Origin: Antitrichia curtipendula
Taxonomy: Eukaryota; Streptophyta; Bryopsida; Hypnales; Leucodontaceae
Reading direction: 5' to 3'
NCBI GenBank assembly: GCA_951230915.1
Contig: OX579635.1
Span: 21,452,001 to 21,516,000 of the forward strand
Length of the DNA stretch: 64,000 nucleotides
Position numbers and translations under genes: made by a program. Shown here in pieces: positions 1 to 64,000 of this stretch. The notes beneath the pieces were generated by a model. The model saw only the letters and a program-made list of their open reading frames with translations. It was not told the origin of the DNA and did no database searches. Every line of letters starts with the position of its first letter. Position 1 is the first letter of the stretch.

Positions 1-1309
1 AGTTTTGGCATTATGAAACTTGAAGTGGTGAAATGGAGTGTAAGTGTCACAAATTTAAAAACTTCAATGAACAAAAGCAAATAGTTTCTACACATGTCAA
101 AAAGTTCACTCATTATTTGATTTATTTCATAGTCAATCTTAAGGGACATTGTTGAAAAATCATAGCAATGGTGAAGGGAGTTAGAACTGACAAGAACCAC
201 TCATTAGTATCCATTATAGACAAAAAATAGTCATTTTGGACAACAATAAAAAATTTATTATATTTTTTGCTTTGACAACCTATATATAATGTATCTTTTG
301 TAACTAAGATATGAGTTGATTAAAATATATGTAACAAATTCTTAGATTTGTCATTTGATTGCAAATAGAATTGCAAACTTAATCAATCTCAATATGTGTA
401 ACGACCAATTGGATAACAATGGGTCATCCTACTTTAGATTCTTGTTTTATTCATTCCTTCAAAAGGAAGTAATCATGGGAGGTAGTGAAGTAGCAAGGAT
501 ACTAACCCTTTCTTATCTATACAAAACATGAACACGAAGCATGCAGCTAGTGGAACTACTCCCAATAGATTCTTTCATTCAAGATGGTATTTGGACCAAT
601 GTTATATCATTGATATCCATGGCCATCGTTGCTATTGGGGTAGGCCGGAGGTCCATAAATGGACCATTTACATACTGATTTGTATTTGGGAGAAACTAAA
701 CTCCTTGAAGTATTTTTATGTAAATTTTATCAAAAGAAAAATGGAATTGACATATAAACCAAGTCATTTCATTTTTTGGACCTTATTTGAATTAATTATG
801 CATTAGATGTTTTATCCAGCCTCCGAAAGACCGTGAGTTCTCCAAAGTTTATGGACTATGGGAACTTGGCTGTAGAAGCAGCTTAACGTGGCCAAGAGAC
901 TACCAAGTTAAATAATATTTATTCTGTGTTTTTTTCAAATAAATAATTATGTGTGTACATTTTTCTATTTTTCTAAATTAAATTATAAATAAATAAATAA
1001 ATAATCTGATTGAGTTGTTGTGGTTTATAGCATAGAAAACAACCATGAAACAATCTCTTCGAGGCCCAAAAAACATCTAATGAATTTTTGAAGTTGAAAA
1101 TGCAAAGGTAACTAAAATGGACCACCTCTTACCAAGTGTATACTCCTTGTACATTGATGTACAATTAAGAGTGCAAACTGTAATTCTACATTTAATGACC
1201 AGTTTAGATCCTAGTCCATTACTATATTTGGTTTGATTATCATTTGTGCATTGTGATATGATTAAAAGAGGTTTTTTCTTTGTGGACTAAGTTCTAAATA
1301 ATCTTGGTA
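1..1309. other. AT-rich intergenic DNA with a MITE fragment
   Basis: No convincing gene. Around 640-830 and 1075-1180 lie degraded pieces of the GGTAGG-type miniature inverted-repeat element described at 30457 and 43396. They share core phrases such as AAGTTGAAA, ACTAAAATGGACCACC and TTGTACATTGATGTACA. A short AAAT microsatellite lies near 985-1004. The short open frames here have no recognisable composition or domain. Confidence 0.5.
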
Positions 1310-1492
1310 ACTAAAGTAGCTTTAATCAATACTACCCCCTAGCCTAATATCATCCAAATGTAAAGCCACTCATTGATTCTAGGCTAAGAATGTAAGCTAT
1401 AATAAAATTCTACAAAATTAACTAGAATCAATGAAGGCCGTACATTTGGATGGTATTTGGTTAGAAGTCAGTATTGGGTAAAGTGATCTTAA
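1310..1492. repeat. Foldback (inverted-repeat) element
   Basis: Two imperfect inverted arms, about 1310-1386 and 1419-1492, flank a spacer of about 32 bases. Shared blocks read ATCCAAATGTA, CATTGATTCTAG and CAATACT in opposite orientation. The arms pair over about 70 bases with small gaps. This looks like a snap-back MITE. A hairpin RNA is an alternative that the sequence alone cannot exclude. Confidence 0.6.
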
Positions 1493-4400
1493 ACCAAAAT
1501 TAAAACCAAGACCAATTAGAACCAAGGATAAGTTCAATATAAAATTAATATTCATTCTTCAAAGAAAACTCTACGTATCAAATAGCTATTGGTTCATTTG
1601 GTTGGAAATCTTACAAAAATTAAAAAATTATTTGAATCTAAAAAATGAATATACTTATTTTTTCTTTAGAAGATGCATGGGAACAAAAAATATGATAAAT
1701 GTTTCTTATAATTACCTACCTAAAAGTGATAATTTAACTACACTATCCCAAAAAATATTATATTTTGACATTTTTCTACAGCTTTTACATACAATGTCAT
1801 TTTTTAAAATTTTAGTAATTTGTTGAAAATAATATAAAAAATAAACATTGTTTGGGAGTAGTACTAATTGTGCCACAAAGTACACTTCTACTTCATTTCA
1901 AAATTATAAAAAAATAGTTGTACACTTATATATATTGTATAAGCATAAGTATATGTAAGTAAGAGAATTATGATTGCCTACTTAATTTGGTTTCCAAATG
2001 CAAAACTTGCCTTTAGAATAAATTCTTTAATGTGTGACAAAAAATATTTAAGAAGATTGAAGAATGGATGTACAATTGCAATTTTGGTACTTTATATAAT
2101 TTCTCACAAATAAAGAGAGTTCATTGCCAAAATTCAAAATTTTAGTGTTTTATAGCCTTGTATTCTAAATATGAACATATTTCAAATTTTAGAGTGATTT
2201 TTGGCTATGGTAGATATCCACAATTAGAATCTAATACAAAGTTCAATCTCCAACCAAATGTTATACAAAATGATAAACCATAATATTGCAACATTTGAAG
2301 TTATAAATTTATTTAGTTAGCATATTATTTTGTATAAAAGAATTGTATTTATCCATTTGTAATTACAAAACCTTATAGTGAAGATGTGAGGGCAAAAATT
2401 CCATTACAAAGTAGAATTATATGGGAGACATTGTTAAATAAATAAACTCAAATTTCAAAGTCTATTTAAAAAAACAAGTTTTTGCAATTGAACAAAGTGA
2501 AAAGAGTAAATACACTACTTTGAAGTCAAATCTTAAAGATTAGTTGCCAAACACTGTTTAGAGGCCTATATGACTTGAATTTGTCTTTAAATCAATCCAC
2601 ATGATTGAATTCTTATGCATCTTCCTTGAAAGAAGAAGAATCTCCCATTGGTTATAAAATTTATGTGAAATCTTTCATTTTTAAAAATAAACTATTAATA
2701 TATTGATGCACCCCTCTAAATATATATATTTTTTTTTAATTATTTTATTTGAGATTTAGACCACTCAGTTATAATTTGCCTATATTTAACCGCTTGAATT
2801 GATCCTTTACAATTTGATCCAAGTGACTCATATTTGCTCAACCCTATTCTAAATAGACTAATTATAATTATTATATTGTCTTTTTAACTAGGTTGCCCTT
2901 ATAATTAGGTTATTAATATCCCAATATAATATAATAGTTACATGACGGTTATCCCAATATAATATATAGTTACATGACAAAAAATAGATTTCAAAATTTA
3001 TAAAGTGTATTCATAATAGAAACTCATATCAATAATTTTATTGATTATAAAGTAGTGTGAAAAGTCAAGAAAATAGTGTAAGGCAACATAATGAGAATAT
3101 TTGGTATAGTGCTTTCAATAGATTAGGATCTATATCCATGTTTATGAATGATTAAAAGGTTTTCTAAGGAAGAAATTTGGTATGATTGGTCTTTGTTTAT
3201 TCACTAGAAGCCATCTCAACATGATGGTTTTGATTGTTTTATTAGGGTTTAAATGATTAAAGGAACTTTTATCAATGTTTGGTTGTGCGCATTTTTTCAA
3301 TACAATATAGAAAGCTCAATTCAACTTCATCTTGTATAGTTGTATTGCATCTATTGCCATTTGTGGGCTCATTAGTGACCAAATTGTGTTGCATGCTCAG
3401 TTGCATGACCTTGATTTCCTAACCTTTTTCTATAATTTTCCACCAACACTTCATTATGGCTTTACTTCCAAAAATCTTGTAATTTACTTTCTCTCTTTGG
3501 TGTCACCCATGTCATTTGAATGGAATTTTGCCATTTGAATATAATTGCCAATAGGTCAAATCTCTCATTGTAATGTTTGTTTTTATACCTTTTTAGAATT
3601 CACTCAAGTCATGCACTAAGTTGTCTGCTATCTTGACAATTGATACGTAAGCATTGAAGATATATAGGGATTTCATTTTTGTAACAATGAATTGATTCCC
3701 TCATTGCTACAATTGGAGATGAATGTCTCTTGTAGTGGTTAATTTTGTATTTCTTGTTGAACTCTACTCTACCTAATTTGGGATCTTTGATTCCAAATAT
3801 TATAAATGTGATCATCAATGGTGAATAGTAAGTTCTAGTGTTTTTCCTAAGGCTAAAATATGGTACAATGAGTGTGTATTCTAAATGGCTTCACATTCAT
3901 GAGTGTTTGTAAAACAACTGAGGTATATGCATCAATATTCATAAGTGAACCCCTAAAATTTTAAGGGGCCTACTTTGGGCTTTTAGAAAACTTGGGTATA
4001 GTGGAACCACCAATAACCAACCAAAGAAGCATTTGTAGACATGATCTAGAGTAGTGCAAGGCAAAGCAAATATTTTTGGAAGTGCAGAGATAGAAATAAT
4101 GGGGATTTGCCAAAAATTTGGTAATTTTATTGCTTGAACTAAAATTACTGTGAATTTTGAAAGACAAAAGTTGGTCTAGATCCATGTCCAATGTCTAAAG
4201 TCATCCAATTCCAATCATTCAAGAACTACTTTCATACTTATTACTTCCTACTTTCTTGCTCACTACTTTGGGATATGTGTCATGACCTTATTAGTGTAAA
4301 CCTTGAAAAGGAGGAAAAAACACATTCCAAGCTTTGGCTGGAAATAACTGCACTCTTTAAGTTGGGTTAGTATGGGTCTTTGGTCGGGAATGGGTGGTCC

Positions 4401-4907
4401 TACCTCTGGCTCTTTTGACTTTAAATTTTAAAATTTTAGTATAATTTTTTTAGGATAGCCCCATATCATCATGCTCTACGTGCAAAGCTCTATTTCATGT
4501 CATTCTAATAAATATTGCTAGAGCAAAGTTATATGATTTGAATGTCAAAATGGGCAGCTAAAAATATACATTTGGATGATTGCAAGAAATATTTGTCCTA
4601 TTCTTTGTCCCCTTAGCCTTGGATAGGTGTTTATTTGCTCATATCTTTTGCGTTGTATGTCAATTTTATATTAAACTTGAAATGTAGGTACATGTAGTAG
4701 TTGCAACTTTGCATAATTTTGTACATTAAAAAAATTTATCAATTGGAAATTAGATGTCTACCTTGGGTATTTGATGTGGGGAGGGGGGGGGGAAAAGATA
4801 GTACTATTTTTGATTCAAAAATGAGAATATGAAGGTTCAAAATTGAAATACAAGGACTTCTTATAAAGCTACACAAGCCCAAGAAGAGATTTTTCAAAAA
4901 TAATAAA
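1493..4907. other. AT-rich intergenic DNA, no gene seen
   Basis: Very AT-rich sequence. The short open frames begin at non-ATG codons or show random composition. A G-run lies near 4780-4792. I see no coding region, RNA gene or well-bounded transposon here. Confidence 0.5.
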
Positions 4908-5300
4908 TTGTTCACCATCCACATGTACTCAAAGTGCACTACCTTTGCGCAAGTGCAAAGAACGCAATTTTTTTTAAAGATGAAAATGGTTGAAAAGGAG
5001 CATCTTCAAATAAATTTTTATTTTTTTTACTATTTTCTGAAAACCAAACATCAAAGTTTCCATTTTCTTAGTATTTTCCATTGGGTTTTTTTGTACATAA
5101 CTTTTAGAGATAAAATTTTCTAAATCTCAATTTTTAGAGACATTTTATTTTCAATGATTTTTAGTTTATACATATTTTATTTTATTTTAAAAAAAACATT
5201 CCAAAAGTCACAATACTTACTTAAATAGGCTGCTTTGAGCCAAAAAATGGTAGGAGTTACTTGCAGTAAGCTAGTGATCCATTTTTTAAAATTAAATTTT
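4908..5300 (+). repeat. Dispersed repeat, copy 1 (pair with 15285)
   Basis: This segment is recognisably the same sequence, in the same orientation, as 15285-15700. Both begin with ATGTACTCAAAGTGCACT, continue through GTGCA..AGAAC and AAAAGGAGCATCTTCAA, and end near a purine-poor stretch containing AATAGG..G..TTTGAG. No terminal inverted repeat is obvious, so the class is unknown. Confidence 0.65.
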
Positions 5301-6671
5301 TTATTTGATTGAATTGACTGATGTTTGCATCCAAAAATTATACCATCCTATTCCAATTGATGAGATGAAAGTTATGACAATTTTTATTTTTGGTCCAATG
5401 AAGAAAGAACAAAACAAGTTTATTTCACAAGTTGTATTTTTAACCTCAAACCAAAAAAAATTCAAATAAAAACAACAACATTGGATATGTGTTGCTTACT
5501 AGAATTTGTTTACCATTGGATCTTAATTTCATTCCAAATCTATTAATGGTTTAAGTTCCTCTTTCATCATTTACAATCTTATAAAGGAATAATTTATTTT
5601 AAGATGAATTTGAGATTATTTTTTGTTAAATTTTTTTACATGTGTTTTCAATCCAATTTGCAACATGCAGTCTAAATTGCACAAGTAATAGGATACACAT
5701 GTTTTTTCCTAAAAATACGGTAAGACAGAACCTACTCTCTACATTGGATAGAGATATTAAGGGGACCAAAAAATCAAAGGGACTTATTCTGGAAAACTCT
5801 GGATGTTTGAAGCATGATAAACAACCTTTGGACACTTCGATAATTATTGACGTACAACAAAGGTAGATATTTATATAGTGTATAATGTCGATTAATTAGT
5901 ATGGGTTCCCTTAAAACTCCTATCCAATATTGGATGGACTTGAAAAAACTATTTTTGAAGCCCAAGCATTATAATTTTGCAATCTATAAGCCGGTTTGCA
6001 CTCTAAAATTTTGAAAAGATATGTTTGAACAAAAAGATCATGCCACTAGATTCATAAAAGAATAAAAAAGATGAAGGCAATTGAAAAAAAGACCGAAGGA
6101 TTCTGTTAGAATTTTGCCAAATTGGTTTTGTCTTCTGCTATAACTTTTGAATTTTAAATCCAATGCTAAGAATAAAATATCTATTTCTAGATGTTTTGAT
6201 TTTAATTGTATCCTTTATTTTTCAAAAAATATAAAAAAATAATTTTATATTTAAAATTTAGGTTTTATAATTTATCACACTTTAAGAGGTTTTTGTTTTT
6301 AGTATTGGGGAGTACCCAAATTTAATGATGTAGAACTAAAATTTTGGTGGTCTATTCCCACACCATTGGAGCATGTTCCATATGAAGGGCATCAAGAAAT
6401 ACAGTATTTTATGTCCTCCACGTTTGCGTACATTTATGAACATTGAAGATGCTTTCAAGTTCATTTTTTGGGTAAAATCTCATCACACCAAGTCCTCACA
6501 AATAGCCAGTTTTTTATTTTTTAATTTATTTCACCAAACTGTTGCGAGAGCCATTGAAATACACCTATTCTTTACTTTGAATAGAAATTTTATGGATTCT
6601 TCCGCCGAATTTCTGCCGATGTTTTCAAATTGCAACCGTTTTTTTCCCAATTCCATCGGCTAACTTTGAAC
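5301..6671. other. AT-rich intergenic DNA, no gene seen
   Basis: No gene is supported. The open frames up to about 96 codons are low-complexity by-products of AT-rich DNA and have no domain signatures. Confidence 0.45.
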
Positions 6672-6904
6672 GGTCGGGGTGAATTGACCCCTTGCTTGTC
6701 CCGCCTAAGTTACTCTAGGGGGGCATGTTAAGAAAAAAAACCTATTTTGTGCTTGTTTTATTTATTTTCTACACCCCTCATTGCTAATTTGGGGCCTTTG
6801 ATTGCAAATATGAATTCAAAATTTTCAAATTTTATCATGTGTGGCAAATAAATAACTTCAGGGATTTCCCTCGGGAACAAGCAAGGGGTTAATTCACCCC
6901 AACC
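6672..6904. mobile_element. Mutator-like MITE with 8-bp target duplication
   Basis: Left end GGTCGGGGTGAATTGACCCC and right end (reverse complement) GGTTGGGGTGAATTAACCCC form terminal inverted repeats of about 32 bases. They continue into CTTGCTTG. The element is flanked by the direct repeat CTTTGAAC at 6664-6671 and 6905-6912. A target duplication of 8 bases with long terminal inverted repeats fits Mutator-like elements. The element is too short (about 233 bases) to code for anything. Two related elements follow at 6941-7400. Confidence 0.75.
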
Positions 6905-6940
6905 CTTTGAACTAGCCACCGGTTATTTTTTAACATCATT

Positions 6941-7400
6941 GTGGTGAACTGACCCCCTCGCTTGTCCCCTTGGAAAAACCCTGAAATTTTTTATTTTCCA
7001 TGCATGAATTTTTTTGCAACATCTGAATTGATATTTGCAATCAGAGGCTCCAAATTAGGACAAGGGTGGATTGACCCCCTCGCTCGGCCCTGCGGGCAAA
7101 CCCTGTTTTCTGCACATGATTTTTTTGCAAATTTTGAATTCATATTTGCAATCAAAGACCCCAAATTTATTACATGAAGTCAAGAATATACCGTGGAACG
7201 GCCCAAAATAGGGGGCTTTTTTTTTACATGCACCCCTAGTAAGGCCAAGCGAGGGGGTCAATCCACCCCGATCCAAATTAGCCGAGGGGGGCTCTAGAAA
7301 ATAGATTTTACACGGCCCAAAATAAGGGGCTTTTTTATTTTTATATGCACCCCTGGATGGCCACTTTGGCAGGACGAGCGAGGGGGCCAGTTCACCCCGG
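6941..7400. mobile_element. Outer Mutator-like MITE, interrupted
   Basis: The left end is GTGGTGAACTGACCCCCTCG and the right end at about 7375-7400 reads the same in inverse (CGAGGGGGCCAGTTCACCCC). These are the same terminal repeats as the element at 6672. Its interior is interrupted by the element at 7059-7271. I could not define the outer target duplication. Confidence 0.6.
7059..7271. mobile_element. Inner Mutator-like MITE nested in a relative
   Basis: Inverted ends contain GGTGGATTGACCCCCTCGCT on both strands. The direct repeat TCCAAATTAG lies immediately outside at 7049-7058 and 7272-7281, a 10-base target duplication typical of Mutator-type insertion. It lies inside the 6941-7400 element and has the same terminal repeat family, so one member jumped into another. 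Confidence 0.75.
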
Positions 7401-7671
7401 CCTGAGAGTCGAGCAATTCACAAGAGCAGAGTGATTCAGTGAACACCCGGCAGGTCAAAACGTCGGCACCAGGTAATTCTAAAGAAAGCACAAACACACC
7501 CGGGAACGTATCCTGCATGGCTGCATGAGGATAGGACGACGCAGCATGTTCCCAAATACTACACTGCAGCTTCAATTTTAGTCAACAAATTTAAATTTAA
7601 AATACTGAAAAGCGGTCTCCCAACTTCGTGTTCACACTGACCCATCCACGTCGCCGACTCACCACTTCACC

Positions 7672-7914
7672 ATGGCGGAGGGCGATTTAGCGTTTAGTTT
7701 TGGTTTTCGGGTTCCCAATTCTGGAGCTGGCTGGAATTCTGCGATGGAGTCCGTCATGGAGTCAACGCCGGGAGGGCGCGTGGCTCAGACTTCGGAGAAT
7801 CATATTTGCATCGCTGCATTCACACCTCGTCAGTGTGAATTTGTGATTAGAATTCGCTACTTCGCTACCTCGCACAGTTTTAGAATGATTCTTCCCAAAA
7901 TATTGCACTGCTGA
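7672..7914 (+). CDS. Hypothetical small protein or orphan first exon
   Basis: An 80-codon open frame starts at an ATG in a good plant context (CACCATGGCG) in a locally GC-richer stretch. The first half is rich in Gly, Ser and Ala and looks more codon-biased than the AT-rich surroundings. I recognise no domain, signal peptide or membrane segment. It could be a genuine short gene, the first exon of a decayed gene, or chance. No downstream exon was identified before the germin-like gene. Confidence 0.25.
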   Translation: MAEGDLAFSFGFRVPNSGAGWNSAMESVMESTPGGRVAQTSENHICIAAFTPRQCEFVIRIRYFATSHSFRMILPKILHC

Positions 7915-7919
7915 TCAAA

Positions 7920-8873
7920 ACTTCGGGAAGAAATCCACAAAACTTGCATCAATGAATTCACTGGAAATAAAAGTTACGGCAAGAAGGCGGATCTCTGTAA
8001 AGTACACTGATTTATCCTATGAGTGCAACTCTGAAAAATATTGACTGTATTGTACTAATTCTACAAATGAATGCGACAACGCGACATTAATTTTTTCTTT
8101 GTGGTGACACAAACTCTGCGCCCTCACTACTAGGATACATCAGCTTAATTAGTTCGTGCTCGCAATTTTCCCCTCTCGGTCAGCCCTTCCTTGAATTACT
8201 TGGGGACACCTTTCTCTCTAATTTTTGGATTTTACAGTGACAATCTTCAAACAATTTAAATAGTAAAAAAATAATAACCTTCTAAATTTCTTGGTTTTCA
8301 TACTCATATTTTCCACAAACCCTTGATTTCACTACAAATTTTGAATTACAACCCAAAAGAGTCAAAACATATCTTATATGAACAAGTGCAGCAATGGCAA
8401 GTGAGGCAACATAGCTATTTTTAAACATGTGGCTAATTGCAAAAGTCTTCCGTCTTCACCCAATAGAAATGCACAATCTTTATATGTCTATTTCATACAA
8501 ATTTTAGTATAATAATCATATGTGCTTTTTCAAAACTCTCATTTGAGTATCTTAGAATCATTCTACTATTTCCATAATCACAAATCACAAATGTATGACA
8601 CAAAATAGATTAATTCTTTCAAATGATGGACTTTAACATGCTACTAGCTAGTGCTTTTGTACCTAGAAGATTTTAGTCTCATTTTTATTTGACCTTGCTA
8701 CTTTCACAACACTGTTCCATCACTTACATTTCATAAACTCGTTCAGAAGGATGGACCCAAACATGCCAATACTACTTTTAAGTTTTACCACATGTCTTTC
8801 AACTTTTGAACTTTGGAGCCATGCATTGCACTCCATTGCTGATTTTCTTGAATCTCTCCCCAAATTTTGAACA
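7920..8873. other. AT-rich intergenic DNA, no gene seen
   Basis: No coding region is supported. The sequence returns to AT-rich composition after the GC-richer 7.4-7.9 kb stretch. Confidence 0.4.
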
Positions 8874-8980
8874 TCACCAATCTAATGCTGTAAAAGGCGT
8901 TGAATAAATGAGAAACATGCTTGCAGGGCACATTTCTCATTTATTCCGCCCCTTCACAGCATTGGATTGATGGTGAGTAG
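8874..8980. repeat. Inverted repeat able to form a long hairpin
   Basis: Arms at about 8874-8915 and 8932-8980 share AATAAATGAGAAA, AATGCTGT and CACCA..CAATC in opposite orientation, separated by a loop of about 16 bases. Pairing is near-continuous with a few mismatches around the central GGCG/GGGGCGG. It lies about 600 bases upstream of the germin-like gene. It could be a foldback element or a hairpin RNA precursor. Confidence 0.55.
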
Positions 8981-9436
8981 TACCGAAACAAGAGGGGCAC
9001 CATAATGAAACAATCACTGTTTTCAGAAGGAGAAGACTTCACCGTGACCACCTGGGGATACAAGAAACCGGTGAATTTGCTGATAACTTACTAAACGACT
9101 CGAAACCCCTTTTGGCACCACTTGACTGGAGTTACTATTTTTTATATTATTAAATGTGTATGTGGCGCTACGGGCTCAAGAGTCGGTATGTGAGCTGTAC
9201 CATATCCAGCAGTAGCGGTTGTAGAGTGTCGTGAGCTGCTTTCATGGAGCAACTCGTAGTATCGTAGCAACTCCGATCTGACTTCGAAGTTTAATGACCA
9301 TCCGGTGAAGGTGCTAACTTTTCAAGAGACAGCTAGTGAGGATTCAATGCTTACTGCATTAAGCCTAGTCCACAATTTGAACCACATGCATGAATGACCG
9401 ATTTGTGCGCTGCGGAGGCCATGGATCATTAGACAG

Positions 9437-9444
9437 TATAAAGG
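9437..9444 (+). promoter_or_regulatory. TATA box of the germin-like gene
   Basis: TATAAAGG lies about 120 bases before the ATG at 9565 in a locally GC-richer promoter. Spacing implies a transcript start near 9465-9475 and a 5' leader of about 90-100 bases. Confidence 0.6.
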
Positions 9445-9564
9445 AGGGACCAGCTGTAGCAGGTCTTTACATCTGCTCTCCTCACTGTCGGATCGGAGCT
9501 GGGATATATCGGCAACCGTCATTTGAGCTAGTGTGACTCATTTCAGTTGCTGTATTCATTTGCG

Positions 9565-10221
9565 ATGGCGAAACTCTGTGTGTCATTTCTGGTGGCCGCA
9601 GCATTCCTCGTGGCGTTTGTGTCCGCTGGGGATCCCGGCCCCATTAATGACTACTGCGTTGCCGACTTGAAGAACCCGTTCGTCTTCAATGGCCTGGCGT
9701 GCAAGTCTCCGGCGTTGCTGAAGGCCTCAGACTTCACTTTCACGGTGTTTCGCGCCGACGCCGACACCAACAACCCGGCGGGCGTCGGACTGGCGTTGGG
9801 CTTCGCAGCCATCAACTACCCGGCGCTCAACACGCAGGCGCTCTCTCTGGCGAAGATCAACTACGCCCCGGGTGGCTTGGTGGCGCCGCACACGCACCCT
9901 CGCGGCGCCGAGATCATCACGGTGACGAAGGGGAAGGTGTACGTGGGCTTCGTGGACACGGCGGGCAAGCTGTTCGCGATTTGGTTGAAGAAGGGCGATT
10001 TCTTCTTGTTCCCTCAAGGCTTGGTACACTTCATTTTGAATGGTGGCAAGCCGTCCATCACGCTGTCGATCCTGAATGCGCAGAACCCCGGCCTGCAGTT
10101 GGTTGCTCCCGCGCTGTTCGGGTCCACGCCGCCCGTACCCAGCCCGCTGCTGGCGAAGGCGTTCGGCACCTCCGTGTCCACCGTGGACTCCATCAAGAAG
10201 GTCTTTCAGCCGGCCCCGTAA
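9565..10221 (+). CDS. Germin-like protein (secreted cupin)
   Basis: An intronless 218-residue protein. A hydrophobic signal peptide covers residues 1 to about 21 (ending VSAG), so it should be secreted to the cell wall. The mature N-terminus has the germin box with Cys31 and Cys46, the usual disulfide pair. Cupin motif 1 (PHTHPRGAE) supplies metal ligands His109, His111 and Glu116. Motif 2 (GDFFLFPQGLVHF) supplies His155. All four Mn-binding ligands of the family are present. Germins and germin-like proteins form oligomers in the apoplast, and some have oxalate oxidase or superoxide dismutase activity; which applies here cannot be read from sequence. The start is the ATG at 9565; the frame is open a little further upstream, but only from a TTG. 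The coding region is strikingly GC-rich compared with its AT-rich flanks. Length is normal for the family. Confidence 0.95.
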   Translation: MAKLCVSFLVAAAFLVAFVSAGDPGPINDYCVADLKNPFVFNGLACKSPALLKASDFTFTVFRADADTNNPAGVGLALGFAAINYPALNTQALSLAKINYAPGGLVAPHTHPRGAEIITVTKGKVYVGFVDTAGKLFAIWLKKGDFFLFPQGLVHFILNGGKPSITLSILNAQNPGLQLVAPALFGSTPPVPSPLLAKAFGTSVSTVDSIKKVFQPAP

Positions 10222-10286
10222 GTGAATGGCATAGATCGATCGTGCACATTCAACGCAAGTTCTGGGCGATCTTGAGACGACCATAG

Positions 10287-11769
10287 GGTGCCTGCTTTTA
10301 CAATTAAGAGCTTCCGTCGATGGTGTTGTGTATCTTAGCACATTGAGTCTTGAGTAGTAAATCATAGTGGGGGTGATTTATGAGATAGCAGCCGGCGTTA
10401 GCATTTTTCATTAGCAGTCACAGGCTTCAGTATATTTCTGGAGGGGTAGAATAATTCTTTTAGTGATTGGTGGAGTTCAGGTTCCAGTCTTGTGTAATAC
10501 AGATCGAATCCTGAAGGATTGAAATTACCAACATTATTTGTGTTAACTTCATTAGATTTATTTCGCATCTTTTGACTGATGTACATAGACTTCATATCTT
10601 CACTGATGATTGGATGGACATGTTAGTTAGACTGGTGATTTTGAGCACGAAATTTGTTACGTGAAGGGCACATAGCAAAAAACGAGGACTGGTGGAGAGC
10701 TTAGGTACAGTACAGGGTCCTGGAAAAGTGCCAATCTCTTGGAATTTCGACATGATACAGCGCTCTGGTCTTTGCTGTTCCAGATCGGCTGTGATCTTTG
10801 TGATTTCGAATACCCGAGTTTTGGGTGGAAAATGAACTGTTCAACCGAAACTCTGACTTAGCTGAGAGAGTTGAAGTGAGCCTTAGAACGCAAAGCAGAG
10901 TCTACACTATATATCTAATTTTAGTGACACAAGGCTTTAATTTGAACAGTTTGCACGGTAGGACTTACTCCATTTCAGTATTATGGTGATGTCTGTTAAG
11001 AATCTTACGATGATGTTTCCGAGTGCCAGAATTGTGAATTTCAAGTACTCTGAATACTAGAATTTTCATATGCCAAAAAGCTCTAAAAAGTAGGAGGGTT
11101 ATAGATCTGAGATTCAGAAAGGTAAGTCGAACTCTGTCACTGGAAATTAAACTTCTTTTTATATCGAATGGTGATATCAGATAGTGAACCTTTCGACATG
11201 ACAAATATTGTAAAGGCGACTAGCAACATTTGTTATAAAACATTACCACAATTGAGGCCATAACAAGTTAAAATATCCCACAGCAGTAAGTTTTGCACTA
11301 AATTGTCCCTGCACATCGTCAGTCATCGATCTGGAGGAATATAATTACATATGCAAATACTGAGTCCACAGTGGTACAACGCACGTACACTTTCAATCTC
11401 AAAAAAGTTTTTGATTAGTCTCAAGATCCACACCCACAAGATACTTCCGTCTCCAAGCTTCACATCAAATGACGCTTGATTGAGTGCTTGATTTCATGCG
11501 AGCTTAGTCTTACGCAATAAGAAGAGGCGATTCTCAAATGTGATTTGCAAACTCTAAGCAATGCTTTGGTAGTATTTCGGGACGAAATTCTAGGGTTTAG
11601 AAACACGCAGGGCCAAAAAGACTCAGAAATAGTAAAATCTCACACTAGATGTCAAGAGCTCTGGTATCCCTAATCAACATCAGATATGGAGATAGCACTT
11701 ACTAAATAGCTCTAGAAAACTGATATCTTCAAACAAGGAGAGTTCTAGGCTCCCTCTGGTACCACACTG
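10287..11769. other. Intergenic DNA, no gene seen
   Basis: This includes the 3' flank of the germin-like gene. No further coding region, RNA gene or bounded repeat is supported. Confidence 0.45.
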
Positions 11770-12777
11770 TCAGTTGTGTCCTTTACTCGGGCCACCGCTC
11801 CCTGGTTTCCCAGAATTTTTAGCCAAAAGCAAAACTCCACCACCATAACCATTTCTCGCAGCTAAATCTAGAACACTTCCACCTGAAGTTGCTGCAGGAG
11901 CCTGATACTCACCACTTGCTGAGATGTCCTTGTTATCTATTCCCAACCCCCTCTCCTTCAAACAAACCTCTGCATCAGACATAGTCCCCTCAGCAGTACT
12001 GCGCAGAATTTCTGTCAATGGGATGGCGTTATGTTGCCGGCTCGGTTGTCCAGATTCAGGACGGTTGGTTTCTTTTCTTAGTTCAGCTCCAAAGGCGATA
12101 GAGTCACCGCCAGTTGTAGTGGAAGGTCGAGACTCAGGACCCTGCATTGATTGATCCGCCATCTCCGTGGGCAGCAATATTAAGGACGAGTCGGAGTTCC
12201 ATGCACTTCCGTCCATCATGACTTGCTCAATAGCTGGAAGACAAACATCCTGTTGCTCTGTTTCTGAGTCATGTTGCAAGGGAAGCTGGTGATCTAGAGC
12301 TTGCACCTGGTCCTCTGCCATCGCTGAATTAGAGTAGCCATTGCTTTCGCAACTCGGCACTTTTTCCAAAGCGATACGGCTGCTGCCCCCAGATTGAAAA
12401 GCACCATATGAGTTTCCTCCTTCAGCTTGGTTTACCAGTAGATTTTCGCATGGAGTCGATGGGAGCTTGAATCCATGGTCAGATTCTTCTTCACCGCAAA
12501 TTCGATCGTTTTCAGGAGGAGAGCACGTCATCTCAGCAACACTGCTGCCACGTTCCCCTTGGTCGAGTGGTGGTGTTTCAGGTGCAGCGGCGGCGTCCCC
12601 GGTAGTTGCTGGTAAAGACTGCATAGCAGTGTCCCAAGCAGACACACCTAGGTTAGACTGAGGAACCTTGCAAGTATTAAGTTCGGTTCCTGGACATGGA
12701 GAAGCTTTTGTTTGGAAGTGCAGAAGGGCGAACCAGATTAGACTCCGGAAGCAGTGAGTGAGAACTTTGTGACCCAT
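11770..12777 (-). CDS. Hypothetical low-complexity protein
   Basis: A long open frame of 335 codons from the ATG at 12777. It stays open upstream to about 12828, where a GTG is the first possible start. The protein is rich in Ser, Glu, Gly, Pro and Gln, apart from a hydrophobic patch close to the N-terminus (SLIWFALLHF). That patch could be part of a signal peptide or anchor, or non-coding DNA read through. The rest looks disordered, and I recognise no domain. Base composition is more balanced than in the neighbouring DNA, which favours real or recent coding capacity. It may be one exon of a larger gene, because no clear 5' end is visible. Its 5' flank contains a divergent tandem duplication (see findings). 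Confidence 0.45.
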   Translation of the reverse strand: MGHKVLTHCFRSLIWFALLHFQTKASPCPGTELNTCKVPQSNLGVSAWDTAMQSLPATTGDAAAAPETPPLDQGERGSSVAEMTCSPPENDRICGEEESDHGFKLPSTPCENLLVNQAEGGNSYGAFQSGGSSRIALEKVPSCESNGYSNSAMAEDQVQALDHQLPLQHDSETEQQDVCLPAIEQVMMDGSAWNSDSSLILLPTEMADQSMQGPESRPSTTTGGDSIAFGAELRKETNRPESGQPSRQHNAIPLTEILRSTAEGTMSDAEVCLKERGLGIDNKDISASGEYQAPAATSGGSVLDLAARNGYGGGVLLLAKNSGKPGSGGPSKGHN

Positions 12778-12828
12778 GTCCAGCACGCAGCTATGGCTAA
12801 TGAGAGGTACGACGTCAGTTGACCCCAC

Positions 12829-14250
12829 TTCCTCAAATTTGAATATTGATTCTTTACTCTATGCTAGCTGAGTTCTAAAATCTCAAGCCTACAAAACCGA
12901 ATTTTTTTTTGCCATCTAGAAGATGTGATCGAGTGATCCACTGCACAAGACGAAGCTATCGTGCAGAAACCCAGGTTAGTGTCCCTAAAAGTTTCTCAAG
13001 ATTTAACTCCGACTATCAATTGAAAACGCAAATGAGTGAGCGAGTGAGTGAGAAATTTGTGAACTATAGGAGAAGCGAGCAGAACAAACCTGATACCGTG
13101 ACCTATCAGTCACCTGCGAAATTTGTATTCCATCTGTGCTGCACCTGTTAGCAAGATTTTCGACCAGCTGCAGCTATGGTGAATGTTATTTGAAGTGGTA
13201 CGATGCTGTCAATTTACCTCTAGTTCCTCAACATTGAAACTCTATGCTAGCTTGGCTAAAAAACACTCTTGAAGCAATTAAAGAACCCACTGACCATCAC
13301 TTTTGACTATGGGAAATGAGATCCAGAGAAAGAGAGGAACCTCAAGAGTAACCCAGGCCAGTTTCTTCAATATGGACAATCAACTGAAAAGCTTAAAGAA
13401 AGGAGTTGCGGTACGTAACCAAGGTAAGGACCCCACAGAGTGACTAATCAACAACCATAGTTGTAAACTTGAGTATCTACAAGCAGATCAAATGCCCAGG
13501 GATTCAAAACTGAAGACTGAAGCTGTTTCTTCCCAAGGTACGAGAATGGAACGCCCACAGTCTAACGCATGCATTTCGGTCATTCAACGACACAAGTTAT
13601 CGCAAGACACCCAAATGCATGGGCTTCAGGCACACCTATATTGACAGGAAGTATGAGCCTGCAAAGCTGAGTTTGCGGTGGTTCGCAGGACTGACATGTA
13701 TGGCCTCGCATTGAATTCATCAAAAAAGGTTCAGAGCTCAGTGAGAGATGTCCTCTACTCTGGATTGAAGTGATGGGATAAAATTCATCATGCAAAAGAA
13801 ACGTCAATATGGAAAGCTGTAAAGTTGTAATTGGTTCAGAAATCTTCTCAACAGGGTAATTCGGTTGTACAGATCATTGGAGTGATTACATTTGCTGTCA
13901 CGTAACATCTGCCTTTAAGGAGAAACAGAAAAATCCACCGTTCCAGCACTGGCGACGTTAATGTTCACACTAACTTACCACTACCGTGGTCCGTCCACAG
14001 GAAAGTCATACACACATGGGAAAGTGAGACAGGTTAAATTCAAGTTAAAATCCCCTGTGAGATCGATAACACGGAAATATATACGTGTGGATTCATTGTG
14101 TGAAAAGACGGAAGTGTTCGTGTCTGTATGGATTCGTTTTGTGAAAACAAGGGAATACGTAGAAATCTCTTGTGGTCTCACTTAGCTCGTAATTGTCAAG
14201 GAGAACTGTTGCAAATTCCCTGTGAGCTCAAGGAGGGAACACCTAAAATT
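12829..14250. other. Intergenic DNA with a divergent tandem duplication
   Basis: Phrases recur about 290-390 bases apart: GTGAGTGAGAA.TTTGTGA at about 12755 and 13044, CAGCTATGG near 12787 and 13176, GGTACGA near 12806 and 13197, and CTCTATGCTAGCT near 12857 and 13240. This suggests an old local duplication overlapping the 5' part of the minus-strand frame. I see no second gene. Confidence 0.4.
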
Positions 14251-14254
14251 TAAA

Positions 14255-14300
14255 CTAAAACCCTAAAAAATAATTCAATTCAATAAACCCTAAAAACCTT
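14255..14300. promoter_or_regulatory. Two telobox-like motifs
   Basis: AAACCCTAAAA near 14259 and again TAAACCCTAAAAA near 14284 match the plant telobox (AAACCCTAA), which occurs in promoters of growth-related genes. No downstream gene is visible on either strand, so a regulatory role is unproven. They may be chance or a relic. Confidence 0.3.
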
Positions 14301-14350
14301 GTGAACCCCTGTGGAGGCAAGGGGGGGAACACATTGGGGAAGTGAAATCC

Positions 14351-15284
14351 ACTTCCTGTGTTCCATCTTTGGTTGCGACAGTTGGATTTCATGACTTAGG
14401 TCAACGAAGAGAAGGAAAGAAAAAAAATACATTTCATGTACAGATTGAATGATTCAATGCTTCAGGTTGATATATTGATGCCAAATGTCTAATTACAATG
14501 AGCACAATTGCACAACTATTATTGAGAGAAAAAAAAATTAGTGTCACAAATTATTATTTTTTGGGTGAAAATTAGTTCAATACAACAATATTTTTTCCCA
14601 AACTAGTCGAAAGGGAGAGTTTGGTAAATTATTGCCGCATGTACAAATAATATATATCAATCTGGCCCCAAACCACATTGAAGTTCATTTTGGATTTTAG
14701 GAAGATTATGTATAAATTTTAGTAGAGTGGTGAAGCTATTTATATCCATTGATATGGATGAAACAAACAAGAACTAGATGAAAGCATATATTCATCCAAG
14801 CATGTGTACATTCATCTACAATAGATCAACATTGTCCATAGATTATGTAACAATTGAGTGAAATAGGGGAATTTATTGCTCAATATTCCCTCAAGAAAAT
14901 TGTATAGCTTTTGAGCAATAAATCACCCTAGAAAAACATTGGGTTAAACTTCTTAAAATATTTTTTAGCATGTTTTTCTTCAAAGAACAAATGGAATCAT
15001 CATCAAACCCAAGTTGCTTTGTATTTCTAAGAACTTTGTAGAATTAGTTATGAGTTTTTAAAGTTGAAATGTAGTGGTAACTAAAATGGATCACTCCTTA
15101 AAATGTACACTATTTGTTATTGTTGATGCAATGAGAAAGCAAAATGTATCTCGACATTAGAAGATGCTTTTAGAGCCTAAACACTTTATAGACATCTTAC
15201 CTTACAGTTCAACAATTTGGCTTTATTGTTAACTTTGAAACAATGATACCATAAAAAAAATTTAATAGTAAAGCATTCGCCTTT
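14351..15284. other. AT-rich DNA with a degraded MITE piece
   Basis: Around 14980-15150 lies a fragment of the GGTAGG-type element (AAGTTGAAATGTAGTGG, AAAATGTACACTATTTGT). No gene is seen. Confidence 0.4.
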
Positions 15285-15700
15285 TATATGTACTCAAAGT
15301 GCACTCCTTTAGCACAAGTGCATAGAACACAATTTTTTTCCCCAAAGATGCAAATGGTGAAAAGGAGCATCTTCAAGCTAGAAAAAATGAATTATTATTA
15401 TTTTTTGAATGTTTTACTATTTTCTAAAAATAAAACATCATTATATCCAAATATCTATTTTGTTGGTATTTTCTATTACTCTTTTTTGTGCATAAATTGT
15501 AGAGATAATTTTTCTAAGCTTGAATTTTTACACATATATTATTAAAATGATTTATAATTATCTACATTTTCTTTTATTTAAAATAAGTTATTCTAAAAGT
15601 CACAGTATTCATTGAAATAGGTCATTTTGAGACAAAATGGCAAGTGATTCTTGCAATGACCAATAATAGATTTTCAAAAATCAATAAAATATTGTTTGTT
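15285..15700 (+). repeat. Dispersed repeat, copy 2 (pair with 4908)
   Basis: Same sequence and orientation as 4908-5300, about 10.4 kb apart. It begins ATGTACTCAAAGTGCACT and shares AAAAGGAGCATCTTCAA. Both copies carry many differences, so the duplication is old. Confidence 0.65.
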
Positions 15701-18324
15701 CAACTTTTTGGACAAAAAATAAATAAATTTCAACTTCTAGTCATCTATCTAAGCCATTGTAGTCATCTCTAGAATGTTAGGCCTTGACATTGACAAACTT
15801 GCATGACCGCAACATCACTAATTGTAGTATTCATCTAAAAAAATTTGTTTCTAGGCATGCAACAATAAGATAATTTTTGTATTTGGATTTTGAATTGGGC
15901 CCCTTGGAAGAAGGTTGTATTGGACAAGGAAGTAGTGCAAGACAAGGCTATGCACATAGGTCCAATTAGTGAGCTACATAATAGAATTACATCAAAGAAA
16001 AATCAAATTAATGCCATGAGACTCAATGAGACTCCATCCAAACCAATTATAATAACTAAGTACTACTTTTGAACTTAACCATAAAGGTTGATAATGGTAT
16101 GCAATTTTTTCTTACAAAGACCTACTTATATTTATAATCAATCTTATTTTTACTTTATTATTTACTTTATCTTTAATCAAATCTTTTAATTTTTAAGAAA
16201 AGATTTACGCTTTTGGAGGTTATTTACATCTAATTTTTTGTCTAGTTTATTTCACTTCATTTCAGCTTTTATCTTAGCATGTGTGCAATTTGACCTTTTC
16301 TAATGACATATCCTTAAGAACAAATGGATTTCTGTGAGCCCTCAAGTTAGTACTTGGAGCTCTAGGATTATTTTTCACGATTTATTGTTAGTTTTTAGTG
16401 TCAATTCATGCAAGATAACATGAATTAGTTAGTTGAGAGGAATTTGGTATTAGTCCCTACCAAATTAGTAGTGAGGAGTCTTCCTAAAATTGAGAAAAGC
16501 ACAAATACTCTGCTTATCCATATTTTAGGACCTAATTAAGAGTCTAAGAGTTTAGATTAGTAGTTCCGAGAGAAGTGAGGATATGAAAATTAGCCAGTTC
16601 TAGTGTCTTGTCCATGTGAAACAATGCCTGCACAGTGCATGTGATAGCCTAGCTAAAGTTTAAGAGTTCAGTTTACAGATTTAGAAGTTTTAGATTCAAT
16701 TCACATAGAATTTGGGTCAGTTTATGAAAGTCTTGCAGGTATTTAAGATACAAATCCGAATGCAAAGTAGACGAAGGGCAAGGTGATTGGAGCTTATAGA
16801 AAGGTGCTTTTAGGAAAAAGCATGCCAAGAGGTCAACATTGGAGCTAATCATCCACGACAATCCTCAGTACCAAATGATTTCCTCTTTGGATGGAAATTA
16901 ACAAGGATTTAAAATTTAGCCTCTTTATGCATAATGCAATTAGAGATTTGGTTCTGCCTATAGCTTTAGAAAACTTCTTAAAAGTTTCTCCAAAAGTTTC
17001 GGGATTTTACAAAACTCCATGATGACTCCATGAGAAGTCAACTACCTTTGAAATTGATGGTAATCTCATGGAAATTATCCCGAGTGCAATAAAATCTCAC
17101 TAAAAATCAGATTAGAGTTTTGTATGCCAAATAAGCGACTCGTCAAGTTTGAAGACTTTTTGTTAGTCAGAAGTATTAGAATCCGCGACAACATCAAATT
17201 TAACAAGAATTTACAACATGATGGCGAGTTGGCCGGCGAATTAGGAGCTTATAATGTCTGAATGTTGCAAATAAGGAGTCTTTTCTTGCTCTCATGAACC
17301 TTCCAAGCAACCCTGCTAGTTAGTTTCTTTGAAAATTGCAACGTCCAATAGTTGGGATTTGGATTTTTGTTTGGAATTACCGTTAGTGGGTTTTACGAGT
17401 ATTTACATCCTGAAGGAAGGTGGTCGAATGCCCTCTAGACTAATTTGGGTCTTCTAAACGCGATGGCGCAATTGGTTTTCAATTTCAAGTTGTTCTCAAG
17501 AAGATAGGAAGAGTTCAGCCGTAGGTTTGACTTTTTTAGAGTAATTAGTGGTAATTGGGGATTAATTTGCAAAATATCTTGGTGGAAATTGAAGATTGGA
17601 TTTAGTTAAGATTTCAAATCTTTCTTTTAAAAGCCAATTGGATTAAGCTTAGAATATTTGGAAATATCCTAAGGTTATTCACAAGTTAACTCAAGGTCAA
17701 TTACGTTAATTTCCTAAATATCTTTGGGAAAAATCTTAGATTTTGTTTGGACAAGATTTCCTTGCTAATTAAGGCTTGTTCTAGAAAATTCTTAAGATTA
17801 AACAAAGATTATTTAGCAAATATCTTAGGATAGATTAGGATTTAGCTTAGGTTAGTTTTGAGTAACAGACATAATATATATTGGTAAATTGAGGTGGTGG
17901 GGCCTTCTAACGAGTATATAAGGCCTCCCTCCAAAGTTTTCCAAGACCCTAACGCTATTTTCTGATTATCATTACTCTGTTGGAGTGTGGAAGATCCACA
18001 CTTCAACTTGCTTGACCGACTTTGTCGGAAATATCTATTGAGGCCAAGATACGGCCAATTTTTGCTTACTTTTGCTTTCTTTTAGTGGAGGATTTGGTTA
18101 GAGGATGCGGGGTTCCCTTTACAACCAACAAACCACACTAAAAACGTACCATTGGAAGGTTTAGTCCCCCAATACTTGATACTTGTGATAAGATACTAAT
18201 AATTTGTAATTGCAGCAGAATTTGAGTTAGAACCTTAAGGTGGTGAAGCTTGACTTCACCAAAAGATTCTAATTTCAAACCCCAACCAACACTTTGTTAT
18301 ATAACAAAAGTTGGTCTGATTAAC
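15701..18324. other. Repeat-rich DNA, possible LTR remnant
   Basis: No gene. A strong TATATAAGG at about 17915-17923 is followed by CCTCCCT and a leader-like stretch, resembling the promoter/R region of a plant LTR retrotransposon. I found no gag or pol frame, no second LTR in the window and no certain primer binding site. Treat the LTR idea as a weak hypothesis (possible solo or truncated LTR). Confidence 0.3.
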
Positions 18325-18455
18325 TCCTAATTTTCGGTTGAAACACTGTCATGTGTACCTCATTTAGGACTTAAACTCTTGGATACTTGGAAACACACTT
18401 TAATCCTTGATTTTCGGTTTAAACACTGTCATGTGTACCTCATTCAAGAATTAAG
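18325..18455 (+). repeat. Two-copy tandem duplication, 80-bp period
   Basis: A block containing AAACACTGTCATGTGTACCT occurs at 18325-18374 and again at 18404-18455, with TTTTCGGTT before it and a TTAA-ending tail after it. A further non-repeated spacer lies between. Function unknown. Confidence 0.65.
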
Positions 18456-18949
18456 ATACTTTCAGAATAAGTTGAAACCATTATATGTAAGTTTAGCCTG
18501 GGGTTGCCCTCGCACGGCGAAGCTTTGATCTTAAAAACAATTTACCTTAGAAACTTGGGAAGAAAATTAGCATTTGTCAAGCTTTGGCTAATCAAAGGCT
18601 ATTTAAGCCCAACACTAACACCAAGATTGGCCCTTTCCATTTCATCTACCTTGTTGTGCTAATTTGCCAATGTAATGAATTTTGGACTTAACCCTTGCTT
18701 AGTTTAGATTGATAGTTTAGCCTTTGATAGAATTAGTTTGTTTTAGAAGAAATTCCCTTCAAAAGAAATCCAAAAACTTAGTTAGATTTGCTTTGCTAGT
18801 TGTTATCCCAAAAATCCAAAATTTAGTTAGAACTGCTTCTAGTTATTATCCCAAAGCCCAAATATTTAATTAGACTCGTTTTACCAGTTTAACCTAATTT
18901 CCGTCCAAATTAGTTTTGCTTAGATTAAGACACCAAAATCAACACCCAG

Positions 18950-19165
18950 CTCAAAGAGTGAACCAGAGGGTCCAGGTGAGTGACGGGGGGTCGGAGGGAG
19001 TGAGACTGAGAGGTTGGGGTGAGCGACAAGGGGTCGGGAGAATGAGCCAGAGGCCGATGAGCGAGCTAGGCAATCCAGGGAGTGACTGGGGTGTCAGGTG
19101 AGTGAGCCAGAGAGGTTGGGAGTGAGAAATTGGGGGTCGGGAGTTTGGAGAATGCAAAAACAAGT
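18950..19165 (+). repeat. Degenerate G-rich minisatellite-like tract
   Basis: Imperfect repeats of a purine-rich phrase: GTGAGTGA, CCAGAG, GAGAGGTTGGG and GGGGTCGGGAG recur about every 25-45 bases. The G-rich strand is strongly asymmetric and has several G-runs of three to six. Open frames on either strand here simply read this low-complexity tract and are not believed. Confidence 0.55.
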
Positions 19166-19380
19166 CAAGTGCAAAGTTGGGGTGCATCAAAAATAAAGGA
19201 TAAAATAACTAAGGTTAAGCCGTTGCTAGCCATGCCACCCAAATTTTGTTCCTTTTTCCTAAATTTTGCTTGTCACCCTTGAAACTCAAACTCACTAAAC
19301 ATATGCAAGTTCACAATTCTCAACACTCCATAGCCATAGTTCCAAATGACAATCAACAACCAAATTGAACACAATTAAGG

Positions 19381-19402
19381 AAGAAGAAGAAGAAGAAGAA
19401 GG
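19381..19402 (+). repeat. AAG microsatellite
   Basis: About seven uninterrupted AAG units, followed by GTGGCGGCT. No coding frame can be supported around it. Confidence 0.8.
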
Positions 19403-20084
19403 TGGCGGCTCCAAGAAGGAATTTGGATTAAAAAATCAATATATTTTAGGAATCTAACTATTGACGTGGGAATTATTCTTGATTTCATTATCTTTTTCTA
19501 TTCATCTAACTATTCATGTGGGCCTTGGTTGTTGTGGTTTATTCTCTTTTTCCTATTCATTTACTATTCATTCGGAATAATACTTTGTTTTGTTCTTTTT
19601 ACTATTGAAGAATTTGATTTTTAGTCATTAATTAGGATTCTGGTGCAAATTAGTTGGTTGAATGTTGGTTTAAGTTTTGTTTTATTAGGCCTAATAAGCC
19701 AAATAGAAAAAAACAAAAGTCAACAAAAAGATTAAATTAACCCAACGAAACTAATAAATTAATGAATAACAAACAAACTTAACTATTCATTGGAATATTT
19801 ATTAGAATTGGATAATACTAACCTTTAGAAATAATTCTTAAATTGAATAAATCTTCAAGGTACTTGGAAATAGGGCCTTGAAGTTCATTTTATTCAAAAG
19901 AATTAATTAGAAACCAACTATAAACACTCAAGTGTTTAATTTAAATCCCTAAAACTTAAGGAATTACGTTAAATACTTTAGTTAACAACATCTTGTAGGA
20001 ATTAGCCAGGAATAATGTAGAAAGGAAGATTTTCAAAACCTTCTAATTCCCAAATTTGCGTGAAAAGAGGACGAAGCGCACGTG

Positions 20085-20162
20085 ATGGAGGACAACGGAT
20101 ATTACAAATCCATCATGCTCGTGATACACGATGACGGGACCGTGGCTACTATGGACACAGAG
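20085..20162 (+). other. Candidate small orphan exon
   Basis: ATG plus 25 further codons of non-random composition (MEDNGYYKSIMLVIHDDG and onwards) end exactly at a good splice donor, GAG|GTATGT, and the frame closes just after it. The segment is GC-richer than the flanking sequence. No partner exon was found downstream, so it could be a relic of a captured gene or of a retroelement, or chance. Confidence 0.25.
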
Positions 20163-20833
20163 GTATGTTAGTTGTGTTTTTATTTTTATTTTTTATATTT
20201 TCGCCTTTTGAGTTGTTTTGCTTTTAAATTGAAGTTAGAATTGTTGCTTTTAGAAGTTAGTCTTTAGATCAAAGTTTTAGATTATAATTTAGGAATTCAA
20301 ATTTAGATTAGAATTTTAGGAACTAATAGGTAATTTTTAGAGGTTTACAAAACCAACTCACACTTAAGAATTAATTAAAGAACAAAGAAGTTACTAACAA
20401 TTGAACTTAACCATAAGTTGGATGAGAATTTAAGACTTTCATCCATAGAAATTATTAAGGACTTTTTTAGGTCAAAATCAACCAAGGAATCTGTAAAGAT
20501 TCCAAAATTCTGTTTTACTCTTAAAAGAAAAATACTTTATTTTTGAAGAAAAAAGTCTTGGATGATGGTTGAAATTAAGTCTGGATGAAAAACATCTAAA
20601 TAGGCTAGAATTAGAATTAAACTTAGAATCCACCAATTAAAAGAATTAATAACCTAACATTAAAATTTGGAATTAGTTTGAATTAACTTGCTATTTTAGA
20701 TCAATGAATGAGTTCCTAGCACAAGTAAAAGACCGAAATTCGACCCTTAGTAACTTTTGCTGGGAATCTCAGAATCTACCTTTTTTTACCATTCTGGAAA
20801 GACAAAGTTATATTCTACTACTTCACTTTGATA

Positions 20834-20857
20834 CAATTAGATTAGATTAGATTAGAT
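20834..20857 (+). repeat. ATTAG pentanucleotide repeat
   Basis: About four tandem ATTAG units in AT-rich DNA, with no gene context. Confidence 0.7.
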
Positions 20858-20869
20858 TTTTTCTCCTTC

Positions 20870-22889
20870 ATTTTGATTTAACCATAACATTTTAACCCTT
20901 TAACAATTAGCGTTTCTTAGAATTAGTGGAATTTTACAAGATTACCAATCACAAAAAGTGTCCATTGCTTGAAAGGCAAACACTTAACTAGGAATCACCC
21001 AACTCGGAGTAAGTCTCCATCAAAACAGCCGCTAGAATCCGTGTGTAACTTTATGACTCAAGGGTGGAGTTAGAAGCGCCCACAATTTCCAAATGGCATA
21101 ATTTTTGAAATATGTGATATTTAATAGTTGTCCAATTAGTGATATGCGGTACACCTAATCTTGTCTAATCACACTTTTTTGAAAAGGAGCTTGTATTGGC
21201 ATTTTTATGCATAATCACAAGTTGATATATGGAATAGTACAACTAGAGAATTGCATTTAATTAATAAACAAGGGGGGCAAAGCCATTGCTAAAGATAATA
21301 AAATACAACACAATATTGAGAGACTGAGGCTGAAAAGGTAGGCAACAAAAACAAACCAAACATATAACTAATCCATCTTCACCAACTATACAATGAGGCT
21401 TCTTTCAATAGTCATTCAATGTATTTGAATTACTTGTTGGGAACAAAATTCTCAACGCACTGATATAGAACTTTCATTTAACGTACTTTGTTTGGGAATG
21501 CTTCGAGAACCAAGTACAAATTTTCAACTATCACATCATCTAATATTGACTTTGAATGTCCAAACTCCAAAGCACATCATTTTGGTTCAAAAAAATTTGA
21601 CAATGAACAAAATCTTAATAATTATAGAATAAATTAATTTAGGATTCATTTTATAAATTGAAAAATTATATAAAAGCATAAAATACTTGCTACATTTGCA
21701 ATAAAAAAAGGAGGTGCCATGTCCTTTGTAATTTTTTTAGAATAGAATAAATAATATAGAAATTAATGGAAATTAATAGAATACCAGAAATATTATATTT
21801 CAAAATATTTGGGCCTAAACAAAAAAAATATTCAAAATTTTGAACAAAATGAGATACTGAAAAATTTATAAAAATAAAAATATTTCCAGTTAGAAAATTT
21901 TCATTTTGAATGTTTAGAGTTTGGTCAAAATTTTGAAAGGAAACGTTCACCTTTATTATAATTTCTGACTCCATTAGTTTCTTACTTCAAAAGGTATGAC
22001 ATAAGACATATTGGACATCCAGTATGTAACTCTAAATAGTACAAGTGTTTCATTCTCTCATCTAAATGGTCAAGATTAGTTTTGGCATCAAAAATATTTT
22101 TGGAAAATGATTCTATGTGATTTTTTTCAAATTTTAATGCAATGGATTCATTACACTACTTGATTTTCCAATTCTAAGGTTTCTAAGAGGTGAGCTTCAA
22201 GTATATTAGATTTTTAAAAAAATCACATTGCAATTTTTTTTTAAACGGAATAGATTATTAGATAATACAAACTTATTATTAACTTCATTTTTGACATTAT
22301 GAAGAATTTTCTCATATTGACATGTATAGAAGCATTGAAGAGTTTGAACAACTTTGAAATTTCTATTTTTTTGGTGATCAATTATAATGATCTTTCAACC
22401 TAATGGAATGAAAAAGTAAGCAAATTGTCCCAATTGGGGGAAAAGATCCATAATGGATGTGCCTAGTACCTTAGAATCACCCTCACAAACACTTCATTCA
22501 CATGGCACTATATATGTATTTGTCTTCTTTCTTTGACTTTAAACTTGTACATAACAAATTCAATGAGATGTCTTCAATTTGACCTTCTAGGTTGCCAATG
22601 ACATTCTTGACTATCTAGCACACTTGCCACATTGTCATTGATTGTGACATACTTGTCTCACAGTTATATTGTTTGACTATTAACCTCTAAAGATCCAAGG
22701 CCTTTTTGGATTTAAAAACATCATTGCTTTTAAAGTGTTATAGGTCTAAATGTCACTCCTAGCAACACATTTGGAGGTGAAATTTGATTTCTAAACCTAC
22801 TCAAATGAAGAAACTCTAAAGTGTTTCAAAATCAGCATACAAATACATTGGTGCAAGAAAATATCCTTCAATTGACTCATTGTGTATGC
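20870..22889. other. AT-rich intergenic DNA, no gene seen
   Basis: No gene, RNA or bounded repeat is supported. The open frames are Phe/Ile/Lys-rich products of AT-rich sequence. Confidence 0.4.
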
Positions 22890-23465
22890 AAAGTGGCTTG
22901 GAAATGTCAAAAAATAGCATGAAAAGTTGCAAAAAACACATCTAAAGATGAACCTCTTTATACTAAAATGCTTTTTAGTCACTCATAACTTCTTAAATTG
23001 ATATGGAGTTTTAACCACACAAACAAGACTAGTATGTGCAAATTTCCCAAAATAATTATTGAAAATAGACAATGTATAAAGAAGAAACAAGCCGTTGAAG
23101 TTCACCTTAGTCCAAAAATGTCCGGATTTTGATCCTTGAATTGCTTCGAAACATTCAAAACAACTTGGATTGACATGACAATTTTACCATAATAACTAGA
23201 TTTCAAGGAGTATAATCCACAAAAATTTATTGAAAAAACACACATAGGATGAAGGAGAAACAAGTCCCCAAAGCTTGCAACCATCAAAATGCAGTTTGGT
23301 GAACTCAAATTGAACCTCCGAACTTCTAATGACTTCCAAAACTTTTATTCGTCTTAGATCGATATAAAAAGATTATCACACAAACTAGAAGGAAGAATTT
23401 AAATTTCAAACAAGTTTTATTGAATTTGGACATTGGATGCAAAAGTTATAGCACTTTGAAATATA
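22890..23465 (+). repeat. Fragment of the large GGTAGAAGGCTC element
   Basis: This is a degraded copy of the approximately 1.2-kb element seen at 58131-59319, in the same orientation, and inverted at 41572-43190. Shared text includes GAAATGTCAAAAAATAG, GTCACTCATA, AGACTAGTATG, GAAGAAACAAGCC and CATTCAAAAC. The terminal repeats are missing, so it is incomplete. Confidence 0.65.
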
Positions 23466-23469
23466 CATA

Positions 23470-25188
23470 TTTTGAAAACAATTCTGATTTTTAACCCTCA
23501 AGGTTCAAAGAATGGGCTTCAAGGATTTGGGACATATTCCTATGTAATTTTTTGAATTTTTCTTTGAAGGTTAGGGAATGTACTACTTTGGGAGGAATAT
23601 AATTTTTATTACATTAAGGAATTGGAAAAAAAACTTATACCTTTGTAACACAAAATCCTCAAGCTTGGGCAACAAAAACAAAAACATGCAACGACTTTGT
23701 TTCAATCATAGAATATATTTATGTCTACTAGGAAAGCTTTAGTAGTGTGAAAGTTATGGAGAATCTTGTTTTTAGGTAATCAAGACATCTTTACAAAAAA
23801 AAGGTTACAAGATTTGTTTTTGAACTCAATTTTCACACATTCTCAAAAGCAAAAATGATCATTGTTCTTGTTACAACAATTTTACTATTAAAAATGGCAT
23901 GTTTCAATTCCATTTTAGAATTGGTAAGGATTTAGTTTTTCCAGAGTTTTTTCCTTCCATCTTGTACATACTTCTACTTAGTAAATTCAATAAATTATTC
24001 ATTCTAAAAAATTATTAATTTATTTTTTGGATTTTTTCCTCTGGATTTTCAACTCAACTTTTCACCATAAAGAATTAAACACCAAACCTCTACAATGCAA
24101 AATAATTAAGTAGAAGAGGTTCAAAGTTAGAAAAACTTATTAAAGCAAGGTGCAAAGAATTATTTTCTTACCTCTTTGAACACTAATGTCTTACAATCTA
24201 CATGGTCAAAGTGTCTAAAAAATTTTCCACACACTCTCATACTAGTCTAATGTAAATTTGATATTTAATAAGAATTTTCTTTCCTTATTCATTCAAAAAT
24301 TCAGAATAATTCCAAAATTTCACAAATAAATCTGAAAACTTTAAAACTCACAAAAAGAACATGATTCAATTTCTAAAAATTAAATACCTAACAATTCATT
24401 ATGATATAGTTGTAAGTGGAAGCATTCAAAGTAAAAGACTTGGAAGCTTAAATGTTGCATTCTTTAATGCATTGAAACCTCCTTTTCCTCACCAACAAGA
24501 AAATGTGAAAATTTGATTGGTCTAATAATAGTAATTAGGCACAATAGCAAAAGTGCCAATTTGGAGGGTATCCACCTTAGTAGTCATAGACTAGTCCTTT
24601 TCAGGTTGGTATGATAAGGGTTATTGATGTGTGTTTATAGAAATATCTTCTAATACAATGCAATGCAAGAAGCAACCATTTAAGAGTTGATTGCCTTTGG
24701 AGGGAAGCTAAACTCCTTATAAACAATTTTCAATAAATTTTTGTAGGAAGAAAAATAGAATTCGCACCTAATCCAAGTTGTTTCATATTTTTGGGACAAT
24801 CGTGGAATTCGTTATGAATTTTTGAAGTTGAAATGTTGTGCTCACTGAAAGCGACCACCTCCTGGAATGTACACTGTTGATACATTGAAGAAAACAAAAT
24901 GTGCCTATGTGTTAACGATTGTTATGTACGGTCGACCCTACCTTACCTTGGACTGATATTCGTGGTGAAGGACCTGAAGCCACTTCCATAACCCTCGTGA
25001 CACACGTGCAGAATGGAACATAAATCTATTCGGGAGAAAGATCCTTGTTTCCTTCCTTACAAGTATCTTCAGTTTCTGCTCATTTAGATAATATTATCTT
25101 GAGAGTAGGAGTGTGAAAGCAGAACCAATATTGACTCAAGACCCCACCGCCCTTTGGCCTAACCTGCGTGGACAACGTCCTGTTGTAA
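23470..25188. other. AT-rich DNA with a MITE fragment
   Basis: Around 24680-24905 lies a truncated GGTAGG-type element (AGCTAAACTCCTT, CCAAGTTGTTTCATATTTTT, AAGTTGAAATGTTGTG). No gene is seen. Confidence 0.4.
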
Positions 25189-25339
25189 GGTAGGAGGTTC
25201 CCCAAACCGCCCATCCCCCAAACCCGCCCATCCCCTAAAATGTACACTATTTGTACATGAAGCTTTTTCGTAGCCTTCAATGATGTACTCCCCAAAATTC
25301 AATTTCGCCTTTAGGTGGTCGATTTATGGACCTATTACC
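25189..25339. mobile_element. Short GGTAGG-type MITE (internally deleted)
   Basis: Left end GGTAGGAGGTTCC. The right end is the inverse of GGTAATAGGTCC. The element is preceded by TAA (25186-25188) and followed by TTA (25340-25342). It carries the family core ATGTACACTATTTGTACAT. At about 151 bases it is half the usual 280-310, consistent with an internal deletion. Confidence 0.6.
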
Positions 25340-25831
25340 TTAGTGGACAAAACCCTTTGTCCATTGGATTTTTCCTCTTGGCGGGGAAGGAAAGTCCAAA
25401 GTCATCATGGATTTTGTCCGCCCAGTGACTGATTTCACACTTGCTTGGAACCTAGATGTCCAATGAAATTATACTTTAGTATCCACATGTCATTATTTTA
25501 TAATTATCATATGTCAAGTAGAAATTGACATGTGTAGGGGAGAAGAGTGTACTTATGTTTTTTTGTGTGGGAGGTGATTTTTTAATTTATGTTTTGTTTT
25601 TGTCCATGTATAGGAGGTTACTTTTTGTTGTTTGTCATTTTCCAACTAGAAAATGTAAAAAAATTCAAATTGGGTCCCTCATCAAAACTCAATGTTTGAA
25701 TTGAAATCCAATACCTTGTCAGTGTCCTCAATATTTAATGAAAACTCAATGTTTAAATTGAATCAATGAAAACCCGTGCCCTCAATGTTTAAATTGAATC
25801 AATGTTTAATCAAAAACTCAATGTTTAACCC

Positions 25832-26769
25832 TTAACCCCTAAAGTTCCATAACTAAGTTCTCACCAAAAACACTCAAGAACTGCCATCTTTAGTACAAGT
25901 ACCAAATTTTTGAAAAAAAACTTTTTTTGACACGTGTAATCATAGGATCTTGTAGTATGCTGACTTCAGAACATGTGGTAAAAATTTCAGAAATGTCCAC
26001 CACGTGGATTGCAAGATACAAGCATTCAAATTCATTAAAATCATTTTTTTGGCTCCGCAAAAAACTGGGCAGCTGCACTTCACAAGCTCACTTTTCTATG
26101 ACAAAATGTTCAAAATGATGGTGCTTATTTGGATTCATTTTCCTAAAGAAGTTGTCTACATGCTTGAAAATTTTCACATCATTTGGAGTTGTACAACATA
26201 TAGGAAAAACATAGTAAGTAGAAAGAAGTAGAGAATGATTCAAAATACAAAAATCGTTAATAGTTTGGTTATGGAATTCAAAAATGCCAATCCCAATGGT
26301 TGAAATGTTGTAATAAAATATCTACATCCTACAATTTTGTTATTTTTCCAAAAATATTTAAAACTAAATAAGATAAAGGACTTCAAAGTTTATTTTAGAG
26401 TAGAGAATCCATAACTACCTGCAAACTAAAATTCCTCATAACTTTTTACTCATTGGTCAAAATGGAATGATTCAAAGCTTACCATGTATATATAACTCTA
26501 GAGAACCAATTTCAAGTTTTTTGTTTTTGAACTTAGAAGTGATATTTTAAATCTGCCCGGAGTGCCCGGTTGAGAAAAAAAGTAACATTGTAGGCCATTA
26601 CTTTTGACTCGTATTTCCAAATGTCATGAAATTTAGTGCGTATGAAAGATATTCCTTGTGCACAACTTCTATTAAAATTTCAGCCAAAAATATAAAAATC
26701 TCCAATCACAAGTACCTGCCCAAAATTTCTATATTGCTCCAAATTGCATGTTGGTCCTTTAGGGGTTAA
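25832..26769. mobile_element. Inverted-repeat element, TTAACCCCTAAAG ends
   Basis: The left end TTAACCCCTAAAGTTCC is matched by the inverse of TTAACCCCTAAAGGACC at the right end, about 938 bases apart. A related element with ends TTAATCCCTAAAGTCCC lies at 56247-57018. It contains no believable frame, so it is non-autonomous. Superfamily not assigned. Confidence 0.55.
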
Positions 26770-27647
26770 AGGACGCACCCCCAGTGAACAAGGTAGTCAC
26801 TAAATTTTTTTTTAATTATTGAACCAATAAGTGCATTCTTTGTTTCTACATTGAACAATGAAGTCATGCATTAACAACTTTTTAGCCTCAACGCCCTTCA
26901 ATATTTAAATTGAATTAGTGGAAATCTAGTACTCTTGAAATAAAATCCAAATGAAACTAAAAAGAGTGTTCAATAACAAGAAAAGAAAAGAAAATTGTCA
27001 CCTCTCTGCTCTTGCATATCAAAAGCTCCTCTCTCTAGTTGCATTATTGTTTGGAGAAGCTTTTTCACAACTCTTTCTAAATTGAACAAACTCGTTCATC
27101 CCAAGGTAATCACAAATTTGTTCACTAAAAGTAGCACTTCATCTTCAGTTTTTGGCAGGAGTGGGTGATGACATTGCCTCAAGTCCAAGTGGTTGTCTGT
27201 TTGGTGTGAATGCTCTACTGGGAAAAAACAAACTATCCAAGTCAACGAAAATGCAGTGAATCTTCTCCACTTTCCACTTCTGATTGTGTTGAAAGGGAGG
27301 CAAACGATATTTGCATGAGCACTACACTCTGCATTCTATTTAATATTGCTTCCAAAAACAAATTATTGTAGGCTATATCTTTTCATTGAAGAAAGATTTA
27401 TTTAATATTTTACTTTACAATAATATTAAAACATGGCTATTGCTTGAGATACCTTAGCTAGTAAAAATCTATAACTTTAAAAAAAACTTGTAGTTTAAAG
27501 TAACTAAATATAATGAAGTAAGTAGATTTGGACCTAATCTTGCCCTGTTGCATCCTAATATACATAGTGAAATCTATACAAGCGGGGTTTCCACTATTGG
27601 AGTGAGAACAATGTGGGAGTTGGGTTGAAAAAACACAATTTAAGGTG
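26770..27647. other. AT-rich intergenic DNA, no gene seen
   Basis: Nothing supportable was found. Confidence 0.35.
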
Positions 27648-28281
27648 ATAGTAGGAGGTCTATGAAGCGCTTAAATGGAGAATTTCGTTAAAATGGCGGT
27701 ATTTTGAGTACCATTTTCAAACTGTCCGGTTTGAACTGTGAAAGTGACATCTAGGACTGTCATAGATTAAGAAATCTTTATCTCCTATAGATTTCAGAAA
27801 TTTAGAAATGGGATAGATTTCACACCATGCTATTTGAATTGTGAAATTGACATCTATGACTCTTGTAGATTTCATTCATCTAAGAAATATATAGATGTTA
27901 GAAATCTAGGATAGTTGTACATTTCAGACCGCCTAGTTTGAACTGTAAAACTGCCAAAGTTGTGGAATTTCTGCCATTTTAACGAAATTGCCCATTTAAG
28001 CTCTAAAAGCATGATCTAATGTAGAGGTATATTTTGATTTTGCATTGCACTAATAATGTACAAATAATGTACATTCTAAGATGTGAATGCTTTTAGTACC
28101 ACTATATCTCAATTTCAAAATTCATAACTAATTTTATGAAGCTCCAAAAATGAACGAGTTCGATTAGATGCCCAATTCCATTTGTCTTTCAAAAATATTT
28201 TTTGAAAAATATTTCAAGAAGCTTAACCTCCTTGAATTAATTTTCAACTCTGAAATGAGCAATTTATAAACCTCCTACTAT
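27648..28281. mobile_element. GGTAGG-type MITE carrying a nested element
   Basis: Ends TAGTAGGAGGTCTATGAA and the inverse of TAGTAGGAGGTTTATAAA. Its interior includes the usual family core (AATGTACA, inverse of AAGTTGAAAT, TCCATTTGTCTTTC). Removing the nested insertion at 27675-27995 leaves about 310 bases, the normal length for the family. Confidence 0.6.
27675..27995. mobile_element. Nested MITE with TTAA target duplication
   Basis: Terminal inverted repeats of about 23 bases: left ATGGAGAATTTCGTTAAAAT and right (inverse) ATGGGCAATTTCGTTAAAAT, both continuing GGC. The flanks are TTAA at 27671-27674 and 27996-27999. A TTAA duplication is the hallmark of piggyBac-type insertion. The internal sequence also has repeated GACATCTA..ACT and TTTGAACTGT phrases on both sides. 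Confidence 0.65.
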
Positions 28282-30456
28282 AATGAATTCAATGAATACA
28301 ACCATGCCTTTTTTACACATGGGAGAAGGTTCATTCATTTTTCCAATATCTTAGGGGATGCTTTTGGATTACTATTGAAACACTAGGGAAACCACATTAA
28401 AATTCTGAAATGGATGAGAATATTTTGTCTCTAAGAACAACAATAAAAAATTATATGTTTTTGTTTTAATCACCTATATTGTATCTATGTTTCTAAGAAA
28501 TGAGTTGACTTAAAATACTTAAAAAAAGTTCTTTGATTTGTTATTCTATTGAAAAAATAAATTGTAAATTTGAAGAATCTCATATTGTAACCTTTAAATG
28601 CTCAAAGCATTAAAATCACCTCCAACTTGCCATTTTAGAAATGAAAGTATAATTTTTTTTAGAATAATTTTTTGAAAATTCTAACCATTGGATCTTAATC
28701 ACTCTCTTAAATTATTCCAACCTCCAATTTTCAAAGACTTTAATAGTTCAGATCTTGAGATTTCTTCAATTAAAGTTTATTTTGGGAAAAGACAATAGTT
28801 TTTATTTGCAGGCAAAATGATTTCTAGGGGAATTCATATCTCAAATTTTGGCAAAAGTAGAATTTGCCTTTTTTGACCAAATGCAATTATGAATAGTTGA
28901 AAACATGTATGCCAATTTTCACAAGGGGTAGAGCAATTAAAGATTGTTTCAAAGCCTTGCAATCAAGTGAGATACATTGGGAAAATAAAATGTTACTTAA
29001 TACTACCCATTCACTAGATGCTCAATCAATTAATCATGTGTCTACTTGCACACCAATGGAGTTTTCTTCTTGGGATGGCCTTTGATTAGCTAAACTTCTC
29101 TTCCAAGACAATCTTTAGTGAGCACTTCTAGGAGTGTTTGATATTCAAAAATCATTCAAGGTGGAGTTTTGTTCAAATCAATTTTTTTTTGCTACAAAAA
29201 GATAACTTCACAAGTACGGTTGCTAGTATGTGAGCCTAAAATTATAAATATGCAGTGAGCATAGAAGTCTATGCATGATCTATAATATAGGTGTCTATAC
29301 TATAGAAACCTTCCATGATTATAGTGTACCTATACTATAAATACTTGTAGTGTAGGTGTTTATAGTATAACAAAGTACCTTCAATGATTGTAGAATATCT
29401 ACTTATATATATGTTTTAGGCTTGTAGGCTTGCATTTTCATGCTCACCAGGTGGATGCATGGTTTGGTGTCTCAATACTGTCACTAGTTGATTCATTAAT
29501 CAACCATCTAATAAGAGCCCTTATAAGTGGTTGAGGGTGTTGCAAAAAAGACCAAATGATTTTGGTAGCATTTTGCACAATATTCCTGATTTTTTTGGGA
29601 ATACTTTGAAATTATAATTTTTTTTTAAATATGAAAAATATGTCCAATGTATACACCTTTAAGAAGAAGGTACCCTAGGAAGGAAAATCATAGAATTTTT
29701 TTCTAAGTAGGAGAACTAGAAAAGTGCAAAATTTCAAGAAAATGGATACTTTGATGTTTTAATCTATAAAAAATAGGAATTTCTTAATAAAAAAACTAAA
29801 AATTGTCCATTTGAGAGAACTTCATGATGAAGAGATTTCATATGTACAATTGTACATATATAGATTTTATACAATATAGATTTTTGTACAATATACTTTA
29901 TATTTATACAATATAGAGTTTTAGCACTTTTCTTAGCAAATACTATGTAGTTCAAGGGGTATAAGTATGTCTAATCCTCAAACTAACTTTTTTGGCTAAC
30001 AAAATGACCCTTCAAAATTGACTTGAATAAATAAGTAGAAAAAGAATCTTAAAAAAATGTCATAATTAACTTTCTTTTTTGAGCTTAACACCTAATAATC
30101 CAAATGACCATTTTTTGGTAGCTGCTATTTATTTTTATTTTCACTTATTCAAATTTTGGATTAAAAAAAATTGTTGAAAAATACTGCGTTATGAATCCAA
30201 TGGCGGTAGTTTCATCAAATTTTGAATTAAACTTTGCCTTGTGAGATTTTATGTAGTTGAGTACAGAATTGTAGTTTACAGTTCATTTTTGGGATTTGTT
30301 TTGGGCATGGATTGAAAAATTAGCCAAACTTTGCGATTGTTGCCCACCTCAAAAAGGTTAGATTGAAAAGCTCCAAGAGAAGACAAGTGTCCCATTCTTG
30401 TTTTTCTTACAAACTCTATTCTCATTTTATTGACCACCATGCATTGCAAACTCTAA
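28282..30456. other. AT-rich intergenic DNA, no gene seen
   Basis: No gene or bounded element is supported. Short direct repeats of TATAGTATAGGTGTCTATA type occur near 29280-29370, probably a degenerate AT-rich tandem tract. Confidence 0.35.
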
Positions 30457-30765
30457 GGTAATAGGTTCATAAATTGCCCACCTAAGAGCTGAAACTGAAT
30501 TTTTGGAGAGACGAAGCTTCTTGAAATCAATTTCAGTAAATTTTCCTTGAAAGACAAGTGAAAGTAGCATCTAACCCGAGTCATTTCATATTTTCTGAAG
30601 CTTTGTGTAATTAGTTATAGAATTTTGAAGTTGAAATGGCATTAGGCTCTAAAATTGCCCACCTCCTAAAATGTACATTGTTTGTACATTGCTGAAGGCT
30701 ATGAAAAAGAAACATGTACACAAAGTGTACTTTTGAGGAAATGGGCGATTTTAGAACCTGTTACC
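30457..30765. mobile_element. Complete GGTAGG-type MITE, about 309 bp
   Basis: Left GGTAATAGGTTCATAAATTG and right (inverse) GGTAACAGGTTCTAAAATCG. Preceded by TAA and followed by TTA. The core has AAGTTGAAATGGC and AAAATGTACATTGTTTGTAC. It is a good reference member of the most abundant family in the window, which has no coding capacity. Confidence 0.7.
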
Positions 30766-31884
30766 TTATCATGAATTGAAAAATGCTCAAAATGTTGTGA
30801 AATTTTTGATGAGCATTTTCAATTTTCTTGTCTTTCATTGAGTACCAAAAAATCATTATTTTGAAATATTTTTACTAAGATATGCTCCTTCAAAGTGCGT
30901 TGCCCTATTTTTCCATTGACCCAAATAAAACTTCAAACTTAAATATTTACTAAATTATGCTGTCAAATAATTTGATTTTTTTGGAAGTATTCACTCTCAA
31001 TGTGAACTTTAAGATCCTATAGTTGTATTCTATCTAATCTAAAAAAAAATGAGAAAAAAAATTGCTCAAGTTCACAATAGTTTTTGCCTATTTTCAAGTA
31101 AAAAACTCTTCTAAGATGCGTTGCCCTAAAACAATGTTGAAGTCTTTGTCTTATTTATTTGATGGATCCAACTATATGATCTTTCATTTGACTTATTCAA
31201 TTTTATTATTCTAAAATTTTGGATAAAGATTCTAACCAATTGCAAAATCATGATAATTGAACTTCGAAAGTAAAATTTTCTCAACCCACCACAATCCAAA
31301 GTTTCATCTTTCAAATGATTATACTGATCCTACTAGCGAAGAAAAAAAACCTAATGCTGATGAAAGAAGTTGCAAATACACAAAATGATTTTTAAAATAA
31401 ATATTTTCTATTCATTATTGATTAATTTAAAAACCCAAAGGCAATATAGATTGATGAGGATTACTAAATTGCTGATAATTCAAAACAACAATTGAAAAAC
31501 ATCAATCCCCCAATGGCGAGGATGTTGTAGTTGACAATTTTCACCCTATGATATTTTGTTCTCCCTAAAACAATGAAAATTTGAGTTAAAAAATGAGCTA
31601 TGGTAGACTCTATTGTAAAGCATTTGAGACTAATTCCAAGCTTTTGCCCAACAAAAATGCTATTTTTTTTCCCCTTTCAAAGTTGGCCCTAGTGTCATAA
31701 CATTTAGTAGCCTTCAAAGAAACTCCCTTTTCGTCTCTCTCTAAGTCCTCATCCTTGAAGTTCATCCCAAACTTATTGCAAAGAAATAAAAATAGCTACA
31801 ATACCGATATGGTAGCAAAACATTTATGATTGCAAAACAAATATTAGTGGTAGCAAAGCATACTCACCATTTCTCCTACTTAAT
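30766..31884. other. AT-rich intergenic DNA, no gene seen
   Basis: No coding region or bounded repeat is supported. Confidence 0.35.
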
Positions 31885-32130
31885 CCTTAAAGGACTAATT
31901 GGTGACTATGGAAATCATCCCTTTGAACATCATGGGAATCATTGGTTTAAAAAAAATACAAGATCACTCGTTGGAAGTCAAACTACCCTAGAAGACCTCC
32001 CCTTTTCACAACAAAATTTTGAGAATGAATAGTTGCACTCCTCTCCGTCCTACAAAGAAGGATTCTTTGTCATTCATCGGACACAAAACATCCGTGGTGT
32101 CGGTTATGTATTAGATAACCGATGAGCCAC
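31885..32130 (+). repeat. Dispersed repeat, inverted copy at 56025
   Basis: Matches the reverse complement of 56025-56262 over most of its length. Shared text includes ATGAATAGTTGCACT, AGAAGACCT.CCCTTTTCAC, AAGTCAAACTA/AAGACAAACTA and ATTCATCGG. An open frame across it is not conserved in the other copy, so I treat it as non-coding. Confidence 0.6.
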
Positions 32131-32732
32131 GCTAGTGGCGAATTGGTAATCGTACATAACCGGTTGTACATTTGCCAATCACAACCTTTGATCTTCATGA
32201 TCCAAGAGTGTAGGAAGCAAGCTGAAAGGAAAGAAGGTTATGAGTTGCAACTTGTAATGGCAATGGTGACAGGTTGCCAATGGGAAGATGCCACATTAGC
32301 ATTGAAAAGTCAACAACCGGTTATGGATTAACATCACGTGTCCCCATAGCTGCTGATGAGATGTGGAATATTTCAGATTATTCCATTGAGGGATGAAATG
32401 ATGAAAAATAATATACCTCATTTTATTGGGGGAAGGGCAGCATAGCCGCAAGCTACTGAATGTTATGGTAAAGCACCTATCGGTAAGCTTCCTACTCCGA
32501 GAAGGAGAAACTGAGCCCACTTCGTCTCCCAAGCCGGAAGGACTGGACTGGCATCTCTCCCATCGTGGAAGCTCCGTCCTTCTCCTGGAAGCCCCTCGTT
32601 ACTTCCTCCTTGTTGACTGAGAACAAGCACGCATTGCAATTACAAGCTCATAAAATTAAGTTGTGTTGCTCAGTGATCAAAACCTTCAGGAGCCACCGGA
32701 GTCAGTTGCAGCCGCATCCCTCTAGAGTGTAG

Positions 32733-32847
32733 AGCCCGTGCTTGGCTGCTGTCTTTGCAATGGTGTTAATCTGCACAGTGTACCTCTACTGGCGTCTCTG
32801 TCGCCACTACCGTGCCAGGTTCCAGGCCGCAGAGACACAGAAACTCT
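32733..32847 (+). other. Membrane-anchor exon of the kinase gene
   Basis: Open frame from just after a TAG (32730-32732) to the donor CTCT|GTAAGA. The full frame reads [16 protein letters not shown], a complete transmembrane helix, followed by a basic stop-transfer stretch ([10 protein letters not shown]). The first ATG (32760) sits in the middle of this helix. The natural exon therefore probably began upstream by splicing (an AG lies at 32731-32732), with ectodomain exons that are not present nearby. Confidence 0.5.
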
Positions 32848-35350
32848 GTAAGACAGTTGGAGTTCATTCTTTAATTTTGTTCTTGAATCTTGACGACAGT
32901 TTCGAGTTTCTGGGGAACTTATGGACCCATGCCATATAATTGCATATTGCAGCACGCCCTGATTGATCGCTTTGTGGCAGTAAAAGAAGAGGAAGAAAAT
33001 GAAGCAAAGAGCCTGGCGAAGAAGGTCAATCCAGCATTGAAAGTGAATGGCGTCCGAGCCTTTACACATGAGGAGCTAGCCGAGGCAACAGATAGTTTCA
33101 GTGAGGAGAGGCAAATTGGCCAAGGTGGCTATGGCAAGGTATTCATGGGCACGCTGCAAGATGGAAAGCAAGTGGCCGTCAAGGTTGCTGATCCGGCATC
33201 CTGCCAAGGAGCGCGTGAGTTTTACACTGAGATTGAGCTCTTATCAAGAATACATCACAGGAATCTCGTGATGCTTGAGGGCTACTGTGACGATGAGAAT
33301 CACGAGGTAGGCGATATGCCATAGCTAGTGTTCTGAATACTTGCACTGAATTCTGAACTATTGTTTGAGCAGAATGTTTGAACTTTCGGGTGTAATCGAG
33401 ACGATCGTTAGGATGAGAATCCGAGAAATTAGCTTTCTCGGATTGTTAGGATGTTGTGTATAATTCCTTTCTTTTTGGGTTAGGGAGCATGGCCATTTTT
33501 GTTTCACTTTTTAGCACGAAGTGAGTTTTGCACAGTAGCATGTTGGTTTACGAATTCATCTTTCTGGTTTCATGCGCATGAATTGATTAAACAACAACTT
33601 CGCTGATTCTGCAGATGCTGGTTTACGAATTCTTGCCCGGTGGTACTCTTAAGGATCATTTTTCTGGTAAGCATTAACCCCTAAGCGCTCCGACCAACGT
33701 TCATATTCTGGACGATTAATAGATTGGTTCAGGGGCAATGTTTCATCAATAAATACCTTCTCCTTCTTCCAAAGGATTACTTGAATACTTTACAAGGCAG
33801 CCTTTTTGGATGACCAATTCGGACAAAGATACAAGCAAAAAATGTGCAAAAATTCAAAGAAGGGATTCAAGGGTTGAATAGATGATATTTTCTTCTGCAA
33901 TCGTTCTCTGTAACTAGAAATTAGCACCTATTTGCGTAGAACAACCGTGTATGATTCGTTTCTCGTGTGTTGCAGCACGTTCAGACCGTACACCTTTGGA
34001 TTTCCCATCGCGTCTACGAATTGCACTAGGTGCAGCGCGAGGAATTCGTTACCTGCACACGGAAGCCAACCCACCCATATTCCACCGGGACATCAAGGCC
34101 AGCAACATCTTGTTGGACAAGCGGAAGGGAGCCAAAGTGGCCGACTTTGGATTGTCATGCTGGGCACCGGTGCCAGACTTGGAGGGCGTCACTCCTGCGT
34201 ATGTCTCCACGGTTGTGAAAGGCACTCCCGGCTACCTCGACCCGGAGTACTACATGACACAGAAACTGTCTGACAAGAGCGACGTGTACAGCTTCGGTGT
34301 GGTGCTGCTGGAGCTCATCACGGGCTTGCAAGCCATCACCGAGGGCAAGAACATTGTCCGAGAGGTAAACGTTTGGCTCAACTTTGGATATCAAGCACAT
34401 CAGACGGTGCTGGAGTCAGAGAGAGAAATCAATCCGATCCTTCGGTGGAACCAGTGTTCATTAATTGATCGCTTAAACCCTGAAGAACCAAGGATTAATG
34501 GTATCTGCAATTGATCATATGGTGAAAGAATGTACTATGGATGACCGGGTATAATTTCATACAGCAAGAATCATTGAAGAAAATTTGATGTGGTTGTAAA
34601 TATAAATAAAATAACACAAAAATATCCCACATACTGGACAACCTACTCAAAAAATTTGCGAAAAAAAATGAGGTTTAGTTTGGACTCCTTGGTCGCCAGG
34701 TCCCGCATCAAAGCCCATAGGATTGTGAGTCACACGAGGGTTCTCTTGTAAAGGGTAGACTGGACTAGAGTTTCTCACATTCGAGTTTTGGGAGGTTATA
34801 CTGCATGAATTCCTAGGGCTTCCATAAAAGTCTGTTTTAATGGAGTCATTGGCGTTAGTGGCCATGGTCAAGGTGTCAAAAATTGAGGTCTGAAGATATC
34901 ACACCTACATGAACTCTGGAATGTGAAATTCGGTGCATGTGTAGGAGAAATTTTCAGGAAGGAGATTAGGCCATTCTCTTCAGGAATCTGGCACTGATAT
35001 GTTGGAATTTCTTGGTTGCATGAACCGATGTTCAGGTGAATAACAGAGCTGTAGAGGGGAATGCATCGACTCTGGTAGACCCCCACATAGCGAACTATGC
35101 ACCGGAGGCGTTGGAGTGGTTCATGGGCTTAGCTCAGAGGTGTTGCAGGAAAACTCCTGAAAAGCGACCCACTATGGTTGAGGTAGTAAGCGAATTGGAG
35201 CAATTGGGGAAGTGCCATGTGGATGCTTTCTCCCAGGAATTGTCGACACCACCGGAGAATGTATCACCTCCCGGGCCCAGCAAGCCTCTTCAGAGCTCCA
35301 GCGGTGGCGGAATTTGGTGTGAAACCGTGATGCACGTGTCACCCAGGTGA
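32760..35350 (+). CDS. Receptor-like Ser/Thr kinase, LRR VIII-1 type, no ectodomain
   Basis: Five exons join in frame with GT-AG introns: 32760-32847, 32981-33306, 33615-33666, 33976-34364 and 35036-35350, giving 389 residues. The kinase domain is complete: glycine loop IGQGGYGKV (75-83), VAVK Lys97, helix-C Glu113, HRD Asp194 with Asn199 (FHRDIKASN), DFG Asp212, activation segment [10 protein letters not shown] (238-247) and the C-lobe motif [15 protein letters not shown]. The phrases [27 protein letters not shown] and GKNIVREV are characteristic of the plant LRR VIII-1 receptor kinase group. The N-terminus is only a transmembrane segment and basic juxtamembrane stretch. No leucine-rich repeats were found upstream. 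It may be a truncated, membrane-anchored kinase or a 5'-truncated gene copy. All catalytic residues are intact, so it has not decayed as a kinase. It is an RD kinase, expected on the cytoplasmic face of the plasma membrane. Confidence 0.85.
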
Positions 35351-35718
35351 GAAGACTGCAGCAGCTTTCAATTGGTGCAGCTGCATAAGACTTGATTCCT
35401 CAGGACGTCCGTAGGAAGTACATTTCCTGAAAGTGTTGCATGAAATTATTGGATTCAGGGTGTGAAATTGCATCACGGCACGTAGAATTTAGTGAGAAAA
35501 ATGTGAAAGACATCTACTGCAATAACCCTCAAGAATTTACAAACTCATGTCTGATACATCAAGAATAATTATCATTCTGATACTTAGAAGCAAATACAGA
35601 AGCAAATGAATCCACAGTAGTGGACTGAGTTGTCAAGATTCTTGACAGTCTAAAGCTTCTGAGATGGAGAAACGCTGAAACCGTTCGGGAACTGATCCCG
35701 TCTCCCATTGACTGACCC

Positions 35719-35788
35719 CTTTTAAGGCCAACCAAGCTGAGTTGTTGGTAAGCTTGGTTGGCCTCAAAAACTTGGTTGGCCTTAAAAG
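35719..35788. repeat. Short perfect inverted/direct repeat
   Basis: CTTTTAAGGCCAACCAAG at 35719-35736 has its exact inverse at 35771-35788. A third, nearly identical copy (CTTGGTTGGCCTCAAAAA) lies between them at 35753-35770. It immediately precedes the MITE at 35796 and lies about 370 bases after the kinase stop codon. It could be a transposon edge or a terminator-like hairpin. Confidence 0.6.
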
Positions 35789-35795
35789 CCTGATA

Positions 35796-36219
35796 AGGTA
35801 GGAGGCTCGAAAACCTCTCGTTTAAGAGCTTGTCCACCTTTTTCATGTGTTTCCCTGGATGGGAATATGGATGGGAAAATTTTTAGCTCATTTTTTAGAC
35901 AAAGAGAAATAGATGCAAAATGTAACACAAGTTGTTTCCTATTTTTCAAAGCATTATTGAATTACTTACGAATTTTCAAATGAGTTGTGTCGTAGGCACC
36001 TATTTATGACCCTAGGTCTCCTTTAATCCATTCACTTGCAACTTGGAAAGAAACATGGGGAAAGCAAGAAGAATGATTGGCTCTTGCAATAAATAATACT
36101 TAGTACTTGTTTCCACAATTTGACCATTCAATGACTATAGAGGTCAATTTAAGGACCACCTCATGTCCATTTCATAGCTAATTATATGGGCGGTTTTTAA
36201 TGCCCAAGCCTCCTACCTC
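35796..36219. mobile_element. GGTAGGAGGCTC-type inverted-repeat element
   Basis: Left GGTAGGAGGCTCGAAAAC and right (inverse) GGTAGGAGGCTTGGGCATTA, about 424 bases apart. The right part shares GGGCGGTT.TTAATGCC with the larger elements at 41572 and 58131, so it is a shorter relative. Confidence 0.6.
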
Positions 36220-36320
36220 GCCCTAAACATGAGTTTGCTATGTGTCTACAATCTCTAATCTTAGAATAAAAATGGATGTTGTCAAATGCCATTAATAGTA
36301 TCTACAACCTCCAGCTTCCC

Positions 36321-36398
36321 AGTTTGAAATTGCATAAGAGAATCATAGTTTGAAATTGCATAAGAGAATCATAGTTTGAAATTGCATAAGAGAATCAT
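36321..36398 (+). repeat. Three perfect 26-bp tandem repeats
   Basis: Unit beginning AGTTTGAAATTGCATAAGAG, repeated head to tail at 36321, 36347 and 36373 with no differences seen. There are no spacers, so it is not a CRISPR array. Perfect identity implies recent expansion. Confidence 0.9.
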
Positions 36399-37035
36399 AC
36401 GGAGTACATAGAACTTCATAAAAGTTTGATCTCCACAATTTGCTCATGAATCAAAATATCTCTCCACAGCTCTATGCATTTCCCCCAAATCACATTTATT
36501 TAGTAATATATTAAAATGCTTAAAGCGACGCAAACAGTACTTATCTTTTGCACTACTGCTCCGAGCCCATACATTTGGATAAGAAATTGGACATTTGAGC
36601 TTTAGAGACCAGCAAGCTCACTTGGCTGAAACCGAACACATTTTCAAATTCGTATCCCATCTTCACCCAATCATATAATGGAGGAGCTTGACGGAGCACC
36701 CAATTGCACGTCATTGGGGTTTGATGCAGCACCCAATTGCACACTGTTGGAGTTGGATAATAAAATCAGAAGAGTCGTCAAAACGTGCTTTCTTCAAAGT
36801 TTTTGTAAGCTTCTTCAATCCAGGTAAGTTAATCCCTCGGGACATAATTTTGCTAATTCAGCATCTGATTTTAGCAAGTATCTTCTAATTTTGTCGTGAC
36901 TTAACTTATGCACACATTGTTTCCGAGTCACACTTGGGCGAGTGGAACCACCTTGGCCTGCCGTCACTGCGTCTGAAGGTTTGAAAATCAACAGAAACTC
37001 AGTAGTATCCTAAACTAGAAAAGAAGCACTAGAGT

Positions 37036-38070
37036 TTATTGTATGTGATAAGATTTGATGGAGAACTCAGTTTGTACACAAGTCAGTGTTAAAAGAACAG
37101 CAGCAGAAAACAAAGCCAAAAAACAACCAAGGCTGTCGGCTATGAAAAATCTATGGTAAAATGACCCCAACATCACCCGCCACTTAGTTGAATCACAAAT
37201 TTTCTTCACATCCTTCAACACCGTCTCTGTACTCTTCAACAAGCATATCTGGAGGGGGGTTTCGGTTCCTGTACTGAAAAATGCTGCAGCCGATTCCGTA
37301 ATACCCCATTTAATTACTTCGGCATTTCTGAGAACTTCTACATCTCGAGTGTTAACAATTAAGCAATTCATGACATGCATGAGTAATCTCAGAAAATAGG
37401 TTCTTTCGCCATGGATTCATATACCAAAAAGCTTCGGCAAAAGATCCTCATACATTTTCACCGAGGCCAAGTACAAGGTCTGTCCCTTGAATTCTTTGAC
37501 CTTGCCCCTGCTGGATCCCTTCCTTTCCATGTCATCTTGGCCTTCCCCACTCACCCCTTGCAAACGACTTATTAAACTGAAACCCAAGAGAAATCAGCGC
37601 AGAAGCTGAGGGAATGATAATATTAGGCTCGCGAGTTGAGAAATGCTCTTGGGCTGGTTACCACACACCTTTCGATATGCAAAGTCTAAAAGATGGTCGT
37701 AATCAACTCCAATTGACATTCAACCTCCACTCTTCCATGATATCCTTAACCCATACTAATTCCCTAACCATATTACTTGGATCTCGAATCTGGGTGTCAC
37801 GAAATGGACTTAGAAAAGGCAATACATTCAACAATAGCATGTGAACCTTGGTACTCGTTTGGTCCTGTTGGAACTTATGATAGCACCTGTTCGAAAGTAT
37901 CTCAACTGCCTCTGCCAATAGCGGCATGGGAAGCTGATTCTCCAACAATGCAATGTCGGTAGGCATCATGTGCATCAACCCTCTCAACCCTTTCTCTGAA
38001 GAAAACAAAAACACCAACCAAGCGCAAACCGCTTCTCTAGCTCAGAATAAAGCCAGGCGGCAAGCCAGAG
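37036..38070 (-). pseudogene. DUF247 family pseudogene
   Basis: DUF247 signatures appear in order on the minus strand but in different frames. TDIALLENQLPMPLL and DPSNMV lie at about 37703-38017. YDHLLDFAY follows a frameshift near 37705. IIIPSASALISLGFQF lies near 37590-37640. TLYLASVKMYEDLLPKLF lies near 37430-37500 and ends at a TGA. Then comes the C-terminal block MNCLIVNTRDVEVL. The last part is WRVMLGSFY..FF and a C-terminal hydrophobic helix (FLALFSAAVLLTLTCVQTEF), typical of the family. At least two frameshifts and one in-frame stop break the gene, and I found no clean N-terminus. DUF247 proteins are plant-specific membrane-anchored proteins. Some sit at grass self-incompatibility loci, but no role should be inferred for this relic. 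Small introns could explain one break but not all of them. Confidence 0.75.
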
Positions 38071-38099
38071 AGTCTGTCACTAGGTCATCAGGCTGTAGG

Positions 38100-39032
38100 T
38101 TGTTCTGAAAAGCGCCTTCATTATACTGTCGGGTTGCAGAAGCTCTAGCTATGGCGGTGATGTTCGTCTAAAAGGTTTGCGGGGTGAGGGCCAGCGAGGA
38201 GCTGCGTCCTCAGCAATTTCTTGTGGAAAAGAGAGCTTTCAGGCATGGAAGGAAGGGAGACAAATGCTGGCCCAGATTACTGTTGTATTTTTTAAGATCA
38301 ATAGCCAAATTTTACCTGAGTATCACCTAGTTTCGATATAGATACCACCAAGTATCACCGAAGTATCACATGAGTATTAAAGAAACAAATTGCTACTTCT
38401 CCAAAATGATAAAAAAAACACTGCTGAAGGGTTGCAAGACTAGCTTGGCGCTAATACCATATACCTCTTCAATCCTTCAGGGGTAGGTGCCTGCGGGAGC
38501 TTTGGATCAACAACTTGCTTTAACACATAAATCACAGTTGTAACTCATTTTGAAGAGTCTGTAGTGGGTAATCGAACTGAATGATGTGAGCACTCAAATC
38601 CAAGTTCTTCCCTTTGCAATTGTTTTGCCACTGGGTGTTAGTCTGTATAGCTGTGTCGATTACTTGTCTGAGTTTTTACATCTTGTTGCCCAATGTGGAG
38701 CTATAATCACAGGCAGTTCATATTGAATCCCCGGTCTGAACAATGTACAGTACACAGATCTAGCCTCTGCACATTTTTCACACTGGGATTCAATATGAGA
38801 TGCCTGTTCAATTTGCACGTAATATTGAGTCATTGATCGAATTGACTATCATTGTTGGAGAGCATGGTTAGCTAAGTTTGCAGTATGTCAATGCGAAGAC
38901 TGTTTTCTCAACTGCTTAATTGTGGAATAGGTTTCTGATATTGATCAACTCTTTCTGCTTAATACATGACAGATTTCAGCTCTGCTCCAAGACAAGCATT
39001 TCGAAATCTGAAATATTAAGACCCAGCCAGAC
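38100..39032. other. Intergenic DNA, no gene seen
   Basis: Moderate GC compared with the repeats. It probably includes upstream DUF247 remnants and the promoter of the DC1 gene. No frame is supported. Confidence 0.35.
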
Positions 39033-39083
39033 ATGGCTGAGAGCCATGTGGTGCAGAATCGGGTCTACGAAGATCTGCCCAAT
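39033..39083 (+). other. Possible first coding exon of the DC1 gene
   Basis: ATG in good context (CAGACATGGCT) followed by 16 further codons (MAESHVVQNRVYEDLPN) to a consensus donor AAT|GTAAGG. It joins in phase to the acceptor TACAG|AGT at 40305. The second exon also has its own ATG at 40311, so this exon is plausible rather than proven. Confidence 0.4.
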
Positions 39084-40304
39084 GTAAGGTTGGGCATGTG
39101 TGGTCGACTTTCATGGAAAAGAGATGACGATTTCAAAGGTACATATTGTATACGTACACTGCGTGCTGGTTTATGTCGTCTCCTTGGCGTGTTATCACCT
39201 CAAATTGTATTTATCTCCGAGTTAACTGATTTATCGCTACTTAGGTACACGTTTGCACGACTGTAAATAATTAACGAGCTTTTGGTCAATTTGCTCAGTC
39301 TGCTTCGTGTTGTGTATAAGTGTATCGGCTGTTCTAAGATGTCTATTATAAGACTCTTGATTGAGATCCTTGAATAGTGAAGTTTTAAAGCTAGCTAAGT
39401 TGTAGAACCCCGGTTGTGAAGTCGAGAGTTTGTCTACAGTATGTAGTGGAATATTCTAGTCAGAACCTTACTTCCTGACTGTAATTGCGCAGACGACAAA
39501 ATGAGAAGCCATTTCGAATCTTGTCAAATTTTTGCTGTAATTTTGTGACATTTGAGTCTGGCTGCACTCCCTATCTAGACGATCTCTAGTGGTGGCTCAC
39601 ACTTCAAACCTGAGCTCATGTGCTCATTGACCCTCGCGCCTAGGACGCCCTTGGCCATGGCTGTCCCAGAGAAAGTGAGGCTGAACCGCCCAAACCTTAC
39701 ACCTCAGTTACCTTGTTCCCGCAGCGCTCACACCCCAAGTCACTCCCTGCTGTTGATAGATCAAGTCTCTCCTCGCCCTAAACAACTGCATCTTGGGCAT
39801 TTGTTCATGCACTTTGATCTTTGGTTCTCGTAAATGCTCTGTATTTCCGCTCTCGAGTAATGTTTTGAAGACACTGCTCTCTGCAATTACTCGAGCTTAC
39901 ATTAGAACTTACATCTTGTTTTAAATCTTGGTACCAACTTTTTACTTGTAACAGCTTTTCACGGCATGAAACCTTAGTCCTTACTACTCCTATTTTTTAG
40001 AGCTACGTAAGTATATATAGATTTGTGTCACAATTTTTGTCGTCGGAGCCCATTAATTTAAAGCCATTCAAGACGATGTGGGCTCAATACCGGTAACTTC
40101 CATTGAACTCATCCCCTAGCTATTTAATCCTATAAACCTGTGCTCATAAGTCGAGTCTCCTGATCTTGAGCACCTAATGGCTTGAGATGCAAAGCTTCCC
40201 CATCTCCTGGTGCTCATAAACGTTTGTGTTTTGATTGAGTTCAAAACTGTCGTCGAAATCGTATGGGCTCATGACTTCCATTGACGCATTTGCTGTATGT
40301 ACAG

Positions 40305-40985
40305 AGTGATATGAAGATCGAAGGGGGCCTCTCTGCGCAACCAGACGGCAGCGTCCTCTTCGACGGCGGCCTCAGCAACGGAGAAGGCAGCAAATTCAGC
40401 AAATTCTCTCTCTCCTTCAAAATCTCCCAGGAATCCCCTCCCGACTCCGTCTCCCAAGAAGAGTGGAAGCAACCGGAAGAACACGAGATCAAGTTTTTCC
40501 ACCATTCCGAACACAAGCTCCTTCTCGCCCCTGAAAATTACTACAACGACGTGATCATGGGCAAGGCCACCTGCGACGCGTGCACGGAGTCCATCACCAA
40601 GGGAAACGCCAGGTGGGTGCACGAATGCTCCGACAACTGCGATTACAGCGTGCACGCTAAGTGTGCGCAGCTAGCGAGGACCATCCGACACCCGAGCCAC
40701 CTGAAACACAACCTCCAGCTCCTCAAACTAGCACCCGGGTGTTCCAAAATATGCGATGTGTGCAAGGGGAGCATCTCGCGTGGACTGCACTACAATTGTG
40801 CGATGTGTGACTTCGATTTGCATCCGGAGTGTCCGGATCCAGAGAAAGCTCCTGGCGATAAGGTGGACGATGCGAAGAAGGGTGTGAGGGAAATGACGCC
40901 GGCGAAGATGCAGGTGGATATGGCACAGCAGATGGCGGCCAGTATGGCGAGTGTTGGGCAGGCCATGTGTAATTTAATTGGATGA
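40305..40985 (+). CDS. DC1-domain (C1-like zinc finger) protein
   Basis: Main exon of a Cys/His-rich protein, 224 residues if counted from the ATG at 40311. Two DC1 domains follow one another. The first, about 64-118, has His residues in FFHHSEHKLLL, the pair CDAC (88, 91), then C106, C110, H115 and C118. The second, about 129-174, has H130/H133, CDVC (148, 151), C163, C166 (YNCAMCDFDLHPEC), H171 and C174. Both have the full set of zinc ligands expected for the plant DC1 family, which is related to diacylglycerol-binding C1 domains and implicated in stress and hormone responses. The first 60 residues are Ser/Gly-rich. The C-terminus is a short Met/Ala-rich amphipathic stretch. A 51-base upstream exon at 39033 splices in phase. 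An alternative is transcription from the TATATATAG at about 40012 with the start at 40311. Codon usage is GC-rich, like the germin-like gene. Confidence 0.85.
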   Translation, partial: SDMKIEGGLSAQPDGSVLFDGGLSNGEGSKFSKFSLSFKISQESPPDSVSQEEWKQPEEHEIKFFHHSEHKLLLAPENYYNDVIMGKATCDACTESITKGNARWVHECSDNCDYSVHAKCAQLARTIRHPSHLKHNLQLLKLAPGCSKICDVCKGSISRGLHYNCAMCDFDLHPECPDPEKAPGDKVDDAKKGVREMTPAKMQVDMAQQMAASMASVGQAMCNLIG

Positions 40986-41600
40986 GTTGGGTAGCAGATC
41001 GATGCAGATGGCAATGGTGAAGAATGATGTTCTACTTGTTCACAGAGTTCACTGGAACATGACTTTCAGCTGGCTTGGTTGGTTCCCAAGAGTATGAGAC
41101 TGAATATTAATTTTCCCTCTGTCAATGGCTCATGGTCAACAAACAGGAAGAGGCTTTCGTAGCTTTTGCAGGGTTTGAACCTTTAGAGTGTAGACGAAGT
41201 TGGAAGGGGACTAGGAACCGAGAGGTGGTGGTGGCATGTTGATTTGATATATTTCTTATCAATGAAATTAGCTGCGAATAAGCTGCCTCAACTACTGTTT
41301 CCCAAAGACATTCCTTGCTGAGTTACGATGAATGGGTGTTTTGCAGACAATACTAACCAAGAATGAGTGCACACCTTGTTCCACCAATTTGGACAAAGTT
41401 TGGTGAGAATCATTTGTCTTCAACGCTTTAGCTTTCAACTAGAGCCCCAAAAATGAAGATGAAGATGGAGATGAAGCGACACTAAGTTGGAGATATTACT
41501 GCTAACGAATCCATGTGACGTACATGGAGCGTACTTCATTCACTGCTTGGTCATTAAGCTTACCAACCTAAGGTAGAAGGCTCAGAAAGCGCTCATCTAA

Positions 41601-41884
41601 GGTAGGGGTCTGTAAAAGCGACCTCTAACACAGAGGTACATCTTACTTTCTTCAATGTACCAACGTTGTACATTTCAGGAGGGGTCGCTTTTAGAAACCA
41701 TTGTGTTTCAACTTCAAAATCTTGTAATTAATTCCACAAAGGTCCAAAAAATATGAAACAACTTGGATTAAATGCCAATTCCGTTTTTCTTCCTAGTAAA
41801 ATTTACTAAAAATTGTTTCAAGGAATTTTGCTTTCCTGAAAATGCAATCAGATCTTAAAAGGTTGCTTTAACAGCCTCCTACTT
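41601..41884. mobile_element. GGTAGG-type MITE, TAA target duplication
   Basis: Left GGTAGGGGTCTGTAAAAGCG; right inverse AAGTAGGAGGCTGTTAAAGC. The flanks are TAA at 41598-41600 and 41885-41887. The paralogous element at 59290-59320 has the unoccupied site (CTCATCTAAGAGG), proving the insertion. A three-base TAA/TTA duplication fits PIF/Harbinger-type elements. Confidence 0.8.
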
Positions 41885-42585
41885 TAAGGGAAGAAAGACC
41901 CCTATGCATAAATGGGTGGACCCAAAGATTTTTTACATTTTCTTGGGAGAAAGAGAAATGAGGAACACAACAGTGAAATTTTTAATTTTAATTTTCTGAC
42001 TTGGAATCAATAAGATATAATTTTCCAAAGTCAAAGGTGCCTAGGTTCCTATTAATGCTCATAGGTGCAATTGTGATGATTCAGAACATGCATTTGAATG
42101 GAGCTAGTGAGTTCAAGAATGATCTATTGTATGTTTCTATTCAATTCACTCCCCATTGTAAATCAAAATTTATTGCAACCCCTAAACGCCCCAAGGTTTT
42201 CTCACATAGTTTCAAGTCCATTTCAAAGTGCTTTAACTTTTGCATCCAATGTCCGAATTCAATAAAACTTATTGAAAAAGTTGCACTCTCTCTTCTAGTT
42301 TGTGTAGTAAAATTTCAGATCAACCCAAGATGTATTGATTTTTGGAAGCCAATCAAAGTTCACAGGTTCAGTTTGAGTCGACCAAACTGCATTTAATAGC
42401 TGCAACTTTGGGGGCTTGTATCTACTTCATTTAATGTTTGTTTTCAATAAATAAAAGTTGTTGGTTTATGTTACCCTTGCAGTCTAGTTATTGGGGTATA
42501 ATTTTCATGTCAATCCAAGTTGTTTTGAATGTTTGGGAGCAATTCAAAGTTCAAAATCCCGACATTTTGGATTACAATGAACTTT

Positions 42586-42753
42586 CACTAGAAGAAACCC
42601 ATTTTTTTTTTATGTCTAAAAACTGGAGGTCAAATTTTTTGGACATCAAACATAACATTAGGATGCTAGTTTTGACATCAAAACTAGCATCCTAATGTTA
42701 TGTTTGATGTCCAAAAAATTTGACGTCAAAAAAAACACAGATTTCTTCTAGTG
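42586..42753. mobile_element. CACTA-type MITE with a perfect 47-bp palindrome core
   Basis: It starts CACTAGAAGAAACC and ends with the inverse of CACTAGAAGAAATC. The flanks are TTT at 42583-42585 and 42754-42756, the three-base duplication expected for CACTA elements. The empty site is seen in the paralogous element near 58550 (inverse GAACTTTGGTGG). Inside, 42629-42675 and 42678-42724 are exact inverse copies with only two bases between them, so a transcript would fold into one long hairpin. Confidence 0.8.
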
Positions 42754-43190
42754 TTTGATGGTTTGTTTCTTCTTCTGTTTGGCAATTTGTTTCTTCTTCA
42801 TACAATGTCCGTTTTCAATAAATTATTTTGGAAAAGTTGTGCATACTAGTCTAGTTTGTGTGGTTAAAATTTTACATCAATCCCCAAAGTTCTTGAGTGA
42901 CTGAGAAGCATTTCAGTAGAAGGAGGTTTAGCCTCAAATGTGTTGTTTTGCCTTTTTTTGCCATTTCAATGCCATTTTGCAGACCTCACCAAATTCAGGA
43001 CTTTACTATGAGCAATATCACACATGATTGTGAACCATGTCACTTGCTCAATAGCCTAAAACCACACACATGAGATGGCAGTTTCTCACCACACAAAGTC
43101 ACTTTCATTTCTACATCCCTGTACACTGTTTTGGGCACTTCTGTAGGGGCGGTTCTTAATGCCTGAACAGTTTTTGAGCCGCCTCCTATA

Positions 43191-43395
43191 CTGTAGTTAC
43201 TTGGCTGAAATCAGAGGTTAGAGGAATTATGGTACTTCGAAGGTAGTTAGTAACAGGTGATGACTGATGAATCTGCGACTGAAGTATTGAACAAATCCTG
43301 ATATTGTTTCAATGATAAAAAGAGATACAGACTTGGGCCTATAGCGACTTTGGTGAGAATGAAAATGTACACAAAATCTTTAGCAGATGTGATTA
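43191..43395. other. Spacer between elements
   Basis: No gene. Unique-looking spacer between two transposon clusters. Confidence 0.35.
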
Positions 43396-43678
43396 AGGTA
43401 GGGGGCTGTTAAAGCAACCCTTTAAGAGCCGATTGCATTTTCACGGAAGCTAAACTCCTTGAAACAATTTTCAGTAAATTTTACTAGGAAGAAAAATGGA
43501 ATTGGCATCTAATCCAAGTCGTTTCATATTTTTGGACCTTTGCGGGATTAGTTACAAATTTTTAAGTTGAAACGTAGTGGTTTCTAAAAGCGACGCCCTC
43601 CTGAAATGTCCAACGCTAGTACATTGAAAAAAGTAAAATGTACCTTTGTGTTAGAGGTCGCTTTTACAGACCCCTACA
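43396..43678. mobile_element. GGTAGG-type MITE, TTA target duplication
   Basis: Left AGGTAGGGGGCTGTTAAAGC and right inverse TGTAGGGGTCTGTAAAAGCG, flanked by TTA at 43393-43395 and 43679-43681. It is the same family as 41601-41884 in inverse orientation and about the same length (283 bases). Diagnostic internal text includes GGAAGCTAAACTCCTTGAAA and AAGTTGAAACGTAGTGG. Confidence 0.8.
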
Positions 43679-43743
43679 TTACAGAGGAGCACACCAAAGT
43701 GGAGAAAGTTATCGTACTGAATTGGAGAATGAATGATAGATAA

Positions 43744-44331
43744 GGTAGGTGGCTTAAAATCTGACCCTCTTCTTCAAACAGTAGGGAGCTGTGAAATGGA
43801 GAGTAAATGGTTCTAAAATGGACTACCAATCTCTCTTAGTGCATGGTGTTGTATAATTATGGTTTGTCAATGGATGGAATAAGAGCCAGGGAGGATTTAT
43901 TTCAAAACCAAGGTGTGTTCACTTTATTTTTTAAAATGGGAATTGATTGCCCAATTGCCTTCTTACAAATGTTAAAAGAATGTAGGATCTGTTTTAAGTT
44001 TAGTAAGGGTCACATTTAAGAACCTTGTGTATTACTTTTTGAATGTTGCAATGTTTGTTTTTGGTCTAGCCAAATCTTTTTTCAAACTGCACATGATTGA
44101 GTTTTTCAAGGCCTAGGATCAAAAATAGGTGCCTACGGCAAAATTCTTTGGAAATTCATAAGTGATTGACAAATGATTCAAAAAATATGAAACCACTTAT
44201 ATTAGATTCTCCATCAATTTTTCTTCAAGTGAAAAATAAGTGAAAATACTTTTGGACATCTGAAATCCTATAAAAAGGACCAACAGCCCTTAAAGTGTTG
44301 CTTTTTGAGCCACCTTGAGAACCACCTACCT
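43744..44331. mobile_element. Longer GGTAGG-type element, about 588 bp
   Basis: Ends GGTAGGTGGCTTAAAAT and inverse AGGTAGGTGGTTCTCAAGG, preceded and followed by TAA. The right half resembles the standard MITE core. The left half differs, so it may be a composite or contain another insertion. Confidence 0.55.
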
Positions 44332-46029
44332 TAATGAGAGTACAAGAAATTAAGACAATCCACCATTGGTATTGAAAGAAGTTAAACAAGGAAGATTTTT
44401 TGAATTCCCTCTTGGCTTTGGACTAAAACATTGCAATTTCAGATGACCTTGACCACCATTTGTCAAAAAAATTTGCACTACAGACTTTGAATTTAAAATG
44501 CAATATATTGAAGAATTGAGTTGAAAGTTGAAGAATTTTTTTTCTTCCTAATAATACTTGCTTTTGTTCTTTTAAAAATTGTTTAGTAGAAGTAGGTCTA
44601 AGATTCGGAACAAAAAACTAATTTGTTAATAGCTTTAAAATGGAATTGAAACACAATAATTCCAACAATGAGATTTTTCTAGTAAGCACAATTAACTCTC
44701 TCAAAAACATTTTTACTTAAAAAATTATAAAAATTGCGTTTAGAAATGAATCTTATAAGTTAATTTTTGAAGAAGATGCATAGATTGCTTGAAAAACAAT
44801 ATTGTCCTTAACTTTCTCATCAACGATTGTTGGGTGTTTTTTTCCAATTTGTATGAAGTGACAAATTGGGGATATAAAATGTTATAGTGGTGCTCCAAAA
44901 TTTCAACTTTCATCTTCATATTGAATAGAAAATATCACATTAGCATATATCACATATCCATAATTCTATTTTCATCTACAATCCGCCCAAAATCTTCATG
45001 GTTTGTCAACATTTTTTAGCCAAATTATTATTTTTTTGTGCAATCTAGCACTATAAAGCCAAAAGAAAAGCCTTGCTCATCACTAGTCCAAATAGAATGA
45101 ATCAAAACTTCACATATAGACAAAAATATAATATTTTAGAAAAATAATTCTTTTGAATTTTTTTTGTATTGCCTGCTAATCTCCATTTTTGACTTATTAT
45201 GTTATAACTTTTACTCCCGGACACCGATTGAAATAAAAATTATATTCTCAAGAAGATTATGTATTATTCTAGATTTATAAAATGTTTTCAAAAAATTAAA
45301 ATGAATATTAAGACTAGTTGAGCCTATCCAAAGTTGCATTTTGGCCCCTCTAGGGTCAATGGAACTTTAAGGGTTAGATAGAAACAACATAGAACTATAA
45401 GATGTGTCTATATGTTGTAAAGTCTACTGATTTGAATTGCACACGGGCAATTTGGGTAGAATTTATGAAAATCCTTGCAAAAAAACCCCAAGATTTCCTT
45501 TTGTATAGGAAATCTTTGAAGGTCCCCTCTACCATGTTATTAGAACACCGGAAAACATAGGAACCAGTAGAAACCGGCAAGGAAAAATTGTTAAATAGTC
45601 TCTTTCTTCTATATAGAAAAAAACTTTGTTATATTAGAGTTCTTTGATAGTGTATACATTGTCATTGACAATGACGTATGAAAAATGCACAAACAGAAGC
45701 CTGCAATACTAGCAATCTTATGGAAGATTTATACTTTGAGAAATTTTGGATTCAATAAACATTGCCTTCATGACTCATATTAAGTGTTTGGCTTTCAATT
45801 GAAAAATACACCTTCAATGTGTAGAAAAGTATAGTTTGTACTAGAAACACTTGACATGAACGTATACATAATTTTCTACTCAAAAGTGATACACATTCAA
45901 TTGTGCTTCCTTTGTAACTGATTAATACTTACACAAAAATAGTTGAAGTCAAAGTCTACTGCAAAAGATGGAAAAAGGATATAGTTGACTATAATATATG
46001 CATGGAAATACTAAAAACATTGCTTTATA
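44332..46029. other. AT-rich intergenic DNA with repeat relics
   Basis: Around 45345-45376 there is a decayed end of the TTAACCCCTAAAG element type. No gene is seen. Confidence 0.35.
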
Positions 46030-46923
46030 TAGTTTTATATATGCCGCATCATGACAATGCACTTAATATATTGCCAAAAAACATTGGAATTTGAATTTTT
46101 CAAAGTTTTCTTGTAGAAGCTAAGAAAAAATTTTAATCTTCAAATTTTCTACTATATAACTATTTTAAGACAAATGAGGGGTGCATGTAGGGTTTGGTTA
46201 GTTCTGTTGGTGCATGAGAATTCGTCAACTTTGAAATTTGAATTGACCACATGTGAAAATTCTTGACTACCTTGATTTTGAATACTTGGAAAAATCTTAG
46301 AACATATTCATACTATCTTTGCGATCATCATAAACATGCTTCAGTTTTAAATTGTAGAATTTGGTGTTTGCAAGCCACCAAAGGCGATTGAGATTTGCTT
46401 TATTAGAGCTTGTGATAGTATTTGACCAAATTCCCTCCTATTTGTGAAATATATTTAAATTAAAAAAATTTAAAGTCTCACTCCTACCAAAAATAGAGTT
46501 TTGTAGGGATAGTAATTTTCCCCCTCACTAGTAATACGACAGATCAATGCGTAGCTCAAAGCCCATCCTGACTCCTTTCCAACCAAACCGTCGACGCAAG
46601 GTAACAACGAGAAAGTCGCCATTCGGACGCGTTTTTAGTCCTCAGTCAACGTCGTTACGTCGTTTTAGGTTTTACGCATGCAAGGGCAAAGGCCTTTCTC
46701 TCTCAGTCTTATCAAACCGAACACGGTGTGTGCCTAGTTGTCTCCATCGTATATCTACGGTAGCTCCGAGCTCTCTTCCACAGGGGACGCAATTGAAGGG
46801 TTATGTACTAAATCTCAGCACCAGCTGTCCTGCAATCTTGGAGCAGGTTGCAAGTGGAGAAGGGTGCCTAGCGTACGTTTGATCCTCTCCAAGCACGTTC
46901 AGTCTGTTTTCTTATCGATTTGT

Positions 46924-47723
46924 GTAAGTACGTACATACGTTGTTTCACTTGTTTCATGAGCTCGATCCGACTGTTGGAATCTTGTTAAATTTGATTCGC
47001 TTCATGTTTTGGAAATCTTGAAGCGAATCTAACTACTGAAGATATGTTCAAATTGGTACCAGCAGTTCCGTCGACAGTTCCGTCGGGCCTTGCATCTTCC
47101 GTTCACAGGGGTGTATATGTAAAGTCGTTGAAATCTACAAGCTTGACTGCAAGTTTCACTGTTTAACTTAGATTCAATCTGCTTTTGCTCATACGGTTGC
47201 ACTTTGCTGTTTCACTTCTTGTCTTCTTGAATTCTGTGTTAGAAATCAGGATATCCTAGTTCGATCCTCCAGGGGGGAAGTGAGACCACAAGTGAATTGT
47301 TCATATTTCCCTGTAATTGTTCATATTTCCCTGTAACATAAGATTTTCCAAATTCTCCTGCTATCTCTGACAAAGGGAATTGGTGTGAATTTTCGGTCTC
47401 CTTTCCCGTGCAAAATTGTGGTTCGGTACGTCTAGTCTTGGTTGAAAATCAATGCAAATTATAGTTACGCATGTGCTCTGTTTGCAAAAGGATGGTCGCT
47501 AGCTAGGTATTCTCGCTTGTCTATCTCAGAATTTTGTGGTAAAAATGTCAAGTTTGTTTAATCTGTCGGTATTCCACTGCCTCGGCACTTTCAGGCCTGA
47601 AACCTAAATCTGCACGTGGGCTATTTTTTAGACTTTGCATAGATATATGACACAGTTTTTTGCGCCAGAAGGACGACACTTTAACGAATTCGCACGAATG
47701 AGAAAACTTGGTGTATGATGCAG
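46924..47723 (+). other. Predicted 5'-UTR intron of lectin-TIR gene 1
   Basis: Donor GTGTAAGTACG (GT at 46924) and acceptor TGTATGATGCAG (AG at 47722-47723) lie at the same places in copy 2 (61081 and 61589-61590), while the DNA between them has diverged in length (800 versus 510 bases). A leader exon thus precedes the ATG exon. Conserved leader text near 46680-46870 includes CAAGGGCAAAGGCC and CCGAGCTCTCTTCC. Confidence 0.6.
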
Positions 47724-47799
47724 GCTGAGAAGACTGCCAGCAAGTTCACACAGTGACTAGGAGATCAAGTTTGAGTTCTGAGTACTCCAGACCTCCATC

Positions 47800-49443
47800 A
47801 TGGGAAAATCCTCAGGATTGGCCATCCTTCTGGATGGAGCTCGTCTATTTTGCTTAGGTGTGCTGGCCCTTCTTCTGAGCTTAACATGTGGTTCAAATGT
47901 CGGGGCTGTCACTTTCGCTTATAGTGGCTTCGAGGAGAATTCTCTTTACTCAGTGCCTGATGGCAACTGGATTTTTGACGGCAATAGTGGCTGTTTCCAT
48001 ATCGATCTTGCTGCAAGTTTTGGATTTTCCGGCTCCTCAGCTGGTCGAATTCTCTATCCATTTGCCGTGCAAATGATAGATCCTGGTTCCACAACAGTAA
48101 AATCTTTCAGCACCTCATTCATCTATCACTTTCAGCGTACGTTTGGTACAGGGCCAGGTATGGCCTTCATTATAGTTCCTGACAACGTCACCTTAGGAGC
48201 TTCCGGAGATTACATGGGACTCATATCCTCCGAAACCTCCGGACCCGGAAAGAATTATGAATCTGATAAACATACCTTCGGTGTGGAATTGGACACCTAC
48301 AGGAACCCGGAGTTCCACGATCCCAGCAGTAATCATATTGGTATTAACTTGGCCAGTATGAAATCTACTTATTCGTTTACGCCTGCCTACAGCTTGGCTT
48401 CAAGAAGCCAACTCCAGCAAATCTGGATTGATTATGATGAAACCGACTCTCGTATGGATATCTACTTTGCAAACTATAAGGAGCGCAAGCCTGATAAGCC
48501 ACAAGGAACACAGAGCGGACTAGATTTATCGCTTTTAAAGGAGAAGATGTTCACTGGTTTCTCATCTGCAAATTACAACTCAAAACATTCCGATTTTCCC
48601 TATGTTTGCGCATGGAGCTTCAGCAACGACGGCAGTCCAGCGCCATCAATTCTTATGGCCCAAGACGAGCGGAAGAAAAAGCACTCGGGGATACATGTGG
48701 GAGTCCCTGTATTGCTAATAGTGTCTGTTGGAATGATTATCTGCATAATTGTTTCACTATGTTGGTGTAGATTTGTGCGCCGTCCTCTACGTATTTTCAT
48801 ATCCCATGCAGGTGGTCCGGATGGATCTCAGAAAAACTTTCCAACATGGCTAGACGAAAGAATGAGGACATGGCCCTGGTCCGTTGCCAAGTCTCGTGTC
48901 CGAATCTTTTTTGACACAGAAGATGTTGAAATGGGCAAATCGATTGCAAAGGAAATCTTAAGAGAGTTAGCAAGATTTGATGTGGGGGTCGTGGTGGTGA
49001 CCAATGCTTTCTTTGCAGCGAAGTGGCCTATGACAGAGTTGATTGCTTTTGTGGAAGCTCAGACGAAAGATCCTACGGATAGAATTCGAGTATTACCTCT
49101 GTTCTACGAGCTCTCACCAGAAGAAGTAAGGGCTCATCTGGTCGGAAAAACTTGGGAAGGTCGTTGGGAGGAAATGAGCACGGGAAATCACCCTCTCCCG
49201 GTGGAAAAGTGTAGACAAGCGGTGACTTGGCTTTGCCAACAAAGAGGTATTCCATACGGTTATAAGAAACGCCATCAAGACAAAGTCTACATAGAGACCA
49301 TCTGTAAGGAAGTCGATGAAATTCTGTGCAAAGAGGAGGGCTTTGCATCGTACGTCATCGGGGCTGTGAAGACCTACAGCGGTATTTCTACTCACTCTAA
49401 ACCGGGAATGACAATCCACGAAACTGAGATGACCCTCCTGTGA
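47800..49443 (+). CDS. Lectin-TM-TIR receptor, copy 1
   Basis: A single coding exon of 547 residues. Signal peptide 1 to about 36 (VLALLLSLTCGS), then a legume-type (L-type) lectin domain, about 37-285. The metal-site signature is GVELDTY (Glu163, Asp165) with Asn169, Asp174 and His179 (NHIGINL), and the closing strand motif is CAWSFS. The sugar-contacting Asp normally seen in the DGLAF motif is replaced (GPGMAF, 118-123), as in many lectin receptor kinases. A transmembrane helix lies at about 299-323, followed by Arg-rich residues. TIR domain from 329 to about 465: RIFISHAG, an SVAKSRVRIFFD strand, GKSIAKEI, WPMTEL with Glu413 at the position of the catalytic NADase glutamate of plant TIRs, and VLPLFYELSPEEVR. 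No NB-ARC or kinase domain is present. Predicted: an extracellular lectin sensor with a cytoplasmic TIR effector at the plasma membrane. The family assignment is secure; ligand and enzymatic activity are inferred. Confidence 0.9.
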   Translation: MGKSSGLAILLDGARLFCLGVLALLLSLTCGSNVGAVTFAYSGFEENSLYSVPDGNWIFDGNSGCFHIDLAASFGFSGSSAGRILYPFAVQMIDPGSTTVKSFSTSFIYHFQRTFGTGPGMAFIIVPDNVTLGASGDYMGLISSETSGPGKNYESDKHTFGVELDTYRNPEFHDPSSNHIGINLASMKSTYSFTPAYSLASRSQLQQIWIDYDETDSRMDIYFANYKERKPDKPQGTQSGLDLSLLKEKMFTGFSSANYNSKHSDFPYVCAWSFSNDGSPAPSILMAQDERKKKHSGIHVGVPVLLIVSVGMIICIIVSLCWCRFVRRPLRIFISHAGGPDGSQKNFPTWLDERMRTWPWSVAKSRVRIFFDTEDVEMGKSIAKEILRELARFDVGVVVVTNAFFAAKWPMTELIAFVEAQTKDPTDRIRVLPLFYELSPEEVRAHLVGKTWEGRWEEMSTGNHPLPVEKCRQAVTWLCQQRGIPYGYKKRHQDKVYIETICKEVDEILCKEEGFASYVIGAVKTYSGISTHSKPGMTIHETEMTLL

Positions 49444-50820
49444 TTTTAACCTCCATGACGTCTTCAGGGAGTAATACTTTAGGATCCCTTATTTGTGACA
49501 CTGAATTTTCCCAGCTGCTGCTTTTCCCATAAGGAAACAAGGATAACTTCTCTGGGAGTGATGGGTTCTAGAGCGCCAAAAACACGTGACACCCAGAGGT
49601 GTGGAAAGTAAGACTGATGGGAATCTGACATTTCATTTGAGGGACTGAAACAGTGTCTATCCCATTGAAATCCTGCATTTCGACATATACAATTGAGTTT
49701 TTCAGCTTCACGGGGTAGCCATTGATTCCAAATTTCAGAATTTCCGGGCATTCGCTGCTGAGGCTGGTCCATTTGGTTGAGCTTTCTGAAGTTTCCACAG
49801 CTGGTTTGGGTGAATTGTGCTTGCGTTTGGTGTCTTTCCTTAGAACGCAAGACACAAGTTGCTGGTGAAAAACACGAAGGTGGCTGCTTTCGACATGGCC
49901 AAAGTGTTCCATATCGAGCAATGTTACCAATGTGAACATCGCCATCTCAGAAAAAGGTGAGCAAGGACTTCCTTGTCCAACCCTAATCCGACCATGTACA
50001 CATCCTTTGACTGATTAGGGTTTAGGGCTATTCTACACTAACTGAATGGGCACTTTATCAGATCGTTATCGAACTGTTATCAGAAAAGTTCATGTGGAAG
50101 TCCATATGCCAGAAAGTACAAGCTGGGGGCCTTCTTACTTAATTGCATTGTTACATTGTCTTTGATTCTTCAGTAGCTGACCTTGTGGTTGTGGGATGCA
50201 ACAGAACTGTCAAACTGTTGAAATGAAGTGGAGAAAATTCTGCACATGATTCCAATTAATGGCCAGTATTGAATACGATGCAAGAGCTGGCGATATCGAC
50301 TGCAAAGATTTTGCATGAAACACTCTGAACGGAGGATGTGGTAGGATTCTGTTAGAGGAGATGTGGAAAAGAGGAGGTTAATTGCGAGTTAATTGAAGCT
50401 CATGGACTTTGATTTTGGCCATTGCCGATGTATTTTGAGTGCTCAGCATGTCTTCTACATTGAGAAATTCAGATGTGAGCGCTTTCACCTTTCCCAAGCT
50501 AGTCAGGATCATTTGATCTGATTTAATTGCACAATTGAATTCATGATTGGACGTTCTTATGTTTTGCTTCTCGGTATTGAATATTGCACTCCTATCCAAA
50601 ATACAATCTCCTGACGCGAGTTCTGATGTTCTTAATTGTACCATGAAATTATGGCGTGAAGGAATTTTCGGCTATTCGTAAATCTTCTCTTAAAGAGTAA
50701 CCGAAGTTGTTGAGTTGTCTGAAATTATTCCCCGGCCCCAGGAGACTCTTTATTCATGCCAATGTTAAGGTGAGCGCTTTGCTCGTCAAGTTTCTCTAAA
50801 TGTCAAATTTCGTGGTGTGT
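49444..50820. other. 3' flank of lectin-TIR gene 1
   Basis: Minus-strand open frames occur at 49568-49945 and 50378-50644 (about 125 and 88 codons). They show no domain I recognise. The first is broken in the homologous flank of copy 2, so I do not annotate genes here. Confidence 0.4.
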
Positions 50821-50824
50821 TCGG

Positions 50825-50960
50825 TGACCAGGTGTCGCACCGCGGCCGGTGGTGGCCGGCCGGCCGAGAGGGTCCTCACGGCCCCTCCCTGCGCCCGGCC
50901 CGCTGTCTGTCTGTCCGCCTGTGTCGCGTCGGGGGGGGGGGGGGCCGTTGTCCAGTCTAT
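50825..50960. other. Sharp GC-rich island in AT-rich DNA
   Basis: About 130 bases are very GC-rich (GCACCGCGGCCGGTGGTGGC and onwards), with CTGTCTGTCTGTCC and a run of 14 G at 50931-50944. The edges are abrupt. The texture resembles a ribosomal DNA spacer or expansion segment, but I cannot identify it. Frames on both strands are artefacts of the high GC. Confidence 0.6.
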
Positions 50961-51245
50961 TGTCTTTCCGGCCAGGCCACTTGTGGCTGGCCATCCCTGT
51001 ATTTTATCTTTTGCAGTGAAATCCCGTTTCATTTCTGTCAAAATAATTAAATAAAAACAAATGTCAAATTTCAAGAAATAGGCACAAGTTTAATTTCCAA
51101 ATACCAACTGGAACCTCAGATTTATATCAGTGTGAGTTTTTAGAGCATTGTGCACTCAAATATCACAGTTCTGGAGCTCTCATACATGGTTTTGACGAGT
51201 TTGAGTTCATGACCATGGTCTGAGGCCAGGAATTTGGGAAGAGGC

Positions 51246-51461
51246 ATGAACTCAGATCTCTACCAAGGGAAATTATCCAATCGTATTCTGGTGGAAAGCA
51301 TGCAGCAGAAATGCAGTGAGGAAACTTTGCGAATCAAATGCTCCCCTGCGAGTGCACCCGGTCATGACTACGAATACATTAAACTAGTTTGGAAAGTGGA
51401 GGGAAGGTTCTGTGGGGAGAGAATGATTGCTTTGGGTGGTAGAGATGTGGAAGTAAGTTAA
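51246..51461 (+). other. Candidate orphan exon
   Basis: About 70 open codons of balanced composition (starting MNSDLYQGKLSNRILVESMQ). They run up to a perfect splice donor, GTGGAA|GTAAGT, after which the frame closes. I recognise no domain and found no partner exon. It could be the first exon of an unknown gene or chance. Confidence 0.25.
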
Positions 51462-51469
51462 TATAATTT

Positions 51470-54294
51470 GGTTGGGCTTGCGGGTCAGCTTAAAGTTGAT
51501 GCACGTTTCTGCCGGGCATCTTGAGTTTGAGCTGGCATTATCCATTGAAATTGCCGTACTTTACCTTCTCTTTATAGCTTCATTAGATGACATTTTTGAT
51601 ACCCGATGAAATTATACTCGTGAAATTTCCTCATGATATGCTTCTTGGTCCTTTTGGCATTCCTACTCTAGCATAGGCTTTAACCTCATATTTGTTAGAT
51701 GGCAGATTTCAGTAGCTGAATTTGACTTCCCCAGTAACCTTACGAAATTGGCAGAATTTTTGTCACCTAATTAAACTTCATATTCACCACCGCTCCTACT
51801 TTTCAGAACTCAGAGCTTTGGGAACTTGAAAATCATACAATTTGGCGCTCATAATGAATCCGTTTTCAATGAATGTAACCATCTTTAGAATTTCCAGTTA
51901 TCCTGAACAGTATAGCATGACTGAAGTTTTGTCTGCTCACAATTTTACACTACAGATTTGAGATTTGGGAGAAGTTCATCCATACGGTAGGTATTTGTGG
52001 TGATATTTCTTTTTAGGCAACAGACAAATAATTGAATGTGCAGATTTTGTTGCCAAGTAACGAGACATGTGAAGATGAAATAGCTTATTGCATACCGGTA
52101 TCACTGAGAGTATCTTGAATGAGAATCCTTGTACAAAACCTCTCAAGGTCCATGGCTTGCCTTTGTCTTTGGAAATCATGACTTCTGGAGCTAGTCAATG
52201 TGAACCCCTACTATGAACCCTAAATCTAAAGCACCTACTCCCTTGGGGTTTTCAGAGGTTTGTGCTTGTTTCATGAATCAAACCCAAGTCGTATTATAAT
52301 TTTTTGATTAAAATTGTAATTTCTATGAATTTTTGAAGTGGTTGGCCCTGAAATTACAAAACCACTCATAGAATGGAATCATGGACATCCTATAAACAAC
52401 CCATAATTGCTCTCCCATGTATCCAATGGTACTTAAGTGTTCACCATTAAAGGATTGATATGATACCCCTTGTTGACATCAATGCAATGATTTTGTAGAA
52501 AATGAACGGATTTAGATGAGTTTTGGATAGAGTTGGGGATAAAAATAGGCATTAGAAAAAATTTGGGGCCAAGGGAGGGCCGTTTCAGGCCCGTTCCCCA
52601 ATCTGTCCCCATGCTGTGAACAGTGATATGGGCTGTCAGAAAAAAATATTAGGAAAATTAAAAATTAAAAAACTAAAATTTGTTTCCCAAATTTCGTTTT
52701 ATGAAAAAAATAATTTTTTTTTTTTTTTGAATTTTTTTTTTTTTTTGAATCTGATGTGGCCGAAGTTCGGCCATGTCACCCTGCTGCGGTGGCGCAGTTT
52801 CAGCAGTCAGGGACTGCACAGAACTTGTGGAGAACTCGTGGGAACTCGCGGCCCTCCCTTGGCCCCAAATTTTTTCTAATGATGATGGAATTAGCTAGAA
52901 ATGGATTTGTTTACCCTATACAAAGAACAATCATAAGGAAAGGGATTGAAGAAAGAAGAGTTTGGTATAGAGTTTTCAGTGTGGATGTATTGGATTTGTA
53001 TAATTATTTGCTAAGTATCCATTGGGGGATAGTCAATTAGAAAGGATTGGTTGTTTTCTAGTTTCTTTTGTGCTACGGTATGTAAGTTGAGTATTTGATT
53101 GCAATGCCATTCATATTTGTTTAACCCCTAAAGGACTAAGTAGATTCATTGCAAAATAGTCAAACATCATGTTTGAGCTAAACTTGGTCTTTTTAATTGT
53201 GTTTTGAATATCAATCTTATATTTTCACTGTGTGACATTATGACCTATCTATAAGTGACTATGAAAATTGTCATTGTGTTTTGCAAAAAATTGTCATTGC
53301 TATAATTTGTCTAGCTAAAAGTGGAAATAAATTAGTAATTATAGCAAAAACAATCCAATTAATTTGAAATTATTTCAATCAAATGAAAAACAAGCAATTG
53401 TGTAACTAGGATATTTACACTTCAAGCTTGCAATTGCAATAATTCTTTCAATATTGTGATTTTTCCAAAATTATAAGATGGGATAGAACAAAAACTTATC
53501 AAATTTCATTTTTTTAGTTTAAAATATATACCAAAATTAGACATTTGGAAAGTTACAATGAAGGTTGACCAAGGTACATCTACTTTAGAGATGCTTGATT
53601 ACCATTTACCAATAATTTGTATTAGCTTGAATGTGTTTGATTGATGCAAAGGATGGTTTATATTTTGTGCTAGAAATTTACACTACATGACATTCGGCAC
53701 ACTATTTAGAGATTTGGTACTCTAGAGATATTTGAGATCAAATTTGGTCAAAACCAATACTAAACTTTAGTTATGTACTTTTGAAGAGTTGATGGGCAAT
53801 ATTTGAAAATTTGTATTCTTACAAAATTATCTAATTAAAGAACAAAAACTTTCAAGAGCATCTTCTAAATAAGAATTTGACATCTTTTTTGCATCTCTTC
53901 ATAGTCACCTCTACTTCTTCCACAACTTTCTTGAGCAACACAAAGAGTCAAAGATTGAGTCTCTTGAAATGACTATTTGGTATCAAAACTTGTACCGTAG
54001 TTTTGCCTCTTGAAATGACCCTTATTAACTATAGAATGTTGCTAAAGAAATTTTGTGTCCTTTGAATGATTTCAAGTAGGGTTGTAGGATGCAAATTTAG
54101 GAACATTTTGTTATCTAATTATTTCAAGGGAAAAGTTGTTTGAATTCATTTTCAATGAATAGTATTTAAAAATTTCTTCATTGTAGTATTATTGAGTTTC
54201 CTAAAGAAGAAGATGCTTAATCTATAGATCACTTTTGTATTGTATTTTGACCACTTCTTGCTCTTTTGCACTTAATGTGAATTTTAGCTATAAA
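51470..54294. other. AT-rich intergenic DNA, no gene seen
   Basis: Contains poly-T tracts near 52708-52746, followed by a GC-richer stretch at 52755-52870 with weak, unconvincing frames. A degraded MITE core lies near 52250-52400. No gene is supported. Confidence 0.35.
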
Positions 54295-55591
54295 CACTAT
54301 AAGAAAACAGGTTTTTTTTTTATGTTGTAGAAAACATGAGACGGCGTCTTGTTTGACGCGGAAGTAATCGGCGTAGATGTCTTCTAAAATTTGTTTGAAT
54401 TGACGGGCAAAAAACGTGCAAAAATCACAAAAAACGCATCGTTTCCAAGCTTGTTTTTTTCCTGATGTCACACATGACAAGGTGAACAAAGGTCTGCAGA
54501 GGTCGACATGTGGAGGCCACGTAAGCGCCATGTCAGAGCCACATGCTCGACCATTGCCACGTCATTTTTTTTCCATCCATGCCATTGTTGATGTGGTCTT
54601 TGACGTGGAGGCGGGAAACTATGACGTGATCACTGACGTGGAAGCCACATCAGCTCATTTTTGTGTCATTCGAATAATTTAATGGTGTTTTTTGAGATGT
54701 CAAATTAGACATTTTTTGCAACGTCAAATTACACGTTTTTTCAAACATCAATTGCTACATACCCTACCTACAAGGCAATATCAATAAAAATTTAATATAA
54801 ATTAAAAAAATGAAATGAACAAAAAAAAATTCTGAATTCAACAAAAATTGAAGAAAACTTACCATCAACCATTAAGGGAATTTTTAAGGGCCAAATGAAG
54901 GAATTACTTCATTAAAAGTTAATAAAAATGAAAGATAAGGACATTGTATTTATATCCATACTCTGCCCATGGAAAGACAAACAATATGGGATAAGTAGAA
55001 TATGGTTATTTCACTTGTTTACATGATGTTGTTTTTGACGTGTATATGTTTTTTTAAACATAGAGATGTTGTTTCAGACATCTCGACGTTTTTGTGGACA
55101 TTTCACTTTGAATACAATTTTTTTTTTATATATCCCATATCAATTGTCTCTCTTCCACCTCCCCACCTGTATAAAGACTATCTGTTTTCATCCATGGAAC
55201 ACATCCATTTTCATCCATCCATTTTTCTTTTTTTTGGAAAGCATGCCATGTCACTGCGTTTGCCTAAATTTTTTATATAAGGTCAATATTTTTCCATTGA
55301 CCGTAGTAATTTTTAGTAATTTATCCATAATGAAAATGGACTTCATGCTGACGTGGCAGTCTATGTTTTTTGAGATGTCACAACAAAACATCAGCTTATT
55401 TTTTTAAACATTGTTAAAAACATCTTTGTCTACGGTGACATCTACTTGTTTTCCAACTTAATCTCACACGTTTTTTGCAACATCAAATCAAATTCATTCT
55501 TTTGCACCCGTTCACTGCTTAACGCGTGACATCTCAACAAACATGGCACGTTGCACTGCAACGACAGCAAAAACGGGGTTTTCTTATAGTG
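54295..55591. mobile_element. Non-autonomous CACTA-like transposon, 1.3 kb
   Basis: Both ends carry the perfect inverted repeat CACTATAAGAAAAC, the form typical of plant CACTA (En/Spm) elements. Subterminal regions are full of short repeats in both orientations: TGACGTGG near 54595, 54622, 54641 and 55350, and CACGTTTTTT.CAA.CATCAA near 54735 and 55470. Such arrays are where CACTA transposases bind. The flanking triplets are AAA (54292-54294) and TAA (55592-55594), a near match to the expected three-base duplication. No transposase frame is present. Confidence 0.75.
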
Positions 55592-56024
55592 TAATGAAAT
55601 GAAGTTAGTCTATTAAGTGGAGTTTCTAATGCAATTGGAAAATTCTTAAAATTCTTAAAATTCCAGATTTTGATGCATTTTAACTTTCGACCTATGACCA
55701 TAGTTTGTTGATTTTATAATTATTAGAATGACATGGTAGGCTTTAGTTTGTACCGTGATGTTACACCTATATTAGACATCCATGGTAAAAAATTTAGATT
55801 TTTTGAGCACGTTCTGTATTGATATGAGTTTTCTTTATTTTTTTCTTAAAAAATTCACAATAATTTCAATTTTCACAAATGAATCTGAAATTGTTGTGAC
55901 TCATAGAAGACATGTAGTATCATTTCTAAAAAGTAAGTACAAAAAATTTAATTCATATCTAGTTGTAAAATGGTAGCAACAAAGTGAAGATGCTTAACAT
56001 CCGTAATCATGGGCCCATTCTTCT

Positions 56025-56262
56025 AGGGTTAACCCATAAACAACGTCGAGGATGTTTTCCAACCGATGAATAACAAATAATCTCTCCGTGTAGGATAGAA
56101 GTGCAACTATTCATCCTTCAAATTTTTTGTGAAAAGGGAAGGTCTTCTATAGTAGTTTGTCTTCCAATGAGTACCTATTCATTTTTTTAAGTCAACAATT
56201 CATGTGGTACTAGAATAGATGATTTCTACGGTGACCGGCTTGTTGTTTAATCCCTAAAGTCC
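56025..56262 (-). repeat. Dispersed repeat, inverted partner of 31885
   Basis: The reverse complement matches 31885-32130 over about 230 bases (ATGAATAGTTGCACT, CTTCCCTTTTCAC, AAGACAAACTA). It overlaps the left end of the following element. Confidence 0.6.
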
Positions 56263-57018
56263 CATTGTCCCTTTGGAGGATAAAATGGATTTCAAGCAAG
56301 CTCCTATGGTCTCCTATGTTGACATTTTCTGAAATTTTTGGTGAAGATAAGAAAAACACACTAGCTTTTTTAAAATATAATTTTTATTTCAGTCAGTGCC
56401 CAAAAGCAAAAGTTATGGCACAAAGAGCACTTTCTTTAGTTTGGCGGATTGAAAACTCACTTAAAAAGACCTTGAAATAAAATTTAAAAATATGATTGTT
56501 TTGTGTAGATTGAATTTTTATCTACATGGAAAGCTTTGATTCATTTCATTTGGATTTGTTATGCAAAAGTTATGGACAATCTCATTTTGGGGGCAATTAG
56601 AGCATCTTCTTGAGAAAGTAACATGTAGAAATCATTTTTGAACTCAATTTTCACATTTTTTTCAAAAAGAAAAGTTCTACAAGTTTAAGATTTTTTGCTA
56701 GCAAAATCTCACCATTCAGATTTTTGTGTTTCAATTCCATCTAGCAAAAGTTTGAAGTTAAGAAGGTTCAAAGCAAAAAAATGTAGTTGAGCAACGTGCA
56801 AAAATCCTTGTTTCCTTCACTTTGTATGCAAATATCTTCCAATTTGCATGGTCAATGTTTTTGAAATTACTTCCACACATTCTTATACTAGTCTAATATA
56901 AGATCCTATGGTTAAATATGCAAAAAAAAAATATTAAATATTTTTTGCTCTTTGCTGTAGAAAAGGCAATTTTGAATGTTATTTAATGGAAGAAAGGCCT
57001 TGGGACTTTAGGAGTTGA
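56247..57018. mobile_element. Inverted-repeat element, TTAATCCCTAAAG ends
   Basis: Left TTAATCCCTAAAGTCCCA and right inverse TCAACTCCTAAAGTCCCA about 772 bases apart. Related to the element at 25832-26769. Non-coding. Confidence 0.5.
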
Positions 57019-58130
57019 TCTTGGAATGCCATTGGCACCATTATGTGGCGCTTGGATGATAATCCTATGAGCTAACAAGCTATTGGAAGCATTTTTTCAT
57101 CTATGTTTTTCTTGTTGACCTTTCATGTTGGATTATGAAGAATATCTAATTGAGGTTGTATTCTTGCTAGTGTTTTTCTTCATATAAATGGGAAATTAGT
57201 AAAAAAAATGGATCACAAAATATGCTATTTTAGTATATTTTGGGAAGTTGTTGCTCCTTATGCTAAATCTAAAACTTCATCATAAAAATGATAATTTTTG
57301 AATTTAAGACCAACTAACAAAATAAAGGTCATCTCTTCTTGTTTCTACTCCAATTTGAGTTTTGGAACTATTCCTAATATTAAATAGTTTACTGCAATAT
57401 GAACTTTGAATGTATTTTCAATGTCTACTAAATTCTAATTATAGAATGAAATGGAAATTGAGTTTACACTATGATGTTTTTCATTGTAATATACACACAT
57501 GGTGAAATTTCCAGGTTTCTTGAAATAGTTTTTTATTTGATGTGATTTTTCTTCACTTTTTCTTCAAAAAATTCTCAAAAAATTCAATTTTCCATAAAAA
57601 AATCTAATTTTTTTTGTGAAGTAAAGAAGACATGTAATTTCATCTCCGAAGACTAAATATAAAAAATAACGTATATATCCAGTTGCAAAATGGCAGCAAA
57701 CTGAGTGATGGGCAGTGAGGTTTGAAATCAGTGGTCACGGATCCGTCATTTTGGGGGTGCGGGTTTAAAAAGTAAAACTGGCGCCGACTAAAATGAGGAA
57801 GAACTTCCACTCCACCCAGAGTACCACTCAGACCCGTAACAGGCCTTCAAACCGCCGTGAGATTATCCGAAATTTATGGCACTGGCTGCTTCGCCGCATC
57901 AGTTCTCAAGGCCACGACCACTCATGACTCAGCACATGAAGCTTCATCTTTTAATTTACTGAAATTTAAATCATCTCCTCCGACGTCTGTACCAGCCGGA
58001 AAATGTTCGAAACGGACCTCCAATTGAACACTTGCTGTACAGACTTTCTCTCTTCATTTTCTGTGGAAAGAAAAGACGGGAAGCTCTGAAAGACAGAATG
58101 CGAAGGGCCTAGGTCTGAAGGTTTGCTTGC
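57019..58130. other. Intergenic DNA, no gene seen
   Basis: AT-rich at first, then balanced composition from about 57720 to 58130. No frame or RNA is supported. The latter part looks like single-copy sequence. Confidence 0.35.
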
Positions 58131-59319
58131 TATAGGAGAAGGCTCAAAAACAGTTTGGGCATTAAGAACCGCCCTTGTAGGAGTGTCCAAAACAGTGCAC
58201 ATGGGATGTAGAAATAGAAATTACTTCATGTGGTGAGAAACTGCAAACCCATGTGTGTGATTTTAGGCTATTGAATAGGTGACATGGTTCATCATCATGT
58301 GTGATTTTACTCATAATAAAGACCTGAATTTGGTGAGTTCTTCAAAATGACTTTGAAATGTCAAAAAATAGTAAGGAAAATTGCAAAAACACATCTGAGG
58401 CTGAACCTCCTTCTATTAAAATGCTTCTCAGTCACTCATATCTTCTTGGATTGATGTGAAATTTTAAACACACAAACTAGACTAGTATGCGCAACTTTTC
58501 CAAAATTTTAAATTAAAAACGGACATTGTATGAAGAAGAAACAAGCCACCAAAGTTCACTGTAATCCAAAAATGTCTGGATTTTAAACTTTGAGTTGCTC
58601 CCAAACATTCAAAACATTTTGGATTGACATGAAAATCTTACTACAACAAGTAGACTTCAAAGGAAATATAACCCAACAAATTTTATTGAAAAATAACATT
58701 CGATGAAGAAGATACAAGCCCCCGAAGTTTCAGCCATCAAATGCAATTTTGTGGACTCAAATTGAACCTGTGAGCTTTGATTGGCTTCCAAAAAATCAGT
58801 AAATCTTGTATTGATCTGAAAATTTTACCACAAAAACTAGAAGAGAAAACGCAAATTTTCCAATAATTTTTATTGAATTCGGACATCATATGCAAAAGTT
58901 ATAGCACTCTGAATTGGATTTGAAACTATGTGAAGAACCCCTGGGGTGTTTAGCAATTACAGTAAATTTTGATTTACAATCGGGAGTGAATTGAATGGAA
59001 ATGTACAGTAGATCATTCTTGGAATCATTGTTTCCATTTAAAGGCATGGTTAGGATCATTCTTAAACTCACTGGCTTCATTCAATGACATGTTTTGATTG
59101 ATTACAGTTGCACCTATGACCATTAATAGGGACCTATGCACCTCTGACTTTGAAAAATCAAATCTTATTCATTTCAAGTCAAAAAATTAAAATTAAAATT
59201 TTTACAGTTGTGTTCCTCATTTCTCTTTCTCCCACAAAAACTAAAAAAAACTTTGGGTCAACCCATTTTTGTACAGAGGTATTTTTCCTCTTAGATGAGC
59301 GCTTTCTGAGCCTTCTACC
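58131..59319. mobile_element. Large GGTAGAAGGCTC element, uninterrupted copy
   Basis: Left TATAGGAGAAGGCTCAAAAA and right inverse GGTAGAAGGCTCAGAAAGCG. Inverse counterpart of 41572-43190, with neither of that copy's two nested MITEs. It therefore serves as the empty-site reference for both. No conserved frame. Confidence 0.75.
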
Positions 59320-59326
59320 TTATCTC

Positions 59327-59405
59327 ATCACTCTCATCAAACCGAACGTGGTGCGCGCACAGTTGTCTCCGTACATCGTACAAGTAGCTCCGAGCTCGAG
59401 CTCAA
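59327..59405 (+). repeat. Third, fragmentary copy of the lectin-TIR leader
   Basis: About 75 bases match the leader region of both lectin-TIR genes (CATCAAACCGAACGTGGTG, CAGTTGTCTCC, GTAGCTCCGAGCTC; compare 46708-46780 and 60866-60930). It directly abuts the transposon ending at 59319 and is followed by unrelated DNA. A third locus copy, now mostly lost, is the simplest explanation. Confidence 0.65.
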
Positions 59406-60169
59406 AATACATTTCATGTAGGAGTGAGCCAAGTTCATTGCTTTAATCACTTCAGTATTGAATAATTTAGATACTTGAAGCTCATATGATAATTTATAAG
59501 AATTTCATCTACAACTGAAAATTGCAATAATTTATTTTTCTTAATATGTATATAGTGGAAATATCATGACCATGCACTTCATTCATTGCCAAAAAACATA
59601 GGAATTTGGATTTTTGCAAAGTTTATCTTAGAAGCTAAGAGAATTTATTATTTAGTGATTGTTCAAATTTTCTGTAATTCTATAATTATTTTAAGACAAG
59701 TGAAGGTTGTAACTAGGGTTTGGTTAATTTTATTAGTGCATGAAAATTCATCAAGTGAGCTTTGAATTGAGCATATGTGAATTTTTTTGACTACCTTGGT
59801 TTTGACTATTTGGAATTTTTTAAGAAAATATTCCAATATTCTTTGTAATAATTAGACACATGTTTCAATTCTAAATTGTAGATTGTAGTGTAAGTTGCCA
59901 TGGCTTTGTAATCCACCAAAGGCAATTGCAAGTTGTATTGATTTACCTTATTAGAGCTTGTTATAGTATTTGACCAAAATCTTCCTATTTGTGAAATATA
60001 TTAAAATGATTGAAAGCTAAAAGTTTAAGATGTTCTTTCAATTTCCACACATAGAGACTTTTGAAGCAATAGTAATTTCTCCTCACTAATACTAGGATAG
60101 AAGAATGCGAAGCTCAAAACCCATCCTCCCTGCTTTCCCAACTTCCTAGCCCATCTGTCAACACAAGGT

Positions 60170-60775
60170 TAGATCAATGACAAACAACAGGCTCAAAACA
60201 TTGTTGAGTTTGGCAAGGGTGAACTTAAATAACCTTGAAAAAACTCAAACAACCATGGAAAAACTCAAATAACCTTGACAAAAACTCAAGGACAATGGCA
60301 CAAAATAGGTTCCAAAAAGGAATGTCTTCCTAAAACACTATCATTTTTTGACTCATTCAATGTGTGCTAAAAATTTTGCATTTTTTTTACCTGAATTTGA
60401 TGACAAATTCATGAGAAAGTTGTAATACTCCATCCAAAATACTATTGAGCTAGATTTGGCCTATATAGCATATTAGTATATGATGGTGGTCTACCAACAT
60501 GCCTTCTATAGCATCCTGTAATTTTTGAAATTTTTCAATATTGTTTTCATTTTCGGAAGGACATTTTTCTAAAGTCTAAAGAGTCCGGAAAGTGATACCC
60601 ATATCGTGCCATTGCCTTCAAATAACCCTCAAGAAAGAAAACGTAAAAGGCTATGAAAGACATGGGAAGAAAAGGGCCATCCTACGTGAAATTCAAGACC
60701 GAAATGTTATGTAGGAACTCAATCAAAAAATGATTTAATTTCTGAACCAATACTCACAATATTCGTTTCTACAGT
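60170..60775. other. Insertion specific to copy 2 upstream region
   Basis: About 600 bases interrupt the homology between the two loci right after CACAAGGTTA. They include a short tandem tract near 60230-60290 (AACTCAAATAACCTTGA repeated with variants). No terminal repeats are obvious. It displaces distal promoter sequence by about 0.6 kb relative to copy 1. Confidence 0.55.
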
Positions 60776-61080
60776 AACCGAGCGAAAGTCGGCATTTGGA
60801 CATTTTAGTCCTTAGTGAGCGTCGTCTTAAGTTTTACGCTTGCAAGGGCAAAGGCCTCTCTCTCTGTCTTATCAAACCAAACGTGGTGTGTGCCCAGTTG
60901 TCTCCATCGTATATCTCGCTCCGAGCTCTCTTCCTCAACGGGACGCAAGTCACGCAACTGAAGGGTTATGAACCATATCTGAGCCTCAGCTGTCCTGCAA
61001 GCTTGGAGCAGATAGAAATGGAGAAGGGTGGTGCCTAGCGTACGTTTGATCCTCTCCAAGCACGTTCAATCTTTTTCTGT

Positions 61081-61590
61081 GTAAGTACGGTGTTTCTGTA
61101 TCACTTGTTTCATGACTTTGATCTGACTGATGGAAATCTTGTTCAAATTGATTCGCAAGACAGTCCGGCAGGCCTCACATCTTCCATTCACAGAGGTGTA
61201 TAGTCATTGAAATCTACAAGCTTGGCTGCAAGTTTCACTGTAACAGTTTAAGTTAGATTCAATCTGGTTTTGCTCATACGGTCGCACTCGCTATTTCACT
61301 TCTTCAAATCTGTGTTAGAAATCAGGATATCCTAGCTTGATCCTCCAGGGGGAGGTGAGACCACAAGTGAGGTCGGAAGTAGCTAGCTTGTCTAGCTCGG
61401 AATTGTGGTAGAAATGTAAAGTTGTTAATTTGTCGGTATTCCACTGCCTCGGCATTTGCAGGCCTGAAACCTAAATCTGCACGTCGGCTAGTTTTTAGAC
61501 TTTGCATCGATGTATGACACAATTTTTTGCGCCAGAATGATGTCAATTTAACGAAATCGCACGAATGAGAAAACTTGGTGTATGATGCAG
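61081..61590 (+). other. Predicted 5'-UTR intron of lectin-TIR gene 2
   Basis: Same donor (GTAAGTACG) and acceptor (TGTATGATGCAG) as in copy 1, but 290 bases shorter. Conservation of the two splice sites despite internal deletions supports a real leader intron. Confidence 0.6.
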
Positions 61591-61666
61591 GCTGAGAAGA
61601 CTGCCAGCAAGTTCACACAGTGACTAGGAGATCAAGTTCGAGTTGTGAGTACTGCTGACCTCCATC

Positions 61667-63295
61667 ATGGGAAAATCCTCAGGATTGGCCATCCTTCTGG
61701 ATGGAGCTCGTCTATTTTGCTTAGGTGTGCTGGCCCTTCTTCTGAGCTTAACATGTGGTTCAAATGTCGGGGCTGTCACTTTCGCTTATAGTGGCTTCGA
61801 GGAGAATTCTCTTTACTCAGTGCCTGATAGCAACTGGATTTTTGACGGCACTAGTGGTTGTTTCCTTATCGATCCTGCTGCAAGTCTTGTTATTTTCGGC
61901 TACTCAGCTGGTCGGATTCTCTATCCATCTGCCGTGCAAATGATAGATCCTGGTTCCACAACAGTAAAATCTTTCAGCACCTCATTCATCTATCACTTTC
62001 AGCGTACGTTTGGTACAGGGCCAGGTATGGCCTTCATTATAGTTCCTGACAACGTCACCTTAGGAGCTTCCGGAGACTACATGGGACTCATAACCTCCGA
62101 AACCTCCGGACCCGGAAAGAATTATGAATCTGATAAACATACCTTCGGTGTGGAATTGGACACCTACAGGAACACGGAGTTCCACGATCCCAGCAGTAAT
62201 CATATTGGTATTAACTTGGCCAGTATGAAATCTACTTATTCGTTTACGCCTGCCTACAGCTTGGCTTCAAGAAGCCAACTCCAGCAAATCTGGATTGATT
62301 ATGATGAAACCGACTCTCGTATGGATATCTACTTTGCAAACTATAAGGAGCGCAAGCCTGATAAGCCACAAGGAACACAGAGCGGACTTGATTTATCGCT
62401 TTTAAAGGAGAAGATGTGCACTGGTTTCTCATCTGCAAATTACAACTCAAAACATTCCGATTTTCCCTATGTTTGCGCATGGAGCTTCAGCAACGACGGC
62501 AGTCCAGCGCCATCAATTCTTACGGCCCAAGACGAGCGGAAGAAGAAGCACTCGGGGATACATGTGGGAGTCCCTGTATTGCTAATAGTGTCTGTTGGAA
62601 TGATTATCTGCATAATTGTTTCACTATGTTGGTGTAGATTTGTGCGCCGTCCTCTACGTATTTTCATATCCCATGCAGGTGGTCCGGATGGATCTCAGAA
62701 AAACTTTCCAACATGGCTAGACGAAAGAATGAGGACATGGCCCTGGTCCGTTGCCAAGTCTCGTGTCCGAATCTTTTTTGACACAGAAGATGTTGAAATG
62801 GGCAAATCGATTGCAAAGGAAATCTTAAGAGAGTTAGCAAGATTTGATGTGGGGGTCGTGGTGGTGACCAATGCTTTCTTTGCAGCGAAGTGGCCTATGA
62901 CAGAGTTGATTGCTTTTGTGGAAGCTCAGACGAAAGATCCTACGGATAGAATTCGAGTATTACCTCTGTTCTACGAGCTCTCACCAGAAGAAGTAAGGGC
63001 TCATCTGGTCGGAAACACTTGGGAAGGTCGTTGGGAGGCAATGAGCAAGGGTAATCACCCTCTCCCGGTGGAAAAGTGTAGACAAGCGGTGACTTGGCTT
63101 TGCCAACAAAGAGGTATTCCATATGGTTATAAGAAACGCCATCAAGACAAAGTCTACATAGAGACCATCTGTAAGGAAGTCGATGAAATTCTGTGCAAAG
63201 AGGAGGGCTTTGCATCGTACGTCATCGGGGCTGTGAAGACCTACTGCGGTATTCCTACTCACTCTAAACCGGGAATGACAAGTCCACGAAACTGA
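61667..63295 (+). CDS. Lectin-TM-TIR receptor, copy 2
   Basis: A single coding exon of 542 residues, same architecture as the gene at 47800: signal peptide, legume-type lectin with intact metal-site residues (GVELDTY, NHIGINL), transmembrane helix and TIR domain with Glu413 in WPMTEL. I count 19 substitutions against copy 1 before the tails diverge. Nine or ten of these fall between residues 55 and 88 of the lectin domain, where copy 1 FGFSGS becomes copy 2 LVIFGY. The TIR domain differs at only a few positions near its end (K450N, E458A, T461K). A one-base insertion just before the stop changes the C-terminus to GMTSPRN, five residues shorter. Both reading frames are intact, so both genes are probably functional. 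Predicted as a plasma-membrane lectin receptor with a cytoplasmic TIR. Confidence 0.9.
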   Translation: MGKSSGLAILLDGARLFCLGVLALLLSLTCGSNVGAVTFAYSGFEENSLYSVPDSNWIFDGTSGCFLIDPAASLVIFGYSAGRILYPSAVQMIDPGSTTVKSFSTSFIYHFQRTFGTGPGMAFIIVPDNVTLGASGDYMGLITSETSGPGKNYESDKHTFGVELDTYRNTEFHDPSSNHIGINLASMKSTYSFTPAYSLASRSQLQQIWIDYDETDSRMDIYFANYKERKPDKPQGTQSGLDLSLLKEKMCTGFSSANYNSKHSDFPYVCAWSFSNDGSPAPSILTAQDERKKKHSGIHVGVPVLLIVSVGMIICIIVSLCWCRFVRRPLRIFISHAGGPDGSQKNFPTWLDERMRTWPWSVAKSRVRIFFDTEDVEMGKSIAKEILRELARFDVGVVVVTNAFFAAKWPMTELIAFVEAQTKDPTDRIRVLPLFYELSPEEVRAHLVGNTWEGRWEAMSKGNHPLPVEKCRQAVTWLCQQRGIPYGYKKRHQDKVYIETICKEVDEILCKEEGFASYVIGAVKTYCGIPTHSKPGMTSPRN

Positions 63296-63510
63296 GATGA
63301 CCCCCCTGTGACTTTAACCTCCATGTCTTCAGGGAGTAATACTTTAGGATCCCTTATTTGTGACACTGAGTTTTCCCAGCTGCTGCTTTTCCCTTATTCC
63401 CCTCGTTCCTCGTACGAAGTACTTTGGGAAAGTTCTCATATTCCCGTAAGGAAACAAGGATAACCTCTCTGTGAATGGTGGGTTCTAGATCGCCAAAAAA
63501 TTGTGACACC

Positions 63511-63760
63511 CTGTTGTGTTACATTAAATTCTCACTTGTGCTAATTTTGCATATCGGTCTGTTTTTCAAGGGTCGTTGTGCATATTTTTAGTAGTTTTGT
63601 GAGGGCTTTTTTTAGTCTATACTTCGCCACCTGCAATGAGTCAAGCTTGTTAAGTCTTTTGAAATTTCTAGGTGCATGATAATTTGGGAAGTAATACTAC
63701 AACCTAATAATATTTAGATACATTTCTTCTACAAGAAATGACCGTACAACTATGTACAGA
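63511..63760. other. Insertion specific to copy 2 3' flank
   Basis: About 250 bases present here but absent from the copy 1 flank, between TGTGACACCC and GGAAAGTAAGACTG. No terminal repeats are evident. It may equally be a deletion in copy 1. Confidence 0.5.
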
Positions 63761-64000
63761 AACTCTGGAAAGTAAGACTGATGTGAATCTGGTGTTTCAG
63801 TTGAGCGGCTGAAACAATGCCAATGTCATGGAAATCCTCCATTTTGACAAATGCAATTGAGTTTTCCAGCCTCATGATGTAGCCATTGGTTCCAAATTTC
63901 AGAATTTCCGGGCATTAGCTGCTCAGGGTGGTCCATTTAGTTGGCTTTCTTAGAGTCTGTTAGCATAGATGTGGAAAAGAGGTGGTTGCGACTTAATTCA

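Follow-up and report, generated by a model that had tools for sequence, protein, structure and literature searches.

A lectin-membrane-TIR gene and its tandem copy

The window, i.e., the whole 64-kb stretch that was analyzed (C3:21452001-21516000 of the 400-Mb assembly of Antitrichia curtipendula, which was searched across its 303 contigs), carries two genes whose products join a legume lectin domain to a TIR domain through a membrane helix. The first, gene A (47800..49443, + strand, stop included), is a single open reading frame of 547 codons that needs no intron, and the chance of so long a frame staying open, given the gene's own base composition, is about 4e-14. All features of its 547-residue protein given below are on the + strand. 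A hydropathy scan (19-residue frame, threshold of 1.6) returned two peaks, at residues 8 to 26 (2.16), in the position of a signal peptide, and at residues 300 to 318 (2.97). By hydropathy, residues 1 to 36 (47800..47907) are therefore signal-peptide-like, and the second peak falls in a single predicted transmembrane helix (residues 300 to 322; 48697..48765), which is also a helix in the structural model. The helix is flanked by basic residues (ERKKKH) on its presumed outer side, and the inner side is basic too, a point that speaks against the receptor reading given below.

Pfam matches were reported at E values up to 1 and compared with the curated cut-offs. The ectodomain matched Lectin_legB at residues 37 to 283 (47908..48648; E = 3.4e-41, 141.9 bits for a cut-off of 26.3), covering positions 2 to 242 of the 250 of the profile, i.e., a full L-type domain. 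Past the helix, both TIR (PF01582, residues 363 to 479, E = 1.5e-8, 35.1 bits for a cut-off of 21.3) and TIR_2 (PF13676, residues 332 to 440, E = 3.6e-8, 34.3 bits for a cut-off of 28) exceeded their cut-offs, and the model shows a TIR fold over residues 328 to 513 (48781..49338). The fourth Pfam model, Lectin_L-type_dom, stayed under its cut-off (29.5 versus 78.3), and the NCBIfam matches were far under theirs. Up to the same E value of 1, no kinase model matched the protein, which has a TIR in its place, and no NB-ARC model did, the TIR being C-terminal; Pfam gave no leucine-rich repeat (LRR) match either, the ectodomain being a legume lectin. Prediction of the full-length structure gave a pLDDT of 35.3 and was not used, which leaves sequence as the basis for the lectin fold. 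The original prediction had proposed, from the letters of the gene, this one-exon frame with a signal peptide, a complete lectin domain, one transmembrane helix and a TIR domain, lacking both kinase and NB-ARC; each of these elements was recovered at the same place, the signal peptide by hydropathy.

Gene A does not stand alone: it is duplicated and belongs to a wider family. Gene B (61667..63295, + strand, 542 residues), which the original prediction did not mention, has the same domains and 96% protein identity to gene A, and only its C-terminal residues (539 to 542) depart from an ending that gene A shares with a public relative, P0001.

The rest of the window holds receptor-like kinase exons (32887-34514; Pkinase, E = 1e-21), a germin-like cupin gene (9562-10221; Cupin_1, E = 6.3e-33), a C1_2 (DC1-type) zinc-finger frame (40275-40982) and the end of a DUF247 plant protein (37039-37416, - strand). 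The DUF247, C1_2 and germin-like cupin neighbors of gene A are of plant type. Scans with Rfam (gathering cut-offs) and for tRNAs found nothing in the 64-kb window.

Divergence of the two copies

The two genes lie in a 2.0-kb block (47512-49528 and 61383-63393) that is 97% identical, and their flanks are more diverged than this core. Upstream of gene A, three blocks within 46048..47295 (+ strand) can be aligned with 59563-61370 upstream of gene B, with 0.087 to 0.170 substitutions per site; downstream, two blocks within 49524..49787 (+ strand) can be aligned with 63441-63950, with 0.139 to 0.162. Within the 2.0-kb block, the 288 bases directly 5' of the start codon hold 22 differences. Over all codons, dS was 0.0226 and dN 0.0154. 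Codons 70 to 83 (14 of 536) include a stretch of compensating frame changes between A and B, and when they were omitted, dS was 0.0175 and dN 0.0107 (NG86). At these values, dN and dS are indistinguishable (P = 0.40), and the A-B pair does not show purifying selection. We infer an older tandem duplication in which the coding cores would later have been made alike by gene conversion, because protein constraint would not account for silent sites that differ so much less than the flanks.

The lectin domain keeps its metal site but not the loop-A aspartate

The best solved structure for the lectin of gene A was 3ujo (E = 1.5e-17). The segment of residues 163 to 179 (48286..48336) keeps E163, D165, N169, D174 and H179, which we take to be metal-site residues, as in legume lectins, and which were invariant in 8 of 8 aligned rows. 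Loop A (residues 117 to 123; 48148..48168) differs: the alignment to 3ujo pairs TGPGMAF with PADGLAF, so that the aspartate is replaced, and GPG stands at this position in all eight rows of A, B and P0001 to P0006. In sugar-binding legume lectins, the loop-A aspartate serves monosaccharide binding. It is present in some of the genome's kinase-linked lectins (HADGLAF in L043 and L044, HGDGMAF in L015). Classical monosaccharide binding by these A-type lectins seems doubtful from the sequence because this aspartate is replaced, though the metal site is kept; the recognition of a sugar, which the original prediction named beside a hydrophobic ligand, is weakened. Passages of PMC10311507 give eATP, eNAD+, eNADP+ and 3-OH-C10:0 as the only ligands identified for lectin receptor kinases (LecRKs), so small metabolites are, by analogy, an equally reasonable guess.

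The TIR domain keeps the catalytic-position glutamate

Glu413 (49036..49038), in the motif WPMTEL, occupies by alignment the position of the TIR catalytic glutamate, matching that of L6 and AT1G72930; the residue singled out in the original prediction is invariant in 15 of 15 rows. Residues 372 to 384 (48913..48951), aligned to L6 and other TIRs, form what we take to be the BB-loop. The structures nearest to the TIR model were plant TIRs, including one determined together with NAD, which answers the call for a structural check of the TIR fold. With its glutamate kept, the TIR of gene A is a putative NADase.

One alternative is a nonenzymatic adaptor, in which the TIR would be a docking surface recruiting cytosolic TIR proteins or NLRs and its own catalysis would be dispensable. 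Animal receptor TIRs act in this way (MyD88-type signaling), and the motif WPMTEL is unlike the WCLDEL or WCLMEL of the aligned plant TIRs, with even its tryptophan replaced in P0010 and L011. Such a role nevertheless seems unlikely, given the invariant glutamate and the plant TIRs, including the NAD-bound one, among the nearest structures. In the PF01582 search of the genome, the TIR of gene A scored low (37.6 bits, versus 107.6 for the best TIR), which speaks against the receptor reading given below.

Relatives among public proteins

A search with gene A, in which 7,999 candidates were scored, returned six proteins (P0001 to P0006). P0001 (538 residues, on another contig) is 81% identical to gene A over its full length and has both domains, with fewer basic residues on the presumed outer side of its helix. 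P0002 (607 residues) combines lectin and TIR at a greater distance, and the other four showed the lectin only. A second search with a membrane-TIR profile, again with 7,999 candidates scored, added 12 proteins. Of these, P0018 combines the end of a lectin with a hydrophobic stretch and a TIR; in P0007, P0008, P0011 and P0013, a Pro-rich start precedes the hydrophobic stretch and the TIR; and P0012 has no membrane helix by eye. Candidates in both searches were limited in length, and the proteins without a lectin may therefore belong to longer genes. P0003 (lectin) and P0009 (stalk, membrane helix and TIR) are each listed on a 4,376-base jgi contig and are presumably one gene split by an intron on the same contig. 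When the TIR region of gene A alone was used, P0001 was the sole match among 278 candidates. Some of the public relatives come from metagenome sources.

Two origins for gene A were considered and rejected. A chance artefact is ruled out by the domain scores, gene B and the relatives, and the fusion of two genes through a missed intron or stop is not supported because P0001 has the single frame too, even if an intron seems to divide some of the relatives.

Family copies in the genome

A third copy lies in pieces about 47 kb downstream of gene B, with a frame change in the TIR and an inserted stretch of about 350 bases that may be an intron. Relatives were found on three other contigs. On C9, a lectin-membrane-TIR copy (L014, 4728-6235; G000 C9:12461728-12463235) is interrupted by an in-frame stop and by a frame change. 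Two stalk-membrane-TIR frames are left on C8. One of them, L010 (3970-7922; G000 C8:4149970-4153922), lacks the lectin core: ahead of it, a signal-peptide-like segment is joined with hardly a gap to the end of the lectin, and its TIR frame extends for about 650 further residues, which include hydrophobic stretches and matched no Pfam model. On C6, TIR pieces are followed by a lectin piece on the same strand (L013, 4611-5816; L012, 4069-5253), the reverse of the order in gene A, and judging from their sequence these look like rearranged remains. The six other family loci examined in the genome were thus all disrupted or devoid of some parts.

These disrupted copies, together with an A-B rate ratio that shows no constraint, are what might be expected if gene A were a recent in-frame fusion of neighbors or a decaying gene that gives no product. 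This is very improbable, because the same fusion is present in gene B, in P0001 along the whole length at 81% identity and on another contig, and in the more distant P0002 and P0018.

Lectin_legB gave at least 82 matches in 68 groups across the genome, and PF01582 gave at least 78. Lectin-TIR pairs within 10 kb numbered two by profile matches (A and B, themselves duplicates) and four when the matches of the family search were added, for approximately 0.28 expected. Contig C4 of the same genome (G000), mostly between 32 and 42 Mb, holds several high-scoring TIR matches in frames of 161 to 190 residues with WCLKEL, unlike the TIR of gene A; these short frames are possibly TIR-only genes or first exons.

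One TIR group with lectins of different lineages

A first TIR tree of 36 rows (19 of the family and 17 genome TIRs picked from those most like A) placed the 19 family rows on one side of a branch with support of 100/100. Among the 17 nonfamily TIRs, 11 come from loci where a P-loop-like frame is present, as expected of NLR genes. Adding 18 of the TIRs with the highest PF01582 scores, which the first tree lacked (54 rows, 35 of them nonfamily) left the 19 family TIRs still on one side of a branch, at 98/98. Both trees are unrooted, P0018 is long branched, and about 40 of the 78 PF01582 matches are in neither tree. Since the public rows had been found by their similarity to the family, the independent part of this result is that L010, L011 and L013 fall inside the group and the 35 others outside.

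The lectins follow another pattern. In a tree of 27 of 30 rows (L015, L039 and L049 were dropped by the length rule), the A-type lectins formed a nine-row group (100/100), while the lectin of the C9 copy grouped with 11 other genome lectins (98/97), of which seven lie in frames that have a kinase motif. For the lectin end of P0018, the best match was the L053 lectin (53% over 68 columns), from a locus with a kinase-like frame by eye, and the second was the A-type lectin P0006 (42%). Because the C9 lectin and the P0018 lectin end are placed elsewhere, one TIR group carries, on the sequences compared, lectins of more than one lineage. Exchange of ectodomains within the family is what we infer, short of proof given a disrupted C9 copy and an incomplete P0018.

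The same placements bear on the possibility that the lectin-TIR protein is a co-receptor of LecRKs, pairing with them through its outer domain and adding a TIR branch to kinase signaling instead of working by itself. Lectin-kinase genes do exist in the genome (e.g., L015, with Lectin_legB at 3.9e-51 and a kinase at 3.3e-45), the C9 lectin is nearer to kinase-linked lectins than to that of A, and P0018 points to L053. Yet the lectins of A and B are on a branch of their own and nothing indicates a pairing, which makes this role rather improbable.

Comparison with known receptors

The domains are all known ones, and their arrangement is not that of LecRKs, TNLs or Toll-like receptors (TLRs). TLRs consist of an ectodomain, a single membrane helix and a C-terminal TIR. 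Gene A has this domain order and one hydrophobic helix, with the TIR predicted to be cytosolic and a lectin in place of LRRs; its TIR is nearest to plant TIRs in the modeled fold, and the resemblance to animal TLRs is thus one of layout and not of descent. With TNL, TNP and TIR-only proteins it has in common the plant-type TIR fold and the catalytic-position glutamate, but its TIR is C-terminal, after a membrane helix, and no NB-ARC model matched. The Arabidopsis TIR-Nictaba protein PP2-A5 has, to our knowledge, no membrane helix. It also combines TIR and lectin in one protein, although passages of PMC12355970 place the TIR at the N terminus and a PP2 domain, of another lectin family, at the C terminus. 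LecRKs likewise have a signal peptide, a legume lectin ectodomain and one membrane helix, and their cytosolic output is a kinase instead of a TIR; parts of PMC10311507 describe the sugar-binding residues of LecRKs, too, as poorly conserved.

The original prediction knew of no characterized plant receptor of this design, and likewise none was found in open-licence full texts (without supplements), among the matches listed. The parts of the literature consulted report a GNA-TIR-NB-ARC-LRR gene model in soybean (PMC6272470) and a TIR-NBS-Lectin_legB-Pkinase class (PMC11126693). By term count, the main text of a review of TIR architectures (PMC9153377) has no word beginning with "lectin", and the passages of PMC9915684 hold nothing on lectin-TM-TIR receptors. 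The domain lists of Van Holle 2019 (PMC6362431) are, according to its text, kept in the supplement. In sections of Ngou 2024 (PMC10834447), the receptor-like proteins include L-lectin proteins that have a membrane helix but lack a kinase, and lectin-TM-TIR proteins may have been counted among them with no mention of the TIR.

A putative surface receptor with a TIR output

Genes A and B probably encode cell-surface receptors with a lectin ectodomain and a TIR enzyme as output, and not sensors of simple monosaccharides. In the predicted topology they would be type I proteins of the cell surface, with the lectin-fold domain turned toward the apoplast and sensing a ligand, probably other than a simple monosaccharide. 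Clustering driven by this ligand would, through the single membrane helix, bring the cytosolic TIRs together, a step suggested by the way plant TIRs work; passages of PMC11218826 and PMC9806590 describe TIR activation by self-association and NAD cleavage. Once assembled, the TIRs, with their catalytic-position glutamate, would cleave NAD+ or generate a related nucleotide signal. Such a layout would be a plant counterpart of the TLR, with a lectin for the LRRs and without the kinase of LecRKs. A broader proposal, which we make only tentatively, is that of a class of plant surface receptors with a TIR-enzyme output, convergent with TLRs, in which a conserved membrane-TIR module would have acquired lectin ectodomains from at least two and perhaps three different lineages, and which may signal without EDS1.

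In the plant literature, as far as the sources consulted cover it, TIR signaling is mainly of NLR type or TIR only, and surface sensing is the task of receptor kinases and receptor-like proteins. If our reading is right, such receptors would connect surface sensing directly with TIR signaling, and plants and animals would both have reached the ectodomain-membrane-TIR layout. Parts of Chia et al. 2024 (PMC11218826) report that EDS1 is lacking in seed-free plants and that, among 20 TIR domains of nonflowering plants, 11 triggered moderate to strong cell death when examined in Nicotiana. Should the source of these genes be a seed-free plant, the receptors would offer a way into the question of how TIR signaling proceeds without EDS1.
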